From: an uncultured Clostridia bacterium
GTDB lineage: Bacteria; Bacillota; Clostridia; Oscillospirales; Acutalibacteraceae
Length of the DNA stretch: 38,955 nucleotides
Reading direction: 5' to 3'
NCBI GenBank assembly: GCA_946493765.1
Contig: CAMMAZ010000020.1
Location: 1 to 38,955 of the forward strand
Shown: in pieces, positions 1 to 38,955 of the stretch
Position numbering within the stretch: the first letter of the stretch is position 1
How the letters are laid out: every line of letters starts with the position of its first letter
The notes under the pieces: model-generated
Seen by the model: the letters and a program-made list of their open reading frames with translations, nothing else
Told to the model about the DNA's origin: nothing
The model's database searches: none
Translations under genes and position numbers: made by a program

Positions 1-528
1 CAGATCACGGATATTTTCCTCGCCCACATACCCCCGCAGCGTGTTGAAAAGGCCCAGCGGGAAAAGGCTTCTGGTGGTCAGCAGCGCAATGTTGCGCGGT
101 TTACCGCCGCACGCTTCTTCGATAATATCGCGCGGACGCAGCAGGTGTCGCGGATAATCCTTATCGTCTACCCGCAGAATATCCACCTTGCGGATCTTCA
201 CGCCGGAACGGTGGCAAAACTGTTCGGCGACGATGCCGCTTTCCAGTCCCGCAATGAAATACAGTCCGTTTTTCGCAATCACCGCCGCGACCGGCTCCAC
301 AATGATATTGGTGTTTCCCGCAAGATACGGCACGTCGCCGCAGTAATGCTCGTCGGAATAAACGATGCCGCAGTCAAACCCCTCTTTTTGCAGCATTGTC
401 CACACTTTTTGCTGCCGGGCGGTGAATTCCGATGCCGGGAGCAGAAAGTTTTTATCAAATGCCGGCGCTTTTTGGAGCACGTCGCAGACGATCTGCGCCT
501 GCCGTTTCCAGATTTCACTGTTAAACAT
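1..528 (-). CDS. M24 family peptidase (Xaa-Pro aminopeptidase/creatinase type), partial: N-terminal part only
   Basis: Reading leftwards from an ATG at 528-526, 176 codons stay open to the window edge, so only the N-terminal half is visible. The residues (start MFNSEIWKRQ, then YSDEHYCGDVPYLAGNTN and FIAGLESG) fit the creatinase-like N-terminal domain that precedes the pita-bread metallopeptidase domain in M24 enzymes. The metal-binding half lies outside the window and cannot be checked. The gene is 7 bp downstream of the isomerase gene and is the last visible gene of the LacI-controlled transporter operon. Family members cleave Xaa-Pro peptides or hydrolyse creatine-like amidines; the substrate here is unknown. 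An alternative is a non-catalytic creatinase homologue. Confidence 0.72.
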   Translation of the reverse strand, partial: MFNSEIWKRQAQIVCDVLQKAPAFDKNFLLPASEFTARQQKVWTMLQKEGFDCGIVYSDEHYCGDVPYLAGNTNIIVEPVAAVIAKNGLYFIAGLESGIVAEQFCHRSGVKIRKVDILRVDDKDYPRHLLRPRDIIEEACGGKPRNIALLTTRSLFPLGLFNTLRGYVGEENIRDL

Positions 529-535
529 GTCCCGT

Positions 536-1102
<567 letters not shown>

Positions 1103-2407
1103 TCATTTGGAGTCTGCAATGCCGATCCAGTCGATCATCAAATTGGCATAAACCTCGATCGCCTGATAGAATTTTTCACTGTCCATGCTTTCATCGGTGG
1201 TGTGCAATTCTTCAAGATCGCCGGGCCCCATGATAATGACCGGCATTTTGCCGATGTGCGCCAGCGGCGCGCCGTCGCAGCCGCAGGGAAGCCCGTCAAG
1301 CGCCGTGTCCGGCAGGATCCGCCGGCAGCTTTGCAGTGCGGTCTGCACAAAAGGCTCGTTTTGATCGGTTTCAAAACAAAGCGTTTCCTGGTACCAGTCG
1401 ACGGTGACCGGATGTTCGCAAAGCCACGCGTCCCCTTTGCAGGCAAGATCGATGCAATGCTGGATCTCATCCTTGACCGCCTGCGGCGATACCGGCAGCA
1501 GCCGGTAGTCGCTGTCGTATTCGCTGGGCAGGAATTCCACGTCGAAATCGACGGTACAGCGTTCCGGCACGACCGACGCGCCGGACCCGCCCTCGATTTT
1601 GCCGATATTGATGGTCGGGTTGGACAGCAGCGGATGCTTTTTGGTCATCAGCCAGCGCGTTTCGGTTTCCTTGAGCGCTTCGATCAGCCGCATCGCTTTT
1701 TCCACCGCGTTGACACCGAGCCCTTTTGTCGCGGCGTGGGTCTGTTTGCCGGTCACGGTGAAACGCGCCAAAAACGCGCCGCGGTTGACCGGCATGACCG
1801 CCATGCGGGTCGGTTCCATGATCACCGCGCCGTCGGCGCGGTAACCCCTGTCGCAACAGGCAATGGTGCCGTTGCCGCCGCCCTCCTCGTCGATCACCGA
1901 TTCGATGATCAGATCGCCGGCAAGGGAAATTCCCAGTTCCTTTAACACGCCCGCTGCCAGAATCGCCGCGGCAAGTCCGCCTTTCATGTCGGTGGTGCCG
2001 CGTCCGTAAAACCGGCCGGAACGTTCCTCACAGACAAACGGCGGACTTGTCCATGCCGTTTCATCGCCCGGCGGCACGATGTCGCAATGTCCGTTCATCA
2101 GCAGCGAACGACCGCCGCCCGCGCCTTTGAAAACCGCAACGACATTTTCCCGGTCCTTGTATGTATGGTTGGGATTGAACCCGGCATAGCCGCAGATTTT
2201 ATCGTTGTCCGGCGAAAAAGCGTCCACCGTGGCGCCCATTTTTTTAAAATACGCCTTTAAATAATCCTGGATCCCTTTTTCCTGTCCATATTTCCCCGCC
2301 TGCAAAATGCGGCTGTCAAACGCGATGAGATCCTTTAAAAACGAGAAATAAACGGCCTTGTTTTTGGCAACGGTGTTATGGATCGCCTGTCGGATGTCCG
2401 TTTCCAT
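1103..2407 (-). CDS. M20 family metallopeptidase/deacylase (ArgE/DapE type)
   Basis: A 434-aa cytosolic di-zinc hydrolase. Visible motifs: NGHCDIVPPGD (H107, D109), GRGTTDMKGG (D140, bridging Asp), SVIDEEGGGNGT (catalytic/ligand E174-E175) and MEPT (E198). A dimerisation (lid) domain is expected from about residue 205 to 330. Relatives remove acyl groups from amino acids (acetylornithine, succinyl-diaminopimelate) or cleave small peptides. The ATG at 2407 has an AGGAGG site 8 bp upstream. It lies 28 bp after the permease gene in a sugar-transport operon, so a sugar conjugate with an amide bond is a reasonable substrate guess, but that is inference. The name ArgE or DapE should not be taken literally. 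Confidence 0.85.
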   Translation of the reverse strand: METDIRQAIHNTVAKNKAVYFSFLKDLIAFDSRILQAGKYGQEKGIQDYLKAYFKKMGATVDAFSPDNDKICGYAGFNPNHTYKDRENVVAVFKGAGGGRSLLMNGHCDIVPPGDETAWTSPPFVCEERSGRFYGRGTTDMKGGLAAAILAAGVLKELGISLAGDLIIESVIDEEGGGNGTIACCDRGYRADGAVIMEPTRMAVMPVNRGAFLARFTVTGKQTHAATKGLGVNAVEKAMRLIEALKETETRWLMTKKHPLLSNPTINIGKIEGGSGASVVPERCTVDFDVEFLPSEYDSDYRLLPVSPQAVKDEIQHCIDLACKGDAWLCEHPVTVDWYQETLCFETDQNEPFVQTALQSCRRILPDTALDGLPCGCDGAPLAHIGKMPVIIMGPGDLEELHTTDESMDSEKFYQAIEVYANLMIDWIGIADSK

Positions 2408-2435
2408 GCTGTTTCCTCCTCTTTGCCTTATGCTG

Positions 2436-3392
2436 TTATCTGTTTTTGGATTTTTTCTGCACCGCGACCGCGAGAATCAGCACGATACCGGTGAAGACCA
2501 TCTGGTAATACCGGCCGACGCCGATCAGATCAAATCCGTTGTCCAGCACGCTCATGATCAGCGCACCGATCAGGCTGCCGACAACACCGCCGACGCCGCC
2601 GTTGACGCTGGCGCCGCCGATGACGACTGCTGCAATCGCGTCCAGTTCCAAGCCGTCGCCAGCCATAGGTTGTCCGGAATCCAGTCGGGACGCCAAAATA
2701 ATACCGCCGACCGCCGCCATCAGACCGCTGAACATATAAACGCCGATTTTCGTTCTGTCGACCGAAACGCCTGCAAGCCGTGCCGCTTCTTCATTCCCGC
2801 CGACTCCGAATACCGCGGCGCCGAACCTTGTTTTCTGCAAAAGCAGATGGCTGATGACATACATCAGCGCCACGATCAAAACCGGTACCGGTAAAAAGGA
2901 AAGGTTGCCGCGGCCGAAAAAGGCAAAGCCTTCCGTGAGCCCGGAAACGGAGTAGCCGCCGGTCACTGCCAGCGCCAGACCGCTGGCTACTGTCATGGTG
3001 CCGAGTGTTGCAATGATCGGCGGCACGCCGGCTTTGGTAATGACGATACCGTTGATCGCACCGACGATCAGGCCGACTAACAAAGCGGAAAGCAGACCGG
3101 ATACCGTTCCCATTTCCATGTTGACCATCACCATGGCGGCGACGGTGCCGGACAGGGAAACGGTGGAGCTGACCGAAAGATCGATACCGCCGGAAATGAT
3201 GACGAACGTCATACCTGCGGCGAGCACCGCATTGATCGACGCCTGCCGCAAAACGCTCATCAGGTTGAACAGCGTGAAAAAGTTGCTGCTGATAAAACTG
3301 AAAGCGATACAAATAACGATCAGGCCGATAAAAGCGATAAATTCACGGCGTTTTGTTATATTGACCAATTTTACTTTAAGCGAGCTGTTCAT
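2436..3392 (-). CDS. rbsC: Ribose-type (CUT2) sugar ABC transporter permease
   Basis: A 318-aa integral membrane protein of the RbsC/XylH/AraH family. It has a short cytoplasmic N-terminus followed by about 8-10 hydrophobic helices, with the family hallmarks GGIDLSVS (near residue 68) and GGASVNGGVGG (near residue 260). It would form the membrane channel with the ATPase encoded directly upstream; the two genes overlap by 17 bp, which suggests translational coupling. The ATG at 3392 has AGGAGG upstream. Normal length. Substrate class is a monosaccharide or sugar-like compound; ribose itself is not shown, so the symbol denotes the family only. Confidence 0.9.
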   Translation of the reverse strand: MNSSLKVKLVNITKRREFIAFIGLIVICIAFSFISSNFFTLFNLMSVLRQASINAVLAAGMTFVIISGGIDLSVSSTVSLSGTVAAMVMVNMEMGTVSGLLSALLVGLIVGAINGIVITKAGVPPIIATLGTMTVASGLALAVTGGYSVSGLTEGFAFFGRGNLSFLPVPVLIVALMYVISHLLLQKTRFGAAVFGVGGNEEAARLAGVSVDRTKIGVYMFSGLMAAVGGIILASRLDSGQPMAGDGLELDAIAAVVIGGASVNGGVGGVVGSLIGALIMSVLDNGFDLIGVGRYYQMVFTGIVLILAVAVQKKSKNR

Positions 3393-4881
3393 TTGAATCG
3401 CCTCCTGTGATATATTGCATGATCAGATTGATATCTGTTTGGTTTTGATTGAGCGTGGCGGTGATCCGCCCTTTATACATGGTGAGAATACGGTTGCTCA
3501 CCCGCAGCACCTCTTCGAGTTCCGAAGAGATGAAAATAACCGATTTCCCCTGCGCCGAAAGATGACTGACCGCCTGAAAAATTTCCTCTTTTGCACCGAC
3601 GTCCACCCCTCTTGTCGGCTCGTCGAGAATCAGGATGTCGCAGTTGGCGCACAGCCATTTGCCCAAAACGACCTTCTGCTGGTTGCCGCCGCTGAGATTC
3701 AAAACCGGGAATTCCGCCGACGGCGCGACGATTTTGAGCGTTTTCATCTGACTGTTTGCTTCTTTGGTCTCCTTGGACCTGCTGATGAATATGCCCCGCA
3801 AAAACGCCTTTAAATGCACGATCGTGATGTTCCGGCGGATCGGCAGGTTCATGAACAGTCCCTGTTCCTTTCTGCTTTCGGGCAAAAGTCCGATTTTGCA
3901 GCGGATCGCGTCTTTCGGATTGTTGATATTCTGTTTTGTTCCGTTCACCAGGATCTCACCGGAACGGATCTTGTCCGCGCCGAACAGCGCGCGTACCACT
4001 TCCGTGCGGCCCGCGCCGACCAGTCCCGCGATGCCCAGCACCTCGCCTTTTTTCAAATCAAAGGAAATGTCGTGGATAAAGGCGTTGGAAATGGATTTTA
4101 CCGATAGAACCGGCGGCGTGTCCACCGTGGGATTGGGGAGAATATCGTTTTTGATGTTTTCGCCGACCATCATCCGGATGATTTCGTTTTTATTGGTTTG
4201 ACTTGTCACCGCCGAGCCGACCACCGTTCCGCTGCGCAGCACCGTTAACCGGTCGCTGATACGTGTCACCTCGTCTAAACGGTGGGAAATATAAATGATC
4301 GACACATTCTTTTTCTTTAGATCCTCTATGATTTCAAACAGCCGTTCCACCTCCGAGATGGTGAGGGTGGCTGTGGGTTCGTCCATCACTAAAATATTTG
4401 CGTTGCACGCCAGCGCTTTGGCGATTTCCACCATCTGCTGCTGCGCGATGCTTAAATTCCTGACCTTGGTGTAGATATCCAGGTCCAGCCCAAACCGCGC
4501 AATCAGCGCCTTTGCCTGCGCATAGACCTTTTTCCAGTTGATCGGACCGTGTTTAAAATAACGCGGTTCCATGTTAAAATAAATGTTTTTGGCAACATCG
4601 AGATCCGGAAACAGGGTAAATTCCTGGTAAATCACCGCAATGCCCTTCATTTTTGCATCCATCGGTTTTCGAAACACCTGTTTTTCGCCCCGAAGTTCGA
4701 TTGTGCCGCCGTCCGGCGGATAGACGCCCGCCAGCGTTTTGATCAGCGTGGATTTTCCGGCGCCGTTTGCGCCGACCAGTGCATGCACTTCATTTTCTTC
4801 CAAAGAAAAATTGACGTTGTTCAGCGCCAGCACGCCCGGAAACCGTTTGGTCACGCCGGTCATTTTTAAAATTTCCGCCAT
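3376..4881 (-). CDS. rbsA: Ribose-type (CUT2) sugar ABC transporter ATP-binding protein
   Basis: A 501-aa protein with two fused ATPase domains, as usual in RbsA/MglA/XylG. The first half has Walker A GANGAGKST (residues 37-45), a signature-like LSIAQQQ and Walker B ILVMDEPTATLT. The second half has a degenerate P-loop (GLVGAGRTE), the signature LSGGNQQKVVLGKWL and Walker B ILILDEPTRGVDVG. Only one half is expected to hydrolyse ATP fully. The ATG at 4881 follows a GGGGGTGA site. It lies between the binding-protein gene (70 bp upstream) and the permease gene (17-bp overlap). Full length, no defect seen. Confidence 0.92.
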   Translation of the reverse strand: MAEILKMTGVTKRFPGVLALNNVNFSLEENEVHALVGANGAGKSTLIKTLAGVYPPDGGTIELRGEKQVFRKPMDAKMKGIAVIYQEFTLFPDLDVAKNIYFNMEPRYFKHGPINWKKVYAQAKALIARFGLDLDIYTKVRNLSIAQQQMVEIAKALACNANILVMDEPTATLTISEVERLFEIIEDLKKKNVSIIYISHRLDEVTRISDRLTVLRSGTVVGSAVTSQTNKNEIIRMMVGENIKNDILPNPTVDTPPVLSVKSISNAFIHDISFDLKKGEVLGIAGLVGAGRTEVVRALFGADKIRSGEILVNGTKQNINNPKDAIRCKIGLLPESRKEQGLFMNLPIRRNITIVHLKAFLRGIFISRSKETKEANSQMKTLKIVAPSAEFPVLNLSGGNQQKVVLGKWLCANCDILILDEPTRGVDVGAKEEIFQAVSHLSAQGKSVIFISSELEEVLRVSNRILTMYKGRITATLNQNQTDINLIMQYITGGDSNEQLA

Positions 4882-4951
4882 GTTTTCCGTTCACCCCCGG
4901 ATTCCCGGGACGTGCGGCTAAAGCACACGTCCCGAACATCATTCCTTTTTG

Positions 4952-5914
4952 TTACCACGAAAAGCCTTCTGCGTTTTCCTCTGTCAATAATTTCAGCGGA
5001 ACGTCGATGGTTTCATCCACGCTCTCGCCGTTGGCGAGCTTGATCGCCGTCTGGATGCCGATCCGTCCCATTTCCGCAGGCTGCTGCGCAACAGAACCCG
5101 CAACGATATCACCGTTTACAATGGCGTTGACCGCGTCTTCCATACCGTCCACACCCAGGGAGATCACGTCAAAATCTTTTGCCGCAGATTCGACCGCCGA
5201 TTCCACCGCGATGGAGCCATAGTCGTTCACCGCCAGCACCGCGTCCAGATCCGGATGTGCAGACAGGATGTTGTCCGCTGCGGAAACAAACGCCGTCATG
5301 CTGTTTTCGACCGCATTGATGTGCTGCACGATCTCAATGTCGGGATAGTTTGCCAGCGCGTTTTCAAAGCCTTTCGCCCGATCCTGGAAAGAACTGATCG
5401 GCGGACCGTCCAGAATAACCACGCTGCCTTTGCCGCCGAGCTGCTCTGCAATATACTCGCCGCCCATTTCGCCGGCCGCCACGTTGTTGGAAGCGATAAA
5501 TGCCGCCACTTCGCCGCCTTCCGCCATAACGTCCAGACAAATCACCGGAATGCCGGCTTCGTTTGCCGCTTCAACTGCCGGAACAACTGCTTTGGAATCA
5601 ACCGCATTTAATAAAATCACGTCCACCTTCTGTGCGATCAGATTTTCAACGCTGCTGATCTGCTGCGCGGAATTGAGCTGCGCATCGCTGATGACCGCTT
5701 CCACGCCGCTGCTGTCTGCTTCCTCCTGCACGCCTCTTTGCATCGCTTCAAAGAAGGGGCTGTTGAGCGTCATAAAGGAAACGCCGACGGTGATTTTCTC
5801 ACCCGACGCATCCGGCGCAGCGGTGGTGTCCGCACCGGACTCTCCTCCCGTGGAACACGCGGTCAGCGCAATTGTCAGCGCCAACACCAGGATAACAGCA
5901 ATCATTTTTTTCAT
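4952..5914 (-). CDS. rbsB: Sugar-binding lipoprotein of the CUT2 transporter (RbsB type)
   Basis: A 320-aa periplasmic-binding-protein-like lipoprotein. The signal peptide is a short MKK followed by a hydrophobic stretch and lipobox LTAC, with Cys20 as the lipidated residue. A Ser/Gly/Ala/Asp linker follows, then two alternating Rossmann-like lobes with VGVSFMTLNSPFF, the ALLNAVDSK-type segment (VILLNAVDSKA) and GVDGMEDAV. It would capture the substrate at the outer face of the membrane for the RbsA/RbsC pair. The ATG at 5914 follows GGAGGAG. It is the first structural gene after the LacI gene and is preceded by operator-like palindromes. The ligand is unknown. Confidence 0.9.
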   Translation of the reverse strand: MKKMIAVILVLALTIALTACSTGGESGADTTAAPDASGEKITVGVSFMTLNSPFFEAMQRGVQEEADSSGVEAVISDAQLNSAQQISSVENLIAQKVDVILLNAVDSKAVVPAVEAANEAGIPVICLDVMAEGGEVAAFIASNNVAAGEMGGEYIAEQLGGKGSVVILDGPPISSFQDRAKGFENALANYPDIEIVQHINAVENSMTAFVSAADNILSAHPDLDAVLAVNDYGSIAVESAVESAAKDFDVISLGVDGMEDAVNAIVNGDIVAGSVAQQPAEMGRIGIQTAIKLANGESVDETIDVPLKLLTEENAEGFSW

Positions 5915-6231
5915 AACATTCTCCTCCGTTCTTTTTAAACTTTTCCATTTTTGGAATTGTTTTCAATATTTTTCAAAAAATGGAATCGATTTCATTTTGC
6001 GGCAAAAAAATGAACCCGCCCATTTTCAAAAACAAATTATCAGCTACCAACTCGCTGTCCGATCCGCAACTGCGGCGGTTTTATGATCAAATGCCGATAC
6101 GTGATGAAAAAAGAAACACGTTGTATTTCCGTTTTGGACGCCTTTTGTTGTTTTCCGGTTACCTGTCCATCAATTTTTATGATGGCATGCGGCGGGTAAC
6201 ACACAACGCCGCCGCACAACTGGTTTTGCGT
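5915..6231 (-). other. Intergenic control region between the LacI gene and the transporter operon
   Basis: This 317-bp gap has no convincing gene. Just after the regulator's stop, reading leftwards, GCGGCGG and CCGCCGC can form a 7-bp stem (about 6190-6216), but without a T-run, so termination is uncertain. A second small hairpin (CCGC AACT GCGG) lies near 6064-6075. Nearest the binding-protein gene are one good and one degenerate LacI-type operator (listed separately) and a GGAGGAG ribosome site. I could not find a promoter with two convincing boxes; TTGAAA-like hexamers at about 5971-5976 and 5961-5966 lack good -10 partners. Confidence 0.5.
5952..5996 (-). promoter_or_regulatory. Two operator-like sites upstream of the binding-protein gene
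   Basis: TGGAATCGATTTCA at 5981-5994 is a 14-bp palindrome with one mismatch and differs by one base from the perfect palindrome before the LacI gene. A second, weaker copy, TGGAATTGTTTTCA, lies at 5952-5965 and matches the first at 12 of 14 positions. Centre spacing is 29 bp, close to three helical turns, so two repressor dimers could sit on one face. The likely ligand-controlled binder is the LacI protein encoded upstream. The good site also fits the broad cre consensus, so CcpA could bind too. Confidence 0.65.
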
Positions 6232-7236
6232 TTATTTTTTCTGTGAAGATTCCCGCACCGTGAGGGTGACCGGAAGCCGGATTTCCCGCACTGGTTCTTT
6301 TTTTCCGGCAATCCGTTCCAACAAATAAGACATCGCGGTCGTCCCCATTTCATAGGTCGGCTGCCGTACGGCGGTGATCTGCGGGCGGCAATATTCCATC
6401 CATTCCAGATCATCGAACACGCAAAGACCCATTTGCTGCGGAATTTGCACGCCAATTTCCGCAGCCGCCTTTAAAACACCAAGCAAAATCATGCTGTTTG
6501 CGGCGAAAATCGCGTCGCAATCCTGATTTTGAATCAGATCGATCGCATTTTTATAGGCGGTGTGTCCCAAAAAGTCTCCCATTTTAATCAGCGACCGGTC
6601 CAGCGGCAGATGTTTTTCCAAAAAAGCTTCTTCATAACCGGCAAGACGTTCATAGCCAGTTGTGGAAATATTGGAGCCGGTAATGATGGCGATGCGCCGG
6701 TAGCCCGCTTCTATCAGCTGGGTAACCGCCTGCCGGCTTCCCTCCTTGTTTTGCACCAGAATGGTATCAAATTTTCCGGCGTTTGCGCCGGACGGCCGGC
6801 GGTCCACAAACACGACCGGCTTGTTGCCGACAAGGGCGGTATAATCGTTTTTTGTTCCGGCGCTTGCAACGATCAATCCGTCGACCCGTTTGCTGACCAG
6901 TGCCTGTATGTATTGCTTTTCTTTTTCTGCTTTTTCATCGGTGTTGCAGAGCATGATGTTATAATTGGCCTTGTTCGCCAGATCCTCGATTCCACGCACC
7001 ATAGAGGTGAAAAAGGGGTTGAGCACGTTGGAAACGATCACCCCGACTGTTTTGGTCTCGTTGCTACGCAGCCCCCGCGCCAGCTCATTCGGGGTATAGC
7101 CCAGATCCTCCATGACCTGCCTGACCTTTTCGGCAGTGGATTCTTTCACTAACGGACTGTTATTGAGCACCCTGGAAACGGTCGTCTGTGAAACATTTGC
7201 TTTTTTGGCTACAACGCTGATATTGACATGATTCAT
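6232..7236 (-). CDS. LacI family transcriptional regulator
   Basis: A 334-aa DNA-binding repressor. Residues 1-50 form the LacI helix-turn-helix and hinge (ISVVAKKANVSQTTVSRVLNN, then YTPNELARGL). The rest is a periplasmic-binding-protein-like ligand domain (TVGVIVSNVLNPFF, CDAIFAANS, GLCVFDDLEW). Start: ATG at 7236, with GGAG about 9 bp upstream. It is transcribed from its own consensus promoter with a perfect palindrome in the leader, which suggests autoregulation. The same motif precedes the binding-protein gene, so it most likely controls the transporter/isomerase operon. The inducer should be the imported sugar or a derivative, not determinable here. Confidence 0.92.
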   Translation of the reverse strand: MNHVNISVVAKKANVSQTTVSRVLNNSPLVKESTAEKVRQVMEDLGYTPNELARGLRSNETKTVGVIVSNVLNPFFTSMVRGIEDLANKANYNIMLCNTDEKAEKEKQYIQALVSKRVDGLIVASAGTKNDYTALVGNKPVVFVDRRPSGANAGKFDTILVQNKEGSRQAVTQLIEAGYRRIAIITGSNISTTGYERLAGYEEAFLEKHLPLDRSLIKMGDFLGHTAYKNAIDLIQNQDCDAIFAANSMILLGVLKAAAEIGVQIPQQMGLCVFDDLEWMEYCRPQITAVRQPTYEMGTTAMSYLLERIAGKKEPVREIRLPVTLTVRESSQKK

Positions 7237-7263
7237 CTTTCATGCTCCATATTGATCATTTTT

Positions 7264-7337
7264 ATGAAATCGATTTCATTTTTTGCTACAAAAACACTTT
7301 CTGCCTTTAGTATACACACGCACCCTATCTTTGTCAA
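7264..7337 (-). promoter_or_regulatory. Promoter and operator of the LacI gene
   Basis: On the minus strand TTGACA (7337-7332) and TATACT (7314-7309) are separated by exactly 17 bp. The expected start is near 7302. Downstream, ATGAAATCGATTTCAT (7264-7279) is a perfect 16-bp palindrome located in the leader, 28 bp before the start codon. A repressor there would act as a roadblock or occlude initiation. It also meets the loose cre consensus, so catabolite control is an alternative. Confidence 0.85.
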
Positions 7338-7437
7338 TCTATTTTAACAAATTTAAATTATATTTGTATAATTTCACAATTTGCAAACACGTTTTTTGGA
7401 TAAAATACAAGAAAAAACATGCAATTTGTAGCTGATA

Positions 7438-7477
7438 AATGCCGGAAAGAACCGCACAGCGCGGGCTTTCCGGCATT
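7438..7477 (-). terminator. Hairpin after the FAD oxidoreductase gene
   Basis: AATGCCGGAAAG (7438-7449) and CTTTCCGGCATT (7466-7477) are complementary over 12 bp and enclose a smaller CCGC/GCGG stem. It begins 13 bp after the oxidoreductase stop codon. The following T-run is short on the minus strand, so it is a probable rather than strong intrinsic terminator. Confidence 0.65.
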
Positions 7478-7490
7478 TGGACACAACAAG

Positions 7491-8840
7491 CTATAAAACG
7501 ATGGATCCGCCTTGTTGCAGCAGTTCGCGCAGTTTTTTTGGCGGCACATCCTTTGCAGCACATTTTTGATCCAGCATGATATGCGCCGCGACCCCCGCGG
7601 CCTCGCCCATTTGGTTGGTGTTGACCATCACACGCAACGCGCCGAACGCGCCGTTATCCGCGTCAATACATCTTCCTGCAATCAGCAGATTATCAAAAGA
7701 ACAGTCCGGCACCATGCTGCGATAAGGCATCTGGTAAAACAGTTTACCTTGATAATCCGCATCCGCCCAGCGGGTCACCGTCTGATGGATCCGGTCGGAA
7801 TAGACTTCCTTTGTCCCATCCAGATAATAAAAGGAAATCCCCTGTCCTTCGTGGTGCACGTCCACCCGATAAGTCCCGTTTAAAACAGCGTCGGCGAAAT
7901 GTTCGCCGGTCAGCAGCTCTTTCATGGTGACCTTGTGCAGACATTTGACCTGCCTTGTCTGCCGCACGCCGACATAGTCGCACATTGCGGCAATTTTCAC
8001 ATCCGAGTTATCCGCATATTTTCGCAGGATCTGCAAAAGCGCATACGTCTTGCGGCGGCCTTCCATTTCCGCTTTTGTCAAATCGTCGGTTTTGCTGCAA
8101 TCGCAATTGAAAATATGATTTTCCGCTAACATGGAAAGATCGTCGCAGCCGGGAATTTCCCCACTCCAGCCCCAGTCGGGTTCCATGTCAAATTCCGCGC
8201 TGTGTTCTTCCCAAAGCTTGCGAAATTCCAAAGTTCGGCTGCGGTCGAACCGGTAAACGACCGAACAGGCGGTAGGCGGCTGCATCGGCGATTGCTTGTA
8301 GGTTATCAGTCCCAAACGATCGCACAAAATCGCGTCGCCGGTCGCGTCGATAAACGCATCCGCTAAAATCACGCCCGGCCCTTCCACCGTTTCCACCACA
8401 ACGCCGCGCAGCACGCCGTTTTCGACAATGCCGTCGCAGACCTTTGTGTGTAAAAACGGTTTGATCTTATGCTGCGTGACATACCGATCCAGCAGAATTT
8501 TCAAAATCTGCGAATTGATTTTAAACCCGACCGACCGGTTTTTATCATAGGAAATCGCGTCGCCGTTTTTGCGCATGATTTTTAAAATTTCATCGGTCAA
8601 TCCGCCGATGATCTGGTTTTCAAACCGGTCGTCCAGCAGCGTGTGCAAGCAATTGACCATTCCCGCCGTTGCAACGCCGCCAAAACAGCCGCCCTGTTCC
8701 ACAACGGCGCATTCGGTGCCAAGCCTTGCTGCACGCACCGCGGCGAAAACACCGGTCTGCGACCCGCCGAGCACACAAAGCTGTGTTTTGAAAATCACCT
8801 TGATTTTTCTTGCCGGTTGTGTGATAAATTCCATTGCCAT
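7491..8840 (-). CDS. FAD-dependent oxidoreductase (FAD_oxidored family)
   Basis: About 449 aa. The N-terminal FAD-binding Rossmann fold shows VLGGSQTGVFAAVRAARLG (a GGxxxG variant, residues 25-30), then VVEQGGCFGGVATAGMV, and later AFIDATGDAILCDRLGL and LLIAGRCIDADNGAFGALR, typical of the family often annotated near glycan-degradation genes. The start was placed at ATG 8840, which has GGGAGG just upstream; an ATG 6 bp further in is equally possible. An upstream in-frame ATG at 8888 would overlap the preceding gene and lacks a ribosome site. No signal peptide, so cytosolic. The gene follows the dockerin protein by 26 bp and is probably cotranscribed. Substrate unknown. Confidence 0.85.
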   Translation of the reverse strand: MAMEFITQPARKIKVIFKTQLCVLGGSQTGVFAAVRAARLGTECAVVEQGGCFGGVATAGMVNCLHTLLDDRFENQIIGGLTDEILKIMRKNGDAISYDKNRSVGFKINSQILKILLDRYVTQHKIKPFLHTKVCDGIVENGVLRGVVVETVEGPGVILADAFIDATGDAILCDRLGLITYKQSPMQPPTACSVVYRFDRSRTLEFRKLWEEHSAEFDMEPDWGWSGEIPGCDDLSMLAENHIFNCDCSKTDDLTKAEMEGRRKTYALLQILRKYADNSDVKIAAMCDYVGVRQTRQVKCLHKVTMKELLTGEHFADAVLNGTYRVDVHHEGQGISFYYLDGTKEVYSDRIHQTVTRWADADYQGKLFYQMPYRSMVPDCSFDNLLIAGRCIDADNGAFGALRVMVNTNQMGEAAGVAAHIMLDQKCAAKDVPPKKLRELLQQGGSIVL

Positions 8841-8866
8841 GCATCCTCCCATCCATCGCTGTTTTT

Positions 8867-11617
8867 TTATTCGTTTAACAAGGCGCACTGGATATGATCC
8901 GCAAACACTTCCTGCCCGCCGCCCCAGGATGCGGCGAAAACACGCATTTTCGTGCAGCCTTCCGGCACGGTGAACACTGTTTCAAAGCTGTGATAATCGG
9001 TGGTCGTGACCATAAATGAGCCTTGATTGAGGATATTATAATCATCATCCAGAAAATGCACGCCGAATTCCGCAACCGTTTCAAATGCGCCGACCTTGAT
9101 GTCTCCTGAATAAAGATACATCTGTCCCGGCTGCACGTCAAATATGCGTTCGATCCAGCCCTCCTGGATCCGCACGGCCCAGTCGCCATGTGATGCGTTG
9201 CCGGTTATGTTTTCATAGCCGAAACCGTCCCAGCCTTCCATGGTGTTTTCAAAACTGGAATTTTCAATGATCGCCGTGCCCGGCTGCTCCATTTCCAAAA
9301 ACATATCGCCGGACACCGGGGTGAAATCATCCGCCACCGGCGTTAAGGAAAAGGCGGTGTCGAAACGCCTACTCCAATCGCAGCCTGCCGTCCAGGGCGT
9401 TTGCCCGAATGCATAAGCACCGATGTCCACGCGGTCACCGGTATCATCTTCACCGCCGACCGGCAGTTTGATGCCGCGGTCGATTGCAGCAGAACCGCTT
9501 TGCAGCGTCATATCGTCGTTTAATTTGACCGCCGGGTCGGTGCTCAGCAGGTTGTTGGAATAAAAAGCGCCGGTGCCGTAATAAACGCTGGGCAGGATGT
9601 TATTGTAAAACTGATCGCCGTCCCACCGCGCGCCGATAAAGGCATTGTTGTCAAAGGGATTTTGCATGTTGCCGGTTGCAATCGGTTTTTCCGACAAAAA
9701 CGTGTTGTTATAGATCCTGTTGTTATAAGAGGGGTTATTGAGGATCATCGCAAGATCGACGTCATAGCAGACATTGTGATGCAAAAGAAAATTCATGCTG
9801 CCGTTGTCGAGATAATAGGCGACAAACGCATGACCGTCATTGCTGTCGAAAACGATATTGTGATCCACCTCGACGGTGTTCTCCGCGTCGAACTTATACG
9901 CCCCGATCCCCGACACGTCATACATATTCACCGCGCAGTTGCTGATTTTGTTGTAGCTTACCCGCATGTTTTTGCAGCTTAAAACAATGCCGCTTCTGGC
10001 GATATTGTCGATCGTGTTATGTGAAATCAGGGTGTTCTCGCAATATTTTCCCTCCACCGCCGCGGCGTTGGAATTGATATAGTTAATATCGTGAATATTA
10101 TTGTTGACCACCGAACAGTTATCGGCATAGATTTCAACGCCGCCCTCGGCGCTGTAGGCGATCTCGCAGTTTTCGACCACGGAGGATTCTCCCCACAGTT
10201 CCAGACCGTACCATTCCGCCTCCCAGGGATAATACCGGGACTGCACGGTGTGATAGTAATATAAAATGGCGTTTTCATCCAAATGCAGATGATCGCTGCC
10301 CGCATTGGTTTTGACGTTGGCACCGAAAATTTCCAAGCCTTTGACGGTGATATAGGAACGATCCCGCACATCGAACGCATCCGGCCGAACGGAATATTCA
10401 AAATGCAGCGTATCCGGTGCAACGCCGGCTTCCGGTTTGTAATATAACGTTCCGTTGCCGTCGTAGTACCATTCGTCGGCTGTGTCCAACAGATTCAGCG
10501 CGTCGTAAAAATAAAAATTGCTGTCGGTTGTCGGTGAATCCCAGCCGGAAGCGATCGTTTCAAAGGATACGTTGCCTGCGCTGTGCTCCGTGACGGTCGA
10601 GGAATAATAAATATAATGGGACGTGCCCTCAATGAAAATCTTCGCGCCGGTAAAATAACCGTCCGGCTGGGAAAGCGACGCCGCCGAAACCTGCGAATCG
10701 GAGGCGCTGTCCGCCGATAAGACATTGCCCACAGCGATCACATTCTCCGATTCCTTGTTGGGATACCGGGCGATCTGCGCCATTTCACCGTTGACAAACA
10801 GCTGATTTTCGGTGCGCCGCCATAAATAGAAATTGGTTTTGTAGATCCCGTCCTGGTAAGCTTCCCATTCGCTGTCGATCACTTCGGTGCCGGAAACGGT
10901 AACCGATTCGTCTTGATCGGCCATGAAGGTGATCGGCGCGCCGGCCTCCCCCTCGTTTTTGGGCGTGACCGTTTCCCGGTAAATCCCCTCGCGGATCAGG
11001 CAGGTGTCGCCCGCCGTCATGACCGACGCCGCTTGCTGCACCGTCAAAAACGGAGCCGTTTCGCTGCCGTCGTTTGTGTCGCTTCCGGTTTTTGCAACGT
11101 AATACAGCGCGCTGTTGCGAATCGAGGTCAATCCCACAAGGGATTGCCGCAAAAATAAAATATCCTTGCCGCCGCTGTCCTGATCGGCATTGACATCCAT
11201 CGCCCGCACCTGCGCGTCCGATAATGTTAAATGTTGTGTTGCATATAATCGCGCCAGCAGCACGTCTTTTCCGTTGATTTTCGCGTCGCTGTTCACATCG
11301 CCGAAAATCACCGCGGTCGCCGTGTCTTTGCCGGTCGAAAACGTCCATCCGGTCGCCACATTTCCGCTTGATACCGTGTCTTCGTTTGCATCACAGACCG
11401 TTATGGCGCCGCTGTTTTCAAAGCCGTTCAAAACGTCCTGCAAAGACGTCTGCGGCGCAATGCCGGATAAAATCCCGGTGCTTTTGACATATTTCATCTG
11501 CCCATAAGGCTTCACCGCCAATGCCGGCGTGCTGTCCGCTTGCTCCTCTTTCGCGCGCACCGCCGCGCCGGAACACAATACCGCGAATAGCAGCAAAAAC
11601 GATAGCCATCTTTTCAT
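8867..11617 (-). CDS. Secreted right-handed beta-helix protein with an N-terminal dockerin and a C-terminal carbohydrate-binding-like domain
   Basis: 916 aa from ATG 11617, chosen because GGGGAG lies upstream and residues 1-22 form a signal peptide (MKRWLSFLLL...AVRA). A type I dockerin lies at about residues 104-163, with two Ca-binding repeats (GDVNSDAKINGKDVLLAR and MDVNADQDSGGKDILFLR). From about 170 comes YYVAKTGSDTNDGS, the usual opening of DUF1565-type parallel beta-helices, with many Asn-rich rungs up to about 750. The last 140 residues (NSSFENTMEGW...WIERIFDVQPG) resemble a beta-sandwich carbohydrate-binding module. It may be a polysaccharide lyase or glycosidase; no catalytic residues can be assigned. 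It is the first gene of a two-gene operon. Confidence 0.85.
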   Translation of the reverse strand: MKRWLSFLLLFAVLCSGAAVRAKEEQADSTPALAVKPYGQMKYVKSTGILSGIAPQTSLQDVLNGFENSGAITVCDANEDTVSSGNVATGWTFSTGKDTATAVIFGDVNSDAKINGKDVLLARLYATQHLTLSDAQVRAMDVNADQDSGGKDILFLRQSLVGLTSIRNSALYYVAKTGSDTNDGSETAPFLTVQQAASVMTAGDTCLIREGIYRETVTPKNEGEAGAPITFMADQDESVTVSGTEVIDSEWEAYQDGIYKTNFYLWRRTENQLFVNGEMAQIARYPNKESENVIAVGNVLSADSASDSQVSAASLSQPDGYFTGAKIFIEGTSHYIYYSSTVTEHSAGNVSFETIASGWDSPTTDSNFYFYDALNLLDTADEWYYDGNGTLYYKPEAGVAPDTLHFEYSVRPDAFDVRDRSYITVKGLEIFGANVKTNAGSDHLHLDENAILYYYHTVQSRYYPWEAEWYGLELWGESSVVENCEIAYSAEGGVEIYADNCSVVNNNIHDINYINSNAAAVEGKYCENTLISHNTIDNIARSGIVLSCKNMRVSYNKISNCAVNMYDVSGIGAYKFDAENTVEVDHNIVFDSNDGHAFVAYYLDNGSMNFLLHHNVCYDVDLAMILNNPSYNNRIYNNTFLSEKPIATGNMQNPFDNNAFIGARWDGDQFYNNILPSVYYGTGAFYSNNLLSTDPAVKLNDDMTLQSGSAAIDRGIKLPVGGEDDTGDRVDIGAYAFGQTPWTAGCDWSRRFDTAFSLTPVADDFTPVSGDMFLEMEQPGTAIIENSSFENTMEGWDGFGYENITGNASHGDWAVRIQEGWIERIFDVQPGQMYLYSGDIKVGAFETVAEFGVHFLDDDYNILNQGSFMVTTTDYHSFETVFTVPEGCTKMRVFAASWGGGQEVFADHIQCALLNE

Positions 11618-11648
11618 GTGGTCTTCTCCCCAAAACCTATTTTTGTTC

Positions 11649-11677
11649 AGTATAACACACATTTGTGCACCTGACAA
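11649..11677 (-). promoter_or_regulatory. Promoter of the beta-helix/oxidoreductase operon
   Basis: On the minus strand TTGTCA (11677-11672) and TATACT (11654-11649) have a 17-bp spacer. Expected start is near 11642, giving a leader of about 25 nt before ATG 11617. Confidence 0.8.
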
Positions 11678-11742
11678 GCAATTGCCGGAAAATCAAGTCC
11701 CGGCACAAATTTGAAAAGCTTTTGCCGCGCTTGCGGCCAACA

Positions 11743-11774
11743 AAAACGCCTCCCTTGTGCAAGGGAGGCGTTTT
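11743..11774. terminator. Strong bidirectional hairpin terminator
   Basis: AAAACGCCTCCCTT (11743-11756) and its exact complement (11761-11774) enclose the 4-nt loop GTGC. T-runs occur on both strands. It lies 100 bp downstream of the 56-aa ribbon-helix-helix gene (minus strand), which it probably terminates, and it also insulates the beta-helix promoter. Confidence 0.85.
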
Positions 11775-11793
11775 CCTGATAAATGATATTTTC

Positions 11794-11828
11794 CACCTCA
11801 TCCACCGCTAGCGCCGACTGATGAGGTG
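11794..11828. repeat. Inverted repeat CACCTCATC/GATGAGGTG
   Basis: Perfect 9-bp arms (11794-11802 and 11820-11828) enclose 17 bp that include the palindrome GCTAGC. No T-run follows. It resembles small dispersed intergenic repeats common in Clostridia, but no second copy is present in this window. Confidence 0.5.
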
Positions 11829-11873
11829 TTAAAGCGCAAAACTCCTGTTTCTCATCAGTTCGCTGTTATGCTT

Positions 11874-12044
11874 TTAATTCTCCTTATGCATATTTTTAAT
11901 TGAAAAATCGATGCATTGATTGATAAAATCACTTCTGCTGATTTCATATTGCGCGGCATAGCCATCCACGGTTTTTAACTTTTCAGTCTCAATCCGAATC
12001 GTTACCACTTCTTTTTTATATTGCTTCGGAATAAATTCAGCCAT
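11874..12044 (-). CDS. Small ribbon-helix-helix (CopG/Arc-like) DNA-binding protein
   Basis: 56 aa, ATG at 12044 with AAGAGGTGA upstream. Sequence begins MAEFIPKQYKKEVVTIRIET; the segment VVTIRIET is the expected beta-strand, followed by two helices (EKLKTVDGYAAQYEI, SRSDFINQCIDFSI) as in ribbon-helix-helix dimers. These proteins bind short palindromes. A perfect 10-bp-arm palindrome lies 58 bp upstream in the shared divergent promoter region, so autoregulation and control of the divergent HTH gene are likely. It could be an antitoxin-like regulator, but no toxin gene adjoins it. Confidence 0.8.
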   Translation of the reverse strand: MAEFIPKQYKKEVVTIRIETEKLKTVDGYAAQYEISRSDFINQCIDFSIKNMHKEN

Positions 12045-12065
12045 TTTAAAATCACCTCTTGAAAA

Positions 12066-12128
12066 ATTATACTTCGTATTGTATGCTAAAAATAGATTCT
12101 TATTTAGAATACATATTATATTCTAAAT
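12066..12128. promoter_or_regulatory. Divergent promoter region with a perfect palindrome
   Basis: ATTTAGAATA (12102-12111) and TATTCTAAAT (12119-12128) are exact inverted repeats with a 7-bp spacer; the centre contains TATAAT-like sequence on the minus strand. A second TATAAT on the minus strand (12071-12066) lies just before the ribosome site of the ribbon-helix-helix gene. No matching -35 box is convincing on either strand. The palindrome is a good operator candidate for one of the two flanking DNA-binding proteins. Confidence 0.6.
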
Positions 12129-12165
12129 GGAACCTATATTAAATTTTTCAGGGGGGTATATTTTC

Positions 12166-12645
12166 ATGTCCACAAACAAAACAGAGGATGGGAAATTGAA
12201 TCTTTGCGGCAGTCAGATCGCGCTGCTGCGCCGCCGGATGGTTCCCAAAACAACACCGGCCGCGTTTGCAAAAAAACTTTCGCAAAACGGTTTGCCAATC
12301 CATGAAAAAGAGCTCAAAGAAATTGAAGCCGGACAGCGGGCAGTGACGGATATTGAGCTGAAGGCGATTGCAGATCAATTTGACATTTTCGCCGACACGC
12401 TGCTCATCGACAGCAAAGACACCTTTTCAAGAATCGCACCGGTTCCCGGCAACCGTTTTGCCTGCTGTGCCGACTGCCGGTATTTTCTGCAGCATTATAT
12501 CAAGGATAACGGGGTTTTGACAGCTGTCAACTGCGGGCATTGCATTTATGCCGGTGCACGCCGCAAACTGCCGCTGAACGCCGACTGCCCGTATTTCGAA
12601 GCGGCGGAAGTCAAACAAACTGAAATGCTGCAGGTCAATCCGTAA
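12166..12645 (+). CDS. HTH-domain protein with a Cys-rich C-terminus
   Basis: 159 aa from ATG 12166, which has GGGGGG 9 bp upstream; an in-frame ATG at 12127 lies inside the palindrome and lacks a ribosome site. Residues about 10-75 resemble an XRE-type helix-turn-helix (SQIALLRRRM ... LKEIEAGQRAVTDIELKAIADQF). The C-terminal part has Cys/His pairs (CCADCRYF, NCGHCIYA, ADCPYF) that look like a small metal site. Together this suggests a metal- or redox-sensing regulator, but I do not recognise a named family. The reading frame continues, after a single TAA, into a second HTH segment. Confidence 0.7.
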   Translation: MSTNKTEDGKLNLCGSQIALLRRRMVPKTTPAAFAKKLSQNGLPIHEKELKEIEAGQRAVTDIELKAIADQFDIFADTLLIDSKDTFSRIAPVPGNRFACCADCRYFLQHYIKDNGVLTAVNCGHCIYAGARRKLPLNADCPYFEAAEVKQTEMLQVNP

Positions 12646-12654
12646 ATACAGGTT

Positions 12655-12846
12655 TTGTGCGCCCGTTTGCGGCAATACCGCCGGAGGAAATTTGCAAAAT
12701 TATCTGATTTGGAAAAAGCGACCGGCATTTCCATTGCAACGATTGAAGCCATCGAAACAGGAGAAATTCCGGAAGGATTCAGTTTGACCCGATTGCTCAC
12801 GCTTTGCAGCACGCTGGGCGTCGATTTAAAAGACTGTCTGGATTGA
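12655..12846 (+). CDS. Small HTH (XRE-like) segment, possibly the detached C-terminus of the preceding gene
   Basis: 63 aa if started at TTG 12655. It has an HTH pattern (KLSDLEKATGISIATIEAIE, then LTRLLTLCSTLGVDLKDCLD). There is no ribosome site better than a weak AGG before the TTG. It lies in exactly the same frame as the upstream HTH gene, separated only by TAA at 12643-12645 and three codons. It may therefore be translated by coupling, be part of a longer protein broken by a nonsense mutation, or be untranslated. Confidence 0.5.
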   Translation: MCARLRQYRRRKFAKLSDLEKATGISIATIEAIETGEIPEGFSLTRLLTLCSTLGVDLKDCLD

Positions 12847-12887
12847 CCGGCATGCTTTTGCGCGCGGCAGCGCTGCCCAAAAATGAC

Positions 12888-12916
12888 TTGTGCAAACGGT
12901 AAAAATCATGTATAAT
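12888..12916 (+). promoter_or_regulatory. Promoter of the antiporter transcript
   Basis: TTGTGC (12888-12893) and TATAAT (12911-12916) with a 17-bp spacer. Expected start is near 12923, which leaves a leader of about 150 nt before the antiporter start codon, unusually long for this window. Confidence 0.8.
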
Positions 12917-12923
12917 AAAAATA

Positions 12924-13068
12924 TCGTACTTTTTATTTGTTTTTCCTATTTTTCGGTTGCCCGCACAAACAGCAAGGCGCATAAGCTTTATGGATGGCAA
13001 ATAAGCTGTGCCGTTCCCCGCGCTTTGTCTATGTTACGGGCGGCCGTTTTATTTTTTCAAGGAGGGAA
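12924..13068 (+). promoter_or_regulatory. Structured 5' leader with an attenuator-like terminator before the antiporter gene (candidate riboswitch)
   Basis: Upstream part: ACAGC (12969-12973) can pair with GCTGT (13005-13009), enclosing a perfect CATAA-GCT-TTATG hairpin (12980-12992) and a repeated ATAAGCT (12981-12987, 13001-13007). Downstream part: GCCG (13010-13013) and CCCG (13017-13020) can pair with CGGG (13037-13040) and CGGC (13041-13044), followed by CGTTTTATTTTTT. The ribosome site AAGGAGGG (13059-13066) follows this T-run directly. The first stem ends exactly where the terminator stem begins, so the two may interact. I could not match it to a named riboswitch from memory. Confidence 0.45.
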
Positions 13069-13073
13069 GACCC

Positions 13074-14687
13074 ATGTCCGTCTATCTGCTGCTGGCCGCC
13101 GTTGTGATGCTGTGCTGCGTGCTGTTTCAAAAAATCTCGTTTAAATTCGGGATCCCGACGCTGCTGGTTTTTATTCTGCTGGGCATGGTGTTCGGGTCGG
13201 ACGGGCTCGTTAAAATTCCCTTTGACGACTATGGTTTTGCAGAACAGATCTGTTCGATCGCTTTAATTTTTATCATGTTCTACGGCGGCTTCGGCACCAA
13301 GTGGAGCGAGGCCAGGCCGGTGGCGGTGAAAGCGGTTTGTCTGTCTTCGCTTGGCGTTGTTTTCACCACCGCCTTTGTCGGGCTGTTTTGTTATTTTGTT
13401 TTAAAAATCGATCTATTAGAAAGTTTATTGCTCGGCGCGGTGATCAGCTCCACCGACGCGACGTCGGTTTTCTCGATCCTGCGATCCAGGCGGCTGAATT
13501 TGAAATACAACACCGCTTCTCTATTGGAGGTGGAAAGCGGCAGTAACGATCCGTTTTCTTATATGCTGACCGCTATTTTGCTATCGGTCATGCAGGGCAG
13601 CGCCTCTGCCGGACAGATCGCTTATATGATCTTTGCCCAAATCGTCTATGGGCTCGCTTTCGGTGTTGTGATCGCGCTGGCGGCAAGCCTGTTTTTAAAA
13701 AAATTCAAGTTTTCCGCCGCCGGATTTGATGCGATTTTTATCGTTGCGATCGCGCTCGTCGCTTATGCGGCGCCGTCCGCTTTATCCGGAAACGGTTATT
13801 TGAGCGCTTATATCGTTGGCATCGTGCTCGGCAATCAAAATATCAAAAACAAACGGTCGCTTGTCCATTTTTTCGACGGTGTGACCGGCATGATGCAGAT
13901 GCTGCTGTTTTTCCTTTTGGGGCTGCTCTCTTTTCCGTCCCAGCTGCCGCAGATTCTGCCGGTCGCTTTGCTGATCGCTTTGTTTTTAACATTCATCGCC
14001 CGACCAATGACGGTTTTTTTGCTGCTGACCCCGTTTAAAAGCCCGATCCGGCAGCAGCTGCTTGTTTCCTGGGCGGGACTGCGCGGCGCGGCGTCGATCG
14101 TTTTCGCCGTCATGGCGACCATCAGCCCTGCTTCTACCAACAATGATATTTTTCACATCGTTTTTTGCATCGTTTTGTTTTCCATCCTTGTGCAGGGCTC
14201 GTTGATTCCGCTGGTCGCCCAAAAGCTCAACATGACCGACAAAAATGCCGATGTTATGCAAACCTTTACCGACTACAGCGACGAAGTCCCCGTCCAGTTT
14301 ATTGAACTTTCCATGCCGGCGCGGCACCCTTGGGCCGGGAAAGCGCTCAAGGATATCATTTTGCCCCCGGATACCATTCTGGTTTTGCTATTGCGGGATG
14401 GTCAAAAAATCGTCCCGCGGGGAAAAACAGTTTTACAAGCGGGAGATACCCTGATTTTAAGTGCAAGGGCAGTCGGTGCGATCGAGGGGCTCACCCTCAC
14501 CGAACGGGTGATCGATAAAAACAGCAAATATCTGGGTCTGGAAATCTCCCAGATCCACAAAACCTTTGAAATGCTGATTATTCTGATCAAACGCGGCAAC
14601 CGGGTGATTATCCCCAGAGGAAAAACCGTCTTAAAGGAAAACGATATTCTTGTTATCCAGCGTTCGGAGCATGAAACGAAAGATTGA
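13074..14687 (+). CDS. Cation:proton antiporter (CPA1, NhaP2/CvrA type) with two C-terminal RCK_C domains
   Basis: 537 aa from ATG 13074 (AAGGAGGG 7 bp upstream; an in-frame ATG at 13008 lies inside the leader structure). About 12 hydrophobic helices fill residues 1-395. Key family motifs are SSTDATSVFSILR (D128, the expected ion-binding Asp) and LEVESGSNDP (E154, N158, D159). After residue 400 are two tandem TrkA_C/RCK_C-type domains (about 418-481 and 486-537), each with an IVPRGKTVL- or IIPRGKTVL-like element. NhaP2-type proteins exchange K+ or Na+ for H+ at the cytoplasmic membrane; RCK_C domains bind nucleotides such as c-di-AMP in some relatives. The ion is not determinable here. Confidence 0.9.
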   Translation: MSVYLLLAAVVMLCCVLFQKISFKFGIPTLLVFILLGMVFGSDGLVKIPFDDYGFAEQICSIALIFIMFYGGFGTKWSEARPVAVKAVCLSSLGVVFTTAFVGLFCYFVLKIDLLESLLLGAVISSTDATSVFSILRSRRLNLKYNTASLLEVESGSNDPFSYMLTAILLSVMQGSASAGQIAYMIFAQIVYGLAFGVVIALAASLFLKKFKFSAAGFDAIFIVAIALVAYAAPSALSGNGYLSAYIVGIVLGNQNIKNKRSLVHFFDGVTGMMQMLLFFLLGLLSFPSQLPQILPVALLIALFLTFIARPMTVFLLLTPFKSPIRQQLLVSWAGLRGAASIVFAVMATISPASTNNDIFHIVFCIVLFSILVQGSLIPLVAQKLNMTDKNADVMQTFTDYSDEVPVQFIELSMPARHPWAGKALKDIILPPDTILVLLLRDGQKIVPRGKTVLQAGDTLILSARAVGAIEGLTLTERVIDKNSKYLGLEISQIHKTFEMLIILIKRGNRVIIPRGKTVLKENDILVIQRSEHETKD

Positions 14688-14750
14688 TTTTTTTAAGGGA
14701 CCGAACATATTTATATAAAATTCCTTGCGGATGAAATGGGAGGATGCACG

Positions 14751-15800
14751 ATGCAGATGCGAGAAAGCTTTTTTGACGCCATCAACCAAAAATCCAGCCG
14801 GTACCTGCCGTTTGATCTGGAACTGTGCCCGGCATTGCAGGAAGAATTCAAACGCCGCACCGGCGCTGTGGACTATCTGGATTATTATAACGCGCCGATC
14901 CGGAACATCAACGTTCATTACCGCGGCGATACCAGCCGGTTCCACTGTTATTTTACCGATCTTGAAAATGTTGCGGTCGGCGATTGGGGAATCGGCTATA
15001 AAAGAAGCGGCGCCGCGCATTTTACCGAGAAATTGCACCCGATGCAAGGCTTTACAACACTGGAGGAATTCGAGCGCTACCCTTATCCCGTTGTAGAAGA
15101 TTATGATACCGCTTCTTTAAAGGCGGAATGTGCGCGCATCAAACAAAACGACCGCATCGTCAACGCGAGGCTGACACAGACTATGTTTGAAAAAGCCTGG
15201 CAAATGCGCGGTATGGAAGAATTTTTAATGGACCTGCTGGCAGAGCCGGAACTGGCGGATTATTTGTTAGAGCGGCTGTTCCGGGTTCAGAAAGAACTGG
15301 CGAAAGCTTATGTCGCGGCCGGCTGTGACATTCTGTCGCTGGGCGACGATGTTGCGACGCAAAACGGCATGATGATCAGCAAAGAAGTTTGGCGCACCTT
15401 TTTGAAAGGCCGCATGGCAGCCATTATCCGTGAGGCAAAACAAATCAATCCCAACGTCAAAATCTTTTATCACTGCTGCGGCAAGGTGGATGCGATTATC
15501 GATGAGTTGATCGAGATCGGCGTTGATATTCTCAATCCCATCCAACCGGAATGCATGGATATAGGGCAAATAAAACAGCGCTATGGCAAAAATCTGATCT
15601 TATGGGGCGGCCTTGGCACCCAGCAGGTTATGCCGTTTACCGATGCGGAAAATGTCCGGCAGGTTTGCCGGTCGCTGATTGAAAATATCGGCTGCGACGG
15701 CGGTTTTATCCTGTCCCCGGCACATGTGCTGGAACCGGAAGTCCCCTTTGAAAATATCGAAGCGTTTTTAGATTGCGTCAAAGCATATAACGAGCAATAA
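14751..15800 (+). CDS. Uroporphyrinogen decarboxylase-family protein (methyltransferase-like)
   Basis: 349 aa from ATG 14751 (GGGAGG at 14738-14743, 7-bp spacing; ATG 14736 precedes the site and ATG 14757 is possible). The TIM-barrel URO-D fold is seen in DILSLGDDVATQNG, KIFYHCCGKVDAIID, LWGGLGTQQVMPF and GGFILSPAHVLEP. HCCG resembles the zinc-binding His/Cys of MtaA/CmuA-like corrinoid methyltransferases, although the later Cys of those enzymes is not obvious. No haem genes are nearby, so a role other than haem synthesis is likely. It starts 63 bp after the antiporter and may share its transcript. Confidence 0.82.
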   Translation: MQMRESFFDAINQKSSRYLPFDLELCPALQEEFKRRTGAVDYLDYYNAPIRNINVHYRGDTSRFHCYFTDLENVAVGDWGIGYKRSGAAHFTEKLHPMQGFTTLEEFERYPYPVVEDYDTASLKAECARIKQNDRIVNARLTQTMFEKAWQMRGMEEFLMDLLAEPELADYLLERLFRVQKELAKAYVAAGCDILSLGDDVATQNGMMISKEVWRTFLKGRMAAIIREAKQINPNVKIFYHCCGKVDAIIDELIEIGVDILNPIQPECMDIGQIKQRYGKNLILWGGLGTQQVMPFTDAENVRQVCRSLIENIGCDGGFILSPAHVLEPEVPFENIEAFLDCVKAYNEQ

Positions 15801-15807
15801 AAAGTAA

Positions 15808-15838
15808 AAAGCCCTGCGTGGTGATCACGCAGGGCTTT
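15808..15838. terminator. Bidirectional terminator between convergent genes
   Basis: AAAGCCCTGCGTG (15808-15820) and its exact complement (15826-15838) enclose loop GTGAT. A-tract and T-tract flank both sides, so it can end the URO-D transcript and the convergent ROK operon. Confidence 0.88.
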
Positions 15839-15873
15839 ATCAACGGTATTTATATCCCACTTTGGCATCATGC

Positions 15874-16974
15874 CTATTCCAGCAGGCTGCCGCACTTCCC
15901 GTTTTGATAGCGTTCGAGCCTTTCCCGCTTTTGCAGCACGGCTTTGGACAGCTTGCTGTCCAAAGGCAGTCCGGCAATATCCGCCAGAATCTGCGCGGGG
16001 GTGTTTTCTTCTTTGATTTTGCGCCACTGCACCTCGTCCGCATTTTCATATAAAAGCATGGCGGCTGCCGTCAGCTGCAGCACTGCGGTATCGGCGCCGT
16101 ATTGATCCAGCAGCACAAGCGGACCGATCACGCGTTCGCCGTGCTGCAATTTTCGCTGCGGTTCCCTTGCGTTGCGCGTCACGGTGTCCGCAATGGTGCG
16201 GTCACAGAATTTTTGTTTGGAAAGGGCGGCAAATTCCGCCTGGTCTTTTTGATCATAGCCAAACGCTTGGCATAACACCGCGTTGGTTGCGGCATAATTG
16301 CGATCAAGCAGGGTTAAGATTTCCGGATCGTTGGCGGCGGCGCTGTAATCGGTGTACCCTTTTATCCAGCCGAGATAGGCGATCACACAGCTTGCGGCGT
16401 TGTAGGTATACAGCTTGCGGGTGAGAAAGTTCCCGAAATCCGCAACGGCGCAAATACCCCGAATCTGCGGATCGTATCCGGCAAACGGTTTTGCGTCGTA
16501 CTGCAAATACGGATAGTTTTCCGACGCAATGGAAAGTCCGCCGTCTTCTATGGTGGTGCAAAAAACGGTCGATTCGGCGATCGATACATTTGAAAGACCG
16601 ATCGCATCGTCAAGCGTTTTTGCCGGGTGCGACGCGTTTTCGCAGGTGATGATATACCGCTTTTTTCCGTCGTTTATCCGCTTTTGCAGCGCACGTCCCA
16701 CTTCCGGCAGGTTGGAGCCGCCCACCGACACCAGAATCAGTTCAATGTCGGAAAGATCGGCGTTTTCCCAGGTTGCGGCTTTGAAATTGCAAACGGTGTG
16801 CGCTTTTCGCACATTTCCGAAAAAATGAACTTTGAAGGATTTTTCGCGGTTCAGTTTGTCAACAAGTTCTTTGTTGTTATCAATAAACAGCACCGCGCAG
16901 CCGGATTCCGAAAGCAGTCTTCCGATAAATCCCCTGCCGGTCTTGCCCGCACCGATAACCGCAGCTTTACGCAT
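15874..16974 (-). CDS. Mannitol dehydrogenase-family (MtlD-like) protein, second paralogue
   Basis: 366 aa, cytosolic. An N-terminal Rossmann fold shows AAVIGAGKTGRGFIG (residues 4-18). The C-terminal domain has RKLYTYNAASCVIAYLG, the region that carries the catalytic Lys in polyol-specific long-chain dehydrogenases. The usual pattern is K-x4-N-x2-H; here it is K-x4-N-x2-S, so the His is missing. Length is close to mannitol-1-phosphate 5-dehydrogenase. It overlaps the upstream paralogue by 8 bp and is the last gene of the ROK operon. Probably an NAD(P)-dependent sugar-phosphate or polyol oxidoreductase with a non-mannitol substrate. Confidence 0.82.
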   Translation of the reverse strand: MRKAAVIGAGKTGRGFIGRLLSESGCAVLFIDNNKELVDKLNREKSFKVHFFGNVRKAHTVCNFKAATWENADLSDIELILVSVGGSNLPEVGRALQKRINDGKKRYIITCENASHPAKTLDDAIGLSNVSIAESTVFCTTIEDGGLSIASENYPYLQYDAKPFAGYDPQIRGICAVADFGNFLTRKLYTYNAASCVIAYLGWIKGYTDYSAAANDPEILTLLDRNYAATNAVLCQAFGYDQKDQAEFAALSKQKFCDRTIADTVTRNAREPQRKLQHGERVIGPLVLLDQYGADTAVLQLTAAAMLLYENADEVQWRKIKEENTPAQILADIAGLPLDSKLSKAVLQKRERLERYQNGKCGSLLE

Positions 16975-18139
16975 GGATCCAGCCCCTTTCCTTGAGCAGT
17001 TTGATCTTTTCCTTAATCATCATTGCAAGCTCGCCGTTTGGATCCAGCCCGCAGACCTTTTGCAGCACGGCGTCCACCCCTTCATTTTCACGAATCTGCG
17101 CCAGTTTTTCGGCAAATATATCATTTTCGCTTTTATAATAAATGGCTGCCGCAATCGCAACACACAAATTTTCCGGTTTGATTCCATATTCCAAAACCAG
17201 TCTTGCGGAACCGACCAGCCGGTCGTCGGGACCGAGCTTTCGGATCGGATCACGGGCATTGCGTTCAATAAAATCAACGATCGTGTAATCCTGCAGCTTT
17301 GCCTTTGAGGTGCGGGTGAAAGCCAGCTGTTCCTCCAGCGGGAAATGATGTTTGGCGGACAGCGCCCTTGCCGTTTCGGAATAAACGCCGTCCAGCACCT
17401 TCAATATTCTTTCGTCATGCGCGGCGTTGGCGATCTTTTCATAGCCAAGCAGCGCGCCGAGATAGGCGGTTGTGCCGTTTGCAGCGTTATAGGTGTAGAA
17501 TTTCCGTTCCAAAAAACCGGTAAACGCTTCAACGCGCTTTACGCCTTTCATATTCGGCAATTCGCCGACGATACGGGATGCATCGACCGGCAATTCCCAA
17601 AAATTTTGCACATTGACCACCAGCGGGTCAGCTTTGCACTGGTCGGCATTCGCTTCAATCGCCGAACGCATAATGACCGCTTCGGTCACGCCCACCTGCG
17701 TGCTGAAATATTCCCGTTGTTCATCATGCAGCAACGGCGTGATTGTCTCGCGCAGCATTGCGGCCGGCTGCTTCCAGTTTTCGCAGGTGACAATGTTCAA
17801 AACGCCGCCTTTTTCACACTTTTTGGCAATACCTTTTGCCAAAATCGGCGCGATCTGACACAGATTTTTGCCGCCGACGGCGGTAAATACTGCGTCGCTG
17901 TCGGCAATCGCGCCCGCAATTTCGTCCACCTGACTAAATTTGAGCGCTTTTGCATTTGTCACCGTGCAGCTTTCTTTTGCATTGCCGAGAATGTTGACAA
18001 AATATTGTCCTCGCTCGTTGATCAGATCTGCCAGCGCGTCCGATTTTTCCACGAATGTAAACGGGATCCCGCTTAAATATAGCAGATGCCCGATAAAACC
18101 TCTCGCAATTTTACCTGCACCGAAAATGACACAGCTCAT
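16967..18139 (-). CDS. Mannitol dehydrogenase-family (MtlD-like) protein, first paralogue
   Basis: 390 aa from ATG 18139 (AAGGAA about 10 bp upstream); an in-frame ATG at 18175 would lie inside the kinase gene. The nucleotide fold is CVIFGAGKIARGFIG (residues 3-17) and the catalytic region is RKFYTYNAANGTTAYLG, in which the expected His is Asn (K-x4-N-x2-N). It is clearly homologous to the next gene but diverged, so the two may act as a heteromer or on successive intermediates. It starts 13 bp after the kinase stop. An NAD(P)-dependent oxidation of a phosphorylated polyol or sugar acid is the best guess. Confidence 0.84.
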   Translation of the reverse strand: MSCVIFGAGKIARGFIGHLLYLSGIPFTFVEKSDALADLINERGQYFVNILGNAKESCTVTNAKALKFSQVDEIAGAIADSDAVFTAVGGKNLCQIAPILAKGIAKKCEKGGVLNIVTCENWKQPAAMLRETITPLLHDEQREYFSTQVGVTEAVIMRSAIEANADQCKADPLVVNVQNFWELPVDASRIVGELPNMKGVKRVEAFTGFLERKFYTYNAANGTTAYLGALLGYEKIANAAHDERILKVLDGVYSETARALSAKHHFPLEEQLAFTRTSKAKLQDYTIVDFIERNARDPIRKLGPDDRLVGSARLVLEYGIKPENLCVAIAAAIYYKSENDIFAEKLAQIRENEGVDAVLQKVCGLDPNGELAMMIKEKIKLLKERGWIHA

Positions 18140-18152
18140 ACAATCATTCCTT

Positions 18153-19550
18153 TCAAATTTTATCAAAAATCTCAAACGACTGCTTTAACGCGGGATACAG
18201 CCTGCGGTATAACGCAAACCGCTTTAACAACAGTTTTTTGAGCGAAGGATCCGGCATCAAACGTCCTGCCGGTTTCACGCATTCTTTCGCCGCGGCGTGC
18301 AAATCGGCATACCATCCCTCTCCCACCGCCGCGATCATCTGTGCGCCGAGAACCGATACGTCGTTCTCACAAAGCGTTATCACCGGCAGCCCGAACAACG
18401 AGGCCTTCAGTCGATTGAGCACATCGTTGCCCGCAGCACCGCCTGCCACCGTTATGGATTTTGCGCGGGGCCGCCCCATGTGCTGATAGATATGATACAG
18501 ACTGAACACGACGCCCTCCATGACCGCCCAAGCAAGTTCTTTTTTCGACGTTTCGCCGCCGATCCCGAAAAACACGCCCTTTGCTTTTTCATCCCAGACC
18601 GGCGCCCGTTCTCCGTTTAAATAGGGCAAAAAAATCGGCGGCGCATGTGCAAGACATGCCGCAGGGTCAATGCCGCCGTGTGCATCCAGTTGCGTTGCGA
18701 ACTGCAAAGACCGGCCGCTTGAAGCGGTTACCCCGTAGTGTACATAATTTTGAAAGTAAGGACCGCAGATCAGTCCGTCGTCTGTGTCTGTCATGTTCGA
18801 TGTAATGATGCCGAGATGTTCGCTGGTGCCGGTTATATCAAACAGACTTCCGTTTTCCAGCACGCCCATTCCCAGCAGGCCCGCGAAAAAATCATTGCAC
18901 CCGGTATAGACCGGTATGCCCGCAGGCAAGCCGGTCTGCTTTGCCGCAGTTTGCGTGATTATGCCCGCAACCGACTGCACAGGAACAATTTCGGGCAGAC
19001 AGGACGCGTCGATTCCCGTTTCCTGCAGCAGCATTTGACTATAATGCCCGAATTTCAGGTTGCACAATCCCCGCCAGGAAAACGGATCGGTCACGCTTTT
19101 GCCGCACAGCTTTTGAATAAGAAAATCCTTTGGCATACAAACGCTGTCTACCCTTTTATTTTTAAGTCGGATATACCGCAGCCGCGGCAGCGGATAGGAT
19201 AAAATCTTGGGATGCGGCATGGAAATCTCCTGCAGGAAAGTGATACGGGAATAATGACTCAGCACCCGTTCCAGCTGTTTGCCGCCGACCGGATCGCTCC
19301 AACTGATCACGTCTTTGCCGTTGACGATGTAAGTCCCAACCTGTGAAGAAAGCCCGACCGCGCAGATCTCCTCTCCCTTTAACCGGCCGGTCGCTGCACA
19401 CAGCGCGTTATACCAGCCGTCTGTGCTGATTTCATCGTAGGGTTCTCTGCATTTTATCGACCGGCCGCTGCGATCGGTATAAAGCAGCTTGACCGAGGAG
19501 GTGCCAAGATCAATGCCCAGTATCCCGCCGTGTCCCAAAGCCGCCGTCAT
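18153..19550 (-). CDS. FGGY family carbohydrate kinase
   Basis: 465 aa. The ATP-binding phosphate-1 motif GILGIDLGTSSVKLLYTD is at residues 9-26. A substrate-loop region GCNDFFAGLLGMG and the ASKHA signature-like AVMEGVVFSLYHI and ITVAGGAAGNDVLNRL follow. The family transfers phosphate from ATP to pentoses, pentitols, hexuloses or glycerol. The ATG overlaps the dehydrogenase stop as ATGA (19547-19550), indicating tight coupling. Length is slightly short for xylulokinase (about 490-500) but within the family. Substrate unknown; the setting suggests a polyol, ketose or lactone-derived acid. Confidence 0.9.
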   Translation of the reverse strand: MTAALGHGGILGIDLGTSSVKLLYTDRSGRSIKCREPYDEISTDGWYNALCAATGRLKGEEICAVGLSSQVGTYIVNGKDVISWSDPVGGKQLERVLSHYSRITFLQEISMPHPKILSYPLPRLRYIRLKNKRVDSVCMPKDFLIQKLCGKSVTDPFSWRGLCNLKFGHYSQMLLQETGIDASCLPEIVPVQSVAGIITQTAAKQTGLPAGIPVYTGCNDFFAGLLGMGVLENGSLFDITGTSEHLGIITSNMTDTDDGLICGPYFQNYVHYGVTASSGRSLQFATQLDAHGGIDPAACLAHAPPIFLPYLNGERAPVWDEKAKGVFFGIGGETSKKELAWAVMEGVVFSLYHIYQHMGRPRAKSITVAGGAAGNDVLNRLKASLFGLPVITLCENDVSVLGAQMIAAVGEGWYADLHAAAKECVKPAGRLMPDPSLKKLLLKRFALYRRLYPALKQSFEIFDKI

Positions 19551-20560
19551 AGCCGAAACACCGCTTTGACAAATCCCTGCGGGCGCGTTCTCGCAAGGGT
19601 GATCGCGTGCGAAAATGCCGTAAGCGGCATGATGTCGGTGATCAATGGCGTAAGATCGATAACACCGTCCGCCAGCAGCGCGACCGCACGTTGGAGCGTG
19701 TTCCAGTTGTTCCCGGCGCCGACGACCCGCAGATTATTGATATGGATGTCATCCACCCGTATCTGCATGACTTTACCCCTGCCATAGCCGGCAAGCGCCA
19801 CGGTCCCACCTTTTTTAGCAACTCTTAAAGCGCTTTGTATGCAGGGTTCGATCCCGGTCGCGTCGATCACAACATCCGTTCCACCCGGATGGATTTTTCT
19901 GATTTGGGTTTCAAAATCCTGTTTTCCCGTTGCGATCACGGCATAGGCGCCCATTTTTTTTGCAACCGCAAGCCGTTTTTCGCTCGACGCACACACAACG
20001 ATCCGCCGCATTCCCATGGCTTTGGCGGCAGCAAGCATGCACAGGCCGATCGATCCGGCTCCCATGATGACCAGTGTGTCGCCAAATGCCGCGTCGGCTT
20101 TTTGCAGTGTGCCCAGCGCAACGCCAAGGGGTTCGCATAGAGCCGCCTGCTCAAATCCAAGCCCGTCCGGCAGTTCGCACAGCCCGTATACCGGGACGTT
20201 GACATATTCGGCATAGGCGCCGTCGCGCTTAAAGCCGATCTCCTCAAATTCACTGCAATAACGCCAGTTTCCGCTGCGGCAGGCGTCGCATTTTAAACAT
20301 ACGACGTCGTTGCTGCCGGTGACGCGTTTGCCGATCCACTTTGCATCCGTTTCGCTTCCCACACTTGCAACGATTCCGCTCCATTCGTGTCCGGGAACCA
20401 GCGGATAATTCGCCGCTATGTTGCCGTCCAGCACCTCAAGATCAGTGGCGCACACCGCCGCCGCTTTGACCTTGATCTGTGCAAAACCCGCAGGCGGCGG
20501 CAAGACCTCCCTTTCGGTCAGTAAGATCTCGCCCGGTTTGTTGATCACAACCGCTTTCAT
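19547..20560 (-). CDS. Zinc-dependent medium-chain alcohol dehydrogenase (polyol dehydrogenase type)
   Basis: 337 aa, cytosolic MDR enzyme. Catalytic zinc ligands C37 and H58-E59 are in VCATDLEVL and GHEWSGIV. The structural-zinc lobe has four Cys (C88, C91, C94, C102) in CLKCDACRSGNWRYC. The NAD fold shows VIMGAGSIGLCML. Relatives oxidise sorbitol, xylitol, threonine or galactitol-1-phosphate at a secondary alcohol. The ATG overlaps the ROK gene stop as ATGA (20557-20560). It is the first enzyme of the operon. The substrate cannot be fixed from sequence. Confidence 0.9.
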   Translation of the reverse strand: MKAVVINKPGEILLTEREVLPPPAGFAQIKVKAAAVCATDLEVLDGNIAANYPLVPGHEWSGIVASVGSETDAKWIGKRVTGSNDVVCLKCDACRSGNWRYCSEFEEIGFKRDGAYAEYVNVPVYGLCELPDGLGFEQAALCEPLGVALGTLQKADAAFGDTLVIMGAGSIGLCMLAAAKAMGMRRIVVCASSEKRLAVAKKMGAYAVIATGKQDFETQIRKIHPGGTDVVIDATGIEPCIQSALRVAKKGGTVALAGYGRGKVMQIRVDDIHINNLRVVGAGNNWNTLQRAVALLADGVIDLTPLITDIMPLTAFSHAITLARTRPQGFVKAVFRL

Positions 20561-21696
20561 TTGTTATCGTCCTTTCCTACCCGTATGTGCTTTACCGACC
20601 GTTCAACCGCGATCAGCGCCGCGCCGAACGCCGCGTTTTCAACATCTGTCACCGAAAAAGACGGCGGATTGTCCCCGCTGATCGCCTGCACACAGTGCAG
20701 AAATTTATCGTAAAACAAATCCTGATACCGCCACATATCGCCGCATAAAACAATGTTCTTGATATGCAGCAGCGTGGACGCGTTGCATATTGCTGCGGCA
20801 AGCTGTGCCGCCATATCTTCAAACAGCAGCACGGCTTTGCTTTCTCCGTTTTTTGCGGCTGCCGCCAACCGGTCAAACGGTTTTCCATAGCGCCTTGCCA
20901 TTCCTTCTTGCGAGGCATAAGCCTCCAGACAGCCTTTTTTTCCGCAGCTGCAGGGCGCGCCGTTCGGCACCGCACAGATGTGCCCCAATTCAAACATTCC
21001 GGGGCGGTCAAAGATGCTTCCTTCCAGCATGACCGCCATACCGATACCGTTATCCACACGCAAAAGAATCACATTTTCAGTCTTTGTGCCGGCCGACTGC
21101 GCATATAAAATACAGTTCGGATCGTGTTCGACCAGCACCGGCAGTCCGAAACGTTCGGAAACCAACGATCCCAGCGGCACCTGCGCCCAATCTTTACAGT
21201 GCGGCAAACTCACCGAAACGCCGTTTAGCGCGTCGACCTGTCCTTGCATCGCAATACCGATACCCAGTATGTGATGTCCGCCTGCCGTTTGCACAATTGC
21301 ATCGGTCAGCTTGTATATATCCGAAAGCAATATGTCTTTTCTTCTGAAATCCGCCGGTTTTGACAGCGTTTTCACTATTTTGTTTTGCAGATTCACCACC
21401 ACCGCCTGTAGTCCTGAACTGTTGATGTCCAGTCCGATGCAAAAGTGTTCCGCTTCATTTACCGCAAGATAAGACGGTGTGCGCCCCGCCCCGGCGCCTT
21501 CGATTTTTTCCGGCTTTGTTTCAACAATATATCCACTCTGGATCAGCCGCGCGGTAATATTGGAAACAGCGCCCCAACTCAAATTCGTCCACTGTTCCAG
21601 CTGCTTGCGGGTGACCTGCCCGCGCGCCCTTATCAAACCGAACACATCCGCAGCGTTCGCCTGTTTCATATCCTGCTGATTGATATATTTTTTCAA
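20557..21696 (-). CDS. ROK family transcriptional regulator (XylR/NagC type)
   Basis: 379 aa, TTG start at 21696. The TTG is supported by AGGGGGT 7 bp upstream and by the family-typical opening MKKYINQQDMKQAN. Residues 15-60 are a winged HTH (GQVTRKQLEQWTNLSWGAVSNI). From 85 on is the ROK fold: CIGLDINSSG, VEHDPNCI (D192) and the zinc motif H239 with CSCGKKGCLE (C249, C251, C256). Promoter and operator-like palindrome lie immediately upstream, with only about 18 nt of leader. It heads its own operon, so it probably regulates itself, the enzymes and the divergent lactonase gene in response to a sugar. Confidence 0.92.
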   Translation of the reverse strand: MKKYINQQDMKQANAADVFGLIRARGQVTRKQLEQWTNLSWGAVSNITARLIQSGYIVETKPEKIEGAGAGRTPSYLAVNEAEHFCIGLDINSSGLQAVVVNLQNKIVKTLSKPADFRRKDILLSDIYKLTDAIVQTAGGHHILGIGIAMQGQVDALNGVSVSLPHCKDWAQVPLGSLVSERFGLPVLVEHDPNCILYAQSAGTKTENVILLRVDNGIGMAVMLEGSIFDRPGMFELGHICAVPNGAPCSCGKKGCLEAYASQEGMARRYGKPFDRLAAAAKNGESKAVLLFEDMAAQLAAAICNASTLLHIKNIVLCGDMWRYQDLFYDKFLHCVQAISGDNPPSFSVTDVENAAFGAALIAVERSVKHIRVGKDDNK

Positions 21697-21713
21697 CTTG
21701 GCGACCCCCTGTC

Positions 21714-21750
21714 CTTGACAATTATATCACGCGGTGATATAATTGTCAAG
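21714..21750. promoter_or_regulatory. Symmetric bidirectional promoter-operator of the ROK divergon
   Basis: The arm CTTGACAATTATATCAC (21714-21730) and its exact complement (21734-21750) flank the 3-bp centre GCG. Each strand therefore carries a consensus promoter: plus TTGACA 21715-21720, spacer 17, TATAAT 21738-21743; minus TTGACA 21749-21744, spacer 17, TATAAT 21726-21721. The two promoters occupy the same DNA and exclude each other. The 37-bp palindrome is also a natural operator for the ROK dimer. Confidence 0.9.
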
Positions 21751-21822
21751 CGTAAAAGATTATTTGGGTTGTGTCTTTGTGGCACGGCCGCATATCAATC
21801 TAAAAAAGAAAAGGTGGTTGCT

Positions 21823-22656
21823 GTGAAAAATCTCAAAGAAAAAATGCTGAACACAAAACTAACGGATGGTCAGATCGCGCTTTTCTATCTCGGGCAGGAG
21901 GGTTTTCTCGTTCAATACAACGGCGTTTACCTGCTGATCGACGCTTATCTTTCCGATTATGTCGACAGAAACTGTTGTTCAGATGAGGTTCGCTGGGTGA
22001 GGAATTATCCCGCGCCGATCAGTGGCGGCGCGCTGGATTTTGTGGATTATGTTTTTTGTTCCCATGCGCATTATGACCACGCCGATCCCGACACCCTCAA
22101 GGCCATATCCGCCGCTAACGGCAAAGCAAAATATATCGTCCCCGCGCCGGTCGCGGACACCATCTCGGACTATGGCGTCGATCCGAAAAATATCGTGCGG
22201 GCATATGACGGGATACCGATCCCGCTTGCCGGCTGCGACGGCATTGTAACGCCGGTCGCCGCAGCGCATGAACAGCTGCATGCCGATGAAAACGGCAACT
22301 ACAGAGAATTAGGATATAAATTCGATCTTCATGGCACAATGCTGTTTCATGCCGGCGACTGCTGCGTTTACGACGGACTTTGCGATAAGCTTGGCAAACT
22401 CGATGTCGCCATGCTGCCGGTCAACGGGCGGGACTATTTCAGATTACAGCGCGGTATTGTGGGGAATATGGATGTCAATGAAGCGATCGAGCTTGCCGTA
22501 TCGACGGGGGCCGAACTGTTGGTGCCGATGCATTTTGATCTGTATGAGGTCAACCGCGTCAGCGCCGCGTGTGTTGCGCAGTGTCTGGAACAAAGCGGCG
22601 GGAATTTATGCTATCATATCTTCCGGCCGGGTGAAAGATTTATTTTTGAAAAGTAA
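21823..22656 (+). CDS. UlaG-like metallo-beta-lactamase-fold hydrolase (L-ascorbate-6-phosphate lactonase family)
   Basis: 277 aa from GTG 21823, preceded by AAGGTGG (5-bp spacing). The upstream in-frame stretch overlaps the promoter palindrome and the ROK gene, so longer starts are rejected. Metal-binding motif CSHAHYDHADP (H81, H83, D85, H86) and later FHAGDC and PMHFDLYEVN fit the UlaG branch, which hydrolyses phosphorylated lactones in the cytosol. It is transcribed divergently from the ROK/dehydrogenase/kinase/MtlD operon from the shared promoter, so it should act in the same pathway, for instance by opening a lactone made by one of the dehydrogenases. Confidence 0.87.
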   Translation: MKNLKEKMLNTKLTDGQIALFYLGQEGFLVQYNGVYLLIDAYLSDYVDRNCCSDEVRWVRNYPAPISGGALDFVDYVFCSHAHYDHADPDTLKAISAANGKAKYIVPAPVADTISDYGVDPKNIVRAYDGIPIPLAGCDGIVTPVAAAHEQLHADENGNYRELGYKFDLHGTMLFHAGDCCVYDGLCDKLGKLDVAMLPVNGRDYFRLQRGIVGNMDVNEAIELAVSTGAELLVPMHFDLYEVNRVSAACVAQCLEQSGGNLCYHIFRPGERFIFEK

Positions 22657-22703
22657 ATGTAAAACGATATTCCGCTTTTGGGATCTGCAAAAATGGCAAA
22701 CGC

Positions 22704-22731
22704 AAAAAGCCCTGCTTTCGCAGGACTTTTT
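22704..22731. terminator. Bidirectional terminator between convergent genes
   Basis: AAAAAG-C-CCTGC and GCAGG-A-CTTTTT form an 11-bp stem with one mismatch around loop TTTC. It lies between the lactonase stop and the convergent DUF6514-like gene. Confidence 0.82.
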
Positions 22732-22734
22732 ACT

Positions 22735-22953
22735 TTACAATACATCTTCAATCACATCCTGCAAATGCAGAATGGATAATTCTTTTTCCGTATAAAGTTT
22801 GCACAGCACGGCAGCAGTATTTTCATCCAACCAAATATCCGACACATATGCACATTCTCTTCCTTTCGCATCCACTGCTCGAATACCATAAGATATGTAT
22901 TGCCCGTGTTCGGCTGAAAAATGATTTTCTTTAACCGGCAGATACCGATGCAT
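22735..22953 (-). CDS. Small DUF6514-like protein
   Basis: 72 aa from ATG 22953, chosen because GAGGGG lies 10 bp upstream; ATG 22962 is too close to it. The sequence has YGIRAVDAKGRECAYVSDIW and a C-terminal ELSILHLQDVIEDVL, which I recall as characteristic of DUF6514 proteins of Oscillospirales. Function unknown. Its 5' end overlaps the XRE gene by about 23 bp, so the two are cotranscribed and may act together. Confidence 0.7.
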   Translation of the reverse strand: MHRYLPVKENHFSAEHGQYISYGIRAVDAKGRECAYVSDIWLDENTAAVLCKLYTEKELSILHLQDVIEDVL

Positions 22954-23167
22954 TGGTTTCATTCCCCTCTTTTAAATTCTTTCCTTCAATCTCCAAAAAC
23001 GCAAATAATTTGAGCATCACTTCAGGACCTGGCAGCCGTTCACCTTTTTCGATATACTGGTACCATCGCGTGGATATCCCAACGCTGGATGCAACCTTTT
23101 CCTGTGTATGACCGAGCTGCTTTCTTTTGCGATAAAGTTCGCTCGCAAATTTTGATTGCAATGACAT
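22931..23167 (-). CDS. Small XRE-family HTH regulator
   Basis: 78 aa, ATG 23167 after AGGAGGTG. Residues 6-65 are a Cro/C1-type helix-turn-helix: LYRKRKQLGHTQEKVASSVG, ISTRWYQYIEKGERLPG, VMLKLFAFLEI. It is a stand-alone DNA-binding protein with a short C-terminal tail. It overlaps the DUF6514-like gene. An inverted repeat GAACT-ATGC-AGTTC (23225-23238) just upstream of the presumed -35 box could be its operator. Confidence 0.85.
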   Translation of the reverse strand: MSLQSKFASELYRKRKQLGHTQEKVASSVGISTRWYQYIEKGERLPGPEVMLKLFAFLEIEGKNLKEGNETNASVSAG

Positions 23168-23194
23168 TGAAATTACACCTCCTAACAGAGGTAT

Positions 23195-23238
23195 AATTTA
23201 CCACATACTATTTGTTTTGTGAACGAACTATGCAGTTC
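23195..23238 (-). promoter_or_regulatory. Probable promoter and inverted repeat of the XRE gene
   Basis: On the minus strand TTCACA (23223-23218) and TAAATT (23200-23195) have a 17-bp spacer; both hexamers are imperfect. The inverted repeat GAACT-ATGC-AGTTC (23225-23238) abuts the -35 box. Confidence 0.5.
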
Positions 23239-23433
23239 ATGTTGTGAAAAATGACGAAAATATTCACTTTTTCTGTTTTTGTATATATTTAAAAATGAAC
23301 CTTTTTATCATCTTATTTAATGGTCGTTCTGCGGATATAAACATCTATATAACGTTTATAATTTCAACAATATGTGTGTCAAAAATTTCGTAGCACAATA
23401 TAGGCAAATAAGTTATTATCTTTTATTTTAATA

Positions 23434-23463
23434 TTGACAATAGTGTGTTATATACAGTATAAT
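23434..23463 (+). promoter_or_regulatory. Promoter of the PadR/HAAS operon with a possible PadR site
   Basis: TTGACA (23434-23439) and TATAAT (23458-23463) with an 18-bp spacer. The perfect odd palindrome TATACAGTATA (23451-23461) overlaps the -10 box, where binding of a PadR dimer would block transcription. The leader is very short: GGAGGTGG begins at 23470, about where transcription should start. Confidence 0.75.
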
Positions 23464-23482
23464 AGCAGTGGAGGTGGACGGA

Positions 23483-23827
23483 TTGGATGCAAACCAAGAA
23501 TTATTAAACGGTCTGTTGATGGAACTGCGCAGAGGAACGCTGGTTTTGAGCGTTTTGAGTCAATTGCAAGAGAAAAAATACGGTTATTCCCTGGTGCAGA
23601 GCCTGGAGGAAAAAGGCGTTGCCATTGATCCGAACACCTTGTATCCGCTTTTGCGGCGGCTGCAAAAGCAGGGATTATTGCAGAGCAATTGGGAAACCGG
23701 CGGTTCCAAGCCGAGAAAGTATTACCGGCGAACCGCCGATGGCGACGCTGTTTACAAAGAACTCAAAAACCGGTGGCAGGAAATGGCGCAAAGCATGGAA
23801 AAGCTGTTAGAGGAGGGAGAAGCATGA
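23483..23827 (+). CDS. PadR family transcriptional regulator
   Basis: 114 aa from TTG 23483, which has GGAGGTGG 5 bp upstream and gives the family-typical start MDANQELLNGLLMELRRG; a GTG at 23468 lies upstream of the likely transcription start. The winged HTH (TLVLSVLSQLQEKKYGYSLV, IDPNTLYPLLRRLQKQGLL) and the wing with YYRRTADG follow, then a C-terminal dimer helix. Its stop overlaps the start of the HAAS membrane protein as ATGA. PadR/HAAS pairs usually control a nearby transporter or envelope response. Confidence 0.9.
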   Translation: MDANQELLNGLLMELRRGTLVLSVLSQLQEKKYGYSLVQSLEEKGVAIDPNTLYPLLRRLQKQGLLQSNWETGGSKPRKYYRRTADGDAVYKELKNRWQEMAQSMEKLLEEGEA

Positions 23828-24894
23828 ATCCGAACGAACAGGCGTTGATGGAAAGATACATTTATCAGGTGACCCGCCGCCTATCCAAGAACCAGCGAAA
23901 AGAAGTCGCGCTGGAACTGGAGGAACTGATCGGCGATATGCTGGAATCGACCGGTTCGATGGAAGCGGTTTTGACAAAGCTCGGCGATCCAAAGGTGTTC
24001 GCAAGAAAGTATCAGGATGACCGGCATTACCTGATCGGACCGGAATATTTCGATGCTTACCTTTGGTTTTTAAAGATCGTGCTGCTCTGCACGGCAGTGC
24101 CGATCCTGCTTGTTTCGATAATAGAAGGGGTGCAAACAGCGGGGACAGACACAACGCAGTCTTTGATGGCGGTTGTGATCAAAGCGGTCGTAAACGGAAT
24201 CATCGATGTTGTCGGTTCCTGCGTCGGCGCGTTCGGCGGCATCACACTGGTGTTTGCCGTGATGGAACGCCAGAAAATGAAATTTGAAATCAAAAAAGAA
24301 AAGGAATGGTCGGTCGGTGATCTGGAAAGCACCGCCGGCCGGCAAAACAGCTGGACACCGGATGCGCTATCGCCTATTCCATCCAAAAATGCTGCGATCA
24401 GCAAAGGCGACAGCGTTGTGGGCATTGTGTTTATTGTGCTTTTCTGTGTGCTGCTGATTTTCGCACCGCAGCTAATTGGGGTATATTTCAAAAACGGAGA
24501 AAGCCTTTCGAGCGTTCCGATTTTTAATTTGCAGCAGTGGCATATCATTCTGCCCTTTTTCGTGCTGTGGCTTTTTATCGGTCTTGCAGACGAAATTTTC
24601 AAGCTGGTCATGGGACGTTATTGCAAACCGGTGATGATCAGCAACATCATCTGCGGCGGTATTCAAATGGTTTTGACGGTCGTGATTCTTAAAATGCTTC
24701 CGCTTTGGAATCCGCATTTTATTTCACAGCTGCAAACACAGTTTGGCGGCAGCTCCGCCGCACAGTTTTTCATCGATAAATGGGATGGCGATTTTGTCTC
24801 GAACTGCTTGGTTGTGTTCTTTTTAGCGGTCACGCTTTTGGAAATCGGAACAACGATTTACAAAACGCTGCGCTACGGCTCCAAAACACAATAA
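23824..24894 (+). CDS. HAAS (DUF1700-like) domain membrane protein
   Basis: 356 aa from ATG 23824 (4-bp overlap with the PadR stop). Residues 1-75 form the cytoplasmic HAAS helical domain (MERYIYQVTRRLSKNQRKEV, LEELIGDMLES, VLTKLGDPKVFARKY). After that come about six hydrophobic segments (about 80-100, 120-150, 198-220, 240-262, 280-300, 330-350). HAAS domains are encoded with PadR regulators and are thought to transmit signals between them and membrane proteins. The gene ends in a strong terminator, so the operon has just these two genes. Confidence 0.82.
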   Translation: MNPNEQALMERYIYQVTRRLSKNQRKEVALELEELIGDMLESTGSMEAVLTKLGDPKVFARKYQDDRHYLIGPEYFDAYLWFLKIVLLCTAVPILLVSIIEGVQTAGTDTTQSLMAVVIKAVVNGIIDVVGSCVGAFGGITLVFAVMERQKMKFEIKKEKEWSVGDLESTAGRQNSWTPDALSPIPSKNAAISKGDSVVGIVFIVLFCVLLIFAPQLIGVYFKNGESLSSVPIFNLQQWHIILPFFVLWLFIGLADEIFKLVMGRYCKPVMISNIICGGIQMVLTVVILKMLPLWNPHFISQLQTQFGGSSAAQFFIDKWDGDFVSNCLVVFFLAVTLLEIGTTIYKTLRYGSKTQ

Positions 24895-24896
24895 AA

Positions 24897-24940
24897 AAAC
24901 AAAGTCTCGCTAATGTTTAAACATCAGTGAGACTTTGTTT
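24897..24940. terminator. Long hairpin terminator after the HAAS gene
   Basis: AAACAAAGTCTC (24897-24908) pairs with GAGACTTTGTTT (24929-24940), and an inner TGTTTAAACA palindrome closes the stem. T-rich flanks occur on both strands; it also lies at the 3' end of the convergent permease remnant. Confidence 0.85.
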
Positions 24941-25216
24941 TTATTTTAAAAGCAATTCATAGGTAAAGCGTCCCATGCATTTTTTCAGCAAAAGCCATGC
25001 CAGCAGCGCACACACGGCGCCTACTGCTAAAAGGATCCAAGCGTTGATGAGCAAAACGCCGGTGAACTGTCCGGCGATCAATAAAATCACCGGAATGATC
25101 AAAAACACTGCGCTCTGCTGGGATTCCTCCACGCTTTTCGCCTTCGCCGAGCCGCGCACAATCAGCGTGATGGCGATCAGTGCAATGGCCGGCGATACCA
25201 ACAGCATACGAGCCAT
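24941..25216 (-). pseudogene. C-terminal remnant of an ABC-2 type transporter permease
   Basis: Open frame of 91 codons. The sequence (SPAIALIAITLIVRGSAKAK, VEESQQSAVFLIIPVILL, then GQFTGVLLINAW and a final helix) matches the end of NatB/YhaP-like ABC-2 permeases, which are about 350-400 aa. A TAA precedes the first Met by 14 codons and no ribosome site is seen, so the N-terminal three quarters are gone. It sits downstream of an intact ABC-2 exporter of the same strand and probably marks a deleted transporter. Confidence 0.72.
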
Positions 25217-25261
25217 TTGACGGCAGGCAGCAGCAAATGACCTGTCAGAATAATGTTAGGT

Positions 25262-26398
25262 TCACTTTGTCAGTCGCGCAAGCGTTAAATAGCCTGTGAG
25301 CGTCACAAAAGCGTAGAGAACCATTTGCAGCAAAAATTGCTCGTCGTGGACCGCGTGAATATAATAATACGGCGGGAACAACATTCCGACCAAACGTAAT
25401 TCTTTCAAGTCCATAAACACAGGACAGACGGCGATCATTATCACCGCCGCAAGCGGCAACAGCATGGCGAGCAGTTGAAGCTTTCTGCAAAACAGACGCA
25501 TAAGTGCACAAAACCCCGTGCAGCATAAAATAAACAACAGCAAAATCAAAAGCTCATAAAACAGTGAAACCGTCACATGACTGAAAAATAACGAAACCAA
25601 CATCACCGCTGCCGCCACAGAAATGGGAATAAACTGACTGCCCAACGCCACAAACGGTTTGGCACGAAAAGACACCCATGAAAATGTTCCCTTCTCTTCA
25701 TCACGCATGTAATACATTGCCGCCGCCAGTCCTGTGAGTACCGTCAATACCGATAAAAGTCCGCGTATCGGCAGCACAAGATAGTTGACGTTTGCGTCCT
25801 GCGTGGATTTTTCGGCATCCATATAGGAAAAAGCAAAGAGATTTTCCGCAGATTGGACGGATTCATAATATTGCAAAAGCTGTTCGTCGCTGCAATCCGC
25901 AAGCGCAGGAACCTGCTGCCGAATAAACTGCAGATATGTCGCCGGAGAGCCGAGCTTAAAAAGCTGACCAAACAGTTTCTCATGTAAAATGCGCAGCAAC
26001 GCCGTTTCCTCTCGTTCCAGGATTCGAACAGCCGGTTGTTCTGTCTTTCCCGTAACCCGGTCTGCAAGCAGTTGCCCAAAATCAGCGCCGAAAATCCATG
26101 CGCTGTCCGCTTTTCCCGATTGAACATATTTCTCCGCCGTCTCCGGTGAATCGCAAACGATGTATTGGATCAGATTTGTTTCCCGCTGCAATGCGTCGAT
26201 AGCCTGCGCCGCTGCGGGATCATTTTGGGTCTCTGCTGCAATCGCAACATGAAGAATTCCGCTAGCTTGTTGCGACACCATTCCCAATAGCAGCGCAAAA
26301 AGGGGAATCAGTGCCAGCACCACAATAAATCCGGCTTTTTTAAACAAGCGTTTATGCAGCAAAAAATACCACGTTAAAAATTGTCGCAGACGTTTCAT
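25262..26398 (-). CDS. ABC-2 type exporter permease, second subunit
   Basis: 378 aa. A membrane helix at about residues 21-42 is followed by a roughly 180-residue extracytoplasmic domain and about five helices (near 210-230, 245-270, 278-300, 305-325, 350-372). This is the ABC-2 membrane (YhgE/NatB-like) architecture. The start overlaps the end of the previous permease as ATGA (26395-26398), so the two are translationally coupled and probably form a heterodimer with the ATPase at 27.6-28.3 kb. Substrate unknown; relatives export peptides, drugs or lipids. Confidence 0.85.
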   Translation of the reverse strand: MKRLRQFLTWYFLLHKRLFKKAGFIVVLALIPLFALLLGMVSQQASGILHVAIAAETQNDPAAAQAIDALQRETNLIQYIVCDSPETAEKYVQSGKADSAWIFGADFGQLLADRVTGKTEQPAVRILEREETALLRILHEKLFGQLFKLGSPATYLQFIRQQVPALADCSDEQLLQYYESVQSAENLFAFSYMDAEKSTQDANVNYLVLPIRGLLSVLTVLTGLAAAMYYMRDEEKGTFSWVSFRAKPFVALGSQFIPISVAAAVMLVSLFFSHVTVSLFYELLILLLFILCCTGFCALMRLFCRKLQLLAMLLPLAAVIMIAVCPVFMDLKELRLVGMLFPPYYYIHAVHDEQFLLQMVLYAFVTLTGYLTLARLTK

Positions 26399-27633
26399 GC
26401 AGCCGCTCTCCTTTTGCGTATTTTTCTATTTCGAATCGCAATTGCTGCCCCCAAAAAAATCACGAAATAAACGCAAAGCCCCAAAAGCGCAGGCCACGCA
26501 GCCTCCCCGCTGATATAGCCGGCAAGATACGTTCTGGCCAGACCTGCCGGCAGCCATACCGCATATTTTTGCATCACATCCGGGAAAAAAGCCATCGGAT
26601 AAAAGCATCCCCCGATATAGCAAAGCACCACCGACACAACGAATTGCGCCAACACGCCGCTGATAAGTTCTGAAACGAGTTCAAACAACAAAAAACCGCA
26701 GCAGCTGACTGTCGCCACAAATGGGATGAGCCGCAGCCACAACGACGGAAGCATTCCGATCGAAAAGTCGGACAGTTCCAGAACTGCAGCGCCGTTTAAA
26801 AACAGCACAGAAATTGGAACCGCCGTTAAGATAAACAACAAAATGAAAAAAGCCGTATATTCACAAAGGATCTGTTTTGCAACATGAATCCTTTTGGAGA
26901 CCAACACACTGTGAAACACCATATCGCTTTTTACCAGCAGCGGCGCGCAGGGTATGTTCAAAAAAAACGCAAACAGCGTAAACAATCCACACAAAAAATA
27001 ACCCGGCAGCGACAGATTGTCGGAAATCCCCAATACTTCCACACGACAAAGTTCCGAACGATCCAGAATAAAATCAATATATTCGATTGCCAGCCGGTCC
27101 ATCATACCGCCTGCTTTCTGGGATAAACCATTCGCTTGCATGGCGTGTTGCAGACCGTAAACTCCTTTTTGCGACGATGAAAGAATATCTGAGACAGCAC
27201 TGGTGATTTCCTCTTTAAACAGCGTGTTCAGACTCAATGCGCCGGAAGTGCTGACAAAACGCAGGCTGAGGATTTCCCCCTGCACCGCTTTTTCCACAAA
27301 GGTGTCCGGGATAACAACATAGGCGGCAATTTCCCCGTCGGTCAACTGCGCTTTAGCATCCGGCTCCTCCAGATAAACCATCTCCATGGCAAAGCGCGAG
27401 GAATCAAACGTTTTGATCGCCTGAATGCCAAATCCCAAATAACTGCCTGCCGTTTCACCGACCACGCCAATTTTAAATTTTTGTTTATCCGCTCTACCGG
27501 TATCCTGAGCTAAAATCATATGAAACACAAGCGCCAAGCCGGTGCAGAGCACGACCGACACCGTCAGCACAAACGGCAGCATTTTTGCAATTCTTTTGCA
27601 TTGCAACCAAAAATATAACTTTAAATTTTTCAT
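26395..27633 (-). CDS. ABC-2 type exporter permease, first subunit
   Basis: 412 aa, ATG 27633. A first helix (about 18-42) is followed by an external domain (FKIGVVGETAGSYLGFGIQA, AYVVIPDTFV) and about five or six helices from residue 210 on; the C-terminus is basic (RNRKIRKRRAAA). It is homologous in layout to the next gene. It directly follows the ATPase gene with one base between stop and start. No domain is missing. Confidence 0.86.
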   Translation of the reverse strand: MKNLKLYFWLQCKRIAKMLPFVLTVSVVLCTGLALVFHMILAQDTGRADKQKFKIGVVGETAGSYLGFGIQAIKTFDSSRFAMEMVYLEEPDAKAQLTDGEIAAYVVIPDTFVEKAVQGEILSLRFVSTSGALSLNTLFKEEITSAVSDILSSSQKGVYGLQHAMQANGLSQKAGGMMDRLAIEYIDFILDRSELCRVEVLGISDNLSLPGYFLCGLFTLFAFFLNIPCAPLLVKSDMVFHSVLVSKRIHVAKQILCEYTAFFILLFILTAVPISVLFLNGAAVLELSDFSIGMLPSLWLRLIPFVATVSCCGFLLFELVSELISGVLAQFVVSVVLCYIGGCFYPMAFFPDVMQKYAVWLPAGLARTYLAGYISGEAAWPALLGLCVYFVIFLGAAIAIRNRKIRKRRAAA

Positions 27634-27634
27634 A

Positions 27635-28303
27635 TCAAAATGTTTTTACCAGCGCATGCACATCGCCGTCATACGCAAAAGGCTGTGCCTTTCCGTCCTT
27701 GAGTACATACCACACATCGCACAAATCCAATTCGCTCGCATCGTGCGTGGCCAACAGCAAAATTCCGCCCTGCGCCTTATAGCGCGTCAAATAGGCAACA
27801 ATATTTTCCCTGCAAACAAGATCTAACGCGGCGGTCGGCTCATCCAGCAAGAGAACAGGCGGATGCTTTGCCACCGCGCAGCCAATCGACAAACGCTTTT
27901 TCATGCCGCCTGACATTTTATACACCGGTGTCTTTAAAAACGTATGAATCCCCAACATGGCCAACACACCGTCGTCCAGTTCCTTTTTCATCTGCGCCGC
28001 GCCATACCATAACAAAAGATTGTCTTTTGCTGTTAATTCCTCCATTAATGGCGTACCCTGCGGCACATAACCTACCAGCTGCGTATGAAGCGCCGGTTTT
28101 TTGAAAAGATTCATTCCGTCACATAAAAAAGAGCCACTTTGCGGCTTTTGAACGCCTGCGAGAATAGAAAGCAGCGTAGATTTTCCACAGCCGTTTGCCC
28201 CTAAAATTCCCGCGCACATGCCGCTGTGCAGACTAAAGGTAATGTCCCTTAGCACTTCCTTACGTTTAAACCGCTTTTGAATACCTTTCATTTCAACTAA
28301 CAT
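27635..28303 (-). CDS. ABC transporter ATP-binding protein
   Basis: 222 aa from ATG 28303 (GGAG about 9 bp upstream); an in-frame ATG at 28345 lies within the intergenic hairpin region. Walker A GANGCGKST, Q-loop VGYVPQGTPL, signature KMSGGMKKRLSIG, Walker B PVLLLDEPTAALD and H-loop LLATHD are all present, so it should hydrolyse ATP. It powers the two ABC-2 permeases encoded next. A terminator-like hairpin lies just upstream and there is little room for a separate promoter, so expression may depend on read-through from the zinc-ribbon gene. Confidence 0.92.
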   Translation of the reverse strand: MLVEMKGIQKRFKRKEVLRDITFSLHSGMCAGILGANGCGKSTLLSILAGVQKPQSGSFLCDGMNLFKKPALHTQLVGYVPQGTPLMEELTAKDNLLLWYGAAQMKKELDDGVLAMLGIHTFLKTPVYKMSGGMKKRLSIGCAVAKHPPVLLLDEPTAALDLVCRENIVAYLTRYKAQGGILLLATHDASELDLCDVWYVLKDGKAQPFAYDGDVHALVKTF

Positions 28304-28326
28304 AGGCAAAACTCCAACAAAAATAC

Positions 28327-28358
28327 CGGCGCCGATCCTTCGCATCCAATCGGCGCCG
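28327..28358 (-). terminator. Hairpin between the repeat protein and the ABC exporter genes
   Basis: CGGCGCCGAT (28327-28336) and ATCGGCGCCG (28349-28358) form a 10-bp stem with a 12-nt loop. On the minus strand GTATTTTTG follows, so it is a plausible intrinsic terminator, and on the plus strand TTTTCAGTTTTTA follows. It ends 23 bp before the ATPase start codon. Confidence 0.75.
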
Positions 28359-28379
28359 TTTTCAGTTTTTATGTATACT

Positions 28380-30365
28380 TTAAATCAGCGGTGTAGTCGC
28401 ATTTTCATAACCATAGCCATAATCGTCGGTTCCGTAATCGTAACCATAGCCGTAGTCGTAATCATCGGTTCCGTAATCGTAACCATAGTCGTAGTCGTAA
28501 TCATCGGTTCCGTAGTCATAACCATAGTCATAATCGTAATCATCGGTTCCGTAATCGTAACCATAGTCGTAATCATCGGTTCCATAGTCATAACCATAGT
28601 CGTAGTCGTAATCGTCGGTTCCGTAATCCGATTCAAACACGGAGTCTGTGCCGAACGCAGCTTTGATCTGATCAACCAACTCGTCGGGAATACCGGCTCC
28701 GCGCAGTTTGGCGCAAAATCCTTCAACATCTATTTGCTCTGCCCACGATGCCATCTCGGTCACGTTGTTGCCGTCGATCGCCGTTTCAGGTATTGAAACG
28801 GATCCAGGTTTCCCGGTCTCTGTCTGTGCCGTTAATCCGATCAGAAGTTCATCATTTGTCAAAAAACGAACGGACAAATTGCTTTTATCCTGATCGCCGC
28901 CGCAGTCAATTTCCAGTGCGGGATTGAGCAACCGAATGACGCTGGCCGCTTCTGATCCCATCTCCTCATACAGTGCATTTCCCAACCGAACACGGAAAAT
29001 ACCGCTGAGCATACCATTCGCTGCAAGTTTTGCATTGTAGTTTTCGAAATCCATTTCAAAATAACTGCTGCCGCCGACTTTCAGATTACAGTCACCGCTG
29101 TAAGTATCACTTTTTACCGTGCCGCTTCCGGATATCGAAACAGCTTCATCCGTGTTTGCGCCGATTTCTCCCATGAATTCAAACTGATCTCCCTTTTCTA
29201 CCATTCCGTAGGAAAAAATCTCAGTTCCCATCACACGTAGGGTTCGACCGATAATCACATCTCTTCCATTGATATAATTGGTAATCTCGATCGTTTCCAT
29301 CGCGTCGGTATCTTCTGATTGCAGTTCTTCCGATTCCTGCATTTCCGTTAATGCATGGTCAATATACTCAACAAACAGTTCATAAAGATTTTCGCTGTCA
29401 ACTTGCCCCGATTCCGACACGACATTCTGCAATCCTTCGATCAGCTCTTTGATATCTTCGTCCACCCGGGCTGTCTCCAGCACCGCTTTCACCATACGAA
29501 AAACGTCATCTTTCGTAATTTCACAGGTCAAAACCGTGCAGTTCTGAGAAATGTCGCCGATCGTTAATGTGTCTTTATGCTGTTCAACGTCTCCTATATT
29601 TTGAACAATCACTTCCAGATATTTTTCCAACAATTTTTCAAACGTTTTCTCATCCGGCAAAACACTGGAAATCATCTTGAAATTGTTAAAAACCTTTTCC
29701 ATATCGACGTTCAAATCGACGCCGTTAAAGGCAATATAGGATGCATTTAACTCAGGTACTGCAAACAACAGCCGATTGTTAGGTATATCCGCAATCAAAT
29801 CAGCGGACACAAGCGCCTCGCCATCGACACCAATTCCCATTTTAACGTTGTACACATCGTCCCGCAACGTCACATTCTGGGCAAAAATCATATTTTCAAG
29901 CCAGGAAAAATCCATTTCTTCTCCTGTGGCGCTGCTGAACAACCCAGAAAAATTCTCGCCGACTTCAACGGAAAATTGTGTGTTCACCGACTGATCCGAC
30001 ATGTCGAAAGCATTGCGCAAATTTCCATAAAGTCCAGTAAGCGCGTTGGCGGTACTATTTTTAGAGTTGGCCTCAACATACTGAAGATAGTCCTGCGCGG
30101 ATCCAAAGCTGCGGATGCAAAATGCGCGAATCCAGCCAAGGTTGAAAAGAATTGCCGCCGCCACAACCACGGCCGGAACGGTAATCCATAAAAATTTCTT
30201 CCATTTTTTCTTTACCCGCAAAGGCTGATCTTCCTGTTGTGTGTCTAAAACCGTTTCCGTCTCATCCGGCTGCGCGGCATCGGCTTGCGTGTCGACACGC
30301 GCCTCGGTCTCAGAAGACAAATCCGCCGTTTGCGCCTGTGTGAAATCTGCTTTTTCTCCGACCAT
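28380..30365 (-). CDS. Membrane-anchored protein with Tyr/Asp/Gly tail repeats (downstream part of an amber-interrupted zinc-ribbon protein)
   Basis: 661 aa if started at ATG 30365, which has no ribosome site. In the same frame, ten codons further upstream, is a TAG, and before it the zinc-ribbon segment. The order is an acidic, Thr/Glu/Asp-rich linker, a basic KKKWKK, one transmembrane helix (about residues 58-80), a long external domain with DUF-like repeats of beta structure, and a C-terminal run of six DYGTDDYDYDYGY-type units (listed separately). Family members with a zinc ribbon, one helix and an external domain are common in Clostridia; function unknown. It is likely expressed only with read-through of the TAG or is a decaying gene. 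Confidence 0.75.
   Translation of the reverse strand: MVGEKADFTQAQTADLSSETEARVDTQADAAQPDETETVLDTQQEDQPLRVKKKWKKFLWITVPAVVVAAAILFNLGWIRAFCIRSFGSAQDYLQYVEANSKNSTANALTGLYGNLRNAFDMSDQSVNTQFSVEVGENFSGLFSSATGEEMDFSWLENMIFAQNVTLRDDVYNVKMGIGVDGEALVSADLIADIPNNRLLFAVPELNASYIAFNGVDLNVDMEKVFNNFKMISSVLPDEKTFEKLLEKYLEVIVQNIGDVEQHKDTLTIGDISQNCTVLTCEITKDDVFRMVKAVLETARVDEDIKELIEGLQNVVSESGQVDSENLYELFVEYIDHALTEMQESEELQSEDTDAMETIEITNYINGRDVIIGRTLRVMGTEIFSYGMVEKGDQFEFMGEIGANTDEAVSISGSGTVKSDTYSGDCNLKVGGSSYFEMDFENYNAKLAANGMLSGIFRVRLGNALYEEMGSEAASVIRLLNPALEIDCGGDQDKSNLSVRFLTNDELLIGLTAQTETGKPGSVSIPETAIDGNNVTEMASWAEQIDVEGFCAKLRGAGIPDELVDQIKAAFGTDSVFESDYGTDDYDYDYGYDYGTDDYDYGYDYGTDDYDYDYGYDYGTDDYDYDYGYDYGTDDYDYGYGYDYGTDDYGYGYENATTPLI
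28407..28628 (-). repeat. Six tandem DYGTDDYDY(DY)GY repeats in the coding sequence
   Basis: Six units of 11 or 13 residues (33 or 39 bp; 74 residues in total) starting DYGTDDY. At DNA level the repeats are near-identical, with recurrent CGTAATCATCGGTTCCGTA and CATAGTCGTAGTCGTA. Length differences come from one extra DY or GY pair, as expected from slippage. Composition is almost only Asp, Tyr, Gly and Thr, so the tail is acidic, aromatic and probably disordered. Confidence 0.93.
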
Positions 30366-30392
30366 TTCATTTGGCGCCGCTTCTACAGCAGT

Positions 30393-30518
30393 CTACTTTT
30401 CCGCCTCATCTTGCTTTGCTTGCTGCGCGGGCAGATCCTCTATTACGATCTTCCTGCCGCAATGCGTGCAAAAAGCGGCGTTTTCTTTAATCTGATTTCC
30501 GCAATTTGGACAAAACAT
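30393..30518 (-). CDS. Zinc-ribbon segment, 5' part of an amber-interrupted gene
   Basis: 41 aa from ATG 30518 with GGGGGA 9 bp upstream and a consensus promoter further up. It contains a CxxC...CxxC zinc ribbon (MFCPNCGNQIKENAAFC, THCGRK), then a Gln/Glu/Lys-rich stretch and TAG at 30395-30393. The frame continues without another stop into the 661-aa segment. Alone it would be a free zinc ribbon; more likely it is the N-terminus of the long membrane protein. Confidence 0.7.
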   Translation of the reverse strand: MFCPNCGNQIKENAAFCTHCGRKIVIEDLPAQQAKQDEAEK

Positions 30519-30563
30519 TTTGTTTTCCCCCTTGTTTATATATAAAATGTATATTTTTATTAT

Positions 30564-30592
30564 ACTATATCGTATTTTCACAGGATTGTCAA
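30564..30592 (-). promoter_or_regulatory. Promoter of the zinc-ribbon gene
   Basis: Minus strand TTGACA (30592-30587), 17-bp spacer, TATAGT (30569-30564). The intact promoter and ribosome site argue that the gene is still transcribed despite the internal amber codon. Confidence 0.85.
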
Positions 30593-30690
30593 ATATTTTA
30601 TACTATGTGCAATCTCTTGCTTTATGACAACCGACGCCCTACTTTCCGGCGCCATATTTTTGTTTCATTTTTTGCGAATCGGTTAGAGTC

Positions 30691-30719
30691 TTGTGTTTTC
30701 TGTTTTCATATGCTACAAT
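30691..30719 (+). promoter_or_regulatory. Promoter of the nucleoside hydrolase gene
   Basis: TTGTGT (30691-30696), 17-bp spacer, extended TGC-TACAAT (-10 at 30714-30719). Leader about 36 nt. Divergent from the zinc-ribbon promoter with about 100 bp between them. Confidence 0.72.
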
Positions 30720-30761
30720 CGATTCAAACAGATGACTTTACAAACCGAAAGGAAGAATGAG

Positions 30762-31676
30762 ATGGATAAAGAAAATTTATTAAAACGCCTTGCTGTGCCG
30801 GCCGGCATTGTGGATGTTGTGCTGGATACCGACGCTTATAACGAAATCGACGATCAGTTTGCAATTGCATATGCCTTTGCATCGACTGAGCGAATCCGCG
30901 TTCAAGCGGTTTACGCCGCGCCGTTTCATAACGGCCGGTCGACCGACCCGGCGGACGGTATGGAAAAAAGCTATCAGGAAATCCAAAAGCTTTTATCGCT
31001 GATGGGTAAAACGGCGGATGTTTACAAAGGCTCCGAATCCTATCTTGCAGATGAGACAACCCCTGTGATCTCCGCAGCGTCGCAGGATTTAGTTGACCGG
31101 GCGAAAAAATACACGCCGGAAAACCCGTTATATATCGTCGCTATCGGCGCGATCACCAATATCGCGTCGGCTCTGCTTTTTGACCCTTCCATTGCGCAAA
31201 ACATTGTGATCGTGTGGCTTGGCGGTCATGCGCAGCATTATGCGCATACCAAAGAATTCAACATGATGCAGGATTACGACGCGGCGAACGTCGTGTTGAA
31301 AAGCGAAGCGGCATTTGTGCAGCTCCCTTGCAACGGGGTGGTGAGTGAATGCAGAATCTCCAAACCCGAATTGGAATATTGGCTTGTTGGGAAAAATAAA
31401 CTCGCGGATTATTTAGCGCAAAACACAATCCACGAAGCGGACTCCTATGCGCTGGGCAAACCGTGGACAAGGGTGATTTGGGATGTAACGGCTGTGGCGT
31501 GGCTTTTAAACGATCAGAACAGATTTATGGAAGGACGGATCATCAACGCACCGACCGTGACGCACGCGGGGCAATATCTGCAAAATCCGAACGGCAAACC
31601 GATGCAGTATATTTTTCATATCGAGAGGGACGCGCTGATGGAAGATCTGATTCATAAACTAACCCAGGGCGATTAA
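30762..31676 (+). CDS. Nucleoside hydrolase (IU-NH family)
   Basis: 304 aa from ATG 30762 (AAAGGAAG upstream; the in-frame ATG at 30693 overlaps the promoter). The calcium-binding motif VVLDTDAYNEIDDQFAIAY gives D22, D24, D30 and D31, near the N-terminus as in the family. YIVAIGAITNIASAL and IVWLGGHAQHY are further conserved blocks; WDVTAVAW near residue 250 has the late conserved Asp. Such enzymes split ribonucleosides into base and ribose in the cytosol. Single-gene transcript ending in a strong hairpin. Confidence 0.92.
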   Translation: MDKENLLKRLAVPAGIVDVVLDTDAYNEIDDQFAIAYAFASTERIRVQAVYAAPFHNGRSTDPADGMEKSYQEIQKLLSLMGKTADVYKGSESYLADETTPVISAASQDLVDRAKKYTPENPLYIVAIGAITNIASALLFDPSIAQNIVIVWLGGHAQHYAHTKEFNMMQDYDAANVVLKSEAAFVQLPCNGVVSECRISKPELEYWLVGKNKLADYLAQNTIHEADSYALGKPWTRVIWDVTAVAWLLNDQNRFMEGRIINAPTVTHAGQYLQNPNGKPMQYIFHIERDALMEDLIHKLTQGD

Positions 31677-31722
31677 ATCTCACCGTTTTGGACCCGCTCT
31701 TGCCCTCACGGCATATACAAAT

Positions 31723-31759
31723 GCAGGCACGACTGTTCTTGTCGTGCCTGCGTTTTATT
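31723..31759 (+). terminator. Terminator of the nucleoside hydrolase gene
   Basis: GCAGGCACGAC (31723-31733) and GTCGTGCCTGC (31741-31751) form an 11-bp perfect stem with a 7-nt loop, followed by GTTTTATT. Confidence 0.88.
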
Positions 31760-31823
31760 CTCGCCAAAATGCAAATCCATACAGTTAAGGCGTTATTTTC
31801 ATGCAGGATGGACTTTTATTCTG

Positions 31824-32657
31824 CTACTGCACTTCATTTAAATATGGTTTATTTCTTTCTTCTGACTGCAATGAATAAGCACCTTTATAATTCAATTCGT
31901 GCGCAATCAAAAACAAAGCGATCAGCTTATGCGACGGATGGGAATAATATAAAACGCGATTTTCTCCGTTGATTTCCAGTTCTTTTTTATACACAACATG
32001 AAGGGATATAAGGTCATTTAGAACCCTGTCGATGTCACGCGCGCCGATGTTGCATTCATTTGCAAGGACATCGCTTTCAAAAACATAGTTTTTATGTTTT
32101 TTATGAAGATAAATCACCGCGCGCATCGTTTCGCAAGAAGAAAGACACGCAAAAATCCTGCGCATTTCCTCACCGTCGCCGATCGTTTCACCAAATCCGC
32201 ATGCAGGCTCAGGAAATACAGAGAAAAAAGGCGCACGACCGTTGGAAACGAGCGTGAAACCATAGTCATTTACAATATAAGAGGAATTGTGTATATTGTT
32301 TAGCGCGTCGGGATTATAGCTTTCATCCAACAGCATCAGGCAGTTGAACAGCCCCCGCTCAATCTGCCATCCAATATCCCGCGCTACATGAAAACGCTCG
32401 CTGGCGGCAGTTTCTTGCATCAAATGCAAAATTCTTTTTGAAATATCCGCCATGGAAACAGCGCGATTATCAAACAGTTCATCAAGCGACACACCAAGCT
32501 GGTGGGCTAGCGGCACCAGCAAACTTCCGTCGGGATAGGTTTCGCTGGTTTCCCATTTGGATACCGCCTGCGCGCAAACGCCGAGAGCAGCGGCAAGTTG
32601 CTCCTGCGTCAGATTCTTTTCAAGCCGCAGTCTCTTTATATTTTGGGATAAACGCAT
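31824..32657 (-). CDS. XRE-family regulator with a C-terminal sensor-like region (paralogue B)
   Basis: 277 aa from ATG 32657 (GGAGGG upstream; a TTG 15 bp earlier overlaps the preceding gene). Residues 3-60 are an XRE helix-turn-helix (LRLEKNLTQEQLAAALGV, VSKWETSETYPDGSLLVPLA). Residues 75-180 are a possible ligand-binding region and 185-265 a winged-helix-like part (VFESDVLANECNIGARDIDR, ENRVLYYSHPSHKLIALFLI). Architecture and several positions match the gene directly upstream, so it is a tandem duplicate. One base separates the two genes. Confidence 0.82.
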   Translation of the reverse strand: MRLSQNIKRLRLEKNLTQEQLAAALGVCAQAVSKWETSETYPDGSLLVPLAHQLGVSLDELFDNRAVSMADISKRILHLMQETAASERFHVARDIGWQIERGLFNCLMLLDESYNPDALNNIHNSSYIVNDYGFTLVSNGRAPFFSVFPEPACGFGETIGDGEEMRRIFACLSSCETMRAVIYLHKKHKNYVFESDVLANECNIGARDIDRVLNDLISLHVVYKKELEINGENRVLYYSHPSHKLIALFLIAHELNYKGAYSLQSEERNKPYLNEVQ

Positions 32658-32658
32658 T

Positions 32659-33522
32659 TTATTTCCCTCCAATCATTTTGCATCTGCCGTTAAAATTATA
32701 ATTATAGCCTTTGCTCCCGCACATATGCTCATATGCAAGTGTGATGAGCGACAAAATATTTCCGTCGCCAAAGGATTCATAAACTGTGGTTTCGCCGGTC
32801 GCCAAATGCGCCGTTGCCTTCACGCACAGATCAACCTCGCAGGAGGCATCCAAAATCTCTGTTGCCTTATCCTCGGCAACTTGGGTATGCTTTGCGATAT
32901 AATCGGCTGTAAAGGTCTCTGAACAGGCTGTACTGTGGATAAACGCGCAGATTTTCAAGACGTCGGTATCACTTAAAAAAGCAAACAGCTTTGTAATCTT
33001 TTGTTGTTTATCCGCTTGATGGAGCCAATCAAAATCAGCTTTATTGCGCATGAGCATCACTGCGATATTGACATCGTCTGCATTGACAACAAAATCGTAA
33101 AATTCATGTGTTGAAATGCAGGAGCGATCCATTTTATCTATCTTTTCCGGCAGCACGTCCACGCCGTCATTGACGTCATCCTTTTCATTGGAAATTGTTT
33201 TAAAGCTTGCAGGAATAATCGCGCGCACAATATCAAAAGCTTTCAAAACAGATGCTTTACGATCCAGTCCTTCAAATTGGGAATGCATAAAACTTTCCGT
33301 TGATTGCTTTTCCTCCTGCCTGATGCCAAGCAATGCGTCGGTGCTTACATGATAATATTTTGAGAGTTTTGCAAGCATGGAGAGGTTGGGATCGGACGCG
33401 CCGGTCTCCCATTTTGAAATTGTTTTGCCGGAAACCGATAGTGCATGCGCAACTTTCTCCTGCGTTATGCCTTTTGCCGTGCGCAGTTGGATCAATTTTT
33501 CTGCTAAACTGTGTTTGGACAT
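32659..33522 (-). CDS. XRE-family regulator with a C-terminal sensor-like region (paralogue A)
   Basis: 287 aa from ATG 33522 (GAGGTG 7 bp upstream). The frame extends further upstream to 33765 but lacks a ribosome site and overlaps the promoter. N-terminal HTH: LIQLRTAKGITQEKVAHALS, VSGKTISKWETGASDPNLSM. The rest resembles paralogue B: a central region with NADDVNIAVMLMRNKADF and a C-terminal winged-helix-like part ending SLITLAYEHMCGSKG. Probably cotranscribed with B and perhaps forms a heterodimer. Ligand unknown. Confidence 0.82.
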   Translation of the reverse strand: MSKHSLAEKLIQLRTAKGITQEKVAHALSVSGKTISKWETGASDPNLSMLAKLSKYYHVSTDALLGIRQEEKQSTESFMHSQFEGLDRKASVLKAFDIVRAIIPASFKTISNEKDDVNDGVDVLPEKIDKMDRSCISTHEFYDFVVNADDVNIAVMLMRNKADFDWLHQADKQQKITKLFAFLSDTDVLKICAFIHSTACSETFTADYIAKHTQVAEDKATEILDASCEVDLCVKATAHLATGETTVYESFGDGNILSLITLAYEHMCGSKGYNYNFNGRCKMIGGK

Positions 33523-33567
33523 AAGATTCACCTCGCAAAAAATTTCAAGTCCGGATCTTGTGTCTAT

Positions 33568-33615
33568 ATTATATACAAAACCAATAGTAGAGTAAATAGA
33601 GGTAAAGTTGGTAAA
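33568..33615 (-). promoter_or_regulatory. Promoter of the tandem XRE genes with three GTAAA half-sites
   Basis: Minus strand TTTACT (33596-33591), 17-bp spacer, TATAAT (33573-33568). GTAAA recurs at 33592, 33602 and 33611, spaced 10 and 9 bp, i.e. about one helical turn, and overlaps the -35 box. A helically phased array of half-sites is a plausible operator for the HTH proteins encoded here. Confidence 0.6.
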
Positions 33616-33748
33616 TTCTCCGATTTGAAGAATTAATGCTTTACAACTCTCCTGACAGTTGTTTTTTGGCGTTCTTAAAAATTGGGATTTGTAACGATTG
33701 GTTTTGCACACAAACACGCAGGACGTCTTGTCCTGTTCCAGCAAATGC

Positions 33749-33783
33749 AAAAACCGGCAAGGCAAATAGCCCTGCCGGTTTTT
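33749..33783. terminator. Hairpin terminator after the alcohol dehydrogenase remnant
   Basis: AAAAACCGGCA (33749-33759) and TGCCGGTTTTT (33773-33783) form an 11-bp stem enclosing a smaller GGC/GCC stem. T-runs on both strands. It begins 27 bp after the dehydrogenase stop codon. Confidence 0.87.
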
Positions 33784-33809
33784 CCGCCATTCTTTCCTTA
33801 TAAATCGTT

Positions 33810-34664
33810 TTATCGATAGGCTCTCTGGTAAATGCCCGCGATATCCGCATCTGTCGTCTCAGCGGGGTCGTTGGCAAAAAGCGCGCCCATCGTGGCTCTT
33901 GCATTCTTTGCCATCGTCATCAGCTCATCCGCACGAATGCCGTAATCCGACATTTTAAGCTCCGCCACACCGCATATCTTTTGCAGGTCTGTCAGCGCTG
34001 TGATGAAGTCCTGCGGATCGGCAGCGTCCGTTTTTCCGAGGAACTTTGCCATGTCTACAAACCGTTCGTCACAGACATGCTTGTCAATCCAGAATTGAAA
34101 ATACGCTTTGGAAATCATAATCAATCCTGCGCCGTGCGGCAGTTCCGGATGATAAGCGCTCATTGCATGTTCCATCGAATGCTCGCTGGTGCATCCGCCC
34201 GCTACCATCGAATAGCCGGACATGGTATTGGCAAAAGCGACCGCTTCTCTGGCTTCCATGTCGTTGCCGTCCTGCACCGCGCGGGCAAGATACTTGCCGA
34301 TCTTTTCAATGGCGCTGCGCTCCACCATGTCGCTCATGAAATTATGACATTTGGCAATATAGCCTTCCAGCGAATGGAACAATGCGTCAAACCCCTGGTA
34401 TGCGGTAAATTTAGGCGGCACTGTTTTCATCAGTTCCGGATCAACGATCGCGATGGTGGCAAACATGGAATCATATCCGCCGACACCGATTTTTTCGTTG
34501 GTTGCAAGATTGGTGATCACGCCTGCCTGGTCCACTTCAGAGCCGGTTCCGGCGGAGGTTGTAATGGCGACCCACGGCAGCGGCTGCTTTTCGATCGGCT
34601 TGCCTTTTCCGGTTTCGCCGAACGCATAATCCCAAAGATCATCCGACGGCTGCGGCGCTAACAT
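33810..34664 (-). pseudogene. Iron-containing alcohol dehydrogenase, N-terminally truncated
   Basis: 284 codons from ATG 34664; family members have about 380-390. The sequence starts at MLAPQPSDDLWDYAFGE, a position normally about 100 residues into the protein, just after the missing GGGS NAD-binding motif. ITTSAGTGSEVDQ, FTAYQGFDALFHSLEGYIAK (D and H ligands) and SEHSMEHAMSAYHPELPHGA (His ligands) keep the metal site intact. No ribosome site is visible and the upstream 70 bp encode nothing similar; the divergent DUF2500-like gene starts there. A deletion of the 5' end is the simplest view; an active shortened form is unlikely without the NAD domain. Confidence 0.8.
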
Positions 34665-34716
34665 CGCAATATCCCGGTGCCCACCTGTTTTTTTATCATT
34701 GGCGACAAAACGACGA

Positions 34717-34745
34717 TTGATTTTTGGAGGGCAAAGCGATAAAAT
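34717..34745 (+). promoter_or_regulatory. Promoter of the DUF2500-like gene
   Basis: TTGATT (34717-34722), 17-bp spacer, TAAAAT (34740-34745). Leader about 30 nt with GGGGG before the start codon. Confidence 0.65.
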
Positions 34746-34780
34746 AAACTTAAAGCGTGCAGGCCAAAAGGGGGATTTTT

Positions 34781-35149
34781 ATGTTTTCGCTGATTTTTCT
34801 GTTGATTTTTTTCGTGCTGATGCTCACACTCTGGATGGTGCGCCTGAAAAAGAACTGGTTGGGTTGGAAAGACGCGCCCGCAATGGATGATGAAGCGCCA
34901 ATTGAGAAAAATCATGCAATACTATTGGCAAAAAAGTCGGACAAAGTGATGACGGGCACCTATCGCATGCCGGGACATTACTTTGCATACAAACTTGTCT
35001 TTCAAATGGATAACGGAAAGACACGGTGTTTGACCGTGCCCAAAGAAATCTTTGAACAGGTTTTCATCAATGAGGAAGGCGAATTGGTCACCCAGGGCAA
35101 CCTCTTTTTAGATTTTAAAGATAGATTTTCGACCGATTTGGATGCATAG
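34781..35149 (+). CDS. DUF2500-like single-pass membrane protein
   Basis: 122 aa from ATG 34781 (GGGGG upstream). A helix fills residues 1-20 (MFSLIFLLIFFVLMLTLWMV), followed by a basic, then acidic segment and a beta-rich C-terminal domain (AILLAKKSDKVMTGTYRMPG, YFAYKLVFQMDNGKTRCLTV) with the pattern of DUF2500-type proteins. Function unknown. Single gene with its own promoter and terminator. It replaces, or lies next to, the lost 5' end of the alcohol dehydrogenase. Confidence 0.7.
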   Translation: MFSLIFLLIFFVLMLTLWMVRLKKNWLGWKDAPAMDDEAPIEKNHAILLAKKSDKVMTGTYRMPGHYFAYKLVFQMDNGKTRCLTVPKEIFEQVFINEEGELVTQGNLFLDFKDRFSTDLDA

Positions 35150-35197
35150 GCTTAAAATGGATTATTTTTTAAAGCGGTACTGTTTATTGGCATAAAG

Positions 35198-35229
35198 AAA
35201 AATCATCCCATTAAAATGGGATGATTTTT
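35198..35229. terminator. Bidirectional terminator between convergent genes
   Basis: AAAAATCATCCCATT (35198-35212) pairs with AATGGGATGATTTTT (35215-35229), a nearly loop-less 15-bp stem (in practice loop TAAAA). It separates the DUF2500-like gene and the convergent YitT gene. Confidence 0.87.
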
Positions 35230-35301
35230 TAATCTTGCATGCAACTAAAGCTTTGTTCCTTCCAATAAACGGGTCGCACAACTTGTGTTTTCCCTTGTAT
35301 T

Positions 35302-36195
35302 TTAATCATTCGGCCGCTGATAGAAATTTCCCGCCACCTGATCCGTTTTTAAAATGTTGATAAACGCTTTCGGATCCACTCGACGCACTTCTTTGGTAAC
35401 GTTTTTCACCTGATTACCGGAAATAACTGAATAAATCATGGAGCGCGGCTGTCCATTGTAAAGACCGGTCCCTTGAAACAGCGTCGCGCCGTGATGGGTC
35501 AAATCCCGGATATGCTCATAGATTTCCTCAGATTTTTCCGAAACAATAAACAGCGTCGTTCTTTTATATCGCGGGTCCAGTATCTTCACAACCTGCGTGG
35601 ACGCAAACTGGAAAATAATCGAATAAAGCGCCTTATCCCATCCGAACAGCAATCCTGCAACGACCAGCATGACGGCGTTGCCCAACAAAATATAATTCCA
35701 GGAGTCCACATGCAGCTTTTGCGATAAAGCTACCGCAATAAAATCAGTGCCGCCGCTGGTCGCACGCCCTAAAAGGCATAAACTGATCGCGGCGCCGTTA
35801 ATCATGCCGCCAAAAATGCAGATCAGCAAAATATCATTGGTGATCGGCATGGAAGGCAGCACATCTGTGAGTATGCTGGTCAGCACGATCATCAGGCAGG
35901 AATAGATCGTGAACCGCTTTCCGATCAGCCGAAAGCTAAAGATTGCAGGCACGGCATTAAGCAGAAAATTGATAACGGAAAAAGGAAGGGCAACCCCTAA
36001 AAATGTCTGGACGCTGCGTTGGATCAGAAGGGTCAGGCCGTTAAAGCCGCCGGGAAACAAACCGCCTGCTTCCACAAAGCTTTTCATGTTGACCGACATG
36101 ATCACGCTTGCCAATAAAATCAAAACGAATCTGCCAATATGATCGCGCAGCCGCAGCGAAATCCCTTCTTTTTTCTGCAATGACAAATCTTTCAT
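35302..36195 (-). CDS. YitT family membrane protein (DUF161 + DUF2179)
   Basis: 297 aa, ATG 36195 after GAAGGGA. Five or so helices in residues 20-190 with the family repeats VEAGGLFPGGFNGLTLLIQ and LGRATSGGTDFIAVALSQK; residues 210-290 are the cytosolic DUF2179 domain (TTLFIVSEKSEEIYEHI, SGNQVKNVTKEVRRVDP). YitT-like proteins are widespread in Bacillota and have no settled function. Own promoter; no operon partner. Confidence 0.9.
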   Translation of the reverse strand: MKDLSLQKKEGISLRLRDHIGRFVLILLASVIMSVNMKSFVEAGGLFPGGFNGLTLLIQRSVQTFLGVALPFSVINFLLNAVPAIFSFRLIGKRFTIYSCLMIVLTSILTDVLPSMPITNDILLICIFGGMINGAAISLCLLGRATSGGTDFIAVALSQKLHVDSWNYILLGNAVMLVVAGLLFGWDKALYSIIFQFASTQVVKILDPRYKRTTLFIVSEKSEEIYEHIRDLTHHGATLFQGTGLYNGQPRSMIYSVISGNQVKNVTKEVRRVDPKAFINILKTDQVAGNFYQRPND

Positions 36196-36245
36196 AAAAT
36201 CCCTTCTTTAGCCGGAATGTAACAAAACGTTGTATCATTTTTTTC

Positions 36246-36273
36246 ATTATAACATATCCGTTTGGAATGTCAA
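36246..36273 (-). promoter_or_regulatory. Promoter of the YitT gene
   Basis: Minus strand TTGACA (36273-36268), 16-bp spacer, TATAAT (36251-36246). It overlaps the broken 5' edge of the LysR remnant on the other strand. Confidence 0.82.
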
Positions 36274-36722
36274 TTGTCTGGTGTGATTACCTTCCGACGC
36301 GTTTGAAGGACATCGAAATGCTGTGCGATTCCACCGGTAATGTAGCCCTGCGTGCCGGCGTCCCCCGAACCCATCCGCTTGCCGGCAAAAAGCTGCTAAC
36401 ACCGGAGGATTTTCGTGGTAACCGCGTGATGCTCGTCAAAAAGGGGGATTCCCGCACGGTTGATGCAATCCGAACGGAACTGTCCGCCTTTCCTGATATT
36501 ACAATCGAGGATACCGCGCAGTTTTACGATATGGAGGTATTTAACCGGTGCGAACAGACACAGTCTGTTTTGATCACCCTGGAATGCTGGAAGGATGTGC
36601 ATCCGTCGCTTGTGACGATTCCGGTCAAATGGGATCACAAGCTGCCGTATGGCATTCTTTATCCCCTGCATTGCACCGATGATGTGCAAAATGTGATCGA
36701 CGCCATCGCCGCCCTCTCATAA
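36267..36722 (+). pseudogene. C-terminal remnant of a LysR-type regulator (effector-binding domain)
   Basis: About 150 codons. WCDYLPTRLKDIEMLCDSTG and GVPRTHPLAGKKLLTPEDFRG are typical of the middle of LysR substrate-binding domains; the HTH and the first half of the effector domain are absent. The first ATG (36267) has no ribosome site and lies in the YitT promoter. Normal LysR proteins are about 290-310 aa. A 5' deletion or recombination near 36.27 kb is the simplest explanation. Confidence 0.8.
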
Positions 36723-36737
36723 ATGCAAGAGAAACAA

Positions 36738-36778
36738 AAACAGTGTGATCGCATTCTTTTTTAGCGGTCACACTGTTT
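36738..36778. terminator. Hairpin between LysR remnant and AlkD gene
   Basis: AAACAGTGTGATCGC (36738-36752) pairs with GCGGTCACACTGTTT (36764-36778) with one G-U pair; loop 11 nt including TTTTTT. Serves the convergent AlkD gene and the remnant. Confidence 0.82.
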
Positions 36779-36795
36779 GATGAAACTTTTGATTT

Positions 36796-37455
36796 TCAAA
36801 TATATTTGCTCGCTTCTTTGATACTCAAACTGCTCATTTTATCTTTGTATCTGTCAATAAAATCTTTCACCCATTTTGGATTGGTTTTAGAATAATCTCT
36901 CAAGGCCCAACCAATGGCCTTGTTGATAAAAAATTCGTCACTGCCAAAATTGCAAACTAAAATTTTTTCCAGCAACGCGGTGTTCGTTTTTTCTTTCCTG
37001 CACAGTTGATGATCGATCGCTATTCTTCTGATCCAAAAATCGTCATCTCTGGCCCATTCCAACATCAGATGGTCAACTCTGTTATCCCGCAGCCCTATTT
37101 TCCCGATCACCTGGTCGAAAAAATCGATCGTGTCCCACCATTGTTTGGTTTTGATATATTTTTTTATTTTTGGGATATCTTCATAGGTCAGAAAGTCATG
37201 CATCACCAATAAATAGTCACAAACCAAATATTGAAATTCTCTATGTTCATCTGCATAACATTGATCGAGAAAGTCCCAGTCGACTTGCTTTCTTTTCTTT
37301 TCCGCTTTCAAAAAATCTTTAGATAGATTTTTTCTTTTTGGAGCAGCAAGTCCGTAAAACACAAATAAGTTTCGCATATATTTCGCCATCGACACAGCGT
37401 TTTCCGGATCTTTCTGTGCTTCAAACAGCTTTTTTATTTCTAAATACTTATCCAT
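36796..37455 (-). CDS. alkD: DNA alkylation repair protein (AlkD-like DNA glycosylase)
   Basis: 219 aa, all-helical HEAT-like repeat protein. The residues that line the lesion site in AlkD are present in order: W107 and D111 in KQWWDTIDFFD, R143/R144 in FWIRRIAI and W183 in IGWALRDY. AlkD excises 3- and 7-alkylpurines without base flipping. ATG 37455 with a weak GAAAG site; no better start exists. No obvious promoter boxes. It is a single gene, cytosolic. Confidence 0.9.
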   Translation of the reverse strand: MDKYLEIKKLFEAQKDPENAVSMAKYMRNLFVFYGLAAPKRKNLSKDFLKAEKKRKQVDWDFLDQCYADEHREFQYLVCDYLLVMHDFLTYEDIPKIKKYIKTKQWWDTIDFFDQVIGKIGLRDNRVDHLMLEWARDDDFWIRRIAIDHQLCRKEKTNTALLEKILVCNFGSDEFFINKAIGWALRDYSKTNPKWVKDFIDRYKDKMSSLSIKEASKYI

Positions 37456-37624
37456 AACAACTTCACTTTCGAATTAATGAACTGTAAACGAATTTTTAGA
37501 TATGCTTGCCACCAGTCAGCGTAACACTCACTTTTCCCGCGCAACTACCGCATGCCCCGTCTTGATAAAATAACGTTAAGCCTGCCTGCTATTCAAAAAC
37601 AGATCCATGATAAATCGCAAAATG

Positions 37625-38362
37625 TTATCTTCTCTTTTTCAATGTAACACCAAGAACAACAGCAAGGGCAATCACGGCAGCGGCCAGAACAACACATACA
37701 ACCAACAATTGATTGTACCCGATATATCGGCTCATTGCAAAATTTTCGCTATTTTCCGTTGTGGCAGCATGGTTTGTAACATCAGCGGGTTTTGTTGCAC
37801 CGCTTGCAGATGCGGCGCTGGAAGACGAAGCTTGCGCCTCCAACGTTTTATCCAGGTCAACTTTGATTTTTGCAGTTGTTCCTTGTGTCCAGTAAAAACG
37901 AAAGTCAATGGTTAACGTATCGCTTTTGTTTTTCAATGCGGCGACAAAGGTCGGTTCGGTTGTTTCCACACACGCATATTCCATTTCCGGATCAATTTGC
38001 GCCGGTTGATCCTTGCCGTCTGTGACCGAAAAGTTCAAGTCCGAAAATGTTTTGGTGCTGTCGGCTGTTGTGATGCTGTAAATAATCTGCACGAGCTGTT
38101 CGTATGCAACATTTTCATAGACCGGATCGCCGTTATCGTCATATTCTTTTTGTTCCTTTATGGTAAACGGTTCATCCATCAAAACAATTACATCGGTAAT
38201 TTGCAATGTGCCAAGTTCGCGATTAGAATCGACGTCAAATATTTTGATTTCCTCATTCATGCCATATAGGTAATGATCCGGTTTATTGGTGGTGGCAGTC
38301 GTTTTGCAAGAAGACAAAGTTAGCAAACAAAGCGCCAAAACAACAAGAAACAGTCTTTTCAC
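37625..38362 (-). CDS. Surface lipoprotein with a C-terminal membrane helix
   Basis: 245 aa, GTG start at 38362 (GGGGGGA 7 bp upstream). Signal peptide MKRLFLVVLALCLLTLSSC with Cys19 lipidated. An external beta-rich domain of about 150 residues (DVDSNRELGTLQITDVIVLM, VQIIYSITTADS) may be a DUF4352/DUF5067-like Ig-type fold. A Ser/Ala/Thr-rich linker (EAQASSSSAASASG) leads to a second hydrophobic segment (about 219-241) and KKRR end. Being anchored at both ends is unusual. Function unknown. Confidence 0.72.
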   Translation of the reverse strand: MKRLFLVVLALCLLTLSSCKTTATTNKPDHYLYGMNEEIKIFDVDSNRELGTLQITDVIVLMDEPFTIKEQKEYDDNGDPVYENVAYEQLVQIIYSITTADSTKTFSDLNFSVTDGKDQPAQIDPEMEYACVETTEPTFVAALKNKSDTLTIDFRFYWTQGTTAKIKVDLDKTLEAQASSSSAASASGATKPADVTNHAATTENSENFAMSRYIGYNQLLVVCVVLAAAVIALAVVLGVTLKKRR

Positions 38363-38404
38363 AGTAATCCCCCCAGAAAAACATAAATATTCCCATATAT
38401 TTTT

Positions 38405-38433
38405 ATTATAGCAACTTCATGCCAATAAAGCAA
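38405..38433 (-). promoter_or_regulatory. Promoter of the lipoprotein gene
   Basis: Minus strand TTGCTT (38433-38428), 17-bp spacer, TATAAT (38410-38405). Leader about 35 nt. Confidence 0.72.
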
Positions 38434-38517
38434 TTTCTATTTTAATAGATTCATATTTTCCGCAATTCTTTCATCCTGTTCTCGCGACCATCCTTGATTT
38501 AAATTCAATAAAGAAAG

Positions 38518-38555
38518 AGCAAAACGGCGAAGTCTAAAGACTTCGCCGTTTTGCT
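38518..38555. terminator. Perfect 17-bp hairpin
   Basis: AGCAAAACGGCGAAGTC (38518-38534) and its exact complement (38539-38555) with loop TAAA. It lies between the lipoprotein promoter and the repeat region and would stop transcription leaving the structured repeats leftwards. Confidence 0.8.
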
Positions 38556-38616
38556 GGTTTCCCTATTAGACAAGGCGTTTTGCACCCGCCGAACACGACT
38601 TAATATCACAGACGTT

Positions 38617-38678
38617 AAGCCACACGACCCCAACAAAAAGAAATTGTCGGCTTGCTGCGGCGGCTCAGCCGTCCTTGC
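38617..38678 (-). repeat. 62-bp direct repeat, copy A
   Basis: From AAGCCACACGACCCC to GTCCTTGC. It matches copy B (38894-38955) at 61 of 62 positions. Read on the minus strand it contains two hairpins: CGGC-TGA-GCCG and CCGACAA-loop-TTGTTGG. No coding potential is visible. Confidence 0.9.
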
Positions 38679-38723
38679 AACCCTCTGTTTCTTTTGTTAG
38701 CGCTTTTCCATAGAACTTCCGGC

Positions 38724-38807
38724 GTGTGAAAGAATTCGTGTTTTGCTTGCAAAACAAAAGACAACGTCTTTTAGAATTCTTTCCACACTTGGCCTTTAGC
38801 CAAGTGT
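38724..38807 (-). other. Nested and competing hairpins (structured RNA or element)
   Basis: Outer stem: GTGTGAAAGAATTC (38724-38737) with GAATTCTTTCCACAC (38774-38788). Inside are two perfect hairpins: GTTTTGC-TT-GCAAAAC (38740-38755) and AAAAGAC-AAC-GTCTTTT (38756-38772). Overlapping the right foot of the outer stem is ACACTTGGC-CTTTA-GCCAAGTGT (38785-38807). The ACAC at 38785-38788 can pair with only one of two partners, so two folds compete. Confidence 0.65.
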
Positions 38808-38843
38808 TAGCTGCCATGCTCTACCAGCTGAGCTATAGAGGAA
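38808..38843 (-). tRNA. tRNA-like 5' half (D-arm only), probable tRNA fragment
   Basis: Read leftwards the segment gives TCCTCTA-TA, then the D-arm GCTC-AGCTGGTA-GAGC (38833-38818), then ATGGCAGCTA. This is exactly the first third of a bacterial tRNA. No anticodon stem can be formed with the following bases, which instead enter the ACACTTGGC hairpin, and no T-arm or CCA end is found. TATACT upstream (minus strand, about 38855-38850) could be a -10 box. I take it as a truncated tRNA, not a working gene. Confidence 0.45.
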
Positions 38844-38893
38844 TATATAGTATATTGAATTGTCTAATGTCATTTCCACAGCTTAACACAGTG

Positions 38894-38955
38894 AAGCCAC
38901 ACGACCCCAACAAAAAGAAATTGTCGGCTTGCTGCGACGGCTCAGCCGTCCTTGC
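38894..38955 (-). repeat. 62-bp direct repeat, copy B (runs to the window edge)
   Basis: Same as copy A except one base (GCGACGG instead of GCGGCGG). It starts 277 bp after copy A and is cut by the window end, so more copies may lie outside. Confidence 0.88.

Follow-up and report, generated by a model that had tools for sequence, protein, structure and literature searches.

The locus and its genes

The window, by which we mean the whole 38,955-nucleotide stretch of DNA that was analysed, contains two divergent transcription units separated by a palindrome. The leftward operon, whose successive genes overlap by a few bases, starts with a ROK-family regulator, and the rightward unit starts with a metallo-beta-lactamase-fold (MBL) hydrolase:

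15874..16974, minus strand: mannitol-1-phosphate-dehydrogenase-like protein 2 (domain and model matches)
16967..18175, minus strand: mannitol-1-phosphate-dehydrogenase-like protein 1 (domain and model matches)
18153..19550, minus strand: FGGY (xylulokinase-like) sugar kinase (domain and model matches)
19547..20560, minus strand: Zn-dependent dehydrogenase of threonine/polyol type, second gene of the leftward operon (domain and model matches)
20557..21696, minus strand: transcriptional regulator of the ROK family, with an SD-like GGGGG 8 nt ahead of its TTG start at 21696 (PF00480, E 4e-39)
21714..21750, no strand: palindrome, read here as dual promoter and operator (inverted-repeat search; kept in relatives)
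21823..22656, plus strand: MBL hydrolase, weakly UlaG-like, GTG start with AAAGGTGG upstream (PF12706)

A sequence-only reading of the same DNA had called this locus a ROK divergon, correctly in view of the PF00480 match. The regulator combines a ROK domain with an N-terminal winged helix, and aligns through its helix-turn-helix (HTH) with Lmo0178 and with the ROK regulator of known structure 1z05; its MarR-type HTH match is weak (E 9e-4) and below the cut-off. The same reading's 'lactonase' stands on weaker ground: the divergent gene encodes an MBL-fold hydrolase, but scores for a UlaG-type lactonase fall far under the cut-offs (43.3 bits with the UlaG model, against a curated cut-off of 306). 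Elsewhere in the window, at 23434-23463, TTGACA-18-TATAAT precedes the gene for a PadR-like regulator and that for a HAAS-domain protein.

A palindrome that reads as two promoters

Positions 21714-21750 form a 37-bp palindrome, CTTGACAATTATATCAC-GCG-GTGATATAATTGTCAAG, in which 17-nt arms (21714-21730 and 21734-21750) are 100% complementary around a 3-nt loop. Between 20000 and 23500 there is no other inverted repeat of 12 nt or longer within 60 nt. Twenty resamples of the window under a Markov-1 model had perfect inverted repeats (loop of 3-8 nt) no longer than 8-12 nt, against the 17 nt of the real sequence. The palindrome is present as one copy in its own genome, where the reversed control pattern gave no matches and a one-sided pattern with up to 3 mismatches located no additional site.

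Promoter scoring gave 12/12 on each strand, for TTGACA, 17 nt and TATAAT, with TG one base ahead of each -10; together with the inverted-repeat search, this bears out to the letter the earlier description of 17-bp arms around GCG that read as a promoter on both strands. The layout is TTGACA/ATTATA-N11-TATAAT/TGTCAA, so that each -35 lies directly against the -10 that serves the opposite direction:

21715..21720, plus strand: -35 TTGACA of the rightward (MBL) promoter (12/12 together with its -10)
21735..21743, plus strand: extended -10 TG-A-TATAAT of the rightward promoter, the -10 itself at 21738-21743 (sequence and promoter scoring)
21744..21749, minus strand: -35 TTGACA of the leftward (ROK operon) promoter (12/12 together with its -10)
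21721..21729, minus strand: extended -10 TG-A-TATAAT of the leftward promoter, the -10 itself at 21726-21721 (sequence and promoter scoring)
21725..21739, no strand: inferred core of the ROK operator, TATCAC-GCG-GTGATA, within the spacer common to the two promoters and meeting both -10 boxes (retained at two-way and one-way sites)

About 1e-8 exact dual promoters would be expected by chance in the 2.16-Mb genome. Symmetric elements offering two polymerase orientations within one region define a prokaryotic bidirectional promoter, and both 12/12 promoters lie in the same 35 bp. The -10 boxes are separate, and the locus accordingly falls outside the type with a shared -10 and starts about 10, 18 or 23 bp apart. 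Transcription is predicted to start 7 nt past each -10, near 21714 leftward and near 21750 rightward; the predicted starts are 36 bp apart and would give leaders of approximately 18 nt for ROK and 72 nt for MBL. As the layout is drawn, opposite polymerase orientations on the palindrome must be mutually exclusive.

The perfect 17-bp stem and 3-nt loop could also be taken for an RNA hairpin, a terminator or a cruciform. Nearly none of the palindrome would be transcribed from its own predicted starts, no T-run is present, and the letters are exact promoter hexamers, which do not vary as the loop is free to do. An RNA hairpin or terminator was rejected on the first of these grounds, and the whole class of explanation is extremely unlikely.

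Conservation among relatives

A scan of the genomes of 84,980 species for TTGACANNTATA-N11-TATANNTGTCAA returned 27 stretches, and most of the Clostridia matches read TTGACAATTATATCA(C/A)NNN(G/T)TGATATAATTGTCAA. The sequence-only reading had suggested looking for the palindrome in related genomes; it proved to be conserved in some 15 different gut Clostridia, placed between an MBL gene and a ROK or dehydrogenase operon that runs the opposite way. Nearly all of these sites have MBL on one side and a ROK-ADH-kinase-MDH-MDH or ADH-kinase operon on the other. The ROK proteins at conserved sites are just 32-57% identical to that of the window, and the window's dehydrogenase is 62-73% identical to most of its counterparts in relatives. 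Across Clostridia MAGs, variation in the 35-mer is nearly confined to the centre and one covarying pair. In several relatives a ribosome site follows directly after the palindrome, leaving no space for another promoter.

In L056 and L065 the ROK gene is relocated behind MBL, and in L059 it was not seen nearby; in all three the palindrome still separates MBL from the dehydrogenase (ADH) operon. The divergent gene pair is thus the constant feature of these sites.

Relatives were also gathered by homology to the MBL protein, without use of the palindrome. Five matches from this search with an adjacent divergent ROK gene (the window, L081, L086, L087 and L089) have both promoters at 6/6 plus 6/6, and altered forms with ROK adjacent occur in L088/L101, of which L101 is the longer piece, and in L093. 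MBL relatives found in this way without an adjacent ROK gene had no such palindromic site. At L101:1023-1083, the space between MBL and ROK holds two overlapping, shifted operator cores, TTGACAAACGTATCAAGAGTTGATATAATTGATTATATCAAAACTTGATATAAATGTCAA, in place of one palindrome. Symmetry is broken there, yet TTGACA-17-TATAAT is present for each direction, giving consensus promoters face-to-face with one operator per direction. L093 keeps the ROK-side promoter; the MBL-side promoter of its palindrome is degraded, and MBL has another promoter-like sequence, TTGACT-17-TATAAT, farther upstream; the palindromic arrangement is therefore not obligatory.

A strict search for the ROK protein among 60 relatives recovered only its own genome, and ROK was not found in the closest genus members searched. 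A peptide-pattern search of genome contigs yielded no ROK relatives, which looser searches and the palindrome pattern did find. Palindrome matches in other phyla (L046, L048, L055, L058, L060, L062, L067 and L068) were set aside, having different cores and mostly lacking TATAAT on at least one strand, as were many matches with 1-3 mismatches that resemble unrelated promoters, for example L027/L028. Viral scans gave AT-rich matches.

Similar elements were encountered in other settings. At L070:701-735, a perfect dual-consensus palindrome, TTGACAATTATAGCGCAGTGCGCTATAATTGTCAA, lies between divergent genes for a vsr-like endonuclease and a C5-cytosine methylase; its different core suggests that it is probably an independent second origin. 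L027, L028 and L031, from the same order (family f14), share a conserved TTGACAATTATATGCGTGTCGTCGGAAATTGTCAA-type element before a substrate-binding lipoprotein gene, with TTGACA at both ends and one good -10 only.

The ROK protein and its putative operator

The recurrent inner core at the conserved sites is TATCA(C/A)-N3-(G/T)TGATA. Across genomes the site is tied to the regulator, including the regulator's own gene. In the sampled family f21, a symmetric core of the C/G or A/T type occurs in six genomes (G376, G447, G453, G498, G536 and G545), all of which carry this ROK; in the other two ROK-bearing genomes the site is decayed (G496) or variant (G600). Part of the earlier operator proposal therefore holds, in that an operator-like site tracks the ROK gene; the part that assigned the whole palindrome to the operator needs narrowing, as the ROK operator is probably the inner core alone, about 15-19 bp, with the outer arms serving as promoter.

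The recognition-helix motif of the window's ROK is S40-W41-G42-A43-V44-S45, and its family form, S-W-G-x-(V/M)-(S/T), aligns with the HTH of Lmo0178 and that of 1z05. Residue 43 matches the variable core letter in 17/17 cases, being A or G with TATCAC and T with TATCAA. On the tree this match represents one change, so it is consistent with binding and does not amount to repeated covariation; it was downgraded as proof that ROK binds the core.

Loss of the second -35 at one-way sites

Sites without a close divergent gene were gathered by one-sided pattern and ROK-homology searches. They precede an rpiB-like gene (L118, L119), a GH2 glycosidase gene (L107, L137) or the ROK gene itself (L099, L139, L196). 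All of them retain a core and one good promoter, L196 with a variant core and TATATT. The TTGACA of the unused strand has fallen to 0-2/6 (L196 scored by eye), with the exception of L137 at 5/6, whereas both -35s are 6/6 at intact sites with two closely divergent genes. Fisher's test of second -35 against divergent gene gave p of about 0.001, or 0.015 with L137 counted as keeping, for relatives that are not independent of one another. A same-genus pair with 78% identical ROK proteins shows the same pattern: G536, with MBL beside ROK, has both -35s, and G498, with ROK lacking an adjacent MBL and a co-directional gene upstream, has lost the second and keeps the ROK-side -35 only.

Retention of the second -35 where two genes diverge closely, and its loss elsewhere, assigns the outer arms to the promoter and, probably, the inner core to the regulator. 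Both directions of the promoter appear, from this comparison, to be under selection where both are used. The proposal that the palindrome is a promoter in both directions is thereby strengthened, since relatives retain both -35s only where two genes diverge closely. The 5/6 second -35 of L137 is possibly a relic. The GH2 genes at L107:1501-1535 and L137:1501-1535, in two genomes of one genus, are seemingly distant targets of the same ROK. At L057:940-974 (G059, contig C12), a full palindrome precedes a GHMP kinase/phosphoglucomutase operon; a divergent AraC-type regulator gene lies about 170 nt off, which makes this a weaker case of divergence, and a related ROK is encoded elsewhere in that genome.

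L057, fully symmetric despite the distance of its divergent gene, fits a simpler account in which the whole 37-bp palindrome is the ROK operator, the TTGACA and TATAAT on two strands are by-products of its symmetry, and only one promoter direction is real. The perfection of the palindrome, and its frequent extension 2-5 bp past the -35s, point the same way. However, one-way sites of the same ROK subfamily keep the core and have lost the unused-side TTGACA, L101 retains both promoters after its symmetry broke, and both divergent genes have ribosome sites close behind the element. This account is consequently improbable. TA stands ahead of TTGACA at one-way sites too, so part of the extended symmetry is promoter context.

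Template switching at quasi-palindromes, rather than selection on two promoters, could in principle have made or kept the symmetry, as perfect arms in distant relatives and some symmetry past the -35s might suggest. Such correction would also tidy the centre triplet, which is often asymmetric (GCG, GGG, GCA), and one-way sites do not turn symmetric; we regard this origin as very unlikely.

Proposed mechanism

We consider it likely, on the comparative sequence evidence, that the palindrome is a sigma-A promoter complete in both directions, whose common spacer contains the operator of a repressor. When the repressor is off the DNA, sigma-A RNA polymerase would dock either way on the same 29-35 bp. 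Leftward transcription would yield ROK, the dehydrogenase, the kinase and the two polyol-phosphate-dehydrogenase-like genes, and rightward transcription the MBL hydrolase, never both at once. A ROK dimer would bind the TATCAC-N3-GTGATA core, which overlaps the spacer as well as the upstream margin of each -10, and would block both directions, its own gene included; ROK thus probably shuts both. A sugar-type ligand would release ROK from the core.

Polymerase competition may itself be the regulatory point, with consensus directions strongly inhibiting each other and the repressor merely gating access. This is a stronger, compatible version of the two-way promoter with a built-in operator. Competition is expected from the geometry and from work on E. 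coli bidirectional promoters, in which a better -35 stimulated its own direction (bdcR excepted) and greatly reduced the opposite one (PMC12825309); here both -35s are at consensus. On the other hand, escape rather than binding may limit full-consensus promoters, and ROK repression may make firing too rare for collisions. The chances of this stronger version seem to us to fall a little short of even.

The weakest element of the sequence-only reading is its fixed output ratio between the two directions. The sequence past the -10, the leaders and the start codons differ between the sides, so identical hexamers could still yield unequal or varying output.

Comparison with known systems

The palindrome resembles bacterial bidirectional promoters (Warman, Grainger; PMC12825309, PMC10268837) in its near-symmetric core with two exclusive polymerase orientations, often located between divergent genes. 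It is particularly like PacrA/acrR, where both directions are repressed by the divergent regulator AcrR itself. Known bidirectional promoters have shared or overlapping -10 elements, starts 10, 18 or 23 bp apart and low basal activity. In contrast, each direction here has its own full -35, TG and -10, the predicted spacing is 36 bp, and an operator occupies the common spacer.

As in Tn10 tetR/tetA, one palindromic operator region underlies two overlapping, opposed promoters, including that of the repressor's own gene. E. coli bioA/bioB, with BirA, likewise has overlapping divergent promoters under a shared operator. The promoters of tetR/tetA and bioA/bioB are offset and are not known to be related by the operator dyad, whereas at the present locus one dyad relates the operator and both full promoters.

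With NagC, Mlc, XylR and RokB the regulator shares membership of the ROK family, a winged helix at the N-terminus, a setting among sugar operons and palindromic, AT-rich, promoter-overlapping sites (PMC4856308, PMC9104551). The core TATCA(C/A)-N3-(G/T)TGATA is unlike the sites reported for XylR (GTTT-N7-AAAC) and RokB (TTTGTTC-N11-GAACAAA).

A literature search of partial coverage returned no description of a dyad with two complete consensus promoters and an operator core between them. Neither bidirectional promoters nor operators that divergent repressor genes share are new in themselves; the two full consensus promoters on one dyad are what sets this element apart from the type with a shared -10. 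Tentatively, and with the balance somewhat against it, this may be a separate bidirectional-promoter architecture: a single dyad, two complete back-to-back consensus promoters and a repressor core in the spacer, used repeatedly, by this ROK family and perhaps separately by the vsr/methylase pair of L070, in which induced cells would choose orientation event by event and outputs would be anticorrelated at the single-molecule level.

Weak natural E. coli bidirectional pairs showed no interference; their strength did not suffice for polymerases to compete unless it was raised (PMC12825309). The palindrome is the natural opposite extreme, with consensus on both sides. Its divergent, single-direction, shifted and decayed versions are matched natural controls under one repressor family, so that the choice of orientation, mutual exclusion and noise in expression can be tested directly.
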